Below, in pieces: positions 1 through 64,000 of a stretch of DNA of 64,000 bases; the stretch's first letter is position 1, and the number at the start of each line of letters is the position of its first letter. Origin of the DNA: Novosphingobium sp. RL4 (lineage in GTDB: Bacteria > Pseudomonadota > Alphaproteobacteria > Sphingomonadales > Sphingomonadaceae); the NCBI RefSeq assembly GCF_035658495.1, contig NZ_CP141944.1, forward strand, positions 1,390,001-1,454,000, written 5' to 3'. The position numbers and the translations under genes were made by a program. The notes under the pieces are model-generated. The model worked only from the letters and a program-made list of their open reading frames with translations. It made no database searches and was not told the DNA's origin.

Positions 1-213
1 GAGGCCGTGGTCGTCTTCACCGCGGGCGAATTCGCGCAGGGCAACGCGGCCCTCGCTCTTCAGGCCCACGTCGATGACGGCCTTGTCGTTTTCGATGGCG
101 GTGACGGTACCCTTGACGACGCGGCCTTCGAAGCCGTCATCGGCGACGCCGCCGAGCTGATCGTCAAGCATCTTCGCGAAATCATCGCGAGTGGGATTGG
201 CAGAAGTAGCCAT
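1..213 (-). CDS. rpsA: 30S ribosomal protein S1, N-terminal part (cut by window edge)
   Basis: Seventy-one N-terminal residues of ribosomal protein S1, starting MATSANPTRDDF and running into the first S1 (OB-fold) repeat with the typical KGTVTAIENDKAVIDVGLK stretch. S1 holds mRNA on the 30S subunit during initiation. The ATG at 213 is preceded by a good Shine-Dalgarno (AACAGGAAAG). The rest of the gene lies left of the window. It follows cmk on the same strand, the usual alphaproteobacterial aroA-cmk-rpsA order, with a 213-base gap that contains a strong hairpin and probably its own promoter. Confidence 0.95.
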   Translation of the reverse strand, partial: MATSANPTRDDFAKMLDDQLGGVADDGFEGRVVKGTVTAIENDKAVIDVGLKSEGRVALREFARGEDDHGL

Positions 214-320
214 TAAAGGTCTTTCCTGTTCAACATTTTCCCGGCCAGGCGGTTGTTTCCGCCGGTCTTTCCTCCGCTTTGCCGCACCATGCAGGCGAAA
301 CGGGCCAAAAGGGCCGAACT

Positions 321-348
321 GCCACGGTGGCCGGATGCCGGCCGTGGC
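321..348 (-). promoter_or_regulatory. hairpin in the rpsA leader
   Basis: Between cmk and rpsA, GCCACGG (321-327) pairs with CCGTGGC (342-348), with an inner CCGG/CCGG stem. It has no U-tract, so it is not an obvious terminator. It lies about 110 bases upstream of the rpsA start. Gammaproteobacterial rpsA is autoregulated through leader hairpins, so a similar role is possible here but is inference. The remainder of 214-426 shows no convincing gene. Confidence 0.35.
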
Positions 349-426
349 GTCCTTCGAGCCGCATGGCTCTCCAGACCGGCGGCCACTACGCCGTTGGCCG
401 CCGAAATGCAAGGAGAATGGGGCCGT

Positions 427-1068
427 TCAGGGAAGGACCGCAGCGGCCTTCCCGGCGATGGCCACGGCAGCGGCGATCGCCTCGTCACGGCCCAGTTCCG
501 AGGTGTCGAGAACGACGGCGTCGTCGGCGGCGACAAGCGGGGCGTCCTTGCGGTTGCGGTCGCGTTCGTCGCGGGCGGCGAGATCGGCCTCGATCTCTTC
601 AAGGGAGACCGTGCGGCCCTGCGCCTGCATCTCCAGGAAGCGGCGCTGGGCGCGGGCGGTGACGGATGCGACGACGAAGAGTTTCACCCCCGCTTCCGGC
701 GCGATCACGGTGCCGATGTCGCGGCCGTCAAGCACGGCGCCGCCGGCCTGCGTGGCGAAGCTGCGCTGGCGTTCGAAAAGGGCCTGGCGCACGGCGGGAT
801 GCACCGAGGCGCGGCTTGCCAGCCCGCCGGTGGCTTCGGAGCGCAGTTCGGGGTCTTCGAGCAGCCCGTCGGCGAATGTGCAGGCGGCAAGCGCGGCGGC
901 CGGGTCGTCAGGATTGCCGCCATCGAGGAAGCACTGCCGCCCCACCGCGCGATAAAGCAGCCCGGTATCGAGGTGAGGCAGCCCGAAATGGCGGGAAAGG
1001 GCTTTGGCGATAGTGCCTTTGCCCGAGGCGGTGGGTCCGTCTACGGCGATGATCATGGCTGGCTTCAT
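427..1068 (-). CDS. cmk: cytidylate kinase
   Basis: A 213-residue CMP/dCMP kinase that makes CDP/dCDP from ATP and CMP in the cytoplasm. The P-loop GPTASGKGTIAKAL follows the start closely. The CMP-binding segment HLDTGLLYRAV and the VLDGRDIGTVIAPEA motif (the D-G-R-D-I-G-T signature) are intact, as is the LID-like stretch AQRRFLEM...ARDERD. Length is normal for the family. The start could be the ATG at 1068 or 1056; both give an intact P-loop. It lies 15 bases after the small membrane gene and upstream of rpsA, so it is probably part of the aroA-cmk-rpsA transcription unit. Confidence 0.95.
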   Translation of the reverse strand: MKPAMIIAVDGPTASGKGTIAKALSRHFGLPHLDTGLLYRAVGRQCFLDGGNPDDPAAALAACTFADGLLEDPELRSEATGGLASRASVHPAVRQALFERQRSFATQAGGAVLDGRDIGTVIAPEAGVKLFVVASVTARAQRRFLEMQAQGRTVSLEEIEADLAARDERDRNRKDAPLVAADDAVVLDTSELGRDEAIAAAVAIAGKAAAVLP

Positions 1069-1083
1069 GGCCGCTGGCAGGGA

Positions 1084-1377
1084 TCAGTGCAAGGTCGTGT
1101 CGTCCGACGGGCGCAACCGCTTGCGGCGTGACAGCAGAGCCTTCAGGAGGCCGCATCCGGCGATCACCGCCCAGAGCGATTCCATCGCGATCGAGGGCAG
1201 GTTCACGTTCACCATCAGCGAGATCAGCAGCAGCACCGCGCCGGCAAGGTTGAGCCCGTGCTGGAGGTAGCGGTTCGGCCTGTCCTCATAAGTGACGTAG
1301 GCATAGGCGAGAATGCAGCAGGCCGTTCCCAGGAAGCCGAGGACGTTGCTGAGCGTTTCCGGCAGTTCGAGGATCAT
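1084..1377 (-). CDS. small CBU_0592-like membrane protein
   Basis: A 97-residue protein with three closely spaced hydrophobic segments (VLGFLGTACCILAYAYV, LNLAGAVLLLISLMV, MESLWAVIAGCGLL). The NLxGAxLLxxSL and NLPSxxxExxWAxIxxxGL patterns resemble the CBU_0592-type membrane domain, whose function is unknown. The ATG at 1377 is chosen because CGGGAGCC sits just upstream and the conserved domain begins there; an upstream in-frame extension to 1431 looks non-conserved. It sits between aroA and cmk with short gaps, implying co-transcription. The C-terminus is basic and probably cytoplasmic. Confidence 0.75.
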   Translation of the reverse strand: MILELPETLSNVLGFLGTACCILAYAYVTYEDRPNRYLQHGLNLAGAVLLLISLMVNVNLPSIAMESLWAVIAGCGLLKALLSRRKRLRPSDDTTLH

Positions 1378-1437
1378 GCAGGCTCCCGGCCGAATGGCGG
1401 AAGGCGGCATCGCGCCGCCTCCTTTAGCCAAATGCGC

Positions 1438-2784
1438 CTATCCGGCGAGCGTTGCCAGAAGTTCCTCGAAATTGGGGAAGCTGGTGGCGATCGGGCGGGT
1501 GTCGTCGACTTCGACGCCGTCCCGGCTGCCGAGGCCCGCGATCGCCATGGACATGGCGATGCGATGGTCGAGATGCGTCGTGACCCGGGCATCGCCCGGC
1601 GTGCCGGGCAGGGGCGCGCCGCCGGTGCCGGTGATGACGAGGCCGTCCTCGCGCTCCTCGATCCCGGCGCCGGCCAGCGTGAGCGCGGCGGCCATGGCGG
1701 AGAGCCGGTCCGATTCCTTCACGCGCAGTTCGTCGAGTCCGCTCGTCACGGTAACACCCTCGGCCAGCGCGGCGGCTACGAAGAGGACCGGGAACTCGTC
1801 GATCATGGCGGGGGCGACGGCGGGATCCACTTCGATGCCCTTGAGGGCCGAGTGCTTCACCAGCAGGTCCGCGACCGGTTCGCCGCCCACTTCGCGCTCG
1901 TCCAGGAATTCGATCTGGCCCCCCATCTGGCGCAGCACTTCGACAAGGCCGGCGCGGGTGGGGTTGAGGCCGACGTTCTCGATCACGACCTCGCTGCCCG
2001 GCGTGACCAGTGCGGCGACGATGAAGAACGCCGCGGACGAAGGGTCGCCCGGAACGTCGATGACCTGCGGCTTGAGTTCGGCCTCGCCCTTGAGCGTGAT
2101 GATGCGGGTGCCGTCGGCCTCCACGGTCACGGTGAGGTCGGCGCCGAAGCCCTTGAGCATGCGTTCGGAGTGGTCGCGCGTGGGGACCGGCTCGATCACG
2201 GTGGTGATTCCCGGCGTGTTGAGGCCGGCCAGCAGCACGGCGCTCTTTACCTGGGCGGAGGCGACCGGCAGGCGGTAGGTGATCGGCACGGCGGGCGAGG
2301 CGCCGCGCACGATCAGCGGCAGGCGGCCGCCTTCGCTCGCCTCGAAGCTCGCGCCCATTTCCGAGAGCGGATCGATCACGCGGCCCATCGGGCGCTTGGA
2401 GAGCGAGGCATCGCCGGTGAAGCTGACATGGATCGGGTGGCTGGCCACGAGGCCCATCAGCAGGCGGGTGGAGGTGCCGGAATTGCCCATGTCGAGCGGA
2501 CTTTCAGGCTGGAGCAGGGCGCCGACGCCCACGCCGTTCACCCGCCACTCGCCTTCGCCGATGCGCTCCACGCTGGCGCCCATCGCGCGCATGGCTGCGG
2601 CGGTGGCCAGCACGTCCTCGCCTTCGAGCAGGCCGGTCACGCGGGTTTCGCCCACGGCCAGTGCCCCCAGCATGATCGAGCGGTGGCTGATCGACTTGTC
2701 GCCCGGCACGCGGATGCGTCCTTTCAGCGGTCCTGCGGGCAGGAAACGGCGGGGGCGCATGGCGGTGGTGGTGTCGTGGCTCAC
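1438..2784 (-). CDS. aroA: 3-phosphoshikimate 1-carboxyvinyltransferase (EPSP synthase)
   Basis: Sixth step of the shikimate pathway: phosphoenolpyruvate plus shikimate-3-phosphate gives EPSP. About 448 residues. The N-terminal [17 protein letters not shown] motif, the [14 protein letters not shown] phosphate-binding loop and the [14 protein letters not shown] signature with catalytic Asp/Glu region are all intact. The sequence is the class II type common in alphaproteobacteria and Agrobacterium ([13 protein letters not shown] with an Ala/Gly-rich site); glyphosate sensitivity cannot be judged reliably. The start is GTG at 2784 ([13 protein letters not shown] after fMet), with GAAAGAAG upstream. 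The longer reading frame to 2928 is not protein-like. It leads the minus-strand operon to rpsA. Confidence 0.95.
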
Positions 2785-2981
2785 GGCAAGGCTTCTTTCG
2801 AGGCTGGAAGGGGCGCAAAATCGCGGGGCTTTTGACAGCGGGTGCGGCCTATGGCAAGGCGCGCGCCCTGATGCGACCCGCGCGCTTGATCCCGCATGCT
2901 TGATTTTGCGCGCCGGCCCTCCCATCAAGACACGGAATTCACGCCTGCGCCTTTCGGACGGGCCATTATTGAGGACATTTC

Positions 2982-3302
2982 ATGGCAAAGCCTGAATGGG
3001 GCGCCAAGCACGGCTGCCCGAAATGCGGCACCCGCTTCTACGACCTGGGCAAGGATGACCCGGTTACCTGCATCGAGTGCGGTAATTCCTGGCAGCCGGA
3101 ACCGGTTCTGAAGTCGAAGCAGCCGATTCCCTATGAGGAAATCCAGAAGAAGGAAGTCGTCGAGACCGAGGATTCGGATCTCGCCGAAGACGATCTGGAC
3201 ATCGACGACGACGGCGATTCGCCGGACAACGACGTCGATCTCGGCGGCGATGACGATCTCGGCATCGGCGCGGGCGACGACGACGGCGACCGGGACGAGT
3301 AA
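2982..3302 (+). CDS. TIGR02300 / FYDLN-acid zinc-ribbon protein
   Basis: A 106-residue protein of the alphaproteobacterial FYDLN-acid family. The N-terminus carries two CxxC knuckles (CPKCGTRFYDL and CIECGNSW), which should bind one zinc. The C-terminal half is almost entirely Asp/Glu (residues about 55-106), a disordered acidic tail. The family function is not established; the ribbon plus acidic tail resembles nucleic-acid or RNA-polymerase-associated small proteins, but that is inference. It is divergent from aroA and is followed at once by a strong terminator, so it is probably monocistronic. Confidence 0.85.
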   Translation: MAKPEWGAKHGCPKCGTRFYDLGKDDPVTCIECGNSWQPEPVLKSKQPIPYEEIQKKEVVETEDSDLAEDDLDIDDDGDSPDNDVDLGGDDDLGIGAGDDDGDRDE

Positions 3303-3323
3303 GTCTCGAACGCATCGGTTCAG

Positions 3324-3364
3324 GAAAGGGCGCGCAGCTTCGGCTGTCGCGCCCTTTCTCTTTA
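3324..3364 (+). terminator. Rho-independent terminator
   Basis: GAAAGGGCG..CGCCCTTTC stem with an inner GCAGC-TTCG-GCTG extension, followed by TCTCTTT. It ends the FYDLN-acid transcript. Confidence 0.9.
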
Positions 3365-3407
3365 TCGGGTCCGATCCTAAAAATGACAGGTCGGTGAAAA
3401 TTTCCTC

Positions 3408-3436
3408 TTGTCAGCCCGGCGAACCCAATCTAGAGG
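3408..3436 (+). promoter_or_regulatory. probable tRNA-Ala promoter
   Basis: TTGTCA (3408-3413), exactly 17 bases, then TAGAGG (3431-3436), about 80 bases before tRNA-Ala. The same TTGnCn-17-TAGAGG layout precedes tRNA-Met at 62100-62128, which supports it. Confidence 0.55.
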
Positions 3437-3513
3437 GCGGCCTCCCAAGCGGAGGCGCAAGCCGATGCAAGGGAACGGACCGAACCTCCCGGGGCTGGTC
3501 CGCTGAAATGATT

Positions 3514-3589
3514 GGGGCCTTAGCTCAGCTGGGAGAGCGCCTGCATGGCATGCAGGAGGTCAGCGGTTCGATCCCGCTAGGCTCCACCA
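3514..3589 (+). tRNA. tRNA-Ala (anticodon GGC)
   Basis: A 76-base cloverleaf. Acceptor GGGGCCT pairs with AGGCTCC (one G-U). The D-arm is AGCTCAGCTGGGAGAGC, the anticodon stem CCTGC/GCAGG has loop ATGGCAT giving anticodon GGC, and the T-arm is AGCGGTTCGATCCCGCT. Discriminator A, with CCA encoded in the genome. It is followed by two tandem terminators. Confidence 0.97.
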
Positions 3590-3620
3590 TTTCATCATTG
3601 CAGTTTCGCGGGAACGCGAC

Positions 3621-3656
3621 ACGCTGGCTGACGAGGTTTCGTCCGCCGGCGTTTTT
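3621..3656 (+). terminator. tandem terminator, copy 1
   Basis: CGCTGGC (3622-3628) pairs with GCCGGCG (3645-3651), with an inner ACGA-GGTT-TCGT hairpin, then TTTTT. It is a 36-base copy of the element at 3673-3708. It terminates the tRNA-Ala transcript. Confidence 0.8.
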
Positions 3657-3672
3657 CGCATAACGTCCCGTC

Positions 3673-3708
3673 ACGCCGGTCAGCGAGGTTTCGCCCACCG
3701 GCGTTTTT
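3673..3708 (+). terminator. tandem terminator, copy 2
   Basis: CGCCGGT (3674-3680) pairs with ACCGGCG (3697-3703), with an inner GCGA-GGTT-TCGC hairpin, then TTTTT. Differences from copy 1 include compensated base pairs in both stems. It ends 45 bases before the ffh start codon. Confidence 0.8.
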
Positions 3709-3752
3709 GGCGTTCTGGCTGGCCCGTTGGCCGGCCAACAGTGGAGTTAGGC

Positions 3753-5207
3753 ATGTTCGACAGCCTTTCGGATCGTCTCGGTGGCGTTTTCGACAAGCTG
3801 CGCGGTCGCGGCGCGCTCAAGGAGCAGGACGTTCGCGATGCCATGCGCGAAGTGCGCATCGCGCTGCTCGAAGCCGATGTCGCGCTCCCCGTCGTGCGCC
3901 GCTTCATCGACCAGGTTACCGAAAAGGCCGTTGGCCAGTCGGTGCTGCGCTCGGTCACGCCGGGCCAGCAGGTCGTCAAGATCGTCAACGATGCCCTGAT
4001 CGAGATGCTCGGCGGCGAAGAGACCGCTGAACTCGATCTCAATGCCGCGCCCCCGGTCGTCATCATGATGGTCGGCCTTCAGGGCTCGGGCAAGACCACC
4101 AGCACCGCCAAGATCGCCCGCCTCCTCCGCGAGAAGCAGGGCAAGAAGGTTCTGATGGCCTCGCTGGACGTCAACCGTCCGGCCGCGCAGGAACAGCTTC
4201 GCGTCCTTGGCGAGCAGGTCGGCGTCGCCACCCTGCCGATCATCGCCGGCCAGCAGCCGACCGAGATCGCCACCCGTGCGATGCAGTCCGCCAAGCTGCA
4301 GGCCGTCGACGTGCTGATGCTCGATACCGCGGGCCGCCTGCATGTCGACACGCAGCTCATGGACGAGATGAAGGCGGTTGCCGCCATCTCGAACCCCCGT
4401 GAAACGCTGCTCGTGGTCGACTCGCTGACGGGTCAGGACGCGGTCAACGTCGCGCAGTCGTTCTCCGGCGAAGTCGATCTTACTGGCGTCGTGCTCACCC
4501 GCATGGATGGTGATGCGCGCGGCGGTGCGGCGCTGTCGATGCGGGCCGTCACCGGCAAGCCGATCAAGTTCGCGGGCACCGGCGAGAAGATGGAGGCCCT
4601 CGAGGTCTTCCACCCGAGCCGCGTCGCCAACCGCATCCTCGGCATGGGCGACATCGTCTCCATCGTCGAGAAGGCCGCCGAAGCGGTCAAGATCGAGGAC
4701 GCCGAAGCGCTGGCGAAGCGCATGGAGCAGGGGAAGTTCGACATGAACGACCTGCGCATGCAGCTTGGCCAGATGCAGAAGATGGGCGGCCTCGGCGCGC
4801 TGGCAGGCATGATGCCGGGCATGAAGAAGGCCAAGGCGGCGATGCAGGCCTCGGGCATGGACGACCGCGTGTTGCTGCGCATGGACGCGATCATCGGTTC
4901 GATGACGCAGAAGGAGCGCGCCAACCCCGCGCTGCTCAATGCCAAGCGCAAGATCCGCGTCGCCAACGGTTCGGGCACCCAGGTGCAGGATGTGAACAAG
5001 ATCCTGAAGATGCACCAGGAAATGTCCAAGGCCATGAAGCAGATCAAGAAGATGGGCGGCCTCAAGGGGCTGGCCGCGATGTTCGGCAAGGGCGGCCTCG
5101 ATGCTGCCATGCCGGGCCTTGGCGGCCAGGGCCTCGGTCCCGGCGCGGCGGGCCTTCCCGGCCTCGGCGCCGGTGGTCCCGATCTCGGCAAGTTTCTGAA
5201 AAAGTAA
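3753..5207 (+). CDS. ffh: signal recognition particle protein Ffh
   Basis: The GTPase subunit of SRP, which binds 4.5S RNA and signal sequences of nascent inner-membrane proteins and docks on FtsY (present at 39817). 484 residues: an N domain (1-90), a G domain with P-loop GLQGSGKTTSTAKIA, DTAGRLHVD (G3) and TRMDGDARGGAAL (G4/G5), and a methionine-rich M domain (from about residue 325: MGGLGALAGMMPGMKKAKAAM) ending in a Gly/Leu/Pro tail. The start at 3753 has GTGGAG upstream; an in-frame GTG at 3741 lacks an SD. It heads the ffh-rpsP-rimM transcript. No 4.5S RNA gene was seen in the window. Confidence 0.97.
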   Translation: MFDSLSDRLGGVFDKLRGRGALKEQDVRDAMREVRIALLEADVALPVVRRFIDQVTEKAVGQSVLRSVTPGQQVVKIVNDALIEMLGGEETAELDLNAAPPVVIMMVGLQGSGKTTSTAKIARLLREKQGKKVLMASLDVNRPAAQEQLRVLGEQVGVATLPIIAGQQPTEIATRAMQSAKLQAVDVLMLDTAGRLHVDTQLMDEMKAVAAISNPRETLLVVDSLTGQDAVNVAQSFSGEVDLTGVVLTRMDGDARGGAALSMRAVTGKPIKFAGTGEKMEALEVFHPSRVANRILGMGDIVSIVEKAAEAVKIEDAEALAKRMEQGKFDMNDLRMQLGQMQKMGGLGALAGMMPGMKKAKAAMQASGMDDRVLLRMDAIIGSMTQKERANPALLNAKRKIRVANGSGTQVQDVNKILKMHQEMSKAMKQIKKMGGLKGLAAMFGKGGLDAAMPGLGGQGLGPGAAGLPGLGAGGPDLGKFLKK

Positions 5208-5237
5208 TTTTTGAAGATTTGAAGGAAAGGTAGAGCA

Positions 5238-5663
5238 ATGTCCGTTTCGATCCGTCTGTCGCGCGGTGGCGCGAAGAAGCGTCCTTACTACAAGATCGTC
5301 GTCTCCAACTCGCGCGCTCCGCGCGACGGCAAGTATCTTGAGCAGGTCGGCACCTACAACCCGGTCCTCGCCAAGGAAGACGAGAACCGCGTGCGTCTGG
5401 TCGAGGACCGCGTTCGCTACTGGCTCGGCGTTGGCGCACAGCCGACCGACCGCGTTGCCCGCCTGCTCGACAAGGCCGGCATCAAGGAACGCGCCGCCAC
5501 CGTGAACCCGAACAAGGCTGAGCCGGGCAAGAAGGCCAAGGACCGCGCCGAGGAAAAGGCCGAGAAGCTGCGCGAAGCTGAAGAAGCCGCTGCTGCGGCA
5601 GCTGCTGCTCCGGCCGAGGAAGCTCCGGCTGAAGCAGCCGCTGAGGAATCGACCGAAGCCTAA
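5238..5663 (+). CDS. rpsP: 30S ribosomal protein S16
   Basis: 141 residues. The N-terminal 80 are canonical S16 ([38 protein letters not shown]). The C-terminal 55 residues are a Lys/Glu then Ala/Glu-rich extension ([19 protein letters not shown]), as in other sphingomonads, and are likely disordered. S16 is needed for 30S assembly. The gene is 30 bases after ffh with a GAAGGAAAGG Shine-Dalgarno and 20 bases before rimM. Confidence 0.97.
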
Positions 5664-5683
5664 GCTTCAGGTTCGAATCCACA

Positions 5684-6211
5684 ATGGCTGGTCAAGACCG
5701 CCCCGTCACGCTTGCTGCCGTTACCGGCGCGCACGGCGTGACGGGCGAGGTTCGCCTCAAGCTGTTCGGTGAAGGCGTGGCCGCGCTCAAGCGCTACCGC
5801 GCCTTCAACGATTCCACCCTGACGCTCGCCAAGCTGCGCGACGACGGCAAGGGCGGCGCGATCGCTCGCTTCGAGGAAGTGACCGACCGCAACGCCGCCG
5901 AAAAGCTGCGCGGTACCGCGCTCACCGTTCCGCGCTCGCAAATGCCGGAACTGGGCGAGGGCGAGTATTACCACGCCGACCTGCTCGGCCTGCGCGCCGT
6001 TTCGGACGCGGGCGAGGAGCTTGGCATCTGCATCGCGATCGACAACTTCGGTGCCGGCGATGTGATCGAGATCGAGCGTCCGGTGGGTGAGGGCGAAGAT
6101 GGTGCCAAAAGCGCCAGAAGCCGCCGCTTCATGGTGCCGATGAACGAAACCGCCGTTCCCGAATGGGATCATGAGCGGATCGTGATTGCCGCCGCCTTCG
6201 CGGATGAGTGA
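5684..6211 (+). CDS. rimM: 16S rRNA processing protein RimM
   Basis: 175-residue 30S maturation factor that binds S19 and helps form the 16S rRNA 3' domain. An N-terminal RimM beta-barrel (VTLAAVTGAHGVTGEVRLKLFGEG) is followed by a PRC-barrel domain (GEYYHADLLGLRAV...IDNFGAGDVIEIERP...MVPMNETAVPEWD). Length is normal. It follows rpsP by 20 bases; its stop overlaps the start of the next small gene by 8 bases, suggesting translational coupling. trmD, its usual next neighbour, is displaced to 7847. Confidence 0.95.
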   Translation: MAGQDRPVTLAAVTGAHGVTGEVRLKLFGEGVAALKRYRAFNDSTLTLAKLRDDGKGGAIARFEEVTDRNAAEKLRGTALTVPRSQMPELGEGEYYHADLLGLRAVSDAGEELGICIAIDNFGAGDVIEIERPVGEGEDGAKSARSRRFMVPMNETAVPEWDHERIVIAAAFADE

Positions 6212-6533
6212 TTTCCTCGTGGGGCTGGCGGCGATAACGATCATCGCCAATCTGCCCTGCGTTGCGCTCCTGCTGCTTCTACGCCGGATAGCCCCGCGCA
6301 TGCATGGCCTGCTGCGCGGGGCTATTGCCGTTCTGGCGGGTGCGATCGTGGTAGCCGGGGCCATGGTTCTTCTGGGCGAACCGGAGGCTTTCCAGGCCGG
6401 CGTGCTTCATGCTTTCGCGTCGCTGCTTCCGGCACTTTTCATCGGAGGCGGCGTCTGCTTGCCCGCCACCCTCTATCTGGCGCGTCGCTGGCGTCATGAC
6501 GGCGCGGCGCATCTTCCTGCCATTTTCGACTAG
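6204..6533 (+). CDS. small multi-pass membrane protein, unknown
   Basis: 109 residues starting MSDFLVGLAAITIIANLPC, overlapping the rimM stop by 8 bases. Three hydrophobic segments (residues about 4-24, 37-58, 71-95) with basic loops (LRRIAPRMHG, LARRWRHDG) indicate a small inner-membrane protein. No family is recognised. The reading frame could be extended upstream to 6186, but the overlap start is the natural coupled start. It may be co-transcribed with rimM. Confidence 0.6.
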   Translation: MSDFLVGLAAITIIANLPCVALLLLLRRIAPRMHGLLRGAIAVLAGAIVVAGAMVLLGEPEAFQAGVLHAFASLLPALFIGGGVCLPATLYLARRWRHDGAAHLPAIFD

Positions 6534-6536
6534 CGG

Positions 6537-6773
6537 TCAGGGCGCGGGCTGTTCGGCCTGACCGGCCGGTGTCGTCGGCGCGGCGCTGCCGAGCGCGAAA
6601 CTGCCCGCGACAGTGGCGCCCAGCATGCCGATAAGCACAAAGGCGATAAGCCCGGCTTTTGGCATGCGCCGTCCGCTCATCCCCACTGCCACTCTTGCAA
6701 GGCCATCGTTCACATCGTTCGAAAAGCGGGTGTGACACTGGCTCCACTGCCGCATGAAGTGTTCGTCCTGCAT
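6537..6773 (-). CDS. small single-pass membrane protein, unknown
   Basis: 78 residues from the ATG at 6773, which has AAGGA at proper spacing; an upstream ATG at 6782 touches the SD and is less likely. The N-terminal half is polar (MQDEHFMRQWSQCHTRF). One transmembrane segment follows (residues about 41-62, LIAFVLIGMLGATVAGSF), then an Ala/Pro tail. It is convergent with the preceding small gene and divergent from the LysR gene, so it may be that regulator's target. No family recognised. Confidence 0.5.
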   Translation of the reverse strand: MQDEHFMRQWSQCHTRFSNDVNDGLARVAVGMSGRRMPKAGLIAFVLIGMLGATVAGSFALGSAAPTTPAGQAEQPAP

Positions 6774-6874
6774 GGCATGCATCCTTGTTGCGAAGGCCGT
6801 GAGATGAACCTGCCGGAGCAGGAGCGCCAACAAGACGATTGGCATGGAGTATAAGGCAGGCTTATGATCTGCGC

Positions 6875-7789
6875 ATGGACCGCCTTCCGCCCCTGACCGC
6901 CATCCGTGCCTTCGAGGCGGCGGGCCGCCACGAGAACTTCTCGCGCGCGGCCGAAGAACTGGGCATGACCCAGGCCGCCATCAGCTATCAGATCCGCCAG
7001 CTGGAGGACCGGGTCGGCCGCGCGCTTTTCGTGCGCGGCAAGGGCCGGGTCCGGCTTTCGGAGGCGGGGCTTCGCCTGCTTCCCGCGATAAGTGCGGCCT
7101 TTGGCGGCATGGCGGAAGCCTTCGCGGCCATTCGCGAGGAAGATCACGAAGTCCTGTCCATAACCTCGCTCACCTCGATCGGCGGGGCCTGGCTGGGCGC
7201 GCGGATTGGGCGGTTCCAGTTGCGCCATCCCGATATTGCGGTGCGATTGTCGCTTTCGAACGATGTGATCGACCTTTCCGCGTCCTCGTTCGATGTCGCG
7301 ATTCGGGCAGGGAAGGGCAACTGGCCGGGAATGCGCTCGGAATTCCTGTTCCGACAGCACCTGGCGCCGATGTGTTCGCCCGCCTTCCTCGAAATGCACG
7401 CCATCCGCAGGCCTGAAGACCTGCTCAGGGTCGAGCGCCTGACGCCCGACGATCCCTGGTGGTCTGCCTGGTTCGAAGCGGCCGGGGTGGATGCGCCGCC
7501 GCTCCAGCGCGGGGGGATGTACATGGACAACCAGTTGCCCGAGGCCAGCGTGGTGATGAGCGGGTTCGGTGTGGCGCTGATGTCGCCCTTGTTCTGGCGT
7601 GCGGAAATGGCGAGCGGTCGCCTCGTCCAGCCTTTCGAGACGCTCTACATGCCGGGCAATTCGCACTGGCTGGTCCATCCGGACGGTCGTGTGGGCCTGC
7701 GCAAGATCGAGCGGCTGCGCGAATGGCTGCGGGAAGAGGTCGCCGCGGACAAGGGAAGCCTCCCGGCGGAAGTATGGGAGCCTTTCTGA
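6875..7789 (+). CDS. LysR-family regulator, GcvA-like
   Basis: 304 residues. N-terminal winged helix with the LysR signature (LPPLTAIRAFEAAGRHENFSR...MTQAAISYQIRQLEDRVG, residues 3-60), then a periplasmic-binding-like effector domain ending in an LREWLREE helix. The LPPLxAxRAFEAAxRHxxF opening is typical of the GcvA/AmpR branch. The start at 6875 is chosen because the helix begins there. Its effector and targets are unknown; by family habit it may control the divergent small gene at 6537-6773. It interrupts the conserved rimM-trmD linkage. Confidence 0.85.
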   Translation: MDRLPPLTAIRAFEAAGRHENFSRAAEELGMTQAAISYQIRQLEDRVGRALFVRGKGRVRLSEAGLRLLPAISAAFGGMAEAFAAIREEDHEVLSITSLTSIGGAWLGARIGRFQLRHPDIAVRLSLSNDVIDLSASSFDVAIRAGKGNWPGMRSEFLFRQHLAPMCSPAFLEMHAIRRPEDLLRVERLTPDDPWWSAWFEAAGVDAPPLQRGGMYMDNQLPEASVVMSGFGVALMSPLFWRAEMASGRLVQPFETLYMPGNSHWLVHPDGRVGLRKIERLREWLREEVAADKGSLPAEVWEPF

Positions 7790-7846
7790 GCCACTTTTCG
7801 GCCGCAGCCCCTTGTCGCGGGGGCCGATTTGGGCTTTGCCGCGCGC

Positions 7847-8593
7847 ATGACTTTCAACGCCACCGTTCTCACGCTTTATCCCGAGATGTTCCCCGGCTCG
7901 CTGGGCCTGTCGCTGGCCGGGCGCGGGCTGGCCGAGGGCAAGTGGTCGATCGATGCGGTGCATATTCGCGATTTCGCGAAGGACAAGCACCGCACGGTTG
8001 ACGATACGCCCGCCGGGGGCGGGGCGGGAATGGTTCTCAAGGTGGATATCCTGGCCGCCGCCATCGACCATGCACGTTCGATCAATCCCGATGCGCCGAT
8101 CATCGCGATGACCCCGCGCGGCAAGCCGATCTCGCAGGCCCGCGTCCGCGAACTCGCGGACGGTCCCGGTGTCATCGTCCTGTGCGGAAGGTTCGAGGGT
8201 TTCGACGAGCGGATCTTCGAAGGCCGGCAGGTCGAGGAGATGTCCGTCGGCGATGCGGTGCTTTCCGGGGGTGAACCCGCGGCAATCCTGCTGCTTGACG
8301 CTTGCATTCGCCTGCTTCCCGGCGTAATGGGCGCGGCTTCCAGCGGGACCGAGGAATCGTTCGAGGACGGTCTTCTCGAATACCCGCAATATACCCGACC
8401 CACCGAGTGGGAAGGGCGCACGATCCCTGAAGTGCTGCGATCGGGGGATCATGCGAAAATCGCTGCCTGGCGGAAACAACAGGCGGCGGAGGATACACGG
8501 TCACGCAGGCCGGACCTTTGGGAACGTCACAGGGACGTTCGGGGCCAGTCTGCCTCTGGTGCGCGGCGCAAAAACGAGGATTTGGGTTCATGA
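7847..8593 (+). CDS. trmD: tRNA (guanine37-N1)-methyltransferase
   Basis: 248-residue SPOUT methyltransferase making m1G37, which prevents frameshifting. Motifs [13 protein letters not shown] at the N-terminus, [16 protein letters not shown], and the knotted SAM site ([14 protein letters not shown]...[14 protein letters not shown]) are intact. The C-terminal helical domain ends [12 protein letters not shown]. The ATG at 7847 begins the [12 protein letters not shown] core. The stop overlaps the rplS start as ATGA, so the two are translationally coupled. Confidence 0.96.
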
Positions 8594-8958
8594 ACCTGAT
8601 TCAGCAGATCGAGGCCGAGGAAATTGCCAAGGCCGCCAAGGATATCCCGACCTTCCGTCCGGGCGATACCGTCCGCGTCGGCGTGAAGGTTGTCGAAGGC
8701 ACCCGTACCCGCGTCCAGGCTTACGAGGGCGTGTGCATCGCGCGCTCGAACCGTGGCATGGGTTCGAACTTCACCGTTCGCAAGATGAGCTTCGGTGAAG
8801 GCGTCGAGCGCGTATTCCCGCTCTACTCGCCGAACATCGATTCGATCACCGTGGTTCGTCACGGCGTCGTGCGTCGTGCGAAGCTGTACTACCTGCGTGG
8901 TCGTACCGGCAAGCGCGCCCGCATCGCCGAGCGCCGCGTCAACGACACCAAGGCGTAA
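8590..8958 (+). CDS. rplS: 50S ribosomal protein L19
   Basis: 122 residues, full length: [47 protein letters not shown] and the C-terminal [14 protein letters not shown] motif. L19 sits at the 30S/50S interface. The ATG overlaps the trmD stop (ATGA). It is the last gene of this unit, with a terminator about 45 bases downstream. Confidence 0.97.
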
Positions 8959-9001
8959 GCCCTGGTCGATTGCCCGGCCCGAAAGGGGCGGGCAGCCTGA
9001 G

Positions 9002-9031
9002 AGGCGGTTCGATTTCGGACCGCCTTTTTTG
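9002..9031 (+). terminator. terminator after rplS
   Basis: AGGCGGT (9002-9008) pairs with ACCGCCT (9019-9025), followed by a run of six T. Apart from this and the likely hup promoter, the 417-base stretch 8959-9375 shows no supported gene. Confidence 0.9.
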
Positions 9032-9272
9032 CGCCTTGCGGCAGGTGGGCGCAGTTGCTTTTATTGCGCCATCTACTGAGCTGATTCCATTCGACGAATC
9101 GCTCGATATCGGCTCAGGAACGGCACGCGGCATACGCGCAGTACCGTATTGGCTCGCTCGAAAGGGGGAGCAGATGCGCTGCATTTCATAATGCTGCATT
9201 GCACAATTCAGGAATCGTCATCTGAACGGCGGAAAAACGCGATAAACTGCCACTTTTGGCTCTGTTTAGGCT

Positions 9273-9301
9273 TTGACACCGCGCGCAAAACCCGCTCAAT
9301 T
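9273..9301 (+). promoter_or_regulatory. possible hup promoter
   Basis: TTGACA (9273-9278), 17 bases, TCAATT (9296-9301), 75 bases before the HU start. The -35 is perfect and the -10 weak. The surrounding 9060-9370 is unusually AT-rich for this chromosome, as expected of a strong promoter region. Confidence 0.4.
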
Positions 9302-9375
9302 CCGTCCCCGTCCAGAGGCGAATCCGAATATTCCCGTCACATCCGATTCAACTGAAAGGTTAGGGGGTACCCATA

Positions 9376-9648
9376 ATGAACAAGAACGATCTCATCAGCG
9401 CCGTTGCCGACTCGAGCGGTCTTACCCGTAGCGATGCCACCAAGGCTGTCGAAAGCGTGTTCGACGCCATCACTGGCGCGCTGAAGGCCGGCGACGAAGT
9501 TCGCCTGGTCGGCTTCGGCACCTTCTCGGTCGCCAAGCGCAAGGCCTCGACCGGCCGCAACCCGCGCACCGGCGAACCGATGGAAATCAAGGCTTCGGCT
9601 CAGCCGAAGTTCAAGGCCGGCAAGGGCCTCAAGGACGCTGTCAACTAA
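9376..9648 (+). CDS. hup: DNA-binding protein HU
   Basis: 90-residue nucleoid protein that bends DNA as a dimer. MNKNDLISAVADSSGLTRSDA opens the helical half; the beta arm has the conserved GFGTFSVAKRKASTGRNPRTGEP with the intercalating Pro in RNPRTGE. Length is exact for HU. It is monocistronic, flanked by its own promoter region and a strong terminator. Confidence 0.97.
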   Translation: MNKNDLISAVADSSGLTRSDATKAVESVFDAITGALKAGDEVRLVGFGTFSVAKRKASTGRNPRTGEPMEIKASAQPKFKAGKGLKDAVN

Positions 9649-9690
9649 GCATCCTTGCAGCCTGCTTCGCCTCGCAGGCTGATAAGATTA

Positions 9691-9725
9691 CGCCGCGCCA
9701 ACCTTCGGGTTGGCGCGGCGTTTTT
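9691..9725 (+). terminator. terminator after hup
   Basis: Thirteen-base perfect stem CGCCGCGCCAACC / GGTTGGCGCGGCG with a TTCG loop and TTTTT tail. Confidence 0.95.
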
Positions 9726-9829
9726 CGTTTGAGGTCATGTCCTTGAAGTCATGACTTTTCGTAAAGCCGGAAGACGACCTGCCGGGCAGGCAGGCCATGG
9801 CCGGACCTTTCGGGCCCGGCCAATCCGCG

Positions 9830-10663
9830 TCAGGGCTTCAGACTGACCAGCGCTGTCGGCGCTGCCGGTGTGCGGGGATCGACCTTCCAGAACAGCGATT
9901 TGCCGCCAGGAGCGGTCACGGCCCCCTCGTCGGTATTGTTGGCGAGGATTTCGCCGTCCGTGGTCAGCGTGAAGGTGCCGTCGGCCTGGGTATTGCCGTC
10001 GGCCATGTCACCGGCCTTGTCGTTGAGCGCACCGCTCATCATTGCGCCCATGGCCGACGAACCGCCTTGCGGGCCGAACGAAGGGGCATCCATGCGGACC
10101 GTGCCATCGCGGCGCAGCGAAAGCTGGACGAAATGGTTGCTCATCGCGAAGCCTTCGATGGTCGGGAAGGCGAAGTCATGGTCGAGCCTTCCGGCGATGG
10201 CGAAGTCCACGTCGAACCTGCCGTCGCCCATGTAGGTAACCTTGTTCCATCCGGTCTGCCGGCGCAGCTTCTCGGCGATTTGCTCCCCTGCCTTGGGATC
10301 GCTCGGATCGAGCCCGCCCAGCAGCATCTGGGCGGCCTGGGCGTCGCTCTTCTTCTTTTCCTTGCTGGAGCTTTCCCAGTCGGTCTTTTGCTGGGCGAGT
10401 TCTTCGTCCGTGCACGCGCGATCGTTATAGTCGTCGTCGTGGCAGGTCTCCGGCTCGAACACGGCCGGTTTGGATGACTGGAGCGGCACCATCACTATCT
10501 CGCCGGTGTAGCGGAAGGCGAAGCTGCGATCCTTGCGCAAGTCCAGGGTGGAGGTGAACTTGCCGGGCGCGAAGATGCAGGCCGCCGCAAGCAGGGCGAG
10601 GGCGGTAACGCCCAGCCCGGCGAGAAGGCGGCGTCCCGGAGGACGCCGTTCGATTCGGTTCAT
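9830..10663 (-). CDS. putative lipoprotein, unknown function
   Basis: 277 residues. A basic N-terminus (MNRIERRPPGRRLL) and hydrophobic core end in LAAAC (Cys about residue 29), a plausible lipobox, so it is probably a lipoprotein. The mature part is beta-rich and polar, with a Lys/Glu segment (SSSKEKKKSDAQAAQ, about residues 98-112) and a C-terminal domain ending in FWKVDPRTPAAPTALVSLKP. No family recognised. It lies 24 bases downstream of rlmB on the same strand and is probably co-transcribed with it. Confidence 0.75.
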   Translation of the reverse strand: MNRIERRPPGRRLLAGLGVTALALLAAACIFAPGKFTSTLDLRKDRSFAFRYTGEIVMVPLQSSKPAVFEPETCHDDDYNDRACTDEELAQQKTDWESSSKEKKKSDAQAAQMLLGGLDPSDPKAGEQIAEKLRRQTGWNKVTYMGDGRFDVDFAIAGRLDHDFAFPTIEGFAMSNHFVQLSLRRDGTVRMDAPSFGPQGGSSAMGAMMSGALNDKAGDMADGNTQADGTFTLTTDGEILANNTDEGAVTAPGGKSLFWKVDPRTPAAPTALVSLKP

Positions 10664-10687
10664 GATGAGTGCCCTCTCGATTTCGGA

Positions 10688-11515
10688 TTATTCGGACCGC
10701 GTGGCGACGGCATAGAGGGCGATGGCTGCCGCATTGCTGACGTTGAGGCTTTCCATGGCCTCGCTGATGGGCAGCTTGGCGATCGAATCGCAGTGCTGGA
10801 CGATGTTGTGGCGCATGCCGTCCCCCTCGGCGCCGAGCACGAGGGCGACGGGGCCGGTCGGCAGGGCCTGGCCGAGTGTGGATTCTGCGGCGCCGTCAAG
10901 TCCGATGCGCCAGTACCCGGCTTCGGCGATCTCTTCGAGCGCGCGCGCAAGGTTCACCACGCGGACCCAGGGCAGGGTTTCGAGCGCACCCGAGGCGCTC
11001 TTGGCCAAGGTGCCCGATTCCGGGGGCGCATGGCGGTCCTGGGTAACGATTGCGCAGGCATTGAAGGCTGCCGCGGAGCGCATGATGGCGCCGACGTTGT
11101 GCGGGTCGGTCACCTGGTCGAGCACGATCACGGGCCGCGACGGATCGCCGTCGAGCACGTCGTCGATGAAGATGTCGTCGAGCGGCGTGCATTCGAGCAC
11201 GAGGCCCTGATGCGGGGCGTCCCGGGCGACGAGGCGGGCGAGGTCGGCGGGCTGTGCCCATTCCACCGGGAAGTCGGCAGGCAGTTCGCCGTCGAGCGCT
11301 TCCACGCCCTCGCGAGTCGCCCAGAGCTTGCGGTGGTTGCGATTCGGGTTCTTCAGCGCGGCTTCTACCGCGTGCCGGCCCCAGAGCCGGATCATGCCCG
11401 TGCTCGCTCGCCCGCTGCCACGGCCGTTCTTCATCCGGCCCGCGCGGCCGCGCAGCGCCTTTCCGGAGCGTCCGCCTTCGCGGTCGCCTTCTTGCCGGTC
11501 GCTACGATTGGTCAT
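10688..11515 (-). CDS. rlmB: 23S rRNA (guanosine-2'-O)-methyltransferase RlmB (TrmH family)
   Basis: 275 residues. A basic, Gly/Arg-rich N-terminal tail (about 40 residues) precedes a substrate-binding domain (MIRLWGRHAVEAALKNPNR) and a SPOUT domain with the three TrmH motifs: VLDQVTDPHNVGAIMRSAAAF, LVLGAEGDGMR and LPISEAMESLNVSNAAAIAL. It modifies G2251 (E. coli numbering) in the peptidyl-transferase loop; the exact site is inferred from the family. The start at 11515 is the first ATG. It is divergent from tRNA-Tyr. Confidence 0.93.
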   Translation of the reverse strand: MTNRSDRQEGDREGGRSGKALRGRAGRMKNGRGSGRASTGMIRLWGRHAVEAALKNPNRNHRKLWATREGVEALDGELPADFPVEWAQPADLARLVARDAPHQGLVLECTPLDDIFIDDVLDGDPSRPVIVLDQVTDPHNVGAIMRSAAAFNACAIVTQDRHAPPESGTLAKSASGALETLPWVRVVNLARALEEIAEAGYWRIGLDGAAESTLGQALPTGPVALVLGAEGDGMRHNIVQHCDSIAKLPISEAMESLNVSNAAAIALYAVATRSE

Positions 11516-11565
11516 GAAAATTGTCCTTATTCGAAAAAACTATGCCGCTCCTGCCATTCCCCCCA

Positions 11566-11594
11566 TTGACAGGCAAGGCCGGGTTCTACATAGG
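11566..11594 (+). promoter_or_regulatory. probable tRNA-Tyr promoter
   Basis: TTGACA (11566-11571), 17 bases, CATAGG (11589-11594), about 85 bases before tRNA-Tyr. The layout resembles the promoters of tRNA-Ala and tRNA-Met in this window. Confidence 0.5.
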
Positions 11595-11678
11595 CGCGCT
11601 CCTCGGCAGCGAGGCTCTGACTTCAGGGCCTCAACACAACGGGTCTTTCGAGAGTTTGACCCCCGCCATAACTGGTGT

Positions 11679-11764
11679 GGACAGGTGGCCGAGTGGTTAA
11701 AGGCAGCAGACTGTAAATCTGCCCGTGCAAGCGTACGCTGGTTCGAATCCAGCCCTGTCCACCA
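11679..11764 (+). tRNA. tRNA-Tyr (anticodon GTA)
   Basis: An 86-base class II tRNA. Acceptor GGACAGG/CCTGTCC, anticodon stem GCAGA/TCTGC with loop CTGTAAA (anticodon GTA), a long variable arm (CCGTGCAAGCGTACG), T-arm CTGGTTCGAATCCAG, discriminator A and encoded CCA. Confidence 0.97.
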
Positions 11765-11961
11765 CCGGTTTCCTCAACAGGACATTCCCTTCGGGGTGCG
11801 GCTGACCAGGTTTTGCCTTTGCCGGCAACGCCGCTTCAAGTGTCCTGTCGCGCTTTTCGCCGAAAACTATCCCCCGCCGTCTTTCCGACAATCCCGTTGA
11901 ATGGGAACATGGCTCGCTTCCCGGCATTGCGGGAGCGGTGGACACTGACTAGAGGATGGTG

Positions 11962-12711
11962 ATGCCCGGAGAAATTCTTGATAATCAGGGGCGCGGCGAA
12001 GCGTCCTGGAACTGGCCCTCCATCCATGGCGAGGGTCGCAAGTTCGGCGCCATCGCCGCAGCTATCGCGCTGTTCGGATGGATCGTTTTCGGTCCGTGGG
12101 TGGGATGGCCGCTGGCGGTCCTGACGCTGTGCGTGCTGGCCTTCTTCCGCGATCCCGTCCGCGTTACGCCGCAGGATGATCGCTATATCGTCGCTCCGGC
12201 CGACGGCCTGGTCACGCTCATCGGCAAGGTATCGCCGCCCCGTGAGCTGACGGTGGAGGATGGCAGCGGTTCTGAGCCGATGTCGACCGAACCGGTCACC
12301 CGCATCTCGATCTTCATGAGCGTGTTCGACGTTCACATCAATCGCACGCCCATTGGCGGCACGGTGCGCCGGGTGATCTACATTCCCGGCCGGTTCGTGA
12401 ACGCCGATCTCGACAAGGCGAGTGAAGAAAACGAGCGCCAGCACATCCTGGTGGAGCGCGGCGACGGGCTTCGCATCTGCTTCACGCAGATTGCCGGTCT
12501 GGTTGCGCGCCGCATCGTTCCCTTCGTGAAGCCGGGCGACATGCTTGCCGCCGGTCAGCGCATGGGCCTGATCCGTTTCGGTAGCCGTGTGGATGTCTAT
12601 CTTCCCGCTGGAACCGAGCCCAAGGTGCTCATGGGGCAGAAGATCGTGGCCGGCGAAACGATTCTCGCCGAACTCGGCTCCGCGCCCGTGATCGAGGGTA
12701 TCGCCCAGTGA
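11962..12711 (+). CDS. psd: phosphatidylserine decarboxylase proenzyme
   Basis: 249 residues. Converts phosphatidylserine to phosphatidylethanolamine at the inner membrane. A hydrophobic N-terminal hairpin (residues about 27-62) precedes the catalytic domain with [20 protein letters not shown] (catalytic His) and the self-cleavage site RFGSRVD (Gly207-Ser208), where Ser becomes the pyruvoyl group. It is the short, class-II/PSD-A-like form common in alphaproteobacteria. ATG 11962 is preferred over 11956 because AGAGGA sits five bases upstream. The stop overlaps pssA, forming a phospholipid operon. Confidence 0.94.
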
Positions 12712-13532
12712 ACGATGGGCCTGCGATCGATGAAGCCGGGATCGACGAGACCGGCGATTTCGACGCCGCAGGCCCGCGTGCGCGCGGCCGGATGGCGGCC
12801 GCCGGGCTTCCGATGCGCGTCTTCGTGCCCAACGCCATCACCGCTGCCGCGCTTTGCTCGGGATTGACCGGCATTCGCTTTGCCATCGGCGGCGACTACG
12901 AGCGAGCGGTTCAGGCCATCATCCTTGCCGGCCTGCTTGACGGCATAGACGGCCGCGCGGCGCGCCTGCTCAAGGCCCAGACCCGCTTCGGTGCCGAACT
13001 GGATAGTCTGGCGGATTCGATCTCGTTCGGCGTTGCGCCGGCGTTGATCGTCTATCTCTGGACCCTGCACCAGCTTCCCAGCCTTGGCTGGATCGCGGCG
13101 CTGGCGTTTGCGATCTGCTGCGTGTTGCGGCTCGCACGTTTCAATTCCCGGCTTGACGAGCAGGACCAGCCTCACAAGCAGGCAGGTTTCCTGACCGGTG
13201 TTCCCGCGCCGCTGGGCGCCGGGCTCGCGTTCCTGCCGATGTACTTGTGGATCGCCAGCGGAATTTCCGAATTCGCCAATCCCGTCGCGGTGAGCGTGTG
13301 GATGGTGCTGGTCGCTTTCCTGATGATTTCCAGCCTGCCTACGCTCAGTTGGGCAAAGATGCGGCCTCCGCCCAGTCTGCGTCTTGGCGTTCTCGCGCTG
13401 GTCGGCCTGACAGTGGCCGCGCTGCTGACCGAGCCCTGGTTCACGCTGGCCGTGATCACCATCGCCTATATCCTGCTGATTCCCGTAGGAATCGCCAGCT
13501 ACTCGAAGGTCAGGCGGCGAGTTCCCCGGTAG
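12708..13532 (+). CDS. pssA: CDP-diacylglycerol--serine O-phosphatidyltransferase
   Basis: 274-residue membrane enzyme making phosphatidylserine from CDP-diacylglycerol and serine, the substrate for the psd product upstream. The CDP-alcohol phosphotransferase signature is complete: DGRAAR, eight residues, G, three, D, three, D (about residues 84-106). About seven further hydrophobic segments follow. The start is a GTG that overlaps the psd stop (GTGA), giving an N-terminal acidic leader. The 3' end overlaps the convergent small gene by 23 bases. Confidence 0.95.
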
Positions 13533-13809
13533 TCCATTCGCCTTCCGCGCGCTCCGTGGAGGGCCATTCCAAACCCGGCGTCCACTGGGTACGGCGGATG
13601 CGGGTCATGCGGTCCTTCCTGAGGATTGCGAGCGTGGGCAGGGGCACCCGCTCCACCATCTTCCATTCCAGCATCACCGTTTCGGGGCATTGGCGCAGTG
13701 CCGTGCGCAGCCCGCGAACCGTATCGGCATGGCGAAGCCAGTTCGACCAGATGACGTGGGCGGAAACCAGCGCGGCTACAACGAAGAGACAGGCGGCAAA
13801 TGCAGTCAT
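13510..13809 (-). CDS. small single-pass membrane protein, probably SOS-induced
   Basis: 99 residues. One N-terminal transmembrane segment (MTAFAACLFVVAALVSAHVIW, residues about 2-22) is followed by a basic cytoplasmic tail with VRGLRTALRQCPE and MLEWKMVERVPLP, ending Glu/Thr-rich. No known family is recognised. The ATG at 13809 starts directly at the membrane segment; frames reaching 13890 run into the operator. Upstream lie two exact LexA boxes (13881-13895, 13909-13923) and a TTGACA on this strand at 13936-13931, so the gene should be DNA-damage-inducible. It overlaps the pssA end by 23 bases. It distantly resembles the product of 14511-14789. Confidence 0.7.
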   Translation of the reverse strand: MTAFAACLFVVAALVSAHVIWSNWLRHADTVRGLRTALRQCPETVMLEWKMVERVPLPTLAILRKDRMTRIRRTQWTPGLEWPSTERAEGEWTTGELAA

Positions 13810-13880
13810 GATCGTTCCTTTCGAACCATCGTCCACATTCTCTGCCCAGCCTGTGGAGAGCTTGTGGAAAACCGAGAATC

Positions 13881-13895
13881 GTTCTATCAATGTTC
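13881..13895. promoter_or_regulatory. LexA box (distal)
   Basis: GTTCTATCAATGTTC, an exact match to the alphaproteobacterial SOS operator GTTC-N7-GTTC. It lies 71 bases upstream of the small minus-strand gene. Confidence 0.8.
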
Positions 13896-13908
13896 CTGTG
13901 ATGACGTT

Positions 13909-13923
13909 GTTCTCAATTTGTTC
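13909..13923. promoter_or_regulatory. LexA box (proximal)
   Basis: GTTCTCAATTTGTTC, a second exact GTTC-N7-GTTC operator, centred 28 bp from the first. It lies directly beside a minus-strand TTGACA (13931-13936), so LexA would cover the promoter core, and 78 bases before the YbjN-like gene start. Confidence 0.82.
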
Positions 13924-14001
13924 TCATGCTGTCAAGCGTAAAGGCATGACCTGCGAGGAGGCTTCTGCCCAGTGCTTGGCTCGGTTCCCGAAAGTCGCCG
14001 C

Positions 14002-14472
14002 ATGAGCGAGGAAACCCGCGTCAGCCTTGGCGAACTCGAAGGATTGCGCGAATGGTGCGCGGCCAACCAGTTCGAGATCGAGATCATCGACGACAGCGAA
14101 CTGGTGCTTAACGATCAGGAAGCGGGAAGCGTCTGGTCGGTGTTCTGCGTGGATGGCTGGATCCAGGTGAAAGGGCTGGTGCTGGACGATGTCGAACCGG
14201 GGCCCGCGCTATGCCTGACTCTGGCAAGGCTGCACGACCGCCTGCTGGGGTGCCGTTTCTCGGTGGATTCGCAGCATGGGCTTGTCATCATCGTTGACCT
14301 GATGCCGTCCTGCCGTTCTTCGGCGGCGATTGCGGAGGCGGTGATGCAGATGCAGGCGATCATCGATCATACGAGCCCGCTGCTGGATGAGGTGATCGAA
14401 ACCGAAGTGGCTGCGGATGATCGCACGATCGATCAGGCATTCGGGCTGGAAGGTTCGCGGCGACTGCACTGA
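14002..14472 (+). CDS. YbjN-domain-like protein, possibly SOS-controlled
   Basis: 156 residues, soluble, acidic. The pattern LREWCAANQFEIEIIDDSELVLND, followed by a WxVxCVDGWIQVKG strand and a long amphipathic helix (AIAEAVMQMQAIIDHTSPLLDEVIE), resembles the YbjN / type-III-chaperone-like fold; this assignment is tentative. ATG 14002 starts the conserved part; a GTG at 13972 with GAGGAGG upstream would add ten residues. It diverges from the small membrane protein across the two LexA boxes. Its biological role is unknown. Confidence 0.65.
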   Translation: MSEETRVSLGELEGLREWCAANQFEIEIIDDSELVLNDQEAGSVWSVFCVDGWIQVKGLVLDDVEPGPALCLTLARLHDRLLGCRFSVDSQHGLVIIVDLMPSCRSSAAIAEAVMQMQAIIDHTSPLLDEVIETEVAADDRTIDQAFGLEGSRRLH

Positions 14473-14510
14473 GGCGCAGTTGGCACTCTGTCCGTTTTTG
14501 AGGCGACGAG

Positions 14511-14789
14511 TTATGCTGCGGTGCGTTCTCGCACCGGGCGCTGCGGATGGTGCGGTGCCGGTTTGGAGCGGATCGGGCGCCGGTTGCGGCGAACAGCGCG
14601 GGCGGTGCTGTCATGCGTGGTGGAGCGGCGCTCGAACGTGGACCATTCGATGTCGCCGGATGCGGCTGCGATGTGGGAAGCCCGATGAAGGGCACGGATC
14701 GCGGGGAGGGTGCTGCGATAGGTGCCCCAGATCGCCCTGATCGCAACGCAGGCGCCGATCGCGAATAGGATGGGTGGAAGGAGGCTCAT
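14511..14789 (-). CDS. small single-pass membrane protein, distant relative of 13510-13809
   Basis: 92 residues from ATG 14789 (AGGA upstream). An N-terminal transmembrane segment (MSLLPPILFAIGACVAIRAIW) is followed by AIRALHRASHIA, a DIEW motif and a very Arg-rich tail. The order TM - IW - (I/V)RxLxxA - EW matches the protein at 13510-13809, suggesting divergent paralogues. It has no LexA box in its upstream 120 bases. Function unknown. Confidence 0.6.
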   Translation of the reverse strand: MSLLPPILFAIGACVAIRAIWGTYRSTLPAIRALHRASHIAAASGDIEWSTFERRSTTHDSTARAVRRNRRPIRSKPAPHHPQRPVRERTAA

Positions 14790-15105
14790 TGCATGTGTCC
14801 TGCTTCGCGCCCTGCCCCCTGGGCGCATTGAACGAAAGTCCCCGGCTCTTCTCCTGCGAAAGCGGAAGCCTCTGCCTTTCCGCGTCAGTGGATATAACAG
14901 GGATTACCCTGTGGAAAAACGGTGGAAGGCGTTTGGTTTCCGCCAGTTGCATCGGAAGCGGAGGTGTCTGCGACGAGATGCCTTTGCGGAACGGCGGAAC
15001 GCGATCGAATTGAGGCTGGATTTTCTCCGGCAACGGCGCTAAGGGCGGCCCCGCTCGAGGGACGATACCGAATTCGCGGTATCTGGCGAATCGGGCAATC
15101 CACAT

Positions 15106-15168
15106 GGAAAGCGCACATACCGGTGCCTTGGTGTCATGGGTTCGTCCCACGCCTGGTTCCTGCTTTCC
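15106..15168 (+). promoter_or_regulatory. structured rpsB leader hairpin
   Basis: GGAAAGC (15106-15112) pairs with GCTTTCC (15162-15168). Inside, ACC/GGT, GGTG/CGCC and TGGG-TTCG-TCCCA stack into a long imperfect hairpin ending 27 bases before the rpsB ATG. S2 represses rpsB-tsf through a leader in E. coli; a similar role here is inference. The rest of 14790-15105 holds no supported gene. Confidence 0.5.
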
Positions 15169-15195
15169 AGAGGCCTAACCGGAAAGGAATTACCT

Positions 15196-15951
15196 ATGGC
15201 GGCTCCTGTCGTCTCCATGCAGCAGCTCATCGAAGCCGGCGCTCACTTCGGCCACCAGACCCACCGCTGGAACCCGCGGATGAAGCCGTACATCTTCGGC
15301 GCCCGCAACGGCATCCACATCATCGACCTTTCGCAGACAGTGCCGCTGTTCGCGCGCGCTCTCGAGTTCGTGCAGGCCACTGTCCAGGCCGGCGGCAAGG
15401 TGCTCTTCGTCGGCACCAAGCGCCAGGCTCAGGAGCCCATCGCACAGGCCGCCCGCGCTTGCGGTCAGCACTACGTCAACCACCGCTGGCTGGGCGGCAT
15501 GCTCACCAACTGGAAGACGATCTCGGGTTCGATCAAGCGCTTCAAGGCTCTTGAAGAGCAGCTTTCGGGCGACACCACCGGCCTGACCAAGAAGGAAGTC
15601 CTTCAGCTCACCCGCGAGCGTGACAAGCTTGAGCTTTCGCTCGGCGGCATCCGCGACATGGGCGGCATTCCGGACGTGATGTTCGTGATCGACGCCAACA
15701 AGGAAGACCTGGCCATCAAGGAAGCCAACGTCCTTGGTATTCCGGTCGTTGCCGTGCTCGACACCAACGTGAACCCGCAGGGCATCTCGTTCCCGATCCC
15801 GGGTAACGACGACGCCAGCCGCGCCGTGCGCCTGTACTGCGACGCCGTCGCCCAGGCCGCGACCAAGGGTGGCCGTGACGCGCTGGTCAACAGCGGTGCC
15901 GATCTCGGCGCCATGGAAGTGCCGGTTGCCGAGGAAGCAGTCGAGGCCTGA
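15196..15951 (+). CDS. rpsB: 30S ribosomal protein S2
   Basis: 251 residues. [25 protein letters not shown] is the S2 opening; [30 protein letters not shown] and [17 protein letters not shown] are conserved blocks. S2 recruits S1 to the 30S subunit. ATG 15196 has GGAAAGGAAT upstream; the longer frame to 15136 lies within the leader hairpin. It is followed by tsf after a 145-base gap carrying a GC-rich hairpin. Confidence 0.97.
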
Positions 15952-15985
15952 TAGGTCCGGCGACGACTTTTCGTCATGGAATTGT

Positions 15986-16016
15986 CGCGCGCCGGGTCCA
16001 ATGGGCCTGGCGCGCG
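15986..16016 (+). other. GC-rich hairpin between rpsB and tsf
   Basis: CGCGCGCC (15986-15993) pairs perfectly with GGCGCGCG (16009-16016). It lacks a T-run, so it may be a partial attenuator or a processing/stability element controlling the S2:EF-Ts ratio. Confidence 0.4.
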
Positions 16017-16096
16017 TTCCATTTCCGGGTCGCAGGGCGACCTGGGCATTTTAAAGGCCGTGAAATGCGGCCCCACCAAGCAAGAGGATTTGAGCG

Positions 16097-17020
16097 ATGG
16101 CTTACACCGCCGCTGACGTGAAGAACCTGCGCGAGCGCACCGGCGCCGGCATGATGGACTGCAAGAAGGCCCTCGACGAGACCGGTGGCGATCTCGAAGC
16201 CGCCGTTGACGCGCTGCGCGCTCGCGGTCTGGCCGCTGCCGCCAAGAAGTCGAGCCGCACGGCTGCCGAAGGTCTGGTCGGCGTTGCCGTCACCGGCACC
16301 AAGGGCGTTGCCGTCGAAGTGAACTCGGAAACGGACTTCGTTGCGAAGAACGACCAGTTCCAGGACTTCGTCCGCAAGACCACCGAAGTCGCCCTCGGCG
16401 TTGCCGGTGACGACGTGGAAGCGCTCAAGGCCGCTGCCTACCCGAATGGCGGCACCGTTGGCGACGCGCTGACCAACAACGTTGCGACCATCGGCGAGAA
16501 CCAGCAGGTTCGCCGCCTGAAGACCGTCGAAGTCGCTCAGGGCCTCGTCGTTCCCTACATGCACAACGCTGCTGCGCCGAACCTCGGCAAGATCGGCGTG
16601 CTCGTCGCTCTCGAATCGGAAGCTTCGGCTGACGTTCTCGAAGCGCTCGGCAAGCAGATCGCGATGCACATCGCCGCTGCCTTCCCGCTGGCCCTCAACG
16701 CCGACGACCTCGACGCCGAGCTGATCGCGCGCGAGCGCAAGATCGCCGAAGAAAAGGCCGCGGAATCGGGCAAGCCCGAAGCCGTGCAGGCCAAGATGGT
16801 CGACGGTGCGATCGCCAAGTACGCCAAGGAAAACGCTCTGCTCTCGCAGGTCTTCGTCATGGACAACAAGACCCCGATCCAGCAGGTCGTCGACCAGGCC
16901 GGCAAGGAAGCCGGCGCCAAGATCGTGCTGAAGGACTATGTCCGCTTCCAGCTCGGCGAAGGCATCGAGAAGGAAGTCACCGACTTCGCAGCCGAAGTGG
17001 CTGCCGCTGTCGCCGGCTGA
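16097..17020 (+). CDS. tsf: elongation factor Ts
   Basis: 307 residues. Guanine-nucleotide exchange factor for EF-Tu. The N-terminal UBA-like domain ([20 protein letters not shown]) is followed by the core with [14 protein letters not shown] and the C-terminal coiled region; [19 protein letters not shown] ends the protein. Full length for the alphaproteobacterial form. It is followed by a strong terminator. Confidence 0.97.
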
Positions 17021-17043
17021 TCCTTCGCGGATACCGAGATAAG

Positions 17044-17081
17044 AAAAGGGCCGGGGAGCGTTGGCTTCCCGGCCCTTTTTC
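17044..17081 (+). terminator. terminator after tsf
   Basis: AAAAGGGCCGGG pairs with CCCGGCCCTTTTT across a loop of about twelve bases, with a T-run. Confidence 0.92.
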
Positions 17082-17102
17082 TATGCGTGCCGTAGCGCCG
17101 GA

Positions 17103-17711
17103 TCAGTACGCAGCGGTGAAGCGCGCGCGGCTGTGGTTGTGGGCTTCCAGTTCGTCCACCATGGCGATGGCGTAGTCGGCGAAGCTGATCTTGCTCTCGC
17201 CCGCTTCGTCCGTGACGAGCTGGTCGGTGCCGGGGCGATAGGAGCCGGTGCGCGGGCCTTCGAAGATCAGCGCTGCGGGCGAGAAGAACGTCCAGTCCAC
17301 GTCGTCCGTCTTTCTCAGGGCGTCGAGGAAGGTGATGCCGCCCATGGCAAAGGGCTTCCATTCCTCGGGGAAGTCGGGCGAATCGATGAGGCGCTTGCCG
17401 GGCGCCACTTCGAGACTGGCGGCGCCGCCGGTGACCAGCAGGCGCGAAACTCCGGCCTTGCGGATTGCGGAAAGCAAGGTTTCGGCCGGAACGTCGAAGT
17501 GCAGGGCGCTGATCACGGCGTCGCTACCGGCGATGAGCGCCGCGAGGGCTTCGGGGTCTGCGGCGTCGCCGGCTTCGGCGGTTACGCCCGGAGCAGCGGC
17601 GATCTTTTCGGGATTGCGCGCGATGGCGAGCACTTCATGGCCGCGTGCGGCGGCTTCTTTGACGATTTCCGATCCGGCGCGGCCGCTGGCGCCGAGGACT
17701 GCGATCTTCAT
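17103..17711 (-). CDS. NAD(P)-binding oxidoreductase (NmrA/YwnB-like atypical SDR)
   Basis: 202 residues. MKIAVLGASGRAGSEIVKEA is the Rossmann GxxGxxG; DAVISALHF and LLVTGGAASLEV follow, and there is no classical YxxxK pair, as in the NmrA-like atypical SDRs. The segment VDWTFFSPAALIFEGPRTGSY is typical of the family. Often a redox sensor or quinone/flavin reductase-like enzyme; substrate unknown. Start ATG 17711. It is divergent from an HxlR regulator with an inverted repeat between them, so it is the likely target of that regulator. Confidence 0.85.
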   Translation of the reverse strand: MKIAVLGASGRAGSEIVKEAAARGHEVLAIARNPEKIAAAPGVTAEAGDAADPEALAALIAGSDAVISALHFDVPAETLLSAIRKAGVSRLLVTGGAASLEVAPGKRLIDSPDFPEEWKPFAMGGITFLDALRKTDDVDWTFFSPAALIFEGPRTGSYRPGTDQLVTDEAGESKISFADYAIAMVDELEAHNHSRARFTAAY

Positions 17712-17722
17712 TACGATTACTC

Positions 17723-17740
17723 CACTAGTTTCCAATAGTG
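17723..17740. promoter_or_regulatory. inverted-repeat operator between oxidoreductase and hxlR genes
   Basis: CACTA (17723-17727), eight bases, TAGTG (17736-17740), a perfect dyad in the 54-base divergent gap. It is placed as an HxlR-family autoregulatory site would be. Confidence 0.55.
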
Positions 17741-17765
17741 ACCAAGTGTGGCATGGGGTGCGCCT

Positions 17766-18194
17766 ATGCAAGAAGGCACTTTCATCGCACCGGGTTACCC
17801 GGAGGAAACCGGCGGCAGGCAGCCGGACGTCTATGCCGCGAATTGTCCGACCCGGCAGCTGCTCGACCGTATTGCCGATAAGTGGAGCGTGCTGATTTTG
17901 ACGACGCTTGGCGGGGGCCAGATGCGCTTCAATGCGCTCAAGCGCCGGATCGACGGAATCTCGCAGAAGATGCTGAGCCAGACCTTACGTTCGCTGGAGC
18001 GGGACGGGCTGGTCGCGCGTCATGTCGTGCCGACTGTGCCTGTCACCGTCAGTTATGCGATCACGCCGCTTGGCAGCGAACTTATCGAGGCGCTTCAGGC
18101 AATGATCGACTGGGCCGAGCGACGCATGGCGATGGTGGGAGAAGCGCAGTGTGCCTATGATACACGAGAGCGGGAACGACTGATCGGAGCGTGA
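17766..18194 (+). CDS. HxlR-family winged-helix regulator
   Basis: 142 residues. The HxlR signature NCPTRQLLDRIADKWSVLIL with the Cys at about residue 27 is followed by MRFNALKRRIDGISQKMLSQTLRSLERDGLV (recognition helix and wing) and YAITPLGSEL. The conserved Cys often senses electrophiles or quinones. Start ATG 17766. It is divergently arranged with the oxidoreductase at 17103-17711 across a CACTA-N8-TAGTG dyad. Confidence 0.9.
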   Translation: MQEGTFIAPGYPEETGGRQPDVYAANCPTRQLLDRIADKWSVLILTTLGGGQMRFNALKRRIDGISQKMLSQTLRSLERDGLVARHVVPTVPVTVSYAITPLGSELIEALQAMIDWAERRMAMVGEAQCAYDTRERERLIGA

Positions 18195-18198
18195 GGCT

Positions 18199-18936
18199 TC
18201 AGTAAATTTTCCTGAACTTCCAGCCCGTCAAGCGCAGCATTAATTCGCCTGTGCGGCGTGCCCTGTTCTTTTCCGGGGCCCAGTAATTGCCAAAGTGATA
18301 GCCATTGGCGTCACGTTTTTCGAAAAGCCATTCGGATCCGTCGATTCCGACCTTGCCGCATTCGACGCTGCGGAATTCGAACAGCATTGTCTCGGCCGAT
18401 GCCTGCCTGATTTTAACCAGTTCATCCGGCTGCAAGGGGCGATGGATCTGTCGGCCGATCTTGCCGGGCTCATAGCCCCCTGAGCCTGAAAGTTCTACGG
18501 CGTCCAGTCGGCCGCCCTCCGCGTCGAAAGTTACACGCACGACCACCGGATGATGGAAAGTGGGCAGCCACGTAAATCGAAACTGTTCTTGTTCAGTCCG
18601 ATCGGACAATGAGGCCGAAGCCAAGGATGGCTCCCCCGCTGCGGCGAGGGCATCGGAATACCATTCTCTTTCAAAAGGCGAGAATAGCGGTAAGCAGTGA
18701 CGATTGCATTGCAGGCCCAGCGATGTCCATTCTTTAGGAAAATAGCCACGCGTTTCGCGCGTGAGAAGGGCCGGATCGTCAGGCCGCAGTTCGGGCTTGC
18801 AGGTAGCCGGTTGTTCGCTGCCTGATGATGGCAATGATTCATATTGCGTTGGCGGAGCATCGCCCCTCAAACTGACGAATATCGTCATCGCCGCAAGACA
18901 GGAAAGGTGATGCCGAGCAATATACGAAGTCCCCAT
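18199..18936 (-). CDS. putative exported protein, orphan
   Basis: 245 residues from ATG 18936. An N-terminal hydrophobic stretch (HHLSCLAAMTIFVSLRG) may be a signal sequence. The mature part has several Cys (CKPELRPDD, LQCNRHCLPLF, VECGKVG) that could form disulfides, and a C-terminal domain WLFEKRDANGYHFGNYWAP. No family recognised. The base composition is visibly more AT-rich than its neighbours, consistent with recent transfer. A perfect hairpin (18946-18967) lies ten bases before the start codon. It sits between tsf/hxlR and pyrH, genes that are often closer together. Confidence 0.6.
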   Translation of the reverse strand: MGTSYIARHHLSCLAAMTIFVSLRGDAPPTQYESLPSSGSEQPATCKPELRPDDPALLTRETRGYFPKEWTSLGLQCNRHCLPLFSPFEREWYSDALAAAGEPSLASASLSDRTEQEQFRFTWLPTFHHPVVVRVTFDAEGGRLDAVELSGSGGYEPGKIGRQIHRPLQPDELVKIRQASAETMLFEFRSVECGKVGIDGSEWLFEKRDANGYHFGNYWAPEKNRARRTGELMLRLTGWKFRKIY

Positions 18937-18945
18937 AGTGTTTTT

Positions 18946-18967
18946 CTTGCCTATCATCTTAGGCAAG
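18946..18967 (-). promoter_or_regulatory. hairpin just upstream of the orphan gene start
   Basis: CTTGCCTA (18946-18953) and TAGGCAAG (18960-18967) form a perfect eight-base dyad with a six-base loop. On the minus strand it ends nine bases before ATG 18936 and is followed by AAAAA, so it could be a translational or protein-binding operator. Confidence 0.4.
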
Positions 18968-19082
18968 TCAAACTGGGGCCTTTTCTGCGGGTCGCCCGCG
19001 CTCATCCACAAGCTCGCCCCTTGGCAATCCGCGCGCGCGCTCCTAAAGCCGGGCGGTCCTGCCCAGAGGAGATTGTGCGGCC

Positions 19083-19805
19083 ATGAGTTCTTCCCCCTAC
19101 AAGCGCGTCCTTCTCAAACTGTCGGGCGAGGTCTTGATGGGGAGCCAGCAGTTCGGGATCGACCCCGATTTCGTCGCTGAACTCGCCAGGGAAGTGAAGG
19201 CGGCCAAGGAGACCGGGCTGGAGATCTGCCTTGTCATCGGCGGCGGCAATATCTTCCGCGGCATGGCCGGTGCCGCGCGCGGCATGGACCGTGCGCAGGC
19301 CGACTACATGGGCATGCTGGCCACTGTCATGAATGCGCTCGCGATGCAGAACGCGCTTGAGCAGCTGGGCGTGGAAACCCGCGTGCAGTCCGCCGTCCAG
19401 ATGGATCAGGTCTGCGAGCCGGTGATCCGCCGTCGCGCCGAGCGTCACCTCGAAAAGGGCCGCGTGGTGATCTTCGCCGCCGGCGTGGGCGCACCCTATT
19501 TCACGACCGATTCGGGCGCTGCCCTGCGCGCCGCCGAAATGCGCTGCGACGCCCTGCTCAAGGGCACCAGCGTGGACGGCGTCTACGACAGCGATCCCAA
19601 GACCAATCCCGACGCGAAGCGTTATGATTCGGTCGACTACGACACCGTCCTTGCCGACAACCTGAAGGTGATGGACGCCTCCGCCGTGGCCCTGTGCCGC
19701 GACAACTCAATCCCGATCGTCGTGTTCTCGATCCGCGAGAAGGGCAATCTTGCCACTGTTCTCGCGGGTGGCGGCATCAAGACGGTCGTCCAGAAAGGAG
19801 CCTGA
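19083..19805 (+). CDS. pyrH: uridylate kinase
   Basis: 240-residue hexameric UMP kinase of the amino-acid-kinase fold. [14 protein letters not shown] opens the protein; [30 protein letters not shown] and [15 protein letters not shown] are the conserved nucleotide-binding loops. First gene of the pyrH-frr-uppS-cdsA-dxr-rseP-bamA-skp-fabZ run, with three bases to frr. Confidence 0.97.
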
Positions 19806-19808
19806 TTC

Positions 19809-20366
19809 ATGGCCAAGTACGACAAGGCGGACCTCGAGCGCCGCATGATGGGCGCCATCGACGCGCTCAAGCACGATCTCTCGGGCCTGCGCACCGGCCG
19901 CGCCAATACGGCGCTGCTCGAACCGATCATGGTCACCGTCTACGGCGCGAACACGCCGATCACCCAGGTCGCCACGATTTCGGCGCCCGAGCCGCGCATG
20001 CTTTCGGTGCAGGTGTGGGACAAGTCGAACATCGGCCCCGTCGAAAAGGCGATCCGCTCGGCCGGTCTCGGCCTCAACCCGATCAGCGACGGCAACACCC
20101 TGCGCCTGCCCATTCCCGACCTGACCGAGGAACGCCGCAAGGAACTGGCCAAGCTCGCCAGCTCCTATGCCGAAAAGGCGCGCGTCGCCGTGCGCAACGT
20201 GCGCCGTGACGGTATCGAGAACCTGAAGGCGGACGAGAAGAAGAAGGAAATCTCGGAAGACGAGCGCAAGCGCGGCGAAACCGAAGTCCAGAAGCTGACC
20301 GACGATATCATCAAGCAGCTCGACGAGGAATTCGGCCGCAAGGAGAAGGAAATCCTCGGCAAGTGA
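19809..20366 (+). CDS. frr: ribosome recycling factor
   Basis: 185 residues, full length. Splits post-termination ribosomes together with EF-G. Conserved blocks: LSGLRTGRANTALLEPIMV, VWDKSNIGPVEKAIRSAGLGLNP and RLPIPDLTEERRKEL, then the Lys/Glu-rich coiled stem (KADEKKKEISEDERKR). Three bases separate it from pyrH; AGAAAGGAGCC gives a strong SD. Confidence 0.97.
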   Translation: MAKYDKADLERRMMGAIDALKHDLSGLRTGRANTALLEPIMVTVYGANTPITQVATISAPEPRMLSVQVWDKSNIGPVEKAIRSAGLGLNPISDGNTLRLPIPDLTEERRKELAKLASSYAEKARVAVRNVRRDGIENLKADEKKKEISEDERKRGETEVQKLTDDIIKQLDEEFGRKEKEILGK

Positions 20367-20396
20367 GGCCTTGCGGTCCGCTTGGAGGAATGTCTG

Positions 20397-21086
20397 ATGG
20401 CGAAGAGTGAACCCGTCTCGGCGCGCCATGTTGCCATCATCATGGATGGTAACGGGCGCTGGGCCAAGAAGCGCCACCTGCCGCGCGCGCTGGGCCACCA
20501 GCGCGGCGTCGAATCGGTTCGGCGCGTGGTGCGCGGCGCGCGCGAGATGGGGCTGGAGGCGCTGACGCTCTACGCCTTTTCGACCGAGAACTGGCGCCGG
20601 CCGGAGGAGGAAGTCTCCGACCTCATGAGCCTGATGAAGCGCTTCATCCTCTCCGACCTCGACGAGTTCGCAGCGGCAGGGGTGCGGCTCAAGATCATCG
20701 GCGATTACAAGGCGTTCAAGCCCGACGTCGTGGAACTGGTCGAAGGTGCGGTCGCCCGCACCGCCGGCAACACCGGGACCACGCTGGCGGTCGCGCTCAA
20801 CTACGGTTCGCAGGACGAGATCGCCCGCGCCGCCACCAAGGCGGCCGCCAAGGGACCGATCACGCCCGAGAGCATCGCGGCCGAGCTCGATACCGCGGAC
20901 CTGCCGCCGCTCGACCTGCTGATCCGCACTTCGGGCGAAGTGCGGCTGTCGAACTTCCTGCTCTGGCAGGCCGCCTATGCCGAGATGATGTTCACCGAAG
21001 TGCTCTGGCCGGATTTCACCGCCGAACACTTGCGGCAGGCTCTCGAAGATTTCTCCACGCGGGACCGACGTTATGGCGGACGCTGA
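20397..21086 (+). CDS. uppS: undecaprenyl diphosphate synthase
   Basis: 229-residue cis-prenyltransferase making the C55 lipid carrier for peptidoglycan. ARHVAIIMDGNGRWAKKR contains the catalytic Asp; GHQRGVESVRRVVR, LYAFSTENWRRP and DLLIRTSGEVRLSNFLLWQAAYAE are signature regions. ATG 20397 has TTGGAGGAA upstream. The 3' end overlaps cdsA by 14 bases. Confidence 0.96.
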   Translation: MAKSEPVSARHVAIIMDGNGRWAKKRHLPRALGHQRGVESVRRVVRGAREMGLEALTLYAFSTENWRRPEEEVSDLMSLMKRFILSDLDEFAAAGVRLKIIGDYKAFKPDVVELVEGAVARTAGNTGTTLAVALNYGSQDEIARAATKAAAKGPITPESIAAELDTADLPPLDLLIRTSGEVRLSNFLLWQAAYAEMMFTEVLWPDFTAEHLRQALEDFSTRDRRYGGR

Positions 21087-21846
21087 TCCGGTGAAGAAGA
21101 ACGCCGACCTCAAGGTGCGGAGCATCTCGGCGGCAGTCATGCTGCTGGTCGCGGGCAGCACGCTGTGGCTCGGCGGCGTGGTCTGGACCGCCTTCGTCTG
21201 CGCGGTGGCGCTCGGCGTGCTGTGGGAATGGGTCAAGCTCGCGCGGGGCGGCACGCAGAACCCGGCGGAGCGGGCAGCCTTCAACTTCGGCGGCATGGTC
21301 TACGTCGGCATCGGCGCCGCCATGCTGCTGTTCCTCCGCAACCCCGCATTCAGCCTGGCGCCGCTGCTGACGGTGCTGCTCGCGGTGATCGGAGTCGACG
21401 TCGGCGCCTACTTTACCGGACGTGCACTGGGGGGTCCGAAAATCGCGCCTGCCATCAGTCCTTCGAAAACGTGGTCCGGCCTCCTTGGCGGCGTTTTAGG
21501 TGCCACTCTGGTGCTGTTCGGTGCCGCCAGGTTCTGGCAGGAGGGGCTGATCTCGGTCCATCCGCAGGGCAATGCCGCCGACGGTCCGGCTTGCTTCGGG
21601 ATGCAGCCCTGCTGGTACCTGACGGCAAACCCGGTGCCGCTATTCGCAACCTGCCTGATGACCGGCATCCTCCTCGCCGTCTGCGCGCAGGCCGGAGATT
21701 TCTTCGAGAGCTGGATGAAGCGGCGGGCAGGGGTCAAGGATTCGGGCCACTTCATTCCGGGCCACGGCGGTTTCTTCGACCGGCTCGACGGCTTGCTCGC
21801 GGTGCTTTTCGTGTTAGGCCTCATGATCCTGTTCCAGCCGCGATGA
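21073..21846 (+). CDS. cdsA: phosphatidate cytidylyltransferase
   Basis: 257-residue multi-pass enzyme making CDP-diacylglycerol from phosphatidate and CTP, feeding pssA and pgsA in this window. The C-terminal CdsA signature (KDSGHFIPGHGGFFDRLDGL) is intact, as is GDFFESWMKRRAGVKD. About seven hydrophobic segments. It overlaps uppS at its start and dxr (ATGA) at its end. Confidence 0.96.
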   Translation: MADADPVKKNADLKVRSISAAVMLLVAGSTLWLGGVVWTAFVCAVALGVLWEWVKLARGGTQNPAERAAFNFGGMVYVGIGAAMLLFLRNPAFSLAPLLTVLLAVIGVDVGAYFTGRALGGPKIAPAISPSKTWSGLLGGVLGATLVLFGAARFWQEGLISVHPQGNAADGPACFGMQPCWYLTANPVPLFATCLMTGILLAVCAQAGDFFESWMKRRAGVKDSGHFIPGHGGFFDRLDGLLAVLFVLGLMILFQPR

Positions 21847-23003
21847 CGACCATGCGCACCATTTCCGTTCTCGGAGCCACCGGCTCGATAGGCGCCTCGA
21901 CGCTGGACCTCGTGCGGCGCAGCCCCGCCGACTGGCGGGTCGTGGCGCTGACCGCCAACGCCAACGTGCCTGAACTGGCGCGGCTCGCGGTGGAGTTTTC
22001 CGCCCAAATCGCCGTCGTCGCCGACGAGGCCAGTCTCGCGGACTTGCGCGAAGCGCTGGCCGGCACGGGAATCGAGGCGGCAGGCGGTCAGGCCGCGCTG
22101 GTCGAGGCCGCGGCGCGCGGCGCCGACGTCACGGTTGCCGCCATCGTCGGCTGCGCGGGCCTCGCGCCCACCATGGCCGCGATCGAGCAGGGCCGCGTCA
22201 TTGCGCTCGCGAACAAGGAAGCCCTGGTTTCGGCCGGTGAGGTCATGACGGCCGCCGTCGCCCGTCACGGTGCCACGCTGCTGCCGATCGATTCCGAGCA
22301 CAATGCGATCTTCCAGTGCCTTCAGGGCAACGATCTCGACGATGTTCGCTGGATCACGCTCACCGCCAGTGGCGGGCCGTTCCGGGACTGGTCGCTCGAC
22401 AAGCTGACGCTGGCCACTCCGGCGCAGGCGGTCAAGCATCCGAACTGGGACATGGGCGCGAAGATCAGCGTCGATTCGGCGACGATGTTCAACAAGGGCC
22501 TCGAACTGATCGAGGCGCACTATCTCTTCCCGGTGGGCCTCGATCGTCTCCGCATCATCGTCCACCCGCAATCGGTCGTCCATTCGATGGTCGAATACCG
22601 CGACGGTTCGACACTGGCGCAGCTCGGACCTTCCGACATGCGGGTGCCGATCGCCTCGGCATTGGCGTGGCCGGGGCGGATGGACACGCCCTGCGCGCCG
22701 CTCGACCTTGCGGAAATCGGTGAGCTCACCTTCCGCCGTCCCGACGAAGTGCGTTTTCCCGCAACGCGTCTTGCCAGAGAAGCTGCGGAGGCCGGAGGCG
22801 GCATCCCCGCCGTGCTCAATGCCGCTAACGAGGTGGCGGTGGCCGCTTTTCTCGGTGGCCGGATACCCTTCACCCGCATCGCCGCCCAGGTCGAGGACGT
22901 GCTCGGCGCCTATTCGCCGGCCCCGCCCGCGAGCCTGTCGGACGTACTGGCTGTTGACGGCGAGGCGCGGGCAAGGGCAAGCATGCTCGCAGGGGCCGCG
23001 TGA
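21843..23003 (+). CDS. dxr: 1-deoxy-D-xylulose 5-phosphate reductoisomerase
   Basis: 386 residues. Second step of the MEP isoprenoid pathway, producing MEP with NADPH; it supplies the precursors that UppS condenses. GATGSIGASTLDLVRR (NADPH site), ALANKEALVSAGE, LPIDSEHNAIFQCL (metal-binding Asp/Glu) and DMGAKISVDSATMFNKGLE are intact. The start ATG overlaps the cdsA stop. Confidence 0.97.
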   Translation: MTTMRTISVLGATGSIGASTLDLVRRSPADWRVVALTANANVPELARLAVEFSAQIAVVADEASLADLREALAGTGIEAAGGQAALVEAAARGADVTVAAIVGCAGLAPTMAAIEQGRVIALANKEALVSAGEVMTAAVARHGATLLPIDSEHNAIFQCLQGNDLDDVRWITLTASGGPFRDWSLDKLTLATPAQAVKHPNWDMGAKISVDSATMFNKGLELIEAHYLFPVGLDRLRIIVHPQSVVHSMVEYRDGSTLAQLGPSDMRVPIASALAWPGRMDTPCAPLDLAEIGELTFRRPDEVRFPATRLAREAAEAGGGIPAVLNAANEVAVAAFLGGRIPFTRIAAQVEDVLGAYSPAPPASLSDVLAVDGEARARASMLAGAA

Positions 23004-23033
23004 CGATACGCGGTCCGATGGAGATTCTCTGAT

Positions 23034-24419
23034 TTGACCGGATCGCCCAATCTGCTGACGACGATCTTCGCGTTCCTGCTGGTTCTCGGGCCGCTCGTGC
23101 TGATCCACGAACTCGGCCACTATCTGGTCGGAAGGCTGTTCGGCGTGAAGGCGGATGCCTTCTCGATCGGCTTCGGCAAGGAGATCGCCGGCTGGACCGA
23201 CAGGCGGGGTACTCGCTGGAAGCTCTCGGCGCTGCCGCTGGGCGGCTATGTCCAGTTCGCTGGCGACATGAACCCGGCTTCGGCGCCGAGCGCGGCGGAA
23301 GACGGCCTGACTCCGCAGGAGCGGGCGCGCACCTTCCACGTCAAGCCGCTCTGGCAGCGGGCGCTGATCGTTCTGGCCGGCCCCCTGACCAATTTCCTGC
23401 TCTGCGTGCTGATCCTGGCCGGTTTCGTCTATGCGAACGGACGCCTGATCGCCGATGCCGAAGTGGCGGGTTTCTCCGAATCGTCGGCCGCGAAGCAGGC
23501 GGGGCTGCGGGTCGGGGATCGCATCGTCGCCATTGATGGCAACCGCATCGGCAGCATCACCGATATCCCCGAACATACAGTCTACTTCCCGAACAAGACC
23601 GTGAACGTGATGGTCGATCGCGACGGGCGAAATGTCACGCTCCCCGTCAAGCTTTCCGGCGAGGAAGTTAGCGACAGGTTCGGCAACAAGGCCCGGATCG
23701 GCGACATCGGCATCGATTTTGCGGTTCCCGTGGTCAGCGGTTTCTTCGGCGATTCGCCTGCCGAGGAGGCGGGCATGGAGATCGGCGACCGTATCGTCGC
23801 GGTCGATGGCGTCGGCGTGACGAGCTTCCTTCAGGTGCCGCCGCTCATCATGTCGCGGGCGGGGCAGAAGGTCACGATCACGGTAATGCGCAAGGGCGAA
23901 GCCCATGTGCTGCCGATGACGATCGGCAGCGCGACGCAGACAGGCAGCAATGGCCGCACAGAGACCATCGGTCGCATCGGTGTTCAGTCGGGCTTCGGCC
24001 GCCGGGAGGCTGTCGGTCCGGTTCAGGCGCTGGGCATCGGCGTGGAGCGGAGCTTCGCGACCATGGGCACCATGATCACGGGAATCCGCCAGATCATCGT
24101 CGGGGACCGTTCGGTCCGGGAACTGGGCGGCCCGATCAAGATCGCCAAGTATTCCGGTGAGCAGTTCACCCTTGGTTGGGAGCCTTTCGTGGGCTTCGTG
24201 GCCATGATCTCGATTAACTTGGCATTCATCAATCTCCTGCCAATTCCTGGGCTCGACGGCGGGCACCTGGCTTTCTACGCGGCTGAACTGGTCCGTCGGA
24301 AGCCCTTGGGCCTGCGCAGTCAGGAATGGGCGATCCGCACCGGGGTGGCACTCGTGCTGGCCTTGATGCTGTTCGTCACTGTCAACGATCTGGCTTCTCT
24401 CCCGATTTTCGGGGGATAG
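23034..24419 (+). CDS. rseP: site-2 intramembrane metalloprotease RseP
   Basis: 461 residues. Cleaves anti-sigma factors within the membrane during envelope stress. The zinc site HELGH is at residues 25-29 in the first membrane segment, with a second metal/active-site motif NLLPIPGLDGGHL near residue 403. Two PDZ domains lie between (about residues 130-205 and 220-290: SAAKQAGLRVGDRIVAIDG and AEEAGMEIGDRIVAVDG). The start is TTG 23034, with GGAGA eight bases upstream. It lies immediately before bamA, as usual. Confidence 0.95.
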   Translation: MTGSPNLLTTIFAFLLVLGPLVLIHELGHYLVGRLFGVKADAFSIGFGKEIAGWTDRRGTRWKLSALPLGGYVQFAGDMNPASAPSAAEDGLTPQERARTFHVKPLWQRALIVLAGPLTNFLLCVLILAGFVYANGRLIADAEVAGFSESSAAKQAGLRVGDRIVAIDGNRIGSITDIPEHTVYFPNKTVNVMVDRDGRNVTLPVKLSGEEVSDRFGNKARIGDIGIDFAVPVVSGFFGDSPAEEAGMEIGDRIVAVDGVGVTSFLQVPPLIMSRAGQKVTITVMRKGEAHVLPMTIGSATQTGSNGRTETIGRIGVQSGFGRREAVGPVQALGIGVERSFATMGTMITGIRQIIVGDRSVRELGGPIKIAKYSGEQFTLGWEPFVGFVAMISINLAFINLLPIPGLDGGHLAFYAAELVRRKPLGLRSQEWAIRTGVALVLALMLFVTVNDLASLPIFGG

Positions 24420-24505
24420 GCTGAAGGAATTCATCAGCGATCACATTTCCGCCGGGATTGGCTGCTTGATTGGACGTCGTCCATCGGGCAGATGGGCGCG
24501 ATTGT

Positions 24506-24520
24506 CTGTCATTTTGACAG
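24506..24520. promoter_or_regulatory. perfect dyad upstream of bamA
   Basis: CTGTCA-TTT-TGACAG, 58 bases before the bamA start in the 158-base rseP-bamA gap. It may be a regulator-binding site or small hairpin; which protein would bind is unknown. Confidence 0.3.
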
Positions 24521-24577
24521 GCAGCCTGGCGGATCGATCGGGGTCCTCGCGAAAGCGAATACGGGAATTTGCGTAGA

Positions 24578-27232
24578 ATGATGGGATTGGTAATGGGTCG
24601 CAGCACTGACGCCCGCCGTGCGCCGCAGCTTGCAGCAGTGCTCCTGGGAACCACGATCCTCGCAGGCGTGCCAGATGCGGCATTTGCGCAGGACGCAGCA
24701 GCGTCTTCGGCTCCCGCAGCCGCGCCGGCCGCTGCGGCAGAGCCTGCCGAGACGATCCTGACTATCCAGGTTACCGGGGCCGAGCGCCTCGAGGCGCAGA
24801 CGGTCATGTCCTACATCAAGCTGCGCGTGGGCCAGCCCTACACCAAGGCTGCCGGTGACGCCGCGCTGAAGGATCTTTACGGCACCGAACTGTTCTCGGA
24901 AGTGCAGGTAACCAACGACAAGGGTGTCGTGACCATCCAGGTCAAGGAAAACCCCGTCGTCAACCGCATCATCCTCGAGGGCAACAAGCGCATCAAGGAC
25001 GACAAGATCCTGCCGGAGATCAAGGTCTCTCCGCGCCAGATCTTCACCCGCTCGAAGATCCGCGCCGACGTTGCGCGCATCATCGAACTCTACAAGCGTC
25101 AGGGCCGCTACGCCGCGACCGTCGAGCCGAAGATGGTCATGCTCGACCAGAACCGCGTCGACATCGTCTTCGAGATCACCGAGGGCGACAAGTCCAAGGT
25201 CCGCCAGATCAACATCCTTGGCAACGAGCACTTCTCCGACGGCGAACTGCGCGGCCAGATGGTGACGAAGCAGTCGCGCATCACGCGCATCTTCAGCTCG
25301 GGAACCAGCTACGATCCCGATCGCATGGCCTTCGACCAGCAGAAGCTGCGCCAGTTCTACCTGACGCAGGGTTATGCCGATTTCCGCGTGGTTTCGGCGG
25401 TCGCCGAACTGACGCCGGACAAGAAGGACTTCATCATCACTTATGTGGTGGAGGAAGGTAAGCGCTACAAGTTCGGCGACGTGAAGGTCGAAAGCCAGCT
25501 GCGCGACTTCGACGGCGAGAAGCTGGCGAAGAACCTGTCGATGAAGAAGGGCGACTGGTACAACGCCAAGCTCGTCGAAGACACCATCGAGGGCCTGAAC
25601 GACACCGCCGGTGCCTTCGGCTATGCTTTCGCCGACGTGCGTCCGCAGTACGATCGCGACAAGGAAAACCTCACCATGGGGCTGACCTTCGTGATCCAGG
25701 AGGCGCCGCGCGTCTATGTCGAGCGGATCGACATCAACGGCAACACCCTGACCCAGGACAAGGTCGTCCGCCGCGAGTTCCGTCTCGCCGAAGGTGACGC
25801 TTTCAACTCGCTGCAGGTCAAGCGTTCGACCAACCGCATCAAGTCTCTCGGTTACTTCCAGGAGAAGTTCGAGGTCGAACAGAAGCCCGGTTCCGCCGAA
25901 GATCGCATTATCCTCGAAGCCAACCTCGAGGAGAAGCCGACCGGAGAGCTGCAGCTCTCGGCCGGTTTCTCGAGCCTTGAGCGCTTCATCTTCCAGGCCT
26001 CGATCCGCCAGCGCAACTTCCGCGGCCGCGGTCAGACGATCGGTCTTTCGGGCAGCTATTCGTCCTACTCGAAGTCGGTCGAAGCGAGCTTCGTGGAGCC
26101 CTACCTGTTCGACAAGAACGTCTCGCTGGGCGTGGACATCTATCGCCGCGACTACAACAGCTTCCAGTACTACAACTCGGACCGCAACACGACCTACCAG
26201 CAGTCGACCACCGGCTTCCAGGTTCGTGCCGGTGTTCCGCTGACCGAGTACCTCACCGCGGTTGGCCGCTACACGCTCAACTACGACGACGTGACCTTGT
26301 CCAAGAGCACGTATTATTCCGTCAATTCCAACGGCGAATACGTTTGCGATCCGCTTCGCGCAGGACGCTATCTCTGCGACGCGATCGGCCAGCGGCTGAG
26401 CTCGATCCTCGGCTTCTCGCTGATCTACGACAACCTCGACAATCGCATGCGCCCGACCCGCGGCGAAACCATCTCGACCAACATCGACGTGGCCGGTCTT
26501 GGCGGCGACGTGAAGTATGTGCGCCTGCGTGCGAATGCCGCGAAGTACTGGCCGCTGGGCAGTGGCTTCATCTTCTCGCTCCAGGGCGAGGGCGGTGCGA
26601 TCAAGGGCTGGGGCGGCGACGATATTCGCCTGACCGATCGCTTCTATCTGGGCGAGCCCCAGATTCGCGGCTTCGGCATTCGCGGCATCGGTCCGCGCGT
26701 GGTGCGTAGCTATTACGCCGACGCGACGGCTGCCTCCAACAACGAAGTAAGTTCGGATTCGGATGACGCGCTGGGTGGCCGCTACTACTACATGAGCCGT
26801 GCCGAGCTTGAAATTCCGCTCGGTTCCGGCGCTCGTGAAATGGGCCTTCGTCCCTCGATCTTCGTGGATGCCGGCGCGGTATGGGCGATCAAGTCGCCCG
26901 AGCTGAGCCACTGCAAGGCGGGCTGCTTCATCGGCAATCGCGATTCCGACGGCAATCAGCTTTACCAGCAGACTGCGTCGGACGGGACGATCTCGTACGT
27001 TACCAGCCCGACAAATACGGTTACCGGCGAGGCGAACACGCTTTACGGCACCACCACCTATTTCGACGAAACCTTCGTCGGCAACACCTGGAAGCCCCGC
27101 GTCGCGATCGGCTTCGGCGTCAACTGGAACTCGCCTTTCGGCCCGTTCCGTATCGACATCTCCAAGGCGCTGCTGAAGTACGACGGCGACAACACCAAGA
27201 CCTTCACTTTCAACGTGGGAACTCAATTCTGA
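24578..27232 (+). CDS. bamA: outer membrane protein assembly factor BamA
   Basis: About 884 residues. A signal peptide (cleavage near AFA-QDAA) is followed by five POTRA domains (from ILTIQVTGAERLEAQT to about residue 430) and a C-terminal Omp85 beta-barrel with the conserved barrel motif GEPQIRGFGIRGIGPRV and the terminal Phe (FTFNVGTQF). It inserts beta-barrel proteins into the outer membrane. A TTG at 24569 and ATGs at 24578, 24581 and 24593 are possible starts; 24578 has GGGAA at suitable distance. TGATG coupling joins it to the skp gene. Confidence 0.95.
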   Translation: MMGLVMGRSTDARRAPQLAAVLLGTTILAGVPDAAFAQDAAASSAPAAAPAAAAEPAETILTIQVTGAERLEAQTVMSYIKLRVGQPYTKAAGDAALKDLYGTELFSEVQVTNDKGVVTIQVKENPVVNRIILEGNKRIKDDKILPEIKVSPRQIFTRSKIRADVARIIELYKRQGRYAATVEPKMVMLDQNRVDIVFEITEGDKSKVRQINILGNEHFSDGELRGQMVTKQSRITRIFSSGTSYDPDRMAFDQQKLRQFYLTQGYADFRVVSAVAELTPDKKDFIITYVVEEGKRYKFGDVKVESQLRDFDGEKLAKNLSMKKGDWYNAKLVEDTIEGLNDTAGAFGYAFADVRPQYDRDKENLTMGLTFVIQEAPRVYVERIDINGNTLTQDKVVRREFRLAEGDAFNSLQVKRSTNRIKSLGYFQEKFEVEQKPGSAEDRIILEANLEEKPTGELQLSAGFSSLERFIFQASIRQRNFRGRGQTIGLSGSYSSYSKSVEASFVEPYLFDKNVSLGVDIYRRDYNSFQYYNSDRNTTYQQSTTGFQVRAGVPLTEYLTAVGRYTLNYDDVTLSKSTYYSVNSNGEYVCDPLRAGRYLCDAIGQRLSSILGFSLIYDNLDNRMRPTRGETISTNIDVAGLGGDVKYVRLRANAAKYWPLGSGFIFSLQGEGGAIKGWGGDDIRLTDRFYLGEPQIRGFGIRGIGPRVVRSYYADATAASNNEVSSDSDDALGGRYYYMSRAELEIPLGSGAREMGLRPSIFVDAGAVWAIKSPELSHCKAGCFIGNRDSDGNQLYQQTASDGTISYVTSPTNTVTGEANTLYGTTTYFDETFVGNTWKPRVAIGFGVNWNSPFGPFRIDISKALLKYDGDNTKTFTFNVGTQF

Positions 27233-27831
27233 TGAACATGCTTCTCAAGTCCGCCGCTCTGGCCTCGGGCCTGGCGCTTGTCGCTCTGGCCCAGCCCGCG
27301 CTGGCGCAGGCCGTACCCGCCTCGAAGGTTGCCGTGGTCGACCTTGACCGCGTTGCGCGCGAATGCAACGCCTGCAAGACCGCCAACCAGGCGCTGCAGC
27401 AGCAGATCCAGACCTTCGAAGCACGTCGCAACCAGCTTCAGGCTTCGCTTCAGCCCGAAGCACAGGGTCTCGAAACCGCTGTGAAGGCACTGGGCGGCAA
27501 GCAGCCCGACGCCGCGCTGCAGACCCGCATCCAGGCTTACCAGCAGAAGGAACAGCAGGCCGGCCAGGAACTGCAGGGCCAGCAGCAGCAGATCCAGCGC
27601 AACCAGGCCTATGTCGGCCAGCAGATCCAGGCGCAGCTGCAGAACCTCTACAAGCCGGCGATGCAGAAGCGCGGCGCCAACATGCTGGTCGAGATGGGCC
27701 AGACGCTGGCCTATGATCCGTCGCTGGACATCACCACCGACGTTCTGACCGCGCTGAACGGCGCGCTGACCACGATCAACACCACCGCTCCGGCGCAGCA
27801 GCAGCCTGCTCCGGCGGCCTCGGGCCGCTAA
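27232..27831 (+). CDS. skp: periplasmic chaperone Skp/OmpH family
   Basis: 199 residues. A signal peptide ([25 protein letters not shown]) is followed by [27 protein letters not shown] and a long Gln-rich helical arm (residues about 50-140), then [32 protein letters not shown], the OmpH core. The C-terminus is Ala/Pro/Gln-rich. It ferries unfolded outer-membrane proteins to BamA. The ATG overlaps the bamA stop (TGATG). The two Cys in the N-terminal strand are uncommon for Skp. Confidence 0.92.
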
Positions 27832-27851
27832 GAGCGACGGCGGGTAGAGCG

Positions 27852-28304
27852 ATGAGCGATTCGACCGAGTTCGTCTACGACACCGCGAAGATCCTGGCGG
27901 CGCTGCCGCATCGCTACCCGATGCTGCTTGTCGACCGTGTGGTCTCGTTCGATGAGAACGAGATCCACGCGGTCAAGGCCGTGAGCTTCAACGAGGACTT
28001 CTTCCAGGGGCACTTCCCCGGCCGTCCGATCATGCCCGGCGTGCTTCAGATCGAGGCGCTCGCGCAGGCGGCGGGAATTCTTGCGATTGAAGCGCTTGGC
28101 CTCGCAGGGACCGGCAAGCTGGTCTACTTCATGGCGATCGAGGAAGCGAAGTTCCGTAACCCCGTGACGCCGGGCAACCTGCTCGACCTGCGGGCCGGCT
28201 TCGTTCAGAAGCGTTCGCGTGTCTGCAAGTTCTGGGGCAAGGCCTCGATCGGCGAAAAGGTGACCTGCGAGGTCAACTTCACCGCCATGATCGCCGACGC
28301 CTGA
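27852..28304 (+). CDS. fabZ: 3-hydroxyacyl-[ACP] dehydratase FabZ
   Basis: 150-residue hot-dog dehydratase of fatty-acid elongation. The active-site helix region [13 protein letters not shown]...[23 protein letters not shown] holds the catalytic His and Glu. It sits directly after skp; the lpxD gene normally between them, and lpxA/lpxB normally after it, are absent. Confidence 0.96.
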
Positions 28305-28423
28305 CGGATGGGGGGAGGGCTTGCCTTCCCCTTAATCCTTGCAATTTCGGGGCTGCCCCTGTAAGGGCGCCGCTTTCCCAAGCAGGCCGGTCGGAACCGG
28401 CCATATGCGAAGAGAGATACGAC

Positions 28424-28651
28424 ATGAAGGCCGATACCCATCCCGACTACCACCTGATCACCGTTCAGATGACCGATGGCAGCACGTTCCAGACCCGCTC
28501 GACCTGGGGCTCGGAAGGTGACACGCTGGTTCTCGACATCGATCCGACGTCGCACCCGGCCTGGACCGGCGGCAAGGCTCAGCTGCAGGACGGCGGCCGC
28601 GTTGCCCAGTTCAACAAGCGTTTCGGTGGCCTTTCGCTCAAGAAGAACTGA
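28424..28651 (+). CDS. rpmE: 50S ribosomal protein L31
   Basis: 75 residues: [41 protein letters not shown] and [12 protein letters not shown]. It lacks the zinc-binding Cys set, so it is a zinc-independent L31. It is followed within 30 bases by a terminator. Confidence 0.95.
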
Positions 28652-28679
28652 GCGCGAAGTCAGCTTCACGAACACGAAG

Positions 28680-28707
28680 AAGGCGGCCTTTCGAGGCCGC
28701 CTTTTTT
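28680..28707 (+). terminator. terminator after rpmE
   Basis: AAGGCGGCCT-TTCG-AGGCCGCCTT followed by a T-run. Confidence 0.95.
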
Positions 28708-28738
28708 GTTGCCTGCTGCAGATGCGGCATCCTGACGG

Positions 28739-29086
28739 TCAGGCTTCGAACCCGAAATCCATCAGGTCGTGCCAATCGAATCGGTCGGCCGGGACCGGAT
28801 GCAGGAACTCCATGCCTGCCGCGTCGCCGCGCACCCAGCGGACGATGGCGTCCAGTTTCGCGCTCGTGCCGAGGCGAATCGAAACAAAGGCGCCTTGCCG
28901 CAGCCATGTCGCTTCACCGCGCACGCTGCATCCGTGGGCGGAAACGTCGGCGAGTTGCACGCCCATGCAGCCGCCACGAAGCGATTCGAGTGTTGCCTCG
29001 TGGCACGTTATGTGGCGGTCTTCCCGCCGCCGTTCGTCCCGCGTTTGCGGAGAGCAGGCCTTGAGCCTTGCGAGCGGTGCGTTCAC
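28739..29086 (-). CDS. PilZ-domain protein
   Basis: 115 residues. A single PilZ domain: the Arg cluster ERRREDRH (RxxxR-type c-di-GMP switch) is followed by VQLADVSAHGCSVRG (DxSxxG-type motif) and AIVRWVRGDAAGMEFL. It probably binds c-di-GMP; the window also encodes a GGDEF-EAL enzyme at 42854. GTG 29086 is taken as start because AAGGA lies nine bases upstream; the frame extends to 29158 without an SD. Confidence 0.8.
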   Translation of the reverse strand: MNAPLARLKACSPQTRDERRREDRHITCHEATLESLRGGCMGVQLADVSAHGCSVRGEATWLRQGAFVSIRLGTSAKLDAIVRWVRGDAAGMEFLHPVPADRFDWHDLMDFGFEA

Positions 29087-29278
29087 TGTGCGATGTCCTT
29101 GGCTTCCCGAGGGATTTTCTGGCCGCTTGATTTTCGGCCATTGAGTTCTCGGAGCCAATTTCGGCCAATATCGTTAACGGTCAGTCACCGCGCGCCTTTG
29201 CCCTGCGGAAAATCCGTAAGGGCAGGGCGGCGGAAGTTCGCAGATGCCGGTCAACCGGCTCGCAAATGGAGAAGCGCA

Positions 29279-29830
29279 ATGATCCGTACCCTGAAAATCC
29301 TGGCGGCATGTGGTGCCGCTGTCGTGGCCGGCCAGGCACTTGCCCAGGATACCGCGCCTGCCGCCGCGAGCGGTCCGATGGTTCATGCAGACGTGATCGG
29401 CCTCGACGGCAAGTCGCTTGGAATGGTGATGCTGCAGGACACGCCTGCCGGCGTCCTCGTGACGACTGACCTGAAGGGACTGCCCGCCGGCGATCACGGT
29501 TTCCATTTCCATGAGAAGGGCCTGTGTGATCCTGCCCAGAAATTCACGACGGCGGGCGGTCACTTCACCGGCGGCGAGCACAAGCACGGCCTCATGGTCA
29601 TGGGCGGTCCGCACGGCGGAGACATGCCGAACCAGCATGTCGGGACTGACGGTCTGCTCAAGGCACAGGTTCTGAACACGGGCGTGACCCTTGCGGCAGG
29701 CGCCAAGTCTCTTGCGGATGCCGATGGTTCGGCCCTGGTGATCCATGCCGACCCTGACGACTATACCAGCCAGCCCGCGGGCAATGCCGGCGGCCGCATC
29801 GCCTGCGCCGTGATCAGCGCGCCGAAGTAA
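29279..29830 (+). CDS. sodC: periplasmic Cu,Zn superoxide dismutase
   Basis: 183 residues. Signal peptide MIRTLKILAACGAAVVAGQALA. Metal ligands are visible in DHGFHFHEKGLCD, GGHFTGGEHKHG and GGPHGGDMPN; ALVIHADPDDY carries the remaining Cu His, and GGRIACAVI the catalytic Arg and disulfide Cys partnering that in GLCD. Dismutates superoxide in the periplasm. The start is ATG 29279 with AATGGAGAAGCG upstream. Monocistronic; convergent with an oxygenase gene. Confidence 0.95.
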   Translation: MIRTLKILAACGAAVVAGQALAQDTAPAAASGPMVHADVIGLDGKSLGMVMLQDTPAGVLVTTDLKGLPAGDHGFHFHEKGLCDPAQKFTTAGGHFTGGEHKHGLMVMGGPHGGDMPNQHVGTDGLLKAQVLNTGVTLAAGAKSLADADGSALVIHADPDDYTSQPAGNAGGRIACAVISAPK

Positions 29831-29889
29831 ATGCCCAAGCGGCTGGGGACCGGCGGCGCGCCACTCCTCGGCCGCTCATCCTCGAACCG

Positions 29890-30564
29890 TCATCCCCAAG
29901 GCTTTTCGCGATACCACTGGGTGATGACGTACTTGAGTCCCTTGCGCACTTTCATGGCGTGATGAAGCGTTGCGGGATTGAGTGTGCCGTCCGGGCGGCG
30001 ATTGTTCCAGGCGATGAGCTTGCCGCGTTCCGGCTGGACCAGTTTGTCGATCACCTTGAACCGCGTCGCGCCGCCGGCTTCTACCGTGTTGAGGTAGATC
30101 ATGAAGGTCCAGGTGCGCTGCCCGGACACCGTACAGTACTTCTTGTAGTCGTCGTTGTTGGGCTCGAAATAGTCGGTGTGGGCCTTGAACTCCTGCCCTA
30201 CCTCGTAGCGCTGCCCTTGCAGCGGCTCGGCGTGGGCAGGGTCGATCCCCGACAGTTTCGACAGCTTCTCCGCCAGTGCCGCAACCGCGGGAACATCGGG
30301 CGAGAGGTCGCAGGTGGAACTGGTGCGAAAGGCATTGTCGCCATTGAAGTTGGCGATCGTGGACGGGCGATGCCGCGCCTCGATCAGGGCGACGAGTTCT
30401 TCGCATTCTGCCTCCTTGAGGAAATCGCGCAGGACGAACAGGTCGAGCCTCGAGGATGGGAAGCGTTGCACGCCGGAACGTGCGAGCAGGATCTGGCCAG
30501 ATGATTCGCCGGGAGCATTCATGAGCCCTGCTTTAGCGGGGGGATCATGCCGGTAAAATTGCAT
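29890..30564 (-). CDS. 2-oxoglutarate/Fe(II) oxygenase, prolyl-4-hydroxylase type
   Basis: 224 residues. P4Hc-type double-stranded beta helix: GQRYEVGQEFKAHTDYFEP (HxD iron ligands), QRTWTFMIYLNTVEAGGATRF, and HHAMKVRKGLKYVITQWYRE with the distal His and the 2-oxoglutarate-binding Lys. The N-terminal part (LFVLRDFLKEAECEELVALIE) is typical of bacterial P4H-like enzymes. ATG 30564 has GAGG nine bases upstream; ATG 30522 is an alternative. The substrate is unknown. Confidence 0.85.
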   Translation of the reverse strand: MQFYRHDPPAKAGLMNAPGESSGQILLARSGVQRFPSSRLDLFVLRDFLKEAECEELVALIEARHRPSTIANFNGDNAFRTSSTCDLSPDVPAVAALAEKLSKLSGIDPAHAEPLQGQRYEVGQEFKAHTDYFEPNNDDYKKYCTVSGQRTWTFMIYLNTVEAGGATRFKVIDKLVQPERGKLIAWNNRRPDGTLNPATLHHAMKVRKGLKYVITQWYREKPWG

Positions 30565-30722
30565 TGGATCGGCCTCGTTCCGATTTTTTGCGCTCGACCT
30601 CGACTTTTTGCTTTTCAAGTCGGCAAACCTTGTGCAAAGGGCGCGCTCCCGCAACGGTCGCTTCGCAGCGAAACGGACGCGGGGCTTCGGAAAGACACGG
30701 CAAGGCCTGTGTTTTCTCGTGT

Positions 30723-30800
30723 GGCGATCGTAGCTCAGTTGGTTAGAGCGCCGGTTTGTGGTACCGGAGGTCGTGGGTTCGAACCCCATCGATCGCCCCA
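30723..30800 (+). tRNA. tRNA-His (anticodon GTG)
   Basis: Acceptor GCGATCG/CGATCGC with an encoded G at position -1 facing C73, anticodon stem CCGGT/ACCGG with loop TTGTGGT, T-arm GTGGGTTCGAACCCCAT, and encoded CCA. The G-1:C73 pair is the standard bacterial histidine identity element. Confidence 0.96.
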
Positions 30801-30907
30801 TTTTATCTTTTATCCATCGTGCCATGGGGCATTTGCCGGGTGAAAAGCGCAGCGCTTTCACTTAGGCCACTTGCTCCTTTCACCGCGAACGATAGAAGCC
30901 TCCTGAC

Positions 30908-31636
30908 ATGCACGGCTTTGCCAATCCCGCCCGCTTCCTGCGCATCGCCCGTTGGCTGATGCCGCTTTGCATGGGGGCGGGAATCCTCGTTGCCCTGGCT
31001 GCTTTGGGATGGGGGCTGTTCTTCGGTCCGGCTGAACGCCTTCAGGGCGAAACGGTGCGAATCGTCTACCTTCATGTTCCCGCAGCCTGGCTCGGCATGG
31101 CCGGTTGGATGGGTATCGCCGCAGCCAGCTTCACCGAACTCGTCTGGCGCCACCCGCTCGCGGCGATTGCAGCGCGGGCCTGTGCCCTACCCGGTGCGGT
31201 CTTCACCGCGGTCTGCCTCGTTACCGGCTCCCTCTGGGGGCGGCCGGCCTGGGGCACCTGGTGGGTGTGGGACGGGCGCCTTACCAGCATGCTGGTGCTC
31301 TTGTTCCTCTATTTCGGCTGGATGGCGCTTTCGCAAGCGAGCGAGGCTTCCGACGGCGGACAGAACCGCGCCCCGGCGATCTTCGGCCTGGTTGGCGCGG
31401 TGAACATTCCCATCATCCATTATTCGGTGATCTGGTGGAACAGCCAGCATCAGGCGCCATCGATCACGGTCGGCAAGTCGGCCATGTCGGGGGCGTTCCT
31501 CTGGCCGCTGCTTTTCGCGATGCTTGGCTTCACCTTGCTCTTCGCAGGTTGCGTACTGGCCCGGATGAGGGCGATTCTGGCCAACCAGCAGGCGGAGGCC
31601 CGCTTACGGCGCAAGGCGCTGAGCGAGGCATACTGA
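30908..31636 (+). CDS. ccmC: heme exporter/transfer protein CcmC
   Basis: 242 residues, six hydrophobic segments. The tryptophan-rich heme-binding motif WGTWWVWDGRLTS is intact, with flanking His residues in YLHVPAAW and PIIHYSVIWWN. It loads heme onto CcmE in the periplasm. First gene of ccmCDEFGHI. The usual upstream partners ccmA and ccmB are not adjacent; tRNA-His lies directly upstream. Confidence 0.96.
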   Translation: MHGFANPARFLRIARWLMPLCMGAGILVALAALGWGLFFGPAERLQGETVRIVYLHVPAAWLGMAGWMGIAAASFTELVWRHPLAAIAARACALPGAVFTAVCLVTGSLWGRPAWGTWWVWDGRLTSMLVLLFLYFGWMALSQASEASDGGQNRAPAIFGLVGAVNIPIIHYSVIWWNSQHQAPSITVGKSAMSGAFLWPLLFAMLGFTLLFAGCVLARMRAILANQQAEARLRRKALSEAY

Positions 31637-31660
31637 GACGATGGAGAGGGGGACGAACTG

Positions 31661-31801
31661 ATGCGCGAGACGATGGACCCCTGGGCTTTCGTGATGGCCG
31701 CTTATGCAATCGGCGTGGGTGCGACCGCGGCGATGGTCGCCTGGTCCCTGCTGTCGATGAAGCGCGCGGAAAAGCGCCGCGACGAAGCGAGGAAGCGCTG
31801 A
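31661..31801 (+). CDS. ccmD: heme exporter subunit CcmD
   Basis: 46 residues: MRETMDPWAFVMAAYAIGVG, one transmembrane helix, then a basic tail MKRAEKRRDEARKR. The size, WxFVxxAY pattern and basic tail are those of CcmD, which stabilises holo-CcmE release. It lies 24 bases after ccmC and two bases before ccmE. Confidence 0.88.
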   Translation: MRETMDPWAFVMAAYAIGVGATAAMVAWSLLSMKRAEKRRDEARKR

Positions 31802-31803
31802 CG

Positions 31804-32286
31804 GTGGCCGCGATTTCGGGAATTCCAAAGACGTCGGGGATCAAGGCGAAACATCAGAGGCTGATCCTGCTGGTGATCGCGCTGGTGGTGCTGATCGGTG
31901 CGGGCCTGCTTGCAGCCTGGGCGCTGCGCAACCAGGCGAGCTATTTCTATGTGCCGAGCGAAATCGTGGCCAATCCGCCGGAGCCGGGCCGGGCAGTGCG
32001 CCTTGGCGGCATGGTGGAGAAGGGGTCGCTGAGGACGGAGGCCGATGGGGTGACGATTGCCTTTGCCGTGCAGGACGGCAAGGCGCATGTTCCCGTGCGG
32101 TTCAAGGGCATCGTTCCTTCGCTTTTCGTGGAAGGCTCGGGCGTCGTGGCGGAGGGCCATCTGGACGCGGGCGGAACCTTCCAGGCTGACAATCTCCTGG
32201 CCAAGCATGACGAGAACTACGTGCCGCGTGAAATGCAGGACATGAGCAGGGAACAGGCCGAGCAGGTCATGCGCGAGACGAAATGA
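31804..32286 (+). CDS. ccmE: cytochrome c-type heme chaperone CcmE
   Basis: 160 residues. An N-terminal membrane anchor (LILLVIALVVLIGAGLLAAW) is followed by an OB-fold periplasmic domain. The heme-attachment motif KHDENYVP carries the covalent His and Tyr. Start GTG 31804, two bases after the ccmD stop. It passes heme to CcmF. Confidence 0.95.
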   Translation: MAAISGIPKTSGIKAKHQRLILLVIALVVLIGAGLLAAWALRNQASYFYVPSEIVANPPEPGRAVRLGGMVEKGSLRTEADGVTIAFAVQDGKAHVPVRFKGIVPSLFVEGSGVVAEGHLDAGGTFQADNLLAKHDENYVPREMQDMSREQAEQVMRETK

Positions 32287-32296
32287 ACCAGTCGAA

Positions 32297-34261
32297 ATGA
32301 TCGCGGAACTCGGACTTGCAGCGCTTTGGCTGGCCGCTGCACTCGCTGGCCTGCAACTGATCGCGGGTGCTCTTTCGCTGACGGCGCGCGGGGCATCGCT
32401 GGCGGGCATCGTGCGTCCCGTCGCCGTCGTGCAGGGCCTTCTGGCTCTCGTTGCCTTCATGGCCCTCGTCGACCTGTTCGCTTCCACCGACCTTTCGGTG
32501 AAGCTGGTGGCGATGAACTCGCATTCGATGAAGCCGCTGATCTTCAAGATCGCCGGAACCTGGGGTAACCACGAGGGCTCGATGCTGCTCTGGGTCACCG
32601 TCATGGGTGTGGCTGGTGGGTTCGTGGCGCTCGTGGAGAAGCGGCTGCCGGAGCCGACCATGCTGGCGACGCTCGCGGGGCAGGCTTTCGTCAGCCTCGG
32701 CTTCTATGCCTTCCTGCTGATCGCCTCGAATCCGTTCGAACGGCTCTTGCCGGTTCCGCAGGAGGGCAATGGACTCAACCCGCTGCTTCAGGATCTCGGC
32801 CTCGCGTTCCATCCGCCCACGCTCTATCTCGGCTACGTCGGTCTGTCCGTTGCCTTCAGCTTCGCGATCGGCGCGCTCGTCACCCGGGAAGTCGGCCCTG
32901 CCTTTGCAAGGGCTATGCGCCCGTGGGTACTCGGCGCTTGGATTTTCCTGACGGTCGGCATTACGGCCGGCTCCTACTGGGCCTATTACGAGCTTGGCTG
33001 GGGCGGCTGGTGGTTCTGGGATCCGGTCGAAAACGCCTCGTTGATGCCATGGCTGGCGGCGACAGCCTTGCTCCATTCGGTCAGCGTGCTGGCAGCGCGC
33101 AATGCGCTGCGCGCCTGGACGATGATGCTCGGGGTGGTGGCGTTCTCGATGTCGATGATCGGCACTTTCCTCGTGCGCTCAGGCATTCTGACCAGCGTCC
33201 ATGCTTTCGCGGTCGACCCCGAGCGCGGATCTTTCATCCTTGCGCTGCTGGCGATCAATATCGGCGGAGCGCTCATCTTGTTTGCCCTGCGCGCGGCGAC
33301 CGTGACCGAAGGCGAGCGCTTTGCCGTCGTCAGCCGCGAGGGCGCTCTCGTGTTCAACAACGTCATGCTTTCGGCGATTCTCGGCATCGTCCTGTTCGGC
33401 ACGCTCTATCCGCTGGTGGCCGAGGCGATGGGTGCGAAAGTCTCCGTCGGGCCGCCCTATTTCAATCCGATGGGCGCGCTTTTCGCGGTTCCGATGCTGA
33501 TCGTGCTGATGGTGGGGCCGCTGCTGCGCTGGAGGCGCGATTCGTTCCCGCGCATCGGCAAGACTCTGGTGATCCCGGCCATGCTGATCGTTGCGGGAAT
33601 GATTGCCATGGTGGCGATCGGCGGTGTCTCGTTGTTGTCGACGCTGGGCTTCGCGCTGGCGCTCGGCCTGGGATGGGCCAGCGTCCTGCCGCTCAAGGGG
33701 CGGAACCTGCGCCGCACGCCGTTGCCGGTCTGGGGCATGGTGGTGGCGCATTTCGGTATTGCCGTGTCGCTACTGGGGATGAGCTGCGAAAGCGCGTTCT
33801 CGATCGAGAAGCTTGTCGCGGTGAAGGCCGGCGACGTTACCGAAGTCGGCCCGTGGCAGGTGAAACTCGATACCGTGGAACCGGTGGCAGGGCCGAACTG
33901 GACGGCGCTCGAAGCGCGGCTGCTCGTGCGCTATGGCGATACCGGGCGGGTGATTCAGATCGATCCGCAATCGCGCAGTTTCTGGGCGCCGCCGCAGCAG
34001 ACCAGCGAATCGGCATTGCTGACGCGCTGGAACGGGCAGCTTTATGCGGTTCTGGGCGGAGAAGCCGAGGATGGGCGCTGGCAGCTTCGCTTGTGGTGGA
34101 AACCTTTCGTGACGATGATCTGGCTTGGCGGTCTGATGATTGCGCTGGGCGGCTTCCTGGCCCTGCTTGGCCGCGTGGCGAGCGACCTTCGCCGTATCTT
34201 CGCCCGTGACAAGATCGCGTACCGCCGCGAACGTCAGGCCCAGCTGGGAGAGCGCTCATGA
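32297..34261 (+). CDS. ccmF: heme lyase subunit CcmF
   Basis: 654 residues, about fifteen hydrophobic segments. The heme-handling motif WGGWWFWDPVENASLMPW is near residue 235, with conserved His residues in the flanking loops (LAFHPPTLYLGY). It ligates heme to apocytochrome c with CcmH/I. The stop overlaps the ccmG start. Confidence 0.96.
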   Translation: MIAELGLAALWLAAALAGLQLIAGALSLTARGASLAGIVRPVAVVQGLLALVAFMALVDLFASTDLSVKLVAMNSHSMKPLIFKIAGTWGNHEGSMLLWVTVMGVAGGFVALVEKRLPEPTMLATLAGQAFVSLGFYAFLLIASNPFERLLPVPQEGNGLNPLLQDLGLAFHPPTLYLGYVGLSVAFSFAIGALVTREVGPAFARAMRPWVLGAWIFLTVGITAGSYWAYYELGWGGWWFWDPVENASLMPWLAATALLHSVSVLAARNALRAWTMMLGVVAFSMSMIGTFLVRSGILTSVHAFAVDPERGSFILALLAINIGGALILFALRAATVTEGERFAVVSREGALVFNNVMLSAILGIVLFGTLYPLVAEAMGAKVSVGPPYFNPMGALFAVPMLIVLMVGPLLRWRRDSFPRIGKTLVIPAMLIVAGMIAMVAIGGVSLLSTLGFALALGLGWASVLPLKGRNLRRTPLPVWGMVVAHFGIAVSLLGMSCESAFSIEKLVAVKAGDVTEVGPWQVKLDTVEPVAGPNWTALEARLLVRYGDTGRVIQIDPQSRSFWAPPQQTSESALLTRWNGQLYAVLGGEAEDGRWQLRLWWKPFVTMIWLGGLMIALGGFLALLGRVASDLRRIFARDKIAYRRERQAQLGERS

Positions 34262-34809
34262 GCGAACCGTCCGCCAAGGCGCCTCGCTGGGCGATCTGGC
34301 TGCCTCTGGCGCTGTTCGTGGCGTTCGTGGCGCTTGTCATGCTCGGGCTCTATCGCCCGGCCGACAAGACCGTGGCCAGCACGCTTGTCGGCAAGCCGAT
34401 GCCGGCGTTCTCCCTGCCCGCGGCATTGCCGGATCGGCCTGGACTGAACAGTGCGGATATGGCTGACGGCAAGCCCCATCTCGTCAACATCTTCGCCTCC
34501 TGGTGCATTCCCTGCCGTGTCGAGGCGCCGCAACTGGGAGCCTTGGCCCGGGCCGGAGTCCCGATCGAGGGCATATCGGTGAGGGACAGCACCGAGGCGT
34601 TGCAAGGGTTCCTCAAGGAAAACGGCGATCCCTACAAGCGGGTCGGCGCGGATGACGACGGCAAGGTGCAGTTGTCGCTCGGTTCGTCAGGCGTGCCTGA
34701 GACTTACGTGATCGATGGCAAGGGCGTGATCCGCTACCAGCACATCGGCGAAATCAGGCCGGACCAGATCCCGCTGATTCTCGAAAAGCTCAAGGAAGCG
34801 AGCCAGTGA
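34258..34809 (+). CDS. ccmG: thioredoxin-like CcmG/DsbE
   Basis: 183 residues. An N-terminal membrane anchor and a thioredoxin fold with active site WCIPC (rather than the commoner WCxPC with Gly or Pro), and the CcmG-type GVPETYVIDGKG loop. It reduces apocytochrome c cysteines via CcmH. It overlaps both neighbours by four bases. Confidence 0.94.
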   Translation: MSEPSAKAPRWAIWLPLALFVAFVALVMLGLYRPADKTVASTLVGKPMPAFSLPAALPDRPGLNSADMADGKPHLVNIFASWCIPCRVEAPQLGALARAGVPIEGISVRDSTEALQGFLKENGDPYKRVGADDDGKVQLSLGSSGVPETYVIDGKGVIRYQHIGEIRPDQIPLILEKLKEASQ

Positions 34810-35243
34810 CCCGTTTCTTCGCGGCATTGCTGCTGACACTGGTCATGTGGACCGCCTTGCCCGCGGCGGCGCAGGAGGAGCAGTCCACCGCGCCTTATGC
34901 CTATCGCCAGCTTGACGATCCCGCAAAGGAACAACAGGCCCAGACGTTGATGGAAACGCTGCGCTGCCTGCAGTGCCAGGGACAGTCGATCGCCGATTCG
35001 GACGCACCCATCGCCGGTTCCATGCGCTCGCTCGTGCGGGAGCGGATCGCCGCCGGGGAGGACCCCGAAGCGATTCGCGGCTGGCTGATCGAACGCTACG
35101 GAGACTATGTCAGTTATGCCCCGCAACTGACGGCGCTGACCTGGCCGTTGTTTGCAGTGCCGCTGTTCCTGTTGGCGCTGGCGGCATTGCTGCTACGCAA
35201 ACGGTTCCGACGGGGCGGCCCGGTGCCGGGAGATTCGCTGTGA
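34806..35243 (+). CDS. ccmH: cytochrome c maturation protein CcmH
   Basis: 145 residues. Signal peptide ending AAAQ, then the LRCLQCQGQSIADSDAPIA motif (RCxxC) that exchanges disulfides with apocytochrome c, MRSLVRERIAAGEDPEAIRGWLIERYGDYV, and a C-terminal transmembrane helix. The usual Pro of LRCPxC is replaced by Leu. Confidence 0.95.
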   Translation: MTRFFAALLLTLVMWTALPAAAQEEQSTAPYAYRQLDDPAKEQQAQTLMETLRCLQCQGQSIADSDAPIAGSMRSLVRERIAAGEDPEAIRGWLIERYGDYVSYAPQLTALTWPLFAVPLFLLALAALLLRKRFRRGGPVPGDSL

Positions 35244-35908
35244 CCTGGGTCTTCGTCGCGCTGCTCGCGATCGTTTCCTTTGTGCTGATCGTGTTCGTGT
35301 TCAAGGCGCCGAGGGGCGGGCGTGAGGCCATTGCTGCCGCACTGATGCTGGGGATTGCGGGCTATGCCGCGCAGGGGCGCCCCAGCGAGCCCGGCGCACC
35401 CAAGGAGGCGGCCGAGGCGCAGGACACCGAGGCCGGCGAATTCTTCGTGGAGGCGCGCGGCAAGCTGAGCCGCGAGGGCATCCCGACGAGCAATCGCTGG
35501 GTGGTGATTTCCGACGGCCTTGCCCGCAACGGTCACTACATCGACGCCGCCGGCCTGCTGCGCGGCGCGATCGAGGACGATCCCAGGAATTCTGAGGGCT
35601 GGCTGGCGCTCGGTAACGTGCTCGTCGCCCACTCGGAAGGCGTACTGACACCGGCCTCGCTCTATGCCTATCGCCAGGCGGGAGCGGCCGATCCGAAGGC
35701 GCCGGGGCCTCCCTACTTCCTCGGCCTTGCCATGGCGCAGTCCGGAAAGCTGCCGGAAGCGCGGGCGCTCTGGGCCGATCTTCTCGAACACGCTCCGGCC
35801 GATGCCGGTTGGCGCGGCCCGCTGGCGGAGCAATTGCAGCGGCTGGACGCCTTCATTGCCAGCCAGTCCTCCGGGCAGAATCCCGAGGACATGTCGGCCC
35901 GCCCATGA
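35240..35908 (+). CDS. ccmI: cytochrome c maturation TPR protein CcmI
   Basis: 222 residues from a GTG overlapping the ccmH stop. Two N-terminal hydrophobic segments (WVFVALLAIVSFVLIVFVF and AALMLGIAGYAA) are followed by a TPR region (GHYIDAAGLLRGAIEDDPRNSEGWLALGNVL; SGKLPEARALWADLLEHAP). It chaperones apocytochrome c. Shorter than the fused CcmI of other proteobacteria. Last ccm gene. Confidence 0.88.
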   Translation: MTWVFVALLAIVSFVLIVFVFKAPRGGREAIAAALMLGIAGYAAQGRPSEPGAPKEAAEAQDTEAGEFFVEARGKLSREGIPTSNRWVVISDGLARNGHYIDAAGLLRGAIEDDPRNSEGWLALGNVLVAHSEGVLTPASLYAYRQAGAADPKAPGPPYFLGLAMAQSGKLPEARALWADLLEHAPADAGWRGPLAEQLQRLDAFIASQSSGQNPEDMSARP

Positions 35909-36013
35909 ACGCAGCGCTAACGGTCGTTGCTAGGCTCTTATCATGCTGCTAACGGCGGGCGCTTGTCGGGGCGGTGAAATGCTGACGCGACAAGTCCATT
36001 ACGGGGCGCTGGA

Positions 36014-37972
36014 ATGAGTGATGCAAGTTCGGACACGGCTGTCGTTCCGACGGTGATCGATCCGGCGACGGGGCGCAAAGCCCCCGCCGCCGGGGGACAT
36101 GGTTCCGGCAATATAACCAAGCTCGCACTTGGCGCCGTTGGCGTCGTGTTCGGCGACATCGGCACCAGCCCGCTCTATGCGTTCCGCGAAACGTTCGTCG
36201 GCCCGCATCCGCTGGCGATCGATGAACTCCATATTCTCGGCGTGGTCAGCCTGATCTTCTGGTCGATGACGCTGGTGGTTTCGGTCCAGTACGTCGGTAT
36301 CCTCATGCGGGCGGACAACAAGGGGCAGGGCGGAAGCCTCGCGCTTGTTGCGCTGATTTCCGGCGCGATCCGCAAGTCCCGCTATGGCCCGCTGGTCGTC
36401 CTGCTCGGCGTCTTCGCGACTTCGCTGTTCTACGGCGATTCGATGATTACGCCTGCGGTTTCCGTGCTTTCGGCGGTCGAGGGTCTTACCGTGGTCGAAT
36501 CGCGGCTGGCACCGCTGGTACTTCCCATCGCGCTGGTGCTGCTGATCGCGCTCTTCGTGATCCAGAAGAGCGGCACCGCCAAGGTCGGCGCGCTCTTCGC
36601 GCCGGTCATGGTGGTCTACTTCGCCGTGCTTGCCGTGCTCGGCATCTATCATCTCGTGCAGATGCCTTCGGTGCTGGTGGCGCTGAACCCGTGGTACGCG
36701 ATCCAGTTCTTCATGACCGACAAGGTGCTGGGTTTCCTGGCGCTCGGCTCGGTCGTGCTGGCCGTTACCGGGGCCGAGGCGCTCTATTCCGACATGGGCC
36801 ACTTCGGGCGCGGCCCGCTGCGGCTGTCGTGGTTCGGCGTGGTCATGCCCTGCCTGCTGATAAACTACTTCGGCCAGGCGGCGATGATCCTCGGACTGGA
36901 CGATTCTGCGGCGGCAGAGGCGATGAAGAACCCGTTCTTCAATCTCGCTCCCGAAAACCTGCGCCTGCCGCTGGTGATTCTCGCGACCTGCGCTACCTTC
37001 ATCGCCAGCCAAGCGGTGATTTCGGGTGCGTTCTCGATCACCCACCAGGCCATGCAACTCGGCTTCATCCCGCGCCTCTCGACTCGCCATACCAGCGAGC
37101 ACGAGGTCGGGCAGATCTATATCCCGTTCGTGAACTGGGCCCTGATGACCGGCGTGATCGTGCTGGTACTGGTGTTCCAGAATTCGTCGAACCTTGCGTC
37201 CGCCTACGGTATCGCCGTTACGGGTGCGATGCTGATCGACACCTGCCTCATGGCCGTGCTGCTGATCGTGCTGTGGCGCTGGAAGCTTTGGCTGGCGGTG
37301 CCCGTCATCGTCACCTTCTTCGTGGTCGACGGGGCCTACTTCGCCGCCAATGCCACCAAGGTGCCGGATGGCGGCTGGTTCCCGCTGCTGATCGGCGGCA
37401 TCGCCTTCACCTTGCTGACGACGTGGAACAAGGGCCGCCGCCTCATGCGCGACCGCATGACCGAGGCAGCGCTGCCGCTCAACGTCTTTGCCAAGAGCGC
37501 CCACGGTTCTGCCGCGCGGGTACCGGGGACGGCGATTTTCATGGCCTCCAGCAACGCCGGTGTGCCTTCGGCGCTGCTTCACAACATCAAGCACAACAAG
37601 GTGCTGCATGAACGCGTGGTGGTTCTGACGGTCGAAGTGCAGGACGTGCCTTATGTCGAGCCTGCTGAGCGCTACTCGGTGACCGACCTTGGGCAGGGCT
37701 TCTATCGCATGACGCTGCGCTACGGCTTCATGGAAGAGACGGACATTCCGGCCGCGCTTGCCCACTCCGAACTGTGCGGCGGCCCGTTCGAGATGATGAA
37801 GACCAGCTTCTTCCTCTCCCGTCAGACGCTGGTGCCTTCGGCCAAGCCCGGCATGGCGATCTGGCGGGAGAAGCTCTTCGCCTGGATGATGCGCAACGCC
37901 GCCAGTGCCATGGAATTCTTCCGCCTGCCCACCAATCGCGTGGTCGAACTGGGCAGTCAGCTCGAAATCTGA
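36014..37972 (+). CDS. kup: Kup-family potassium uptake transporter
   Basis: 652 residues, about twelve transmembrane segments in the first 460, then a cytoplasmic domain. [21 protein letters not shown] and [16 protein letters not shown] are Kup signatures. Low-affinity K+/H+ symport. It is monocistronic after the ccm cluster. Confidence 0.95.
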
Positions 37973-38041
37973 CGGGAATTTTGTCATTATCCCGTGTTCT
38001 GATCGTGTTAGCTTTCGCGCAAACGATCTGGAGCCGGGACG

Positions 38042-39151
38042 ATGAACTTCTTGTTTGGCTTGCTGCTCGCACCCTCATCGGCGGGATTCGTTCCGCCTCC
38101 GCTACCCGTGATCGACACGGTCGGCGCGCGGGCTTCTGGAGGGCCGAGCCTTGCAGGCTGGGCGCCGGGACCGGTGACCTGCAACGACGGCACGCCGGTT
38201 GACACGGCCGGGCTGGTCCATCCTTTGAAGGGTCTGTGGCGCGATTCCATGGCGCGCGGAGGCGTGACCCTGCGCTTCGATATCGACGCCTCGGGCCGGG
38301 CGATTTCGATCGAGGACCGTTATTCTCCCGGCACCGACCTCGGCCCGGCATTGGCGGCGAGCCATTTCCCGGCGGCGGCGCGCGAAGGGTGCTCGATTAC
38401 CTTCACGCCGAAAGAGATACCGATCGCAGCAGCCACGATCGCCGATCTCGCGGCTTATACGATGGACCCGATTTCAGGTCGATTGCCGGGACAGGGTTGG
38501 AGCCGCTTGTGGGGAGAGGGGGACTGCATGGAGCGTCCGCGGCCCCAGGTTCTCACACGCGCCTACCCGGACTTTCGCAAAGTACCTGCGAAGCCCGGTG
38601 TGCGGGAGTGGGCACTGGTCTCCTATGACCTCGATGCAAATGGCAAGTCGGTCCATGCCCGCATCATGACGGGCAGCGGCAACCAGGCGCTCGAAAAAGA
38701 GTCCGTCAAAGCCGTCGCCAGATCGCGGTTTACCGGGGGAGCGCGGCAGGCCTGTCGTTTTCCCTACTGGCTGAAACCCGCCACGGTCCCGGCGCCGCCG
38801 ATGCCCGGCCCCGGCGATCAGCCGAAGAACGCGAGCTGTCCCGCGGAAAAGCAGTGGGCCGTTCCGCCTTCACTGCGTTTTCCGCCGGCTTATGGCCGCC
38901 GCCGTATCGAAGGCTGGGCGATCGTCGCCTACGATGTGGCCCCATGGGGCGCTATCGGTAATGCCAGGGTGGTGCAGACGCAGCCTTCCGACGCTTTCGG
39001 GCGGCAGGCGCTCCAGATGCTGCAGCAGGCGAAGCTGGCAAGTTCGCCGCAAGGCGCGACGGGTTGCGTCGCGCGGGTCAGGTTCGCGATGGAACCGCAG
39101 GCCGGCTCCCGGACAGATGCAGATGCCGTGGAGCCGGAAACGGAATTCTGA
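38042..39151 (+). CDS. exported protein with repeated TonB_C-like domains
   Basis: 369 residues. A short hydrophobic N-terminus (MNFLFGLLLAPSSAGFV) may be a signal sequence. Three degenerate beta-alpha-beta units follow, each resembling a TonB C-terminal domain: VTLRFDIDASGRAISIEDRY (about 77-115), REWALVSYDLDANGKSVHAR (about 195-235) and GWAIVAYDVAPWGAIGNARV (about 295-345), each ending in an A/C-R-F strand. There is no proline-rich spanner as in real TonB. Paired Cys suggest periplasmic disulfides. Function unknown. Confidence 0.7.
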   Translation: MNFLFGLLLAPSSAGFVPPPLPVIDTVGARASGGPSLAGWAPGPVTCNDGTPVDTAGLVHPLKGLWRDSMARGGVTLRFDIDASGRAISIEDRYSPGTDLGPALAASHFPAAAREGCSITFTPKEIPIAAATIADLAAYTMDPISGRLPGQGWSRLWGEGDCMERPRPQVLTRAYPDFRKVPAKPGVREWALVSYDLDANGKSVHARIMTGSGNQALEKESVKAVARSRFTGGARQACRFPYWLKPATVPAPPMPGPGDQPKNASCPAEKQWAVPPSLRFPPAYGRRRIEGWAIVAYDVAPWGAIGNARVVQTQPSDAFGRQALQMLQQAKLASSPQGATGCVARVRFAMEPQAGSRTDADAVEPETEF

Positions 39152-39163
39152 ATCGCGGCCCGC

Positions 39164-39817
39164 TCAGTCGTGCGGCGGATTCTCGATCACTTCTTCCTTG
39201 GCGGCCTCGCCCATCCCGTGCTTGAGCACCATGGGAAGCTGGGAGAAGGTGAAAACGAATGAAAGCACCGTGAATCCCCAGAGCTTTGCCTGAAGCCAGG
39301 TTTCGAAGCTCACGCTGAAGACCAGTGCCGTGTTCAGCGCTGCGAGCAGCAGGAAGAACCAGGCCCAGTTGCGTGAAAGCTTCAGCCATCCTTCCTCGGT
39401 CAGACCTTCGAAGGCGGACTGGAGGAGATACTTCAGCATGGCCTTCCCGCGCATCAGGCCGAAGAACAGCACGCCCGCAAACATCAGGTAGACGGCGGTG
39501 GGCTTGATCTGGATCCAGAAGGCGTCGTGGAACACCACGGTCAGCGCGCCAAATCCGACGATCAGCACCGTCGTCAGCCAGAGCATCGGCGAGATATGGC
39601 CGAGCCGCCATTTCGAGATGCCCAGCGCGATCACGGTGGCGACCATGAAGGCGATAGTGCCCTTGATGACGGCGGAAACGGTGCCGATGGTACTGCCTTC
39701 GCCGGCTGGAGAAAAGTGCCGGTAGGCGAGGAAGAAGACCAGCAGCGGTCCAAAATCGACGACGAGGTTGACCCAGCTCGACTTAGGCTTTTCCGCGGAG
39801 GTGGTGTGGGCGTTCAT
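39164..39817 (-). CDS. yciB: inner membrane septation protein YciB/IspZ
   Basis: 217 residues, five to six transmembrane segments. VDFGPLLVFFLAYRH, FWIQIKPTAVYLMFAGVLFFGL and LSRNWAWFFLLLAALN are YciB signatures. Linked to cell-envelope integrity and septation in other bacteria. The start overlaps the ftsY stop (TGATG); last gene of dapF-mtaB-ftsY-yciB. Confidence 0.93.
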   Translation of the reverse strand: MNAHTTSAEKPKSSWVNLVVDFGPLLVFFLAYRHFSPAGEGSTIGTVSAVIKGTIAFMVATVIALGISKWRLGHISPMLWLTTVLIVGFGALTVVFHDAFWIQIKPTAVYLMFAGVLFFGLMRGKAMLKYLLQSAFEGLTEEGWLKLSRNWAWFFLLLAALNTALVFSVSFETWLQAKLWGFTVLSFVFTFSQLPMVLKHGMGEAAKEEVIENPPHD

Positions 39818-40758
39818 CAGGCGATTCCGGCGATGACCCGTGCCAGCAGGTCCGGGTTGAAGGGGCGCAAGTCGTCGATCTTCTCGCCGACGCCGATGGC
39901 GTGGATGGGCAGGCCGTATTGCTCCGCCGCCGCGACGAGGACGCCGCCGCGTGCGGTGCCGTCCAGCTTGGTCATGATGAGGCCGGAGACGCCCGCCACT
40001 TCCTTGAAAATCTCGATCTGCGAGAGCGCGTTCTGGCCGTTGGTGGCGTCGAGCACGAGCACCACGTCATGCGGTGCCTCGGGATTGAGGCGGCCGAGCA
40101 CGCGGCGGATCTTGGACAGTTCGTCCATCAGCTCGCGCTTGTTCTGGAGGCGGCCGGCGGTATCGACGATCAAAGCGTCGATACCCTGGTCGGTCGCGGC
40201 CTTGACCGCATCGAACACGATCGACGCAGGGTCGCCGCCCTCGGGCCCCTTGATCAGCGGAATGCCGAGGCGGTCGGCCCAGACACCGAGCTGGCCGATT
40301 GCAGCGGCGCGGAAAGTGTCGCCCGCCGCCAGCATGACCGAATAATCCTGCTCCTGGAACAAGTGCGCCAGCTTGGCGATCGTGGTGGTCTTGCCCGAGC
40401 CGTTTACGCCGATCACGAGGATCACTTGCGGACGCGGGAAGGCGACGACATCGAGCGGCTTGGCGACCGGACGTAGAATCTCGGCGATCTCGCGGGCGAC
40501 CACTTCCATGATCGCGCGCTCATCGGCGTCACGCTCGAAGCGCTCTTCGGCAAGGCGGGTGCGTATGCGGGCGGCGGCGCGGGGGCCGAGGTCCGACATG
40601 ATCAGCGCGTCTTCGAGCGCATCGAGCTGTGCGTCGTCGAGCTTCGATTTACCGACGATGCCGGAGAGATTCTCGCTCAGGCGTTCGGAGGTCTTGCGAA
40701 AGCCGCCGAACAGGCGGTCGGACCAGTCGCGTTCAGCCTGCTGGCCTTCGGTACTCAT
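39817..40758 (-). CDS. ftsY: SRP receptor FtsY
   Basis: 313-residue receptor GTPase. A short acidic/polar A region (about 1-20) is followed by the NG domain: GVNGSGKTTTIAKLAHLF (P-loop), DTAGRLQNKRELMDEL, LDATNGQNAL and TKLDGTARGG. Pairs with Ffh (3753). It overlaps mtaB by four bases (ATGA). Confidence 0.96.
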   Translation of the reverse strand: MSTEGQQAERDWSDRLFGGFRKTSERLSENLSGIVGKSKLDDAQLDALEDALIMSDLGPRAAARIRTRLAEERFERDADERAIMEVVAREIAEILRPVAKPLDVVAFPRPQVILVIGVNGSGKTTTIAKLAHLFQEQDYSVMLAAGDTFRAAAIGQLGVWADRLGIPLIKGPEGGDPASIVFDAVKAATDQGIDALIVDTAGRLQNKRELMDELSKIRRVLGRLNPEAPHDVVLVLDATNGQNALSQIEIFKEVAGVSGLIMTKLDGTARGGVLVAAAEQYGLPIHAIGVGEKIDDLRPFNPDLLARVIAGIA

Positions 40759-41969
40759 GATTCCAGTATTCCTTCGACTACCCTTGCGGGCGTAACGCGG
40801 ATCAGCGCGCCGGGCTGCGCATGGGCAGGCAAGCGCACGGGCGCGAAGTTTTCCGCATGGCCTTTCCCACCTCTTTCGGCAAGCACGGATAGCGGGTGGC
40901 CGATGAGGCCGGCCAGCCAGCTCGCCCTGATTTCGGCGATCCTGTCGCGCAGCTGCGCGGCGCGCGCCTTGATCGCGGCGGGATCGACTTGCGGCATGCG
41001 CGCCGCCGGGGTGCCGGGGCGCTGCGAATAGGGAAAGACGTGACCGTGGACGACCTGCAGTTCGCCCAGGATGGAGAGATTGGCCGCGTGGGCCTCCTCG
41101 TCCTCTGTCGGGAACCCGGCGATAAGGTCGGCGCCGATGGCGATCTCGGGGCGGCGCGCGCGCAGGCTGGAGACGAGGCCGATGGCATCGGCGCGGGAAT
41201 GTCGGCGCTTCATGCGCTTGAGGATCAGGTCGTGGCCATGCTGGAGCGAGAGGTGGACATGCGGCATGATCCGCGCTTCGCCGACCAGCAGCTCGAACAG
41301 GGTCTCGTCCACTTCGGCGCCATCGATGGAGGAAAGGCGCAGGCGGGGCAGAGCGGGAAAGCGCGCGAGGATCGCTTCGCAGAGCGCGCCGAGGCGGGGG
41401 GCGCCGGCGCGATCAGTTCCCAGATCACTTCCCTGATCACTGGCCCAAGACGTGAGGTCCACGCCGGTCAGCACGATCTCGTTCACGCCGCTGTCGAGGT
41501 GGACCGCCACGTCGTGCAGCACCTCGGAGACGCTGCGCGAGCGGCTGGGGCCGCGGCCTTGCGGGATCACGCAGAACGTGCAGGCATGGTCGCAGCCGTT
41601 CTGCACTTGCACGAAACCGCGCGTATAGGCGCGGCGTTCGGCGGGGGCAGGTACGGCGGGCACGTTCCAGGCGCGTGGGTCGAGCTTGGCGGTGTTCGGA
41701 ACCAGGCCATCGACCTCGGGCATGGCTGCCAGCATCTCGCGCTCTACTTCGGCGGCGCAGCCGGTGACGATCAGGCGCGCGTCCGGCCGTTCCTTGCGAG
41801 CGCGGCGGATGGTCTGGCGGGTCTGGCGCACCGCTTCGGCCGTCACCGCGCAGGAATTGACGACCACGAGATCCCCATCGGCGTCGGACACGCCGCGCAA
41901 GAGCCCGCGCAGCGTTTCGCTTTCCGAAATGTTGAGGCGGCAGCCGAGCGAATGGACTTCGACGGTCAA
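40755..41969 (-). CDS. mtaB: tRNA t6A37 methylthiotransferase MtaB
   Basis: 404-residue radical-SAM enzyme producing ms2t6A37. The N-terminal UPF0004 domain has Cys at SLGCRLN, VVNSCAVTAEA and VTGCAAEVE; the radical-SAM cluster is CDHACTFCVIP (CxxxCxxC). HVHLSLQHGHDLILKRMKRRH and DLIAGFPTEDEE follow, with a TRAM-like C-terminus. The start is TTG 41969, overlapping the dapF stop; the upstream frame is dapF antisense sequence, not protein. Confidence 0.93.
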   Translation of the reverse strand: MTVEVHSLGCRLNISESETLRGLLRGVSDADGDLVVVNSCAVTAEAVRQTRQTIRRARKERPDARLIVTGCAAEVEREMLAAMPEVDGLVPNTAKLDPRAWNVPAVPAPAERRAYTRGFVQVQNGCDHACTFCVIPQGRGPSRSRSVSEVLHDVAVHLDSGVNEIVLTGVDLTSWASDQGSDLGTDRAGAPRLGALCEAILARFPALPRLRLSSIDGAEVDETLFELLVGEARIMPHVHLSLQHGHDLILKRMKRRHSRADAIGLVSSLRARRPEIAIGADLIAGFPTEDEEAHAANLSILGELQVVHGHVFPYSQRPGTPAARMPQVDPAAIKARAAQLRDRIAEIRASWLAGLIGHPLSVLAERGGKGHAENFAPVRLPAHAQPGALIRVTPARVVEGILES

Positions 41970-42784
41970 TCTGGAATCCCGTAGTCCGCCGCTTCGAACG
42001 AGCCCCGGAACGATTCGGTCGCGGGGCCGGTCATGACGATCTCGTCGTCTTCCCGCCATTCGATTGCGAGCGGGCCGCCGGGCAGGGTGACGGTGACCTT
42101 GCGATCCACGAGGCCGCGCTTCATCGCGCCGATGGCAGTCGCACAGGCACCGGTGCCGCAGGCGCGGGTAAGCCCGGCGCCGCGCTCCCACACGCGCAGG
42201 CTGATGGCATCGCGCGCGGTGACGGCCGCGACATTGACGTTGATGCGCTCGGGAAACAGCGGATCGGTCTCGATCAGAGGGCCGAGGCGCGCCATGTCGA
42301 TCCGGTATGGATCTTCAACGAAGAAGATCACGTGCGGATTGCCGACATTGACTGCAATCGGATTGACGAGCTCCTCCCAGGCCACCGGCATCCGGTGCGT
42401 ATCCATCGGATAGCCGAGCGGGATTGCATCCCAGTCGAAACGGGGCTTGCTCATTTCCACGCTGATGCCGCCATCGGTAGGCGTGGTGGCAAGCATTCCG
42501 CCCAGCGTCTCGATCGTGGCGGGACGCCCATGGAGCAGGCCGATGGCGCGGGTGGCGTTGCCGCAGGCTTCCACTTCGCTACCGTCGCCATTGAAGATGC
42601 GCATGCGGAAATCGCCGAGATCCGAAGGCGCCAGCACGATCAGCTGGTCGCAGCCGATGCCGGTGTGGCGGTCGGCGAGCGCGGCGGCCAGCGCCGCATC
42701 CACGACCGGCAGCGCGCCGGTGCGTCCATCGAGCACGACGAAGTCGTTGCCGAGCCCATGCATCTTGGTGAAATCGATCCGCAT
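41966..42784 (-). CDS. dapF: diaminopimelate epimerase
   Basis: 272 residues. LL- to meso-DAP, for lysine and peptidoglycan. MRIDFTKMHGLGNDFVVLDG, the first catalytic Cys in EVEACGNATRA and the second in RACGTGACATAIG are intact. First gene of a four-gene operon with mtaB, ftsY and yciB. Confidence 0.96.
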   Translation of the reverse strand: MRIDFTKMHGLGNDFVVLDGRTGALPVVDAALAAALADRHTGIGCDQLIVLAPSDLGDFRMRIFNGDGSEVEACGNATRAIGLLHGRPATIETLGGMLATTPTDGGISVEMSKPRFDWDAIPLGYPMDTHRMPVAWEELVNPIAVNVGNPHVIFFVEDPYRIDMARLGPLIETDPLFPERINVNVAAVTARDAISLRVWERGAGLTRACGTGACATAIGAMKRGLVDRKVTVTLPGGPLAIEWREDDEIVMTGPATESFRGSFEAADYGIPD

Positions 42785-42853
42785 GGCGCGCGATTTATGC
42801 GCTGCGGCGCGTCAGGTCCAGAGAAAGCCGCAAGACGGGCGTACAGGACCCGG

Positions 42854-44563
42854 TCAGGCCTGCCGGGCTTGCGGGTCGTCAGTGCTTTCGGCGGCGCTGG
42901 AGAGTTCCGCTTCGCGCTTCGCCTCGATTTGGCTGCGCAGCGCTTCGAGATCGCTGATCGCTTCCGAGTCGGCCACGAGTTCCATCCCTTCGAGCCATTC
43001 GGCGAGCTGTGCGGCAGGACGAGGACGGCCATAGAGATAGCCCTGGCCCTTGATCTGGTCGTATTGCTGGAGGTGCGAGAGCACTTCGCTGGTCTCGATC
43101 CCTTCCGCGGTTACGGGCATGTCCAGTCCCTTGCCCAGCATGGCGATGGCGTGGACGATCGCGGCGCTGTCCTTGTTGTCGGTCAGGCTGGAAACGAAGC
43201 TGCGATCGATCTTGATGCGATCAAACGGCAGGCTGCGCAGCAGCGCCAGCGAGCTGTAGCCGGTCCCGAAGTCGTCGAGGCTGACCTTGATGCCCTGATT
43301 CTTCAGGCTGGTGATCAGCGTGCGGACCTGCGCCAGGTTCTGGTGCAGGCAGGATTCGGTGATCTCGATCTCAAGTCGGTGCGGCGGAAAGCTCGCTTCC
43401 AGCAGGAGTTTGAGCAGCTTCTGGGCGAACCATGGATCGCGCAATTGCAGCGGGGAGATATTGACCGAAAGGGTAAGGCGCGAATCCCAGCCTTTGGCAT
43501 CGTCGAGAGCCTGCGCGATCACGCATTCCGAGAGGTCGGCGATCGCGCCGATCTCTTCCGCGATGGGGATGAAGATATCGGGCGCGACGATGCCGAACTG
43601 CGGAGAATTCCAGCGCGCCAGCATTTCGAACCCGGTCAGTTCGCCGGTGTGCAGGTCGATCTGCTGTTCGTAGAACGGCACGAACTCGCCGCGCGGAATT
43701 CCCTGGCGAATCCCGAATTCCAGTTCATTGCGGAAGCGCATCTCGGCGGCCATCGGGGCCTCGAACCAGTAGTAGCTGTTCCGGCCCTGCCGCTTGGCAT
43801 GGTACATGGCGACATCGGCCATTTCGAGCAGCGCGCGGGCATCGGGGCGATCGCCGTGCGCGGGAGGAAAGTCGGATCGGGCGAGCCCTATCGAAGCGGT
43901 CACTTCGATATTGATCGCATTGACCGAGGCGCTTTGCCCGATCGCCTCCACGAGCGACGCGGCGATGCGGTCGATCCGGTCCACGCGGGTAAGGTCGAAG
44001 GGGATGGCGACGGAAAACTCGTCACCGCCGATGCGGCTGATCAGCGCCTGGTGAGGGAGGCAACCGGAAATCCGCCGCGCGCACTCCTGCAGAAGCCGGT
44101 CGCCGGTGTTGTGGCCGTTGTAGTCATTGACCTGCTTGAAGTTGTCGAGGTCGATCATGGCCAGAACGACGGCGCGCCCCTGCAACTCCGCCTTGCGGAT
44201 CATCTCGTCCACCGCGCGGTGGAAGCTGCGGCGGTTGAGGAAGCCGGTGAGCGGGTCGGTTTCGGCCAAGTGGCGCGCGCGCTGTTCTGCGCGTTTGCGC
44301 TGGCGGATTTCCTCGCAAAGCTGGCGGTAGCGGCTCCACCCGAAGATGATGATCGCCACGTTGAGCAGGAAGGCGTTGAGCAGGAATCGGTCTGGCCCCG
44401 GACCCTGGCCAAGCAGCGATTTCACGACCGAAGGGCCGATGGCGCTGCCCGTCGCCACGAACAGCAGGATGGCCGCGGTGACGATGCCCAGCGCGACGAT
44501 GTCGACCTGACGGTCGGCAATCTCGCCGTCGCCGCCGTCTGGCGCGGCCCCGATTGTGCTCAC
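42854..44563 (-). CDS. GGDEF-EAL cyclic-di-GMP signalling protein
   Basis: 569 residues. Two N-terminal transmembrane helices (about 22-45 and 62-78), a short coiled linker, a GGDEF domain with intact SRIGGDEFSVAI (no clear RxxD inhibitory site), and a C-terminal EAL domain in which the signature reads FEMLARW (EML), with ITESC, DDFGTGYSSL, KIDRSFV and TAEGIET preserved. It probably can make and/or degrade c-di-GMP; the balance cannot be read from sequence. Start GTG 44563 after GGGGGA. Confidence 0.92.
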   Translation of the reverse strand: MSTIGAAPDGGDGEIADRQVDIVALGIVTAAILLFVATGSAIGPSVVKSLLGQGPGPDRFLLNAFLLNVAIIIFGWSRYRQLCEEIRQRKRAEQRARHLAETDPLTGFLNRRSFHRAVDEMIRKAELQGRAVVLAMIDLDNFKQVNDYNGHNTGDRLLQECARRISGCLPHQALISRIGGDEFSVAIPFDLTRVDRIDRIAASLVEAIGQSASVNAINIEVTASIGLARSDFPPAHGDRPDARALLEMADVAMYHAKRQGRNSYYWFEAPMAAEMRFRNELEFGIRQGIPRGEFVPFYEQQIDLHTGELTGFEMLARWNSPQFGIVAPDIFIPIAEEIGAIADLSECVIAQALDDAKGWDSRLTLSVNISPLQLRDPWFAQKLLKLLLEASFPPHRLEIEITESCLHQNLAQVRTLITSLKNQGIKVSLDDFGTGYSSLALLRSLPFDRIKIDRSFVSSLTDNKDSAAIVHAIAMLGKGLDMPVTAEGIETSEVLSHLQQYDQIKGQGYLYGRPRPAAQLAEWLEGMELVADSEAISDLEALRSQIEAKREAELSSAAESTDDPQARQA

Positions 44564-44653
44564 CTGATGTCCCCCTGCGCTTGAACCCCGGTGGATCGCT
44601 AGCGCAGGGGGACTGAAATATTGGTTAAGTTGGCCGAACCGCGCGCGGTCGTC

Positions 44654-45592
44654 TTACATCTTGAGGCCGATCTCGCGCAGGCGTTCCTGCAGATAGTCGT
44701 CTGCGGTGATGCTGACGGGATAACGGTCCGGGTTTTCCTCGCTCACGCATTGTTCCAGCGTCCTGAACGGGAAGTCGCTGCGCAGGTGGAGGAAGAACGG
44801 CATCGAGTAGCGGCTGTGCGCGGCGCGGTCGCCCTCGGGATTGCGGACGCGGTGCGTGGTCGAGGGCAGGAAGTGGTTGGTCAGGCGCTGGAGCATGTCA
44901 CCGATATTGATGACCACCGCGCCTTCGGGCGGCGCGACCGAAAGCCACTCGCCGTTCTTGCCAAGCAGTTCGAGACCGGCTTCCTGCGCGCCGAGCAGCA
45001 GGGTGATGAGGTTGATGTCCTCATGCGCGCCGGCGCGAATGGCACCGCCCGCACCTGATCCCACGGGCGGATAGTGCAGCAGGCGCAGGACCGAGTTTCC
45101 GTCTTCGATGGCCGGATCGAACCAGCGCGCATCGAGGCCGAGATAGACCGCGATGGCGGCAAGAATCTCGGCGCCGGCCTTGTCGAACTGGGCGAAGAGT
45201 TCCGTGAAGGTTTCCTCGAAGCCTTCGATCTCGGCGGGCCAGATGTTGGGCGGCATCGAGGCGGCGAGCGGCGAGCCGGCGGGCAGGTCGCGGCCGACAT
45301 GCCAGAACTCCTTGAGGTCCTTTTCGGTCGCGCCCTTGGCCACTTCGGTGCGGAACGGCGTATACCCGCGCGCGCCGCCCTGTCCGGTGATGAAGTACCG
45401 GCGCTTGACGTCGTCGGGGAGTGCGAAGAACTGCTCGGTAAGCGCCCAGGCGCGGGCGATCAGGGCCTGGTCTATGCCGTGGTCGCGGACCATCGCGAAG
45501 CCGAAGGTGCGAAAGCTCTCGCCGATGTGCTGCGAGAATTCGGCGCGGTCGCCTTCGAGGCTGAGAACGGGAATCTGGGCAAGGTTCATCAT
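44654..45592 (-). CDS. isopenicillin-N-synthase-like 2OG-Fe(II) oxygenase
   Basis: 312 residues. IPNS/flavone-synthase-type dioxygenase: an N-terminal DIOX_N domain (IPVLSLEGDRAEFSQHIGESFRTFGFAMV...) and a C-terminal jelly-roll with ligands AGAHEDINLITLLL (HxD-type), TTHRVRNP (distal His) and the Arg of AHSRYSMPFF. Substrate unknown; other proteobacterial relatives are uncharacterised. Two ATGs open the gene (45592, 45589). Stands alone. Confidence 0.87.
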   Translation of the reverse strand: MMNLAQIPVLSLEGDRAEFSQHIGESFRTFGFAMVRDHGIDQALIARAWALTEQFFALPDDVKRRYFITGQGGARGYTPFRTEVAKGATEKDLKEFWHVGRDLPAGSPLAASMPPNIWPAEIEGFEETFTELFAQFDKAGAEILAAIAVYLGLDARWFDPAIEDGNSVLRLLHYPPVGSGAGGAIRAGAHEDINLITLLLGAQEAGLELLGKNGEWLSVAPPEGAVVINIGDMLQRLTNHFLPSTTHRVRNPEGDRAAHSRYSMPFFLHLRSDFPFRTLEQCVSEENPDRYPVSITADDYLQERLREIGLKM

Positions 45593-45734
45593 GGTCTTCC
45601 AAACAAGGATCGGCTGACAGTGACCGGCACGCGCGAATGACGGCGCCGAATCACCAGTGTTGTCTCCGCCGATTGAATCGCTATGCGGCCCCCATAGAAG
45701 TTTCTGGCCGTAAGGCGAAATCGAAAGGCGATTT

Positions 45735-46148
45735 ATGGCAAAGCGCTACTGGCTGATGAAGTCGGAACCGGACGCCTACAGCTGGGACGACCTTGTCGCG
45801 GAAGGTGAGGGCACCTGGGACGGCGTGCGCAACCACCGTGCGGCCAACAACCTGCGCGCGATGCAGGTGGGGGACGAGGTGTTCTTCTACCATTCCAACA
45901 TCGGCAAGGAGATCGTCGGCATCGCCACGATCAGCCAGTCCGGCCTCAGCGATCCTACCGATCCCGAAGGCAAGTGGGCGGCGGTCAAGCTCAAGCCCGT
46001 GCGCAAGGTGGCTCGTCCGGTCACTCTCCAGCAGGTCAAGGCCGACCCCAGGCTGGCCGAGATGGAGCTGGTCAAGTTCTCGCGCCTCTCGGTCGCGGTG
46101 GTGACGCCTGAGGAATGGGACTACATCCTCACTCTTGCGGGAGGCTGA
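45735..46148 (+). CDS. EVE-domain protein
   Basis: 137 residues forming one EVE (PUA-like) domain: YWLMKSEPDAYSWDDL, TWDGVRNHRAANNLRAMQVGDEVFFYHSN and VGIATISQSGLSDPTDPE. EVE domains bind modified bases or RNA; the bacterial housekeeping form has no fixed role. Preceded by a promoter region of about 140 bases. Monocistronic. Confidence 0.92.
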   Translation: MAKRYWLMKSEPDAYSWDDLVAEGEGTWDGVRNHRAANNLRAMQVGDEVFFYHSNIGKEIVGIATISQSGLSDPTDPEGKWAAVKLKPVRKVARPVTLQQVKADPRLAEMELVKFSRLSVAVVTPEEWDYILTLAGG

Positions 46149-46269
46149 TTTTCGTCTTGCCTTCGCCGCGGCACGGCTCGGCGCGAAGGCACGCAACTTG
46201 CGGCGGCATCTGCGGGTTTGTCTCTCGTGAACACGGCGGACTTTCGCCGGACAAGCAAGGAGATCGACC

Positions 46270-46452
46270 ATGGGTAAGCTCAAGGACACCGTGAAGGGCC
46301 TCGGCAACGAAGTCGCCGGCAATGCCAAGCAGGTGATCGGCAAGGCCCGCAACGATCCGGCCCAGCAGGCCGAAGGCAAGGCGCAGGAAACCAAGGGCGA
46401 AGTCCAGCAGGGCATCGGCAAGGTCAAGGGCGCACTGGGCGACCGCATCTGA
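46270..46452 (+). CDS. CsbD-family stress protein
   Basis: 60 residues: MGKLKDTVKGLGNEVAGNAKQ, then two Gly/Lys/Gln helical repeats. CsbD-like proteins are general-stress proteins of unknown mechanism. AAGGAGATCG SD. Followed by a terminator. Confidence 0.9.
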   Translation: MGKLKDTVKGLGNEVAGNAKQVIGKARNDPAQQAEGKAQETKGEVQQGIGKVKGALGDRI

Positions 46453-46501
46453 CATAGTTCCCTCGGGAACACCGCGCTCCGCCGGATCGGCGCAAGCGTT
46501 T

Positions 46502-46530
46502 AAAGGGTCGCCAGCTGGCGGCCCTTTTTC
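46502..46530 (+). terminator. terminator after the CsbD gene
   Basis: AAAGGGTCGCC-AGCT-GGCGGCCCTTTTT stem-loop with T-run. Confidence 0.85.
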
Positions 46531-46565
46531 GTGGGAAACCAGTCGCTTGTTAAAACTCCTTCATC

Positions 46566-46611
46566 TGTTCACGAGAACACTTTCGTCCCGAAATGAGATG
46601 ATCCTTTCGGG
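46566..46611 (+). promoter_or_regulatory. two dyads before the small tail-anchored gene
   Basis: TGTTC-ACGA-GAACA (46566-46579), then CCCGAAA (46587-46593) pairing with TTTCGGG (46605-46611). They lie in the AT-rich leader 40-85 bases before the start at 46651 and look like a regulator site and an RNA hairpin; identities unknown. Confidence 0.4.
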
Positions 46612-46650
46612 TGACTGGAAAAGAGTAAACAAGTTCTTAAGGTGCGTCTC

Positions 46651-46875
46651 ATGCAGAGAATGTCACGACGCGATCTTGTCCTCACCAGCGAGGGTGCGGG
46701 CCATCCCTTCCGGCGGTCCCTGCCGCGCAAGGCTCTTGCGGTAACGTCCGAGGCTGCGGAGACGGCGCAGAATGTCGCGGCGGCTGAGGCGTGGCGCATG
46801 AACGGCGGCGACTGGCGCCGCTTTCTCTCAGCCTATTGCGCCACTTTCGTGGCTGCACTGGCCTTCATTGCCTGA
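46651..46875 (+). CDS. small protein with C-terminal hydrophobic tail, unknown
   Basis: 74 residues. Arg-rich N-terminus (MQRMSRRDLVLT), an Ala-rich helical middle (AAETAQNVAAAEAWRM) and a hydrophobic C-terminus (FLSAYCATFVAALAFIA) that could anchor it in the membrane. TTAAGG gives an SD. No family recognised. It is preceded by an elaborate leader with two inverted repeats, suggesting strong regulation. Confidence 0.6.
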   Translation: MQRMSRRDLVLTSEGAGHPFRRSLPRKALAVTSEAAETAQNVAAAEAWRMNGGDWRRFLSAYCATFVAALAFIA

Positions 46876-46923
46876 CCGGACAGAACGGCACCTGAAGGGT
46901 GCTGAACGGAACCTGCGGGCAGT

Positions 46924-48237
46924 TCAGGCCGGCAGGGCCGCGCGCTCGGCGCGGTAGAGCAGGAAACCGAGCCAGGCCGAGGCGCCGCAGCTGATCGCCA
47001 CCACGACGAGCTGCAACACAACCGGCAGTCCGAGCAGCGACATCAGCCCCGTGGCCATGGCGCCGACCACCATCGCACCCGAATTGACGATATTGTTCGC
47101 CGCGATCGTGCGGGCCGTCTGCGACTTGTCGACGAAGGTGGTGAGGAACGCGTAGAGCGGCACCACGAACATGCCGCCGCACACCGCAATGCCGAGCAGC
47201 GTCAGCAGCAGTGGCACCGCCAGCGGCTGGACCACGAAGACCGCGACGTTCATCAGCGCTTCGGGACCGTCGTGCGGCGGCCAGATCGAGCAGACTTCCT
47301 GGAAGGCCACCAGGAACACGCCCATGCCGATCACCGATAGCGGAGACCACCGAGCCGAGACGGTGCCCTTGAGCAGCGCATTGATCGCCACCGAGCCGAT
47401 CGCCACGCCGACCGAGAAGATCACCAGGAACAGGCTGGCCACTTCCTTGCTGGCGTTGAGGATGTTCTTGGTAAGCGGCGGGAACTGCACGAACAGCACC
47501 GTGCCGATGGCCCAGAAGAAGCTGATCGCGCAGATCGCCAGGTACACGCGGCGATCCTGCATCGTCGTGCGCACGAGATTGATGGAGGAGCGCACGACAT
47601 GGTAGTCGATCGGCTCCAGCTTTCCGAGCGGGGGTGCCGGGGGAACCTGTCGCCCGGCGAGATAGCCGATGGCGGCGATCACCACGACGGTGACGGCGGC
47701 GATGTCCACCCTGATCCAGCCCGCCACGATCGTGCCCGCCAGCACCGCGATGTAAGTGCCTGCCTCCACGAGGCCGGTGCCGGAAAGCACTTCGCCTTCG
47801 CGCAGGTGCTGCGGCAGGATCGCGTACTTGATCGGCCCGAAGAAGGTGGAGTGGATGCCCATCGCGAACAGCGCCAGCAGCATCAGCGGGATGGCGGCGG
47901 TGTGAAGGGCAATGCCCTTCCATGCCAGCGCGAGGCCTGCGCCGCCCACCAGCATGATGAAGATCTCGCACAGCTTGACGATGCGGATGATCCTGGACTT
48001 GTCGCGCATGTCGGCCATCTGGCCCGCCAGCGCGGAAAGCAGGAAGAAGGGGATCACGAAGATGCCGGAAGCGAGCGCGCTGAACCGCGCCTCGGCGGCC
48101 TCCGAGTTGTAGACGCCGTACACCACGAACAGCACCATGGCGTTCTTGAACAGGTTGTCGTTGAACGCGCCGAGCAACTGGGTGACGAACAAGGGCAGGA
48201 ATCTCCTGGCCCGGATGAGTTGGGTCGTCGTTGTCAT
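46924..48237 (-). CDS. MFS transporter, LplT-like
   Basis: 437 residues, twelve transmembrane segments. FLPLFVTQLLGAFNDNLFKNAMVLFV and FGPIKYAILPQHL are characteristic of the lysophospholipid transporter LplT / Aas-associated MFS branch. It would flip lysophospholipids for re-acylation; the acyltransferase partner is not adjacent. ATG 48237 starts at MTTTTQLIRARRF; the upstream open frame is non-conserved. It is divergent from chrA. Confidence 0.85.
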   Translation of the reverse strand: MTTTTQLIRARRFLPLFVTQLLGAFNDNLFKNAMVLFVVYGVYNSEAAEARFSALASGIFVIPFFLLSALAGQMADMRDKSRIIRIVKLCEIFIMLVGGAGLALAWKGIALHTAAIPLMLLALFAMGIHSTFFGPIKYAILPQHLREGEVLSGTGLVEAGTYIAVLAGTIVAGWIRVDIAAVTVVVIAAIGYLAGRQVPPAPPLGKLEPIDYHVVRSSINLVRTTMQDRRVYLAICAISFFWAIGTVLFVQFPPLTKNILNASKEVASLFLVIFSVGVAIGSVAINALLKGTVSARWSPLSVIGMGVFLVAFQEVCSIWPPHDGPEALMNVAVFVVQPLAVPLLLTLLGIAVCGGMFVVPLYAFLTTFVDKSQTARTIAANNIVNSGAMVVGAMATGLMSLLGLPVVLQLVVVAISCGASAWLGFLLYRAERAALPA

Positions 48238-48560
48238 GTCGGAAAAATTCGGCGGCCTCGCTTCATCGTTGCCGCGACACTTAATGCGGTGGGGCGAGGG
48301 CACAACCCCTTGAGGCGTTTTTTGCCGCCCGGCAGCGTTCTTCCGCGCCGGTGCGAAATCGTCCGGAAACAATCGGGCCCGGGAATCTGGCCATGCGAAT
48401 GGGCGCGCCGGAAGGGCCGGGCTATTGGCAAGGCGGCGGGGCCTTGCTAGAAAAACGCAGCGGGATCGAGCAACCTCCCGACCAGGCGTCACCGCCCAAG
48501 CGTTGCCTTGTTGTCCGTGCTTGCGCGGACGGAAAGGCGCAGGGCAGGGTGGCGAACTCC

Positions 48561-49889
48561 ATGACGAACTCCGTGAAATCCCATTCCGCGAACAGGCCGG
48601 AGTTTTCCGAGCTTCTCCGGGTCTTCGCGCGCATCGGTTTCCTCAGTTTCGGGGGACCGGCCGGGCAGATCGCGCTCATGCACCGCGAACTGGTGGACGG
48701 GCGGGAATGGGTGAGCGAGGAGCAGTTCCTTCACGCTCTCAACTTCTGCCATCTCCTGCCCGGGCCGGAGGCGCAGCAACTGGCGACATGGATCGGGTGG
48801 AAGCTGCACGGCATGCGTGGCGGGCTGGCGGCGGGACTGTTGTTCGTGCTGCCCGGCGCTTTCGTGATCCTCGGGCTTTCGGTGCTCTACGCCTATGCCG
48901 CCCATCTCGGCTGGTTTGCGGCGCTGTTCCTGGGCATCAAGTCGGCGGTGCTGGCGGTGGTGGCGCAGGCCTTGCTGCGCATCGCCGGACGGGCGCTGAA
49001 CACCGGGGTCAAGAAAGGGCTGGCGCTGGCGGCGTTCATCGCGCTGTTCTTCTTCGATCTTCCCTTTCCGCTGGTGGTGCTGGGGGCAGGCGCGCTGGGC
49101 ATGGGCATAGCGGCCGTGCGGCCGGACCTGCTGGCGATCAGGGAGAACGGCGAGGTCGCGCCCGCCGCGCCGCGTCCGTGGAAGCAGAGCATCGGCGCCG
49201 TCTGCCTGTGGAGCGTGATCTGGGCCCTGCCGATGGCCGCCGTGCTGGTCACGCTGGGCACGGGCCATGTGCTCTGGCAGATCGGCGCGTTCTTCTCGCA
49301 ACTGGCCGTGGTGACGTTCGGCGGGGCCTATGCGGTGCTGGCCTACATGGCCCAGCAGACCGTGCAGGGTTACGGCTGGCTTTCGGCGGGGGAGATGGCG
49401 GACGGGCTGGGGCTGGCGGAAACCACCCCGGGGCCGCTGATCATGGTGACGCAGTACGTCGGCTTTCTGGCCGCCTTCCGGGCACCGGCGCCGTTCACGC
49501 CGCTGGTCGCGGGCATGATCGGCGCCGCTCTGACGACATGGGTGACCTTCGCGCCCTGCTTCCTGTGGATCTTCGCCTTCGCGCCGTGGATAGAGCGGCT
49601 TGAGAACGCGCGGCGCATCAGGGGCGGACTGGCGGCGCTGACCGCGGCGGTGGTCGGCGTGATCGCCAACCTCTCGCTCTGGTTCCTGATCCATGTCCTT
49701 TTCAGCCGGGTGGGCGATGCGCGGATCGGGCCTCTGCGCCTTTACCTGCCGGACTGGGGAAGCTTCGACTGGCGTGCCGGACTGCTGGCGGCGCTCTCGG
49801 CAATCCTGATCTTCCGGCTGAAGCTGAATGTCATCAAGGTGCTGGCGATCGCGGCTCTTGGCGGGCTGCTGCTGGCCCGGCTGGGATGA
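48561..49889 (+). CDS. chrA: chromate transporter ChrA
   Basis: 442 residues, two homologous halves (CHR domains). FLSFGGPAGQIALMHRELV and HLLPGPEAQQLATWIGW mark the first, VTFGGAYAVLAYMAQ and LAETTPGPLIMVTQYVGFLAAF the second. It exports chromate. ATG 48561 opens the conserved part. Confidence 0.93.
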   Translation: MTNSVKSHSANRPEFSELLRVFARIGFLSFGGPAGQIALMHRELVDGREWVSEEQFLHALNFCHLLPGPEAQQLATWIGWKLHGMRGGLAAGLLFVLPGAFVILGLSVLYAYAAHLGWFAALFLGIKSAVLAVVAQALLRIAGRALNTGVKKGLALAAFIALFFFDLPFPLVVLGAGALGMGIAAVRPDLLAIRENGEVAPAAPRPWKQSIGAVCLWSVIWALPMAAVLVTLGTGHVLWQIGAFFSQLAVVTFGGAYAVLAYMAQQTVQGYGWLSAGEMADGLGLAETTPGPLIMVTQYVGFLAAFRAPAPFTPLVAGMIGAALTTWVTFAPCFLWIFAFAPWIERLENARRIRGGLAALTAAVVGVIANLSLWFLIHVLFSRVGDARIGPLRLYLPDWGSFDWRAGLLAALSAILIFRLKLNVIKVLAIAALGGLLLARLG

Positions 49890-49966
49890 TGTTTCGCGCC
49901 GCCGGGCGATATCCTCGCCAGAAGCGCATTCTCAAAAGCGATCATCGCGGCTATGGGCAGGAAAGC

Positions 49967-50560
49967 ATGCTGACCCTGCCGAACATTCTCACCCTCTCGC
50001 GCATCGTCACGATGCCCTTCCTGGCTTTCCTGCTGTGGTGGCCGAAATGGGAGTTCGGCTATGCGCTGGCCTTCGGCGTCTACTGCCTGATGGGCATCAC
50101 CGACTATTTCGACGGCTATCTCGCGCGGTCGAGCGGGACGGTCTCGAAACTCGGCGTTTTCCTCGATCCCATCGCGGACAAGATCATGGTTGCCGCCGTG
50201 ATCCTGGTGCTGACGGCGCAAGGCGTGCTGACCGGACCTTACGTGGGCGACATGCACGTGATTGCCGGGCTCATCATCCTCGTGCGCGAGATCGCGGTAT
50301 CGGGCCTGCGCGAATTCCTCGGCAGCCTGCAGGTCTCGGTTCCCGTCAGCCGCCTCGCCAAGTGGAAGACCACGTTCCAGCTCATCTCGCTCGGCGCGCT
50401 GATTCTCGGCGTGGCCACCCCGTGGTGGAACCTCGACGTGGGCGCGATCGAGATCAATATTCCGCACACCGTCGGCCTGACCACCCTGTGGGGCGCGGCC
50501 GTGCTTACGCTCATCACCGGGTGGGACTATCTGCGCGTCGGCCTCAAGCATATGGACTGA
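49967..50560 (+). CDS. pgsA: CDP-diacylglycerol--glycerol-3-phosphate 3-phosphatidyltransferase
   Basis: 197 residues. MLTLPNILTLSRIVTMPFL and the CDP-alcohol phosphotransferase signature DYFDGYLARSSGTVSKLG..FLDPIADK are complete. Makes phosphatidylglycerol-phosphate. ATG 49967 has AGGAAAG; the longer frame to 49886 is unlikely. 78 bases after chrA. Confidence 0.94.
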   Translation: MLTLPNILTLSRIVTMPFLAFLLWWPKWEFGYALAFGVYCLMGITDYFDGYLARSSGTVSKLGVFLDPIADKIMVAAVILVLTAQGVLTGPYVGDMHVIAGLIILVREIAVSGLREFLGSLQVSVPVSRLAKWKTTFQLISLGALILGVATPWWNLDVGAIEINIPHTVGLTTLWGAAVLTLITGWDYLRVGLKHMD

Positions 50561-50804
50561 GGCGGGGGGCTCGCCGGTTCGGGCCTCGCGGCGCGATGCT
50601 GTCGCTGCATTGCAAAATTCGCCGTCTGACGTGAATTCGTTGCGTTTGGCGCAAGCGTGATCCTGCGGCAGGGCGGGCCACGTTCGGGGGGGACTCTTCA
50701 TCAAGGACAATCCCATTACCGCGCCGCTTCGCCCTTTCACCGCCCGTTTCCGCAAGCCCTCTCCGGACGCGAATCCGCGCAGCGAGCGCCCGTTCGGCCG
50801 CGCG

Positions 50805-51935
50805 ATGGTCTTCGCGCTGGCGGCTTCGGCGGGGCTGACGGTGGCCAATATCTATTACGGCCAGCCCATGCTCGGCCTGATGGAGCGCGAGGTTCCCGGC
50901 GCCGCGATCACTTATGTGCCCACCGCCACGCAGCTCGGCTATGCCGCCGGGCTGCTGCTGCTAGTGCCGCTGGGAGACCTGCTGGAGCGCAAGCGGCTGA
51001 TCGTCACGCAGTGCCTGGCCCTGTCGGTGGCGCTGGCGCTGGTCGCACTGGCGCCGAGCGCGGGTGCCGTGCTTGCCGCCTCGCTGCTGGTGGGCCTGCT
51101 GGCCTCCGTCGCCCAGCAGATCGTGCCGCTGGCCGCCAATCTGGCCCCAGAGGACAAGCGCGGCGCGGTGGTCGGCACGGTGATGGCGGGCCTGCTCTGC
51201 GGCATCCTGCTCAGCCGGACACTGGCCGGTTTCGTGGGCGGGCACTTCGGCTGGCGCGCGATGTTCTGGCTGGCGGTGCCGCTGGCGCTGCTGACGGCGG
51301 GGCTGATGGCATGGCAGCTTCCGCGCAGCCGTCCGCAGCCGGGGGGGCTCGGCTGGCTCGGGCTCATGGCCTCGCTGCGCGATCTCTGGTGCGAATTCCC
51401 GGCGCTGCGGCTGGCGACGTTCACGCAGTGCACCCAGTTCGGCGTGTTCAGCGTGTTCTGGACGATTCTCGCGCTGCACCTTCAGGAGCCGCGCTTCGGG
51501 CTGGGCTCGGAAGTGGCGGGCCTGTTCGGCGTGCTCGGCGCGGCGGGCGTGCTGGCCGCGCCGATCGCGGGCCGTATCGCCGACCGGCGCGGCCCGCATC
51601 CGGTGATCGTGGCGGCCAGCGTGCTGACGCTGGCGTCATGGCTGGTCTTCGGGTTCTGGACCTCGATCGCCGGGCTGGTGGTCGGCGTGCTGCTGCTCGA
51701 TTTCGCGATCCAGGCGAGCCAGATTTCCAACCAGAGCATCATCTATGCGCTGCGCCCCGAGGCGCGCTCGCGAATCAATACGGTCTACATGGCCTCGATG
51801 TTCCTCGCCGGCGCGGCCAGTTCGGGCGCGGCCACGGTGGCATGGCACAACTGGGGCTGGACCGGCGTGACGGTGCTGGGCACGGGAATCGCGGCGCTCG
51901 GACTGGCGCTGCAGACCTTGCGTGTGAAGAAGTAA
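50805..51935 (+). CDS. MFS transporter (drug/metabolite efflux type)
   Basis: 376 residues as annotated from ATG 50805, eleven to twelve membrane segments. VANIYYGQPMLGLM, GYAAGLLLLVPLGDLLERKRLI and GMxxGxLLSRTLAGFVGGHFGWRAMFW are typical of the DHA1-like family. No good SD precedes 50805; an in-frame ATT at 50715 has AAGGA seven bases upstream and would add thirty residues. Substrate unknown. Convergent with oxyR. Confidence 0.85.
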   Translation: MVFALAASAGLTVANIYYGQPMLGLMEREVPGAAITYVPTATQLGYAAGLLLLVPLGDLLERKRLIVTQCLALSVALALVALAPSAGAVLAASLLVGLLASVAQQIVPLAANLAPEDKRGAVVGTVMAGLLCGILLSRTLAGFVGGHFGWRAMFWLAVPLALLTAGLMAWQLPRSRPQPGGLGWLGLMASLRDLWCEFPALRLATFTQCTQFGVFSVFWTILALHLQEPRFGLGSEVAGLFGVLGAAGVLAAPIAGRIADRRGPHPVIVAASVLTLASWLVFGFWTSIAGLVVGVLLLDFAIQASQISNQSIIYALRPEARSRINTVYMASMFLAGAASSGAATVAWHNWGWTGVTVLGTGIAALGLALQTLRVKK

Positions 51936-51962
51936 GGCAGCGCCAGGCGCCGCCTGTTCCCG

Positions 51963-52859
51963 CTAACCGGCGCGCAGCTCGTCCGCGAGCATGCGGAATT
52001 CGTCCCCGCGCGGAGAGTTCTTGCGCCAGACCAGTGCGATCTCGCGGTTGGCGTTGGGCGAGAGCAGGGGCCGCGCGACGACATTGGTGCCGTTGAGGAT
52101 GCCCGCGTCGATCGCCATTTCCGGCAGCATCGTCAGCCCCAGGCCATTGTCGACCATCTGCACCAGCGTGTGCAGCGAAGTGCCGATCATCGTCGCCGAG
52201 GCGCGCAGTTCCGGCCGGTTGCAGGCGGCCAGCGCATGGTCCTTGAGGCAGTGCCCGTCTTCCAGCAGCAGCAGGCGATGCTCGTCTATGACTTCGGGAC
52301 CGACCTCGGCAGGCGGATTGCGCGGGTCGTCGCTGGGGAAGGCGACGAAGAAGGCGTCAAGCTCGATCGTCTCCTTCTCGACCTCGCCGGTGGCATAGGG
52401 GAGCGCCAGCAGCACGCAGTCGGCGCGGCCGTGGTGCAGCGATTCGATGGCGGCCTGGCTCGGCTCCTCGCGCAGGAACAGCTTGAGGTTCGGACGTTCG
52501 CGGCGCAGGCGCGGCAGCATCCGGGGCAGCAGGAACGGCGCGATCGTGGGGATCACGCTCATGCGCACTTCGCCCGAGAGCGGCTTGCCGCTGGACTGCA
52601 CGAGGTCGGAGAGTTCCTCGGTCTCGCGCAGGATGCGGTGGGCCTTGGCAACCACCGCATTGCCCAGCGGCGTGAAGCGTACCGCGCGCTTGGTGCGTTC
52701 CACCAGCGTCACGCCGAGCAGCGCCTCAAGGTCGCGCAGGCCCGCCGAAAGCGTGGACTGCGACACGAAACAGGCATCGGCGGCGCGGCCGAAATGCCCG
52801 TGTTCGTGCAGGGCGACGAGGTACTGGAGCTGCTTGAGCGTGGGCTGGTAGACGGTCAC
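51963..52859 (-). CDS. oxyR: hydrogen-peroxide sensor OxyR
   Basis: 298-residue LysR regulator. DNA-binding helix LKQLQYLVALHEHGHFGRAADACFVSQSTLSAGLRDLE at the N-terminus; the regulatory domain carries GHCLKDHALAAC with Cys204 and Cys213, matching the redox pair of E. coli OxyR (199/208). It should activate peroxide defence genes. GTG start overlapping the rnd stop (GTGA). The catalase it would control is not in the window. Confidence 0.93.
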   Translation of the reverse strand: MTVYQPTLKQLQYLVALHEHGHFGRAADACFVSQSTLSAGLRDLEALLGVTLVERTKRAVRFTPLGNAVVAKAHRILRETEELSDLVQSSGKPLSGEVRMSVIPTIAPFLLPRMLPRLRRERPNLKLFLREEPSQAAIESLHHGRADCVLLALPYATGEVEKETIELDAFFVAFPSDDPRNPPAEVGPEVIDEHRLLLLEDGHCLKDHALAACNRPELRASATMIGTSLHTLVQMVDNGLGLTMLPEMAIDAGILNGTNVVARPLLSPNANREIALVWRKNSPRGDEFRMLADELRAG

Positions 52860-54085
52860 TCTTCCGTTGCCGCCCCGTCGGTGTCGCCGGCATCGTCGTC
52901 GGCTCCGGCGACCGGCTCGTCTTCGAGGCGGGTCATCTTGAGCTTGCCGTTCTCCACCGCGAAGGCGAGCTTGCCTTCCACCAGGGCAAGCGCATCGCGG
53001 CCGAACACTTCGTAGCGCCAGCCTTCGAGGATCGGCAGCTTCTTGCGCACGCCGGCGGCCAGCAGTTCAAGGTCTTCGCTGCGGGCGAGCAGGCGGGCGG
53101 CCACGTCGATCTCGCGCGCGCGGATCTTGAGCAGCAGCTTGAGCAGGTCGGCGACGAGCGAACCTTCCTTGCCCAGCGGCGCGCCCTTGGGGGTGCGCGG
53201 GGGCAGTTCGTCGTCCGAAAGCGGTTCCGCCCGGGCGATGGTGTTCATCAGGCGCTTGCCGATGTCGTTGTCCTTCCAGCCTTGCGAGAGGCCGCGCACC
53301 TTGGCGAGATCGGCCTGCTGCTTGGGCGGGTGGCTGGCGATGTCGGCCAGCGTTTCGTCACGGGCGATGCGGCCGCGGGGGATGTTCTTGCCCTGCGCTT
53401 CGTGTTCGCGCCATTCGGCGATGGCCTTGAGCCTGCCGAGCATGGCGGAATTGCGCCCCGCCGCCTTGATCCGCTTCCACGCCTGTGCGGGGTCGTTGCG
53501 GTAATGTTCGGGATCGGCGAGCTTTTCCATCTCCTGGTCCAGCCATTCGCCGCGCCCGGTCTTGATCAGGCGCTTGAGCATCTTGGGGAAGATCTTGGAG
53601 AGGTGGGTGACGTCGCCGATGGCATATTCGATCTGCCGCTCGGTCAGCGGGCGGCGCGACCAGTCGGTGAAGCGGGCGCCCTTGTCGATGGTAAGGCCCA
53701 TCCACGATTCGACGAGGTTGGAATAGCCGATCTGCTCCGACTGGCTGATCGCCATCATCGCGATCTGGGTGTCGAAGATCGGGTGCGGGGTGCGGCCGGT
53801 GAGGTTGAAGATGATCTCCACGTCCTGCCCGCCGGCGTGGAAGACCTTCAGGACTTCCTCGTTCGCGGTGAGCAGGTCGAGCAGGGGGGTCATGTCGAGC
53901 CCCTGCGCGAGCGGGTCGATCGCGGCCGCTTCCTCGGTATTGGCGATCTGCACCAGGCAGAGTTCGGGCCAATAGGTGTTCTCGCGCATGAATTCCGTGT
54001 CGACGGCCACGAAATCGGATTTCGCAAGGCGTTCGCACAGCGCGGCGAGCTCTTCGGTCTTTGTTATCAGCGGATGGATTTTCAT
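52856..54085 (-). CDS. rnd: ribonuclease D
   Basis: 409 residues. The 3'-5' exonuclease domain has FVAVDTEFMREN (DxE), VFHAGGQDVEIIF and an HRDC domain from about residue 210. It trims the 3' ends of tRNAs. The C-terminal tail is acidic. The start is ATG 54085; it overlaps the oxyR start by four bases, so the two are co-transcribed. Confidence 0.94.
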   Translation of the reverse strand: MKIHPLITKTEELAALCERLAKSDFVAVDTEFMRENTYWPELCLVQIANTEEAAAIDPLAQGLDMTPLLDLLTANEEVLKVFHAGGQDVEIIFNLTGRTPHPIFDTQIAMMAISQSEQIGYSNLVESWMGLTIDKGARFTDWSRRPLTERQIEYAIGDVTHLSKIFPKMLKRLIKTGRGEWLDQEMEKLADPEHYRNDPAQAWKRIKAAGRNSAMLGRLKAIAEWREHEAQGKNIPRGRIARDETLADIASHPPKQQADLAKVRGLSQGWKDNDIGKRLMNTIARAEPLSDDELPPRTPKGAPLGKEGSLVADLLKLLLKIRAREIDVAARLLARSEDLELLAAGVRKKLPILEGWRYEVFGRDALALVEGKLAFAVENGKLKMTRLEDEPVAGADDDAGDTDGAATEE

Positions 54086-54166
54086 TTCGAGCGTGGCGGT
54101 AACGCGAACAAGGCGGGGGATCAATGTTTCCCGGCCGTCAAATTCTCCGACAAATGACGATATTGC

Positions 54167-55258
54167 CTATTTCTTGCGCAGGAAGGGCGTCAGCAATCGA
54201 TTTGCGAGGGTCTGGAGCAGGCTGGGCGCGGCCTCGTTTTCCAGCGCGGCGATGCTTTCCCGCGTCACCAGCCGGCGGCGAAGCTGAGTGCCGGTCACAT
54301 GGATTCCGGGCGGAGGCAGGTGCCAGGCTTCCGCGTCGTCGCCCGGCGCGGCACCGCGCGGCGGCGGGCCGCCATCGGGGGCATCGGCGGCGAGCGGGGG
54401 CGCGGGAAACGCAGGTGCGGGAAACGAGGGCCCGGGAAACGAGGGCCCGGGAAACGAGGGCGCGGGAAACGAGGGCGCGGGAAACGGTGAGGGCGCCGGG
54501 GCAGCGGCTTGTCCGTCCGGAGCGCCTTCCGGCCATCTCTCGTCCGTGACGGCGGCAAGGGCCGCCGCCTCGAATGCCGGGTAGCCGCCATGGCCGCCCA
54601 CCAGAACGGCCATGGGCCGGGGAAGCCCCTCGGCCATGGCCTTGTCGCGAATGGCCTGATGCGTCAGCACCGCGAGATGGCAGGCGCCCACCGTGCAGGC
54701 GCGCTGTTCCTCGGCGGTGGCCATGCCGGCCGTGCAAAGCTTCCGCATGGCCGCGATCACCGCGTGCAGATCCTCCAGCCCGGTTACGCCCAGCGTGTCG
54801 TCGTTGTCCTCGAAAGCGCCCTGCCACGGCACCTCGGGCATGGCGAAGGCCTGCGCCAGGCGGGACCGGCCAGCGGTGGAGAAGGGCCATGCGCGATCGG
54901 TGTAATAGGCGGTTTCGTAGAACGGGCGGCCCGGATCGGCCGAAGCAGCTGCGATGGCGGGGCAGATGTCCATGGCGATGGCGGTGACGGGATCGCCGGG
55001 CCGGTCAAGTTCGGCGATGCGCCGGATCAGCCGGTCCCAGCCGGTCACGATCACGTCCTGCGAAGCGATGAAGCGGAAGCGGGCGGGCAGAGGCAGGCCC
55101 TCGCCGCAGAGGAACACGAGTTCGTCCTTGATCCGGCGCGCCGCCTCGTCGGCGCGGCCTTCGCGCAGCATCGGCTCGATCGCCGTGCGGAACTGATTTT
55201 CCGACATGCCGTCTATGGTGACGGCATCCGGAACCTGCGCGTTGTCCATGTAATCCAT
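54167..55258 (-). CDS. unknown protein with Pro/Ser/Phe repeat linker
   Basis: 363 residues, no signal peptide. A N-terminal domain of about 220 residues (VTGWDRLIRRIAELDR, ICPAIAAASADPGRPFYETAYYTD, GLEDLHAVIAAMRKLC, ACHLAVLTHQAIRDKAMAEGLP) matches nothing I recognise. Next is a linker of PSFPA/PSFPG pentapeptides (about residues 256-290), encoded by six 15-bp repeats, then a basic C-terminus. The linker length is likely variable between strains. Start ATG 55258. Function unknown. Confidence 0.65.
   Translation of the reverse strand: MDYMDNAQVPDAVTIDGMSENQFRTAIEPMLREGRADEAARRIKDELVFLCGEGLPLPARFRFIASQDVIVTGWDRLIRRIAELDRPGDPVTAIAMDICPAIAAASADPGRPFYETAYYTDRAWPFSTAGRSRLAQAFAMPEVPWQGAFEDNDDTLGVTGLEDLHAVIAAMRKLCTAGMATAEEQRACTVGACHLAVLTHQAIRDKAMAEGLPRPMAVLVGGHGGYPAFEAAALAAVTDERWPEGAPDGQAAAPAPSPFPAPSFPAPSFPGPSFPGPSFPAPAFPAPPLAADAPDGGPPPRGAAPGDDAEAWHLPPPGIHVTGTQLRRRLVTRESIAALENEAAPSLLQTLANRLLTPFLRKK
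54404..54486. repeat. 15-bp tandem repeat, six units
   Basis: GGGAAAC recurs every 15 bases at 54404, 54419, 54434, 54449, 54464 and 54479 with near-identical spacers. It encodes the PSFPx pentapeptides of the 54167-55258 protein. A minisatellite, liable to unit-number change. Confidence 0.85.
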
Positions 55259-55415
55259 TGGCGAGACCCGTTTTGCCCAGCGGCATAGCCCCGAATTGGT
55301 TTATTTGGGGTTTATGCCGGGGCCGGAGCTTTCCCGGAGAGCCCGGGCGTCGCCCGGTAGGTCGGGTTTCGCCCCGTTGCGGACATCGAAGTGCGGGAGG
55401 GTTTCTCCGCCATGA

Positions 55416-55994
55416 CTAAAGGCGTCCGAGATTGTTTTCGAAAAGGACCGATGCCATTTCCATAGCGGATACATTGAACATCGAGCGGCGTGCTAGCCTG
55501 AACCAGCCTAAAATCTCGCTGGCGAGATCCACATGAACGCCGTCTTCAACATCGTGCAACGGCATCTTCGGCAGTTGATCAGCGTAGGTTACAGCCATCC
55601 TCACGTCATCAAAAAAGCCCGAACGGGCAAAGGCAAATTGCTCAGAAAGCGGCCCTATTGTGGTGAAGTCGAAACCGTCAGCGGCCAGTTTTCGGCGAAG
55701 CTTTGCCTTGGAAATCTTGGTCATTTCATATGCAGATAGCAGCGCGAAAGTAGCGGCTTGCTTCTCGATATGAGTCGGATAGGGCCGGGAGTTAGCCTGA
55801 TTTTTGACGCCCCATGACGTTATCAGCGCCTTCCCGAGTTCTTCTATAGCGAAGATGGAGAGCATCATAGCCGACGGGGCACGCTCATTGTCGGCCATCA
55901 GCTGCGCGTCTGAAGCAAGCCTCTCCGCGTTCTCAATTGTCTTTTTGAAGAAAGCTAATTCTTCAGGGCTGGCAAGCTTTCGCGACATGGACAT
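55416..55994 (-). CDS. AbiV-family abortive-infection HEPN protein
   Basis: 192 residues. Helical HEPN-like protein: ENAERLASDAQLMADN, the hallmark SIFAIEELGKALIT (EExGK at 51-55) and a following HxxK (His75-Lys78), as in AbiV proteins of phage-defence loci. The rest (SAYEMTKISKAKLRRKLAA...) is unique. Base composition is more AT-rich than its surroundings, a sign of transfer. No recognisable Shine-Dalgarno at the ATG of 55994 (55988 is an alternative). It stands alone with a degenerate repeat upstream; no antitoxin partner is evident. Confidence 0.75.
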   Translation of the reverse strand: MSMSRKLASPEELAFFKKTIENAERLASDAQLMADNERAPSAMMLSIFAIEELGKALITSWGVKNQANSRPYPTHIEKQAATFALLSAYEMTKISKAKLRRKLAADGFDFTTIGPLSEQFAFARSGFFDDVRMAVTYADQLPKMPLHDVEDGVHVDLASEILGWFRLARRSMFNVSAMEMASVLFENNLGRL

Positions 55995-56005
55995 TTGTGA
56001 CTGAT

Positions 56006-56130
56006 AATTGGGGCTACACGCAAATCAAACAGAGTCTCGGTGCCGGAGAGCATCTCCGCCACCGAGGTCTGCTTTCCACCCAAGTGCGACATCGCGGTAA
56101 CTGGGGCTACGTCCGTTTTTCCCGCCAGGC
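56006..56130. repeat. degenerate dispersed repeat of the MSALPPKADI type
   Basis: Conceptual translations read AMSHLGGKQT on the minus strand and [12 protein letters not shown] on the plus strand, echoing the MSALGGKxT / PPKADIAG phrases of a short element scattered in many alphaproteobacterial genomes. A short direct repeat, AAyTGGGGCTAC, occurs at 56007-56018 and 56099-56110. The stretch 55995-56316 holds no gene; its right part is the aspS promoter region. Confidence 0.4.
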
Positions 56131-56316
56131 CGCGTCGTTGGATATCTCCTGATCGCACTGCGGGGGCAGCGGAATTCCGGGGCGGGGGCTCGTTGCAGCC
56201 CGGTTCTCCGACCCGGTGCGTGCTTGCGGGCCGATCTCTTCTGGAAATCGCCGCGCCACTCGACTAGGGGGCTCGGCTTGCAACCTCATTCCGATCAGAA
56301 GAAGCGCGAGCCCGCC

Positions 56317-58101
56317 ATGACTCATCCCTATCGCTCCCACACCTGCGGCGCCCTGACCGCTGCCGAGGTCGGCCAGACCGTCCGCCTCTCGGGCTGGGTG
56401 CATCGCAAGCGCGACCACGGCGGCGTTCTCTTCGTCGACCTGCGCGATCACTACGGCATGACCCAGGTCGTTGCCGACACCGACAGCGCGGCGCTGGAAC
56501 TGCTTGATTCGCTGCGCGTCGAATCGGTCGTCACGATCGAGGGCGTGGTCAAGGCCCGCACCGAATCCACCGTGAACCCGAACCTCGCCACCGGCGCGAT
56601 CGAGGTCTACGCCCGTTCCGCCACGGTCATCAGCCGCGCCGAGGAACTGCCGATGCCGGTGGCCGGCGAGCAGGAATATCCCGAGGATATCCGCCTGCGC
56701 TACCGCTTCCTCGACCTGCGCCGCGACACGCTGCACGGCAACATCGTGAAGCGCACGAAGATCATCTCGGACATGCGCCGCAAGATGGAAGGCATCGGCT
56801 TCACCGAATATTCGACGCCGATCCTCACCGCTTCCAGTCCCGAAGGCGCGCGCGACTTCCTGGTGCCCAGCCGCATCCACCCCGGCAAGTTCTACGCGCT
56901 GCCGCAGGCGCCGCAGCAGTACAAGCAGCTGCTGATGGTCGCCGGGTTCGACCGCTACTTCCAGATCGCCCCCTGCTTCCGCGACGAGGACCCGCGCGCA
57001 GACCGCCTGCCGGGCGAGTTCTACCAGCTCGACCTCGAAATGAGCTTCGTGACCCAGGAAGAGATCTGGGAAACCATGGAGCCGGTGCTCCAGAGCGTCT
57101 TCGCCGATTTCGCGGAAGGCAAGCCGGTGACGCCTGCGGGTGAATTCCGCCGCATTCCGCACGCCCAGTCGATGCTGGACTACGGTTCGGACAAGCCGGA
57201 CCTGCGCAACCCGCTGATCATCAAGGACGTGACCGAGCACTTCGTCGAATCGGGCTTCGGCATCTTCGCGGGCATCGTGGCCGGTGGCGGCGTGATCCGC
57301 GCGATCCCGGCTCCGGGCGCCGGTGCGGGCAGCCGCAAGTTCTTCGACGAGATGAACGTCTGGGCGCGCGGCGAGGGCTATTCGGGCCTTGGCTACATCA
57401 ACATCAAGGACGGCGTCCCCGGCGGCCCGATCGCCAAGAACCACGGCGAGGAAAAGACCGCCGCGCTGATCGCGGCGCTGGGTCTGGGTCCGAACGACGG
57501 CGTGTTCTTCGCCGCGGGCAAGGAAGAGCAGGCGGCCAAGCTGGCAGGGCTTGCCCGTATCCGCACCGGCGAACAGCTCGACCTGATCGACAAGGACCGC
57601 TTCGAGCTGTGCTGGATCGTCGACTTCCCGTTCTTCGAATGGGACGAGGACAACAAGAAGGTCGACTTCGCGCACAACCCGTTCTCGATGCCGCAGGGCG
57701 GCATGGAAGCGCTGGAAGGCCAGGACCCGCTGACGATCAAGGCCTATCAGTACGACCTCGTCTGCAACGGCTATGAAATCGCCTCGGGTTCGATCCGTAA
57801 CCAGTCGCCGGAACTGATGGTCAAGGCCTTCGAGATGGTGGGCCTCACCAAGCAGGACGTGGAAGATCGCTTCGGCGGCCTCTACCGCGCCTTCCAGTAC
57901 GGCGCGCCGCCGCACGGCGGCATGGCGGCCGGTGTCGATCGCATCGTGATGCTCCTGTGCGGTGCGCAGAACTTGCGCGAAATCACGCTGTTCCCGATGA
58001 ACCAGCGCGCCGAGGACCTGCTGATGGGCGCGCCGAGCCCGGCCGAATCCAGGCAGCTGCGCGAACTGCACATGCGTGTGGTGGAACCGCAGAAGAACTG
58101 A
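56317..58101 (+). CDS. aspS: aspartyl-tRNA synthetase, probably non-discriminating
   Basis: 594 residues, bacterial type with OB-fold anticodon domain, class II core and the GAD insert. [45 protein letters not shown] (motif 2) and [19 protein letters not shown] (motif 3) are intact. The anticodon domain reads [15 protein letters not shown] with His where discriminating enzymes have Leu, the pattern of enzymes that charge both tRNA-Asp and tRNA-Asn. ATG 56317 preferred. 220 bases separate it from acpP. Confidence 0.96.
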
Positions 58102-58248
58102 ATTCGTTTCCAGATTTCCGCCGGGCAGCGGGCCTTCGCTTCGCTGCCCAACCTTCACGATCCCGGAAACATTCTGGAAACAGGATCGGGGCGTGGATAA
58201 ATCGGGCCATGGCGCTTTCGCGTCGTGATCCTATCTTGCGAGCGAGGC

Positions 58249-58277
58249 TTGCCAGCGCGCGCCCCAGTCATTAGGGC
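58249..58277 (+). promoter_or_regulatory. probable acpP promoter
   Basis: TTGCCA (58249-58254), 17 bases, TAGGGC (58272-58277), 48 bases before acpP. Confidence 0.4.
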
Positions 58278-58324
58278 GGCAGGCGAGATTTCACACCTCG
58301 CGAATTTTTGAAGGGGTTTATTCA

Positions 58325-58561
58325 ATGAGCGATACCGCCGATCGGGTTAAGAAGATCGTCGTCGAACACCTGGGCGTCGAAGCCGACAAGGTGACGGAAG
58401 AAGCAAGCTTCATCGACGATCTGGGCGCAGATTCGCTCGACATCGTCGAGCTGGTCATGGCGTTCGAAGAAGAATTCGGCGTCGAAATCCCCGACGATGC
58501 TGCCGAGAAGATCAGCACCGTCTCGGATGCCATCAAGTACATCGAAGAGAACAAGGGCTGA
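58325..58561 (+). CDS. acpP: acyl carrier protein
   Basis: 78 residues, acidic. The [20 protein letters not shown] motif carries the phosphopantetheine Ser37. It carries acyl chains for FabF (next gene) and FabZ. AAGGGG SD. Confidence 0.97.
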
Positions 58562-58747
58562 GCCCGGCTTTTCGGCTACTCTCGCGCGGTCCGGCCATGC
58601 GCCGGCGCGCGGGCGGCTGTGATCCCGGTTCATAACCGGATTGAACTCGACAGGCTCGACCTCTAAGGGGGCGGGCCTGTTGCCGTTTCTGCAGGCTGGT
58701 TCGTGCCAGCCGCGTTTTCGGCCAAATTGCTTTTTCGGAGAGCATGA

Positions 58748-60007
58748 ATGCGTCGTGTTGTCGTCACCGGACTTGGTCTTGTCACCCCGCTGGGTGCTGA
58801 CGTGGAGACCACCTGGGCCAACATCCTTGCGAGCAAGAGCGGGGCGGGCCCGATCACCAAGTTCGATGCCTCGGACCAGAAGTGCCAGATCGCCTGCGAG
58901 GTGAAGCCGGCCGATCACGAATACGGCTTCGATGCCGGCAAGCGTGTCGACCACAAGATCCAGCGCCAGGTCGATCCCTTCATCGTCTACGGCATCGATG
59001 CCGCAGGGCAGGCACTTGAAGATGCCGGCCTCACCGACATGAGCGAGGAAGACAAGCTCATGACCGGTTGCTCGATCGGTTCGGGCATCGGCGGTCTGCC
59101 GGGTATTGAAAGCGAATCGCTCGTTCTGGCCGAAAAGGGTCCGGGCCGCGTCTCTCCGCACTTCGTGCATGGCCGCCTGATCAACCTGATTTCGGGTCAG
59201 GTCTCGATCAAGTACGGCCTCAAGGGCCCGAACCACGCCGTCGTCACCGCCTGTTCGACCGGCGCGCACTCGATCGGCGATGCCGCGCGCATGATCAAGG
59301 ACGGCGATGCCGACATCATGCTGGCCGGCGGCGCCGAATCGACCATCTGCCCGATCGGCATTGCCGGCTTCGCGCAGGCGCGCGCGCTGAATTCCAGCTA
59401 CAATGACCGCCCCGAACAGGCGAGCCGCCCTTACGATAAGGATCGTGACGGTTTCGTCATGGGTGAGGGCGCCGGCGTCCTCGTGCTCGAAGAGTACGAA
59501 CACGCAAAGGCCCGCGGCGCGAAGATCTACTGCGAAGTGATCGGTTACGGTCTTTCGGGCGATGCCTTCCACGTCACCGCCCCGGAACCCACTGGCGACG
59601 GTGCCTATCGCTCGATGCAGATGGCGCTGAAGAAGGCGGGGATGACCCCGGCGGATATCGACTACATCAACGCCCACGGCACCTCGACCATGGCCGACAC
59701 CATCGAACTGGGCGCCGTGCGCCGCCTGTTCGGCGATGCCATCGGCAGCGTTTCGATGAGCTCGACCAAGTCGGCCATCGGCCACCTCCTGGGCGGCGCC
59801 GGCGCGGTCGAATCGATCTTCTGCATCCTGGCGATGCGCGACCAGATCGTGCCCCCCACCCTCAACCTCGACAACCCGGACGAGGGCTGCGAGGGCGTGG
59901 ACCTGGTGCCGCACGTCGCCAAGAAGCGTGAAGTGCGCGCGGTGCTGAACAACTCGTTCGGTTTCGGCGGCACCAACGCCAGCCTGGTGATGCGCAAGAT
60001 CGACTGA
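58748..60007 (+). CDS. fabF: 3-oxoacyl-[ACP] synthase II
   Basis: 419 residues. Condensing enzyme with the Cys-His-His triad: VVTACSTGAHS (Cys169), INAHGTSTMADT and SAIGHLLGGAGA. Controls chain elongation. It is 186 bases after acpP and 21 before mltG. Confidence 0.97.
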   Translation: MRRVVVTGLGLVTPLGADVETTWANILASKSGAGPITKFDASDQKCQIACEVKPADHEYGFDAGKRVDHKIQRQVDPFIVYGIDAAGQALEDAGLTDMSEEDKLMTGCSIGSGIGGLPGIESESLVLAEKGPGRVSPHFVHGRLINLISGQVSIKYGLKGPNHAVVTACSTGAHSIGDAARMIKDGDADIMLAGGAESTICPIGIAGFAQARALNSSYNDRPEQASRPYDKDRDGFVMGEGAGVLVLEEYEHAKARGAKIYCEVIGYGLSGDAFHVTAPEPTGDGAYRSMQMALKKAGMTPADIDYINAHGTSTMADTIELGAVRRLFGDAIGSVSMSSTKSAIGHLLGGAGAVESIFCILAMRDQIVPPTLNLDNPDEGCEGVDLVPHVAKKREVRAVLNNSFGFGGTNASLVMRKID

Positions 60008-60028
60008 TCGCGAAAGGCGTAAGGGGCG

Positions 60029-61003
60029 ATGATGTCGCGGCGCAACTGGATTCTCGTCGCGGCCATCGGCCTTGCGGCCGTGATCTCCTTATGGTCCTTC
60101 GTGGGCGGCTGGTACGGTTCCGGCCCGCTGGCGAAGGACCAGCACTTCATCGTTCCCGGCGGGGCAAGCCTTGCGGCTGTGGCCCAGCGGCTGGAGGACA
60201 AGGGCGTGATCCGCTCGGCCAGCGGCTTCGAACTGCGCGCCCGCGTGTTCGGCGGCGGCGGCGGGATCAAGGCGGGCGAATTCGCCATTCCCGCCCATGC
60301 CAGCCCTTCGCGCGTGCTGGCGATCCTCTCGAGCGACGAGGTGATCCGCCGCTTCGTCACCGTGCCGGAAGGCATGCCCTCGATCATGGTCTACGAACGC
60401 CTGAAGGCGCAGGACCAGCTCAGCGGCGAGGTGGCTTCGCCCGACGAAGGCTCGGTCCTGCCTGACAGCTACGCTTTCGAGACTGGCGAGCCGCGCGAGG
60501 CGGTGCTGCGCCGCATGCAGGCGGCCATGACCCGCACACTCAAGGAGCTTTGGGAAAAGCGCGCCCCGGGTCTCGTGGTGAAGACGCCGGAGCAGGCGCT
60601 GATCCTGGCTTCCATCGTCGAGAAGGAAACCGGCAAGCCCTCTGAACGGCGCATGGTGGCCGGGCTATACTCGAACCGGCTCAAGCAGGGGATGATGCTG
60701 CAGGCAGACCCCACGATCATCTACCCGATCACCAAGGGCAAGGCGCTGGGACGCCGCATCCTCCAGTCGGAGATCCAGGCGGTCAACGACTACAACACTT
60801 ACACGATGGTCGGCCTGCCCAAGCATCCGATCACCAATCCGGGCCGCGAATCGATCGCCGCCGTGCTCAATCCGGCAAAGACCGATGCGCTCTATATGGT
60901 GGCCGACGGCACCGGCGGCCATGCTTTTGCCGACACGCTGGCCCAGCACAATGCCAACGTGAAGAAGTGGTTCGCGATCCGGCGCGAGCGCGGCGAAATC
61001 TGA
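60029..61003 (+). CDS. mltG: endolytic murein transglycosylase MltG
   Basis: 324 residues. One N-terminal membrane helix, a LysM-like segment (FIVPGGASLAAVAQRLEDKGVI), then the YceG catalytic domain with LILASIVEKETGKPSERRMVAGLYSNRL (catalytic Glu198) and MVGLPKHPITNPGRESI. Cleaves nascent glycan strands, setting their length. Co-transcribed with fabF. Confidence 0.95.
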   Translation: MMSRRNWILVAAIGLAAVISLWSFVGGWYGSGPLAKDQHFIVPGGASLAAVAQRLEDKGVIRSASGFELRARVFGGGGGIKAGEFAIPAHASPSRVLAILSSDEVIRRFVTVPEGMPSIMVYERLKAQDQLSGEVASPDEGSVLPDSYAFETGEPREAVLRRMQAAMTRTLKELWEKRAPGLVVKTPEQALILASIVEKETGKPSERRMVAGLYSNRLKQGMMLQADPTIIYPITKGKALGRRILQSEIQAVNDYNTYTMVGLPKHPITNPGRESIAAVLNPAKTDALYMVADGTGGHAFADTLAQHNANVKKWFAIRRERGEI

Positions 61004-61022
61004 ACGGAGGGAAGGGCGCCCG

Positions 61023-61433
61023 CTATCGGAGCGTCCCGTCCGCCCGCTTGCGCCGCGCATAGATCGTGGAGGCCAGTGCGATTCCCGCGATAAGCAGCGG
61101 GAAGATCGCCGAAGCCGGCCCCTTGGCACCCAGCATGTCGAAACCGAGGAAGCTCCAGCCGAACTGGATCACCACGGCAACGAAGGAAAGCGCGAAGAGC
61201 ATCCATGCCCAGCCGCGCCGGGACAGCAGCATGACCGAGCCGATGGTGCCGCTGGCCACTGCTACGGCATAGGCGGTCCATGCCCAGCCGGGCATTTCAC
61301 GGAAGGCCTGCGCCTGAACCGGGTCCTGGCGGGCGATTTCGCCCGGGTCGGCGCTGGCCTGAACAAGATAGGCCACGTCCCCGGCAAGGTTCCACAGCAG
61401 GATGAGGATGGCGATGATCCAGGACTTGCGCAT
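61023..61433 (-). CDS. small four-helix membrane protein, unknown
   Basis: 136 residues, four transmembrane segments (WIIAILILLWNLAGDVAYLV, WTAYAVAVASGTIGSVMLL, WMLFALSFVAVVIQFGW and AIFPLLIAGIALASTIY). Related proteins occur in other sphingomonads without known function. ATG 61433 starts MRKSW. Convergent with mltG. Confidence 0.7.
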   Translation of the reverse strand: MRKSWIIAILILLWNLAGDVAYLVQASADPGEIARQDPVQAQAFREMPGWAWTAYAVAVASGTIGSVMLLSRRGWAWMLFALSFVAVVIQFGWSFLGFDMLGAKGPASAIFPLLIAGIALASTIYARRKRADGTLR

Positions 61434-61540
61434 GCCCGCTCCCTTTCGCGCATGACGGCCGAACGGGCACTTTGCCGCAGCGTCCCTGTTCTGGCAATTG
61501 ACCGTAGGGGCAAGGCAGACGGCCTCAGGGAGCAAGGCGA

Positions 61541-62083
61541 ATGAACCGTGAAGGTGAAGTTCTGGCGGCGGATCGCAAGCGCGGCGCTCCGCTGCTGGTG
61601 ACGGCCGAATTGCCCGCCGACGTGCTCGGCTGGGCCGACGGCCTGCGCAAGGCCCACTACCCACCCGAGCGCAACCGTTTGCGCGCCCATGTCACCCTGT
61701 TTCATGCCCTGCCGCCCTCGGTGGAAGGCGAACTGGTGGACGTCCTCGCCGACCTTGCCCGCGGCGCGCCGCCGAGGGCGCGAATCGACGGGCTGATGAA
61801 GCTGGACAACGGCACCGCTCTCTCCGTCGAATCACCGGACATGGCGTGGCTCCATGCCGTGATCGCGGAGCGCATGCATGGATTGCTGACCGATCAGGAC
61901 AGCCGGCCACTGCGCCTTCACGTGACGATCCAGAACAAGGTCGCCCCGGCCGCCGCCCGTGCGCTGCAGGCACAGCTCGGGGCTCAACTGCACCCGATCA
62001 GCTTCCGCTTCCGGGGCTTTGGCCTTTATGCCTGGGAGGACGGATTGTGGCGCCCGATCCGCGTTTTACCTTTTCGTGGCTGA
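61541..62083 (+). CDS. 2H phosphoesterase (2'-5' RNA ligase family)
   Basis: 180 residues. Two HxT motifs, HVTLFHAL (His50-Thr52) and HVTIQNKV (His127-Thr129), define the 2H fold. The family covers cyclic-nucleotide phosphodiesterases and 2'-5' RNA ligase/thpR; the substrate cannot be told. Followed by tRNA-Met and the integrated element. Confidence 0.88.
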   Translation: MNREGEVLAADRKRGAPLLVTAELPADVLGWADGLRKAHYPPERNRLRAHVTLFHALPPSVEGELVDVLADLARGAPPRARIDGLMKLDNGTALSVESPDMAWLHAVIAERMHGLLTDQDSRPLRLHVTIQNKVAPAAARALQAQLGAQLHPISFRFRGFGLYAWEDGLWRPIRVLPFRG

Positions 62084-62099
62084 AACGCATTTTTGGGTG

Positions 62100-62128
62100 T
62101 TGACCGATGCCGACCTTGCCCCTAGAGG
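62100..62128 (+). promoter_or_regulatory. probable tRNA-Met promoter
   Basis: TTGACC (62100-62105), 17 bases, TAGAGG (62123-62128), 65 bases before tRNA-Met. Same pattern as the tRNA-Ala promoter. Confidence 0.55.
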
Positions 62129-62193
62129 ACGCGACCTGCCCGGCAGTGATGTGGGGCACCGGATCGAGCCGCCCGACGCGGCGGCCTTGGTTT

Positions 62194-62270
62194 GGCGGAG
62201 TAGCTCAGCTGGTTAGAGCAGCGGAATCATAATCCGCGTGTCGGGGGTTCGAGTCCCTCCTCCGCTACCA
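62194..62270 (+). tRNA. tRNA-Met, elongator (anticodon CAT)
   Basis: 77 bases. Acceptor GGCGGAG with CTCCGCT (one G-U at 1:72), anticodon stem GCGGA/TCCGC with loop ATCATAA, T-arm GGGGGTTCGAGTCCCTC and encoded CCA. It is not initiator: there is no C1-A72 mismatch and no three-GC anticodon stem. Its 3' end is the likely integration site of the adjacent element. Confidence 0.9.
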
Positions 62271-62329
62271 CCTGTTTTTTCAGCATTTTTTCCTGATTGA
62301 ACATGGACGCGCCCAAGGCGGTTGGGCGT

Positions 62330-63385
62330 TTAGTTGGGAGAAATTGCTCTCCCCTCCAGCTTTCTGATGGCCGCTTCACCCAGTGCCGGATCACGGTGCA
62401 TGTAATGGGCGTCGAGGATCGTCCCGACCTCCTTCAGGCTATGGCCCGTGATGGCCGCGATCTCCGGAACGGTGGCGCCAGCGATGGCGAGGCGGGTCAC
62501 GGCGGTGCCGCGCAGGTCGTGGAACGTGACGCCGGTGACGCCGGACTTGATGCACGCCTTGCGCCATGATGCGCGGAAGCCCGATTCGGTCCATTCCGTG
62601 CCGCGTTCGGTTGCGAGGATGGTGGCCGGGAGCGGCTTGCCTTCACGCTGGTATTCAGCCTTTGCGGCATCCAGCGCAGACTTCAGCGGCGCGCCGACCG
62701 GGACGGCGACGGTCACCTTCGTTTTGCGCTGACGCAGGCGGATGGTTGCGCCGTCAAACGCTGCCCATTGCAGGCGCAGAAGGTCGCCCTGCCGCTGGCC
62801 GGTCCAGAGCGCGAGCGTGAGGGCTAGGCGAAGGTGCGCGGGGGCTTTGGCGTGGAAAGCCTTTTCGTCCGCATCGCTCCACACGTTTTCATTGCGTGCT
62901 GCGCGGTAGAGCCGGCCGGGGCGTTCGCACGGGTTAATCGGGGCGAGGCCGCGATTGTAAGCCCACGACAGAGTACGGGCCAGCACCGCAAAAGCATAGT
63001 CCGCTTGGCGGCGTGACTTCACTGCAAGGCGTTCACGCCATGCGAGAAACTCGCCGCGCGTGCGCCGATCTTCCAGTGCGACGATAGGGAAATCGCCGAA
63101 CTCGTTATCGATCACGCGAAGCAGGCGGCGATAATCCTTGCGCGTGCGTTCGGCGAGATCGGCGAAGTCCGTCGAATCCTGATAGCCGTCAAAAATCGAA
63201 ACGAGGAGATCGGCGCGGGGCGCGCGCTTCTGGCTGACAGCGCGATTGTAGCTGGCAATGAATTCGGCCGAGCCCGGTTCGCCTTCAAGGCGCGGGCCAC
63301 CCTTCCAGGCGTAATAGTAAGTGACAGATTGGCCGGATGCACTCTTCTTGGTGACCCGGTTGATGCCCTTAAGCTGCACTCGCAT
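62330..63385 (-). CDS. tyrosine recombinase (integrase) of an integrative element
   Basis: 351 residues. Phage-type core-binding domain (about 60-150) and a catalytic domain with Arg in LWTGQRQGDLLRL, HDLRGTAVTRL, GHS and the nucleophile Tyr in LDAHYMHRD. It reads toward tRNA-Met, its 3' end 60 bases from the tRNA, the standard arrangement of an element inserted at a tRNA. ATG 63385 starts the conserved part; the frame beyond it overlaps the small upstream gene. Confidence 0.93.
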   Translation of the reverse strand: MRVQLKGINRVTKKSASGQSVTYYYAWKGGPRLEGEPGSAEFIASYNRAVSQKRAPRADLLVSIFDGYQDSTDFADLAERTRKDYRRLLRVIDNEFGDFPIVALEDRRTRGEFLAWRERLAVKSRRQADYAFAVLARTLSWAYNRGLAPINPCERPGRLYRAARNENVWSDADEKAFHAKAPAHLRLALTLALWTGQRQGDLLRLQWAAFDGATIRLRQRKTKVTVAVPVGAPLKSALDAAKAEYQREGKPLPATILATERGTEWTESGFRASWRKACIKSGVTGVTFHDLRGTAVTRLAIAGATVPEIAAITGHSLKEVGTILDAHYMHRDPALGEAAIRKLEGRAISPN

Positions 63386-63566
63386 GGCGCTTTTGTTTCC
63401 ATTTGTCGAAAGGGGAGGAATGCGCTTCGGGTAGCGCGGAAGTGAGAATCCGAATGGTCCCATCGGGCGCGATCTCGACACCTGAGACGGGCACTTCGGC
63501 CGCGCGCACGGCTTTGACGGCGCGCACCACGTCGGCTTGACGGAAGGCTGAGGGGGCTCTGCCCAC
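63369..63566 (-). CDS. small protein upstream of integrase, unknown
   Basis: 65 residues from GTG 63566 (AAAGGAA seven bases upstream): MGRAPSAFRQADVVRAVKAVRA, a helical, basic segment and a short beta strand VEIAPDGTIRIL, then a basic tail. Small genes of this type commonly precede integrases in alphaproteobacterial prophages. It might act in excision, but this is inference. Its 3' end overlaps the integrase start by 17 bases. Confidence 0.6.
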   Translation of the reverse strand: MGRAPSAFRQADVVRAVKAVRAAEVPVSGVEIAPDGTIRILTSALPEAHSSPFDKWKQKRHASAA

Positions 63567-63643
63567 TGGAGTTCCTTTGTCGTTTCGCCGGCAGGTGGCC
63601 CGCAATGCGTGCCTAGGTCACTGCCGTGCATTGGGATGGGAGG

Positions 63644-63666
63644 CTGACCGGATGAAGTCCGGTCAG
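63644..63666. other. perfect inverted repeat
   Basis: CTGACCGGA (63644-63652) and TCCGGTCAG (63658-63666), with TGAAG between. It overlaps the stop of the small gene at 63663 and could end that transcript or regulate the following gene. Confidence 0.4.
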
Positions 63667-63857
63667 CGCCGGTCGCCTTTGCTGCCCGAAAGGGCGCTGG
63701 CGACGATGAAGGGGATCGTCAGCACGACGGCGACGATGACCAGCACGCGCGTGGCCGTACGGGCGAGAGCGACGCGGCGGCGAGGCGCGGCGGCCGGCTG
63801 GCAGGACTTGCAGGCGCAGCCGATGGGGTGGAGGGCGGAAGCCGGGCGGCTGACCAT
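63663..63857 (-). CDS. small membrane protein of the mobile element, unknown
   Basis: 64 residues. A short Cys-containing N-terminus (HPIGCACKSCQP) and one transmembrane segment (ATRVLVIVAVVLTIPFIVASAL) then a Lys/Asp/Arg end. The start ATG overlaps the stop of the GapR-like gene (ATGA), so it is coupled to it. No family recognised. Confidence 0.55.
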   Translation of the reverse strand: MVSRPASALHPIGCACKSCQPAAAPRRRVALARTATRVLVIVAVVLTIPFIVASALSGSKGDRR

Positions 63858-64000
63858 CAGTCGATCCCCAGCGCGGTTTTGTAGGTATCCAGCAGCATGT
63901 CCATTTCGCGGCGATCATCCGGCTTCATCTTCCGGATGCGCACGATCTGGCGCATGATCTTCACATCATAGCCGACGGCCTTCGCCTCGTTGTAGATGTC
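63857..64000 (-). CDS. GapR-like (DUF2312) DNA-binding protein, C-terminal end
   Basis: Forty-seven C-terminal residues, cut at the window edge: DIYNEAKAVGYDVKIMRQIV, RIRKMKPDDRREMDMLLDTY, then KTALGID. IYxEAKxxGxDVKxxRxIVRxRK and the closing LxxYxxALG are characteristic of DUF2312/GapR, an alphaproteobacterial protein that binds overtwisted, AT-rich DNA. Carried here by a mobile element, so it is probably a phage/element copy rather than the chromosomal gapR. Confidence 0.75.
   Translation of the reverse strand, partial: DIYNEAKAVGYDVKIMRQIVRIRKMKPDDRREMDMLLDTYKTALGID

Follow-up and report, generated by a model that had tools for sequence, protein, structure and literature searches.

Small membrane proteins are described among the SOS division inhibitors, with SidA and SosA as examples (PMC4211646, PMC6851548), and DidA is reported to be induced by DNA damage, to stop division and to bind FtsN (PMC4211646). 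In the alphaproteobacteria, the LexA motif is given as GTTC-N7-GTTC (PMC3323433). We analysed a window of 64 kb, the whole stretch of Novosphingobium DNA under study, for which the original prediction had claimed two exact boxes of this form, 28 bp apart, flanked by a 99-residue protein on the minus strand and a YbjN-like protein on the plus strand. Both boxes were located, with their starts 28 bp apart and a gap of 13 bp between them, and both proteins correspond to open frames. The locus is laid out as follows.

12708-13532, plus strand: pssA (CDP-diacylglycerol-serine O-phosphatidyltransferase), matching NCBIfam TIGR00473 exactly at the cut-off
13510-13809, minus strand: P0001, small single-pass membrane protein of 99 aa, an open frame with C-terminus ...GELAA
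13881-13895, plus strand: LexA operator 1, GTTCTATCAATGTTC, an exact GTTC-N7-GTTC, proximal to the membrane gene
13909-13923, plus strand: LexA operator 2, GTTCTCAATTTGTTC, an exact GTTC-N7-GTTC, distal, between the -35 element and the inferred -10
14002-14472, plus strand: P0002, YbjN-like protein of 156 aa, an open frame with an alternative start GTG at 13972
14511-14789, minus strand: P0003, second small membrane protein and paralogue of P0001, found with the P0001 profile, C-terminus ...RTAA
15196-15951, plus strand: rpsB (30S ribosomal protein S2), matching NCBIfam TIGR01011 and PF00318

Upstream in the window lie psd and pssA, and rpsB-tsf is also present.

Single boxes are not rare, and a lone box is thus little proof of regulation. 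The window holds four exact boxes against 1.93 expected, with four or more in 12 of 100 shuffles; genome-wide, exact GTTC-N7-GTTC occurs 191 times against 85 for the reversed control pattern, and the stricter GTTC-N6-TGTTC 35 times against 10 for its control. Many of the single matches in the genome may be due to chance, while the present locus stands above chance because its boxes are both paired and conserved. We inspected 22 box sites of the genome and scanned 10 neighbouring proteins against protein families, and found that exact boxes precede lexA, recA, uvrA, mmcB, an SRAP gene, the gene of a UvrD/PcrA-type helicase and two ImuA-like genes. LexA (TIGR00498) and RecA (TIGR02012) scored above their curated cut-offs, and the SRAP and MmcB-like proteins passed those of Pfam; UvrA and the PcrA/UvrD-type helicase gave strong matches that nevertheless fell below the cut-offs because the proteins were truncated by the ends of the loci, and the two ImuA-like proteins gave weak matches below the cut-off. 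The last two of the 10 scanned neighbours were a radical SAM protein of the PA0069 type and a peptidase of the S24 type, and no certain SOS gene was recognised beside those of the 22 sites whose neighbours were left unscanned. Since they agree with the published motif and have the same form as those before canonical SOS genes, the boxes of the locus are, in form, LexA operators of this Novosphingobium genome.

Elsewhere in the same genome, another predicted membrane protein of 102 aa (L008, 1510-1818), which starts MNQKDMLAGLL and has its hydrophobic segment at the C-terminal side, has its start codon within an exact LexA-type box, and is a second candidate SOS membrane gene. An exact box also stands before each of two genes lying 0.7 kb apart (L033, L034), one encoding the PA0069-type radical SAM protein and the other a shorter frame with a start that, judged by eye, is similar.

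A minus-strand TTGACA had been predicted to abut the proximal box. The hexamer does exist on that strand; its placement had to be corrected, as it sits 6 bp from the distal box 2. The signals assigned to the membrane gene are the following.

13930-13935, minus strand: -35 element TTGACA, from its sequence and its conserved spacing to box 2
13907-13912, minus strand: -10 hexamer GAACAA, uncertain, inferred by spacing
13816-13820, minus strand: Shine-Dalgarno-like AAGGA of P0001, from its sequence

In all 30 top genus loci, TTGAC begins 11-12 bp ahead of the distal box on the strand of the membrane gene, and among the loci of the rpsB survey (below) that have an exact box, TTGA stands 10-12 bp ahead of at least one box in 30 of 39, and in 24 of 39 this holds for the first box. 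A consensus scan returned no full sigma-70 promoter, the -10 hexamer being unrecognisable, and the leader alignment has AAAGGA as the majority form before the ATG. Because the distance from TTGAC to the box is fixed, LexA bound to the distal box would sit over the spacer and the -10 region, and hence over the core promoter, of the membrane gene.

Used as a single query, P0001 found matches in only 4 of the 296 genomes searched across the order, its own included. A match outside the family (L058, E 7.7e-4) was rejected as probably spurious, as it falls inside an open frame of 277 aa at a locus that has no exact box. A profile of 12 sequences found matches in 53 of 119 genus genomes; the other 66 had none and were left out, so that the 60 genus loci examined all come from the 53 matched genomes. 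These loci were assessed by a rule that calls for an exact box and, no more than 134 bp after it, a frame of 45-130 aa with an N-terminal hydrophobic helix. Such a unit was present in 58 of the 60 loci, equal to 52 of the 53 genomes. In the 53rd genome (L201) the membrane frame begins 137 bp from the box, 3 bp outside the rule, and the other locus (L210), which has no box, is a weak second match in a genome already counted. In 30 of 30 cases the best genus loci carry exact boxes, two or three in number, located 63-114 bp upstream of the ATG, and at the position of operator 1 the box is kept in all 30, mostly as GTTCTANNAATGTTC. The strict paired-box pattern had hits in only 5 of the 396 genomes searched in the order, which marks the exact pair as belonging to the genus; outside it, one to three boxes occur at variable spacing.

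For the wider Sphingomonadaceae, rpsB was chosen as the landmark because the membrane protein evolves too fast for similarity searches, and orthology across genera was accordingly judged by gene place, orientation and type of protein, not by sequence similarity. The gene was found in 107 of 109 genomes of the order, and 76 rpsB loci were taken, 47 from other members of the family, including two from the same genus, and 29 out of 59 from other families; one of the 47 was too short, leaving 46 usable family loci. In 34 of the 46, an exact box occurs no farther than 300 bp from rpsB, against none of the 29 from other families. Within the family, 49 boxes were counted in 13,800 bp near rpsB against 10 in 190,855 bp farther upstream, and several of these 10 belong to displaced operator-gene units. 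The rule requiring an operator and a membrane frame was passed by 38 of the 46 loci, in five of which (L118, L124, L151, L155, L156) the unit is farther from rpsB. The eight failing loci comprise two with a one-mismatch box before a membrane frame (L123, L159), one with a box and no membrane frame (L134), and five in which no box was found beside a membrane frame (L119, L121, L125, L130, L138). In another family of the order (f5; L145, L146, L170, L176, L184), near-boxes with one mismatch 370-400 bp from rpsB were rejected because no membrane-type frame follows them and their flanks look like conserved coding sequence.

At one locus of another genus of the same family (L124) the membrane gene is duplicated in tandem, and only the copy farther from rpsB has an exact box, an arrangement that echoes that of P0001 and P0003.

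LexA control of the small membrane gene, as originally predicted, is thus strongly supported at the level of sequence, since the combination of box, -35 element and membrane gene is repeated over the family and the same box stands before SOS genes. Conservation of the boxes upstream of orthologues had been named as a test of this proposal, and the proportions above, 58/60 in the genus and 38/46 in the rest of the family, bear it out. Operator and membrane gene appear to extend over the whole family, an extension that is new as far as the literature was searched; titles and the openings of abstracts contained no published description of the membrane gene, and the SOS genes named in the consulted parts of a study of Sphingopyxis granuli (PMC6472365) do not include it.

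The divergent pair as a whole fared differently. Similarity of P0002 to YbjN is weak, with Pfam TY-Chap1 matched at E 0.0057 and 16.7 bits, below the gathering threshold of 27. A YbjN match was obtained in 11 of 195 genus genomes, by a single-sequence query that could miss divergent copies, and YbjN is present at 8 of the 30 best box loci. In the 11 genus genomes with YbjN, that gene does have the paired boxes in front of it; however, no forward promoter towards YbjN is conserved in nine aligned loci, where only the minus-strand -35 is. On this distribution and the lack of a conserved forward promoter, the claim that LexA governs both genes was not upheld, and YbjN was rejected as an SOS partner; it is probably a lineage-specific bystander and not a LexA target. 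With a box and a membrane frame together at nearly all genus loci and YbjN at few, the membrane gene is, as judged from these loci, the constant partner of the boxes.

The protein set comprises 89 different sequences of 52-104 aa (median 86), 38 from the family set and 51 from the genus. By the hydrophobicity rule, these are small proteins with one membrane helix, and the structural model of P0001 agrees. In that model, made by AlphaFold2 with 12 sequences, a single helix at residues 2-40 is confident and the tail is unreliable (mean pLDDT 68.5). Net charge beyond residue 22 is positive in 87 of 89 sequences, so that by the positive-inside rule the basic tail is predicted to be cytoplasmic. 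The P0001-type protein is thus predicted to consist of one N-terminal membrane helix and a basic, mostly disordered cytoplasmic tail. In the genus set, median dN/dS was 0.43 for 289 pairs compared along the entire frame; for the first 45 codons it was 0.37, with values below 1 in 328 of 329 pairs. With values this low, the frame most likely encodes a translated protein under purifying selection. No match to the family was found in Pfam, NCBIfam, PADLOC or PHROGs, and SulA (PF03846) matched neither P0001 nor anything else in the genome. At least 13 relatives occur among the 7996 database candidates scored; two of the 13 are named by their source, as hypothetical or 'Secreted protein'. The membrane protein escapes annotation because it evolves too fast for family models.

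The sequences end in -AA in 86 of 89 small proteins against 8 of 185 long frames; in a control of other membrane-type frames, from which P0003-type paralogues had not been removed, 20 of 101 did so. The tmRNA tag of the genome is ANDNEALALAA. The 3' end of P0001, however, overlaps the convergent pssA by 23 bp (13510-13532), and an overlap with a long convergent frame was found for 85 of the 89 small genes, in one phase in 83 of the 85. Of 106 loci searched, 69 had an identifiable pssA tail; the end of the small gene faces a conserved basic motif of pssA, and the -AA ending may therefore be a by-product of that motif. The ending was consequently set aside as a clean degron signal, and only those copies that do not overlap pssA would speak independently for it. 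There are 13 of these, mostly relatives of one another (11 P0003-type genes and the two tandem copies of L124), with -AA in 8 of 13 and -[AV]A in 12 of 13, whereas among 208 long frames these endings were counted 9 and 13 times; in 7 of the 13, an opposite-strand frame of at least 100 aa spans the stop. A putative ClpXP degron at the ssrA-like C-terminus is considered likely.

The leader of the membrane gene and the region upstream of its paralogue share a further element.

13863-13871, minus strand: DnaA-box-like TTTTCCACA in the P0001 leader, matching TTWTCCACA; CTCTCCACA starts 11 bp further
14910-14918, minus strand: DnaA-box-like TTTTCCACA upstream of P0003, matching TTWTCCACA

The genus consensus leader carries TTTTCCACA-AG-CTGTCCACA, which resembles tandem DnaA boxes. 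Exact TTWTCCACA occurs in 23 of 30 genus leaders against nine times in 189,224 surrounding strand-bases; across the genome, 29 such sites were counted, compared with 13 matches to the reversed pattern, and the two in the window are those before P0001 and P0003. Outside the genus, an 8-base form was present in only 9 of 39 leaders. One leader sequence gave an RNA structure z-score of -1.31, and as the alignment yielded no consensus structure, a shared RNA fold does not explain the element. P0003, which adjoins rpsB, is matched by the P0001 profile at E 2.9e-7. No exact LexA box lies between the start and rpsB in any of the 11 P0003-type genes examined, 4 of which have TTTTCCACA in their leaders; the motif KP(I/V/A)THR(L/V) near the C-terminal end is found in 9 of the 11 and is absent from P0003 itself. 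Given that there is no box and that the region towards rpsB contains conserved blocks, P0003 is probably regulated otherwise than by LexA.

We favour, as rather probable, the reading in which the LexA-repressed membrane gene is the Sphingomonadaceae counterpart of an SOS division inhibitor, removed by ClpXP, with YbjN as a bystander. LexA on both boxes would repress a single gene, the one for the small membrane protein, whose core promoter it would occupy, and after DNA damage RecA-promoted cleavage of LexA would release that gene. The protein is predicted to insert as a single N-terminal helix with its basic tail in the cytoplasm, and would most likely halt septum synthesis, in the manner of SidA in Caulobacter, by attaching to proteins of the late divisome. 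Its -AA C-terminus, which matches the tmRNA tag, would probably direct removal by ClpXP once the damage is repaired, although evidence for this step is partly confounded. Against this reading, P0001 matches the family of no known division inhibitor. A role as a division checkpoint factor may reasonably be inferred. A speculative and rather doubtful extension would give this checkpoint three inputs, with LexA reporting damage, DnaA on TTTTCCACA-AG-CTGTCCACA reporting initiation and ClpXP serving recovery, and with the LexA-free paralogue acting in the undamaged cycle of some species. To our knowledge, little is known of division arrest after DNA damage in alphaproteobacteria outside Caulobacter, and the membrane gene provides one conserved, easily deleted candidate division brake for a family of environmental bacteria. 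Operator and gene place together reveal it, a route that should also uncover further regulated genes of short length.

Division is not a necessary target of membrane peptides induced by the SOS response, as TisB illustrates, and the main rival to the division inhibitor is a membrane-active peptide of this type, which would depolarise or disturb the membrane and slow growth or favour persistence with no target in the divisome. The operators, the small size, the one membrane helix and the strongly basic tail would all suit such a peptide, as would the very fast evolution that is expected if no precise partner is needed. However, proteins of 52-104 aa with a long hydrophilic tail are longer than TisB, which has 29 aa, and their leader has no conserved RNA structure, unlike the regulated leader of tisB; we consider this explanation unlikely. 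It appears quite improbable that the protein is an SOS-regulated envelope or phospholipid factor, modulating PssA/Psd or another envelope system and not division. That 85 of the 89 small genes overlap a long convergent frame, pssA where identified, and that psd and pssA lie upstream could be read in this way, but rpsB-tsf are neighbours too, overlapping convergent ends imply no joint function, and SOS control would seem to have no obvious link to serine phospholipids.

Operators that serve both directions, such that the membrane protein and the YbjN-like protein act together after damage, would account for the divergent genes seen here, with 78 bp from box 2 to the YbjN ATG, and for the paired boxes of the 11 genus genomes having YbjN. 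Such a module is nonetheless very improbable, as 184 of 195 genus genomes (single-sequence query) and 22 of the 30 best loci gave no YbjN match, and the only conserved promoter element between operator and YbjN in the nine aligned loci is the minus-strand -35. The commonness of single boxes (four found in the window, 1.93 expected) could even suggest chance matches that carry no regulatory meaning, but the boxes keep to one conserved place over the family, are missing near rpsB in all 29 loci outside it and lie at a fixed distance from the -35, which leaves chance a negligible probability.

Compared with known systems, the proposed division inhibitor would be at most a functional analogue of SulA, the SOS-induced division inhibitor of Escherichia coli, whose target is FtsZ (PMC4211646). 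SosA of Staphylococcus (PMC6851548) and YneA of Bacillus (PMC13396833) are described as SOS-induced and membrane-spanning; the C-terminus of SosA, however, is predicted to lie outside the cell and SosA is reported as a substrate of CtpA (PMC6851548), which acts on YneA too, whereas the tail of P0001 is predicted to be cytoplasmic with an ssrA-like end. DidA of Caulobacter crescentus, at 71 aa, resembles P0001 in its single predicted membrane helix, but is described as SOS-independent (DriD; PMC4211646), while the P0001 gene has LexA operators. SidA of the same species is, like P0001, an alphaproteobacterial, LexA-controlled, small inner-membrane protein (PMC4211646). It has 29 aa against 52-104 aa for the P0001 type, and the two are likened by description and not by sequence. 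The operator itself has the form given for the alphaproteobacterial LexA regulon (PMC3323433), which the P0001 locus has in common with lexA, recA and uvrA of this genome.
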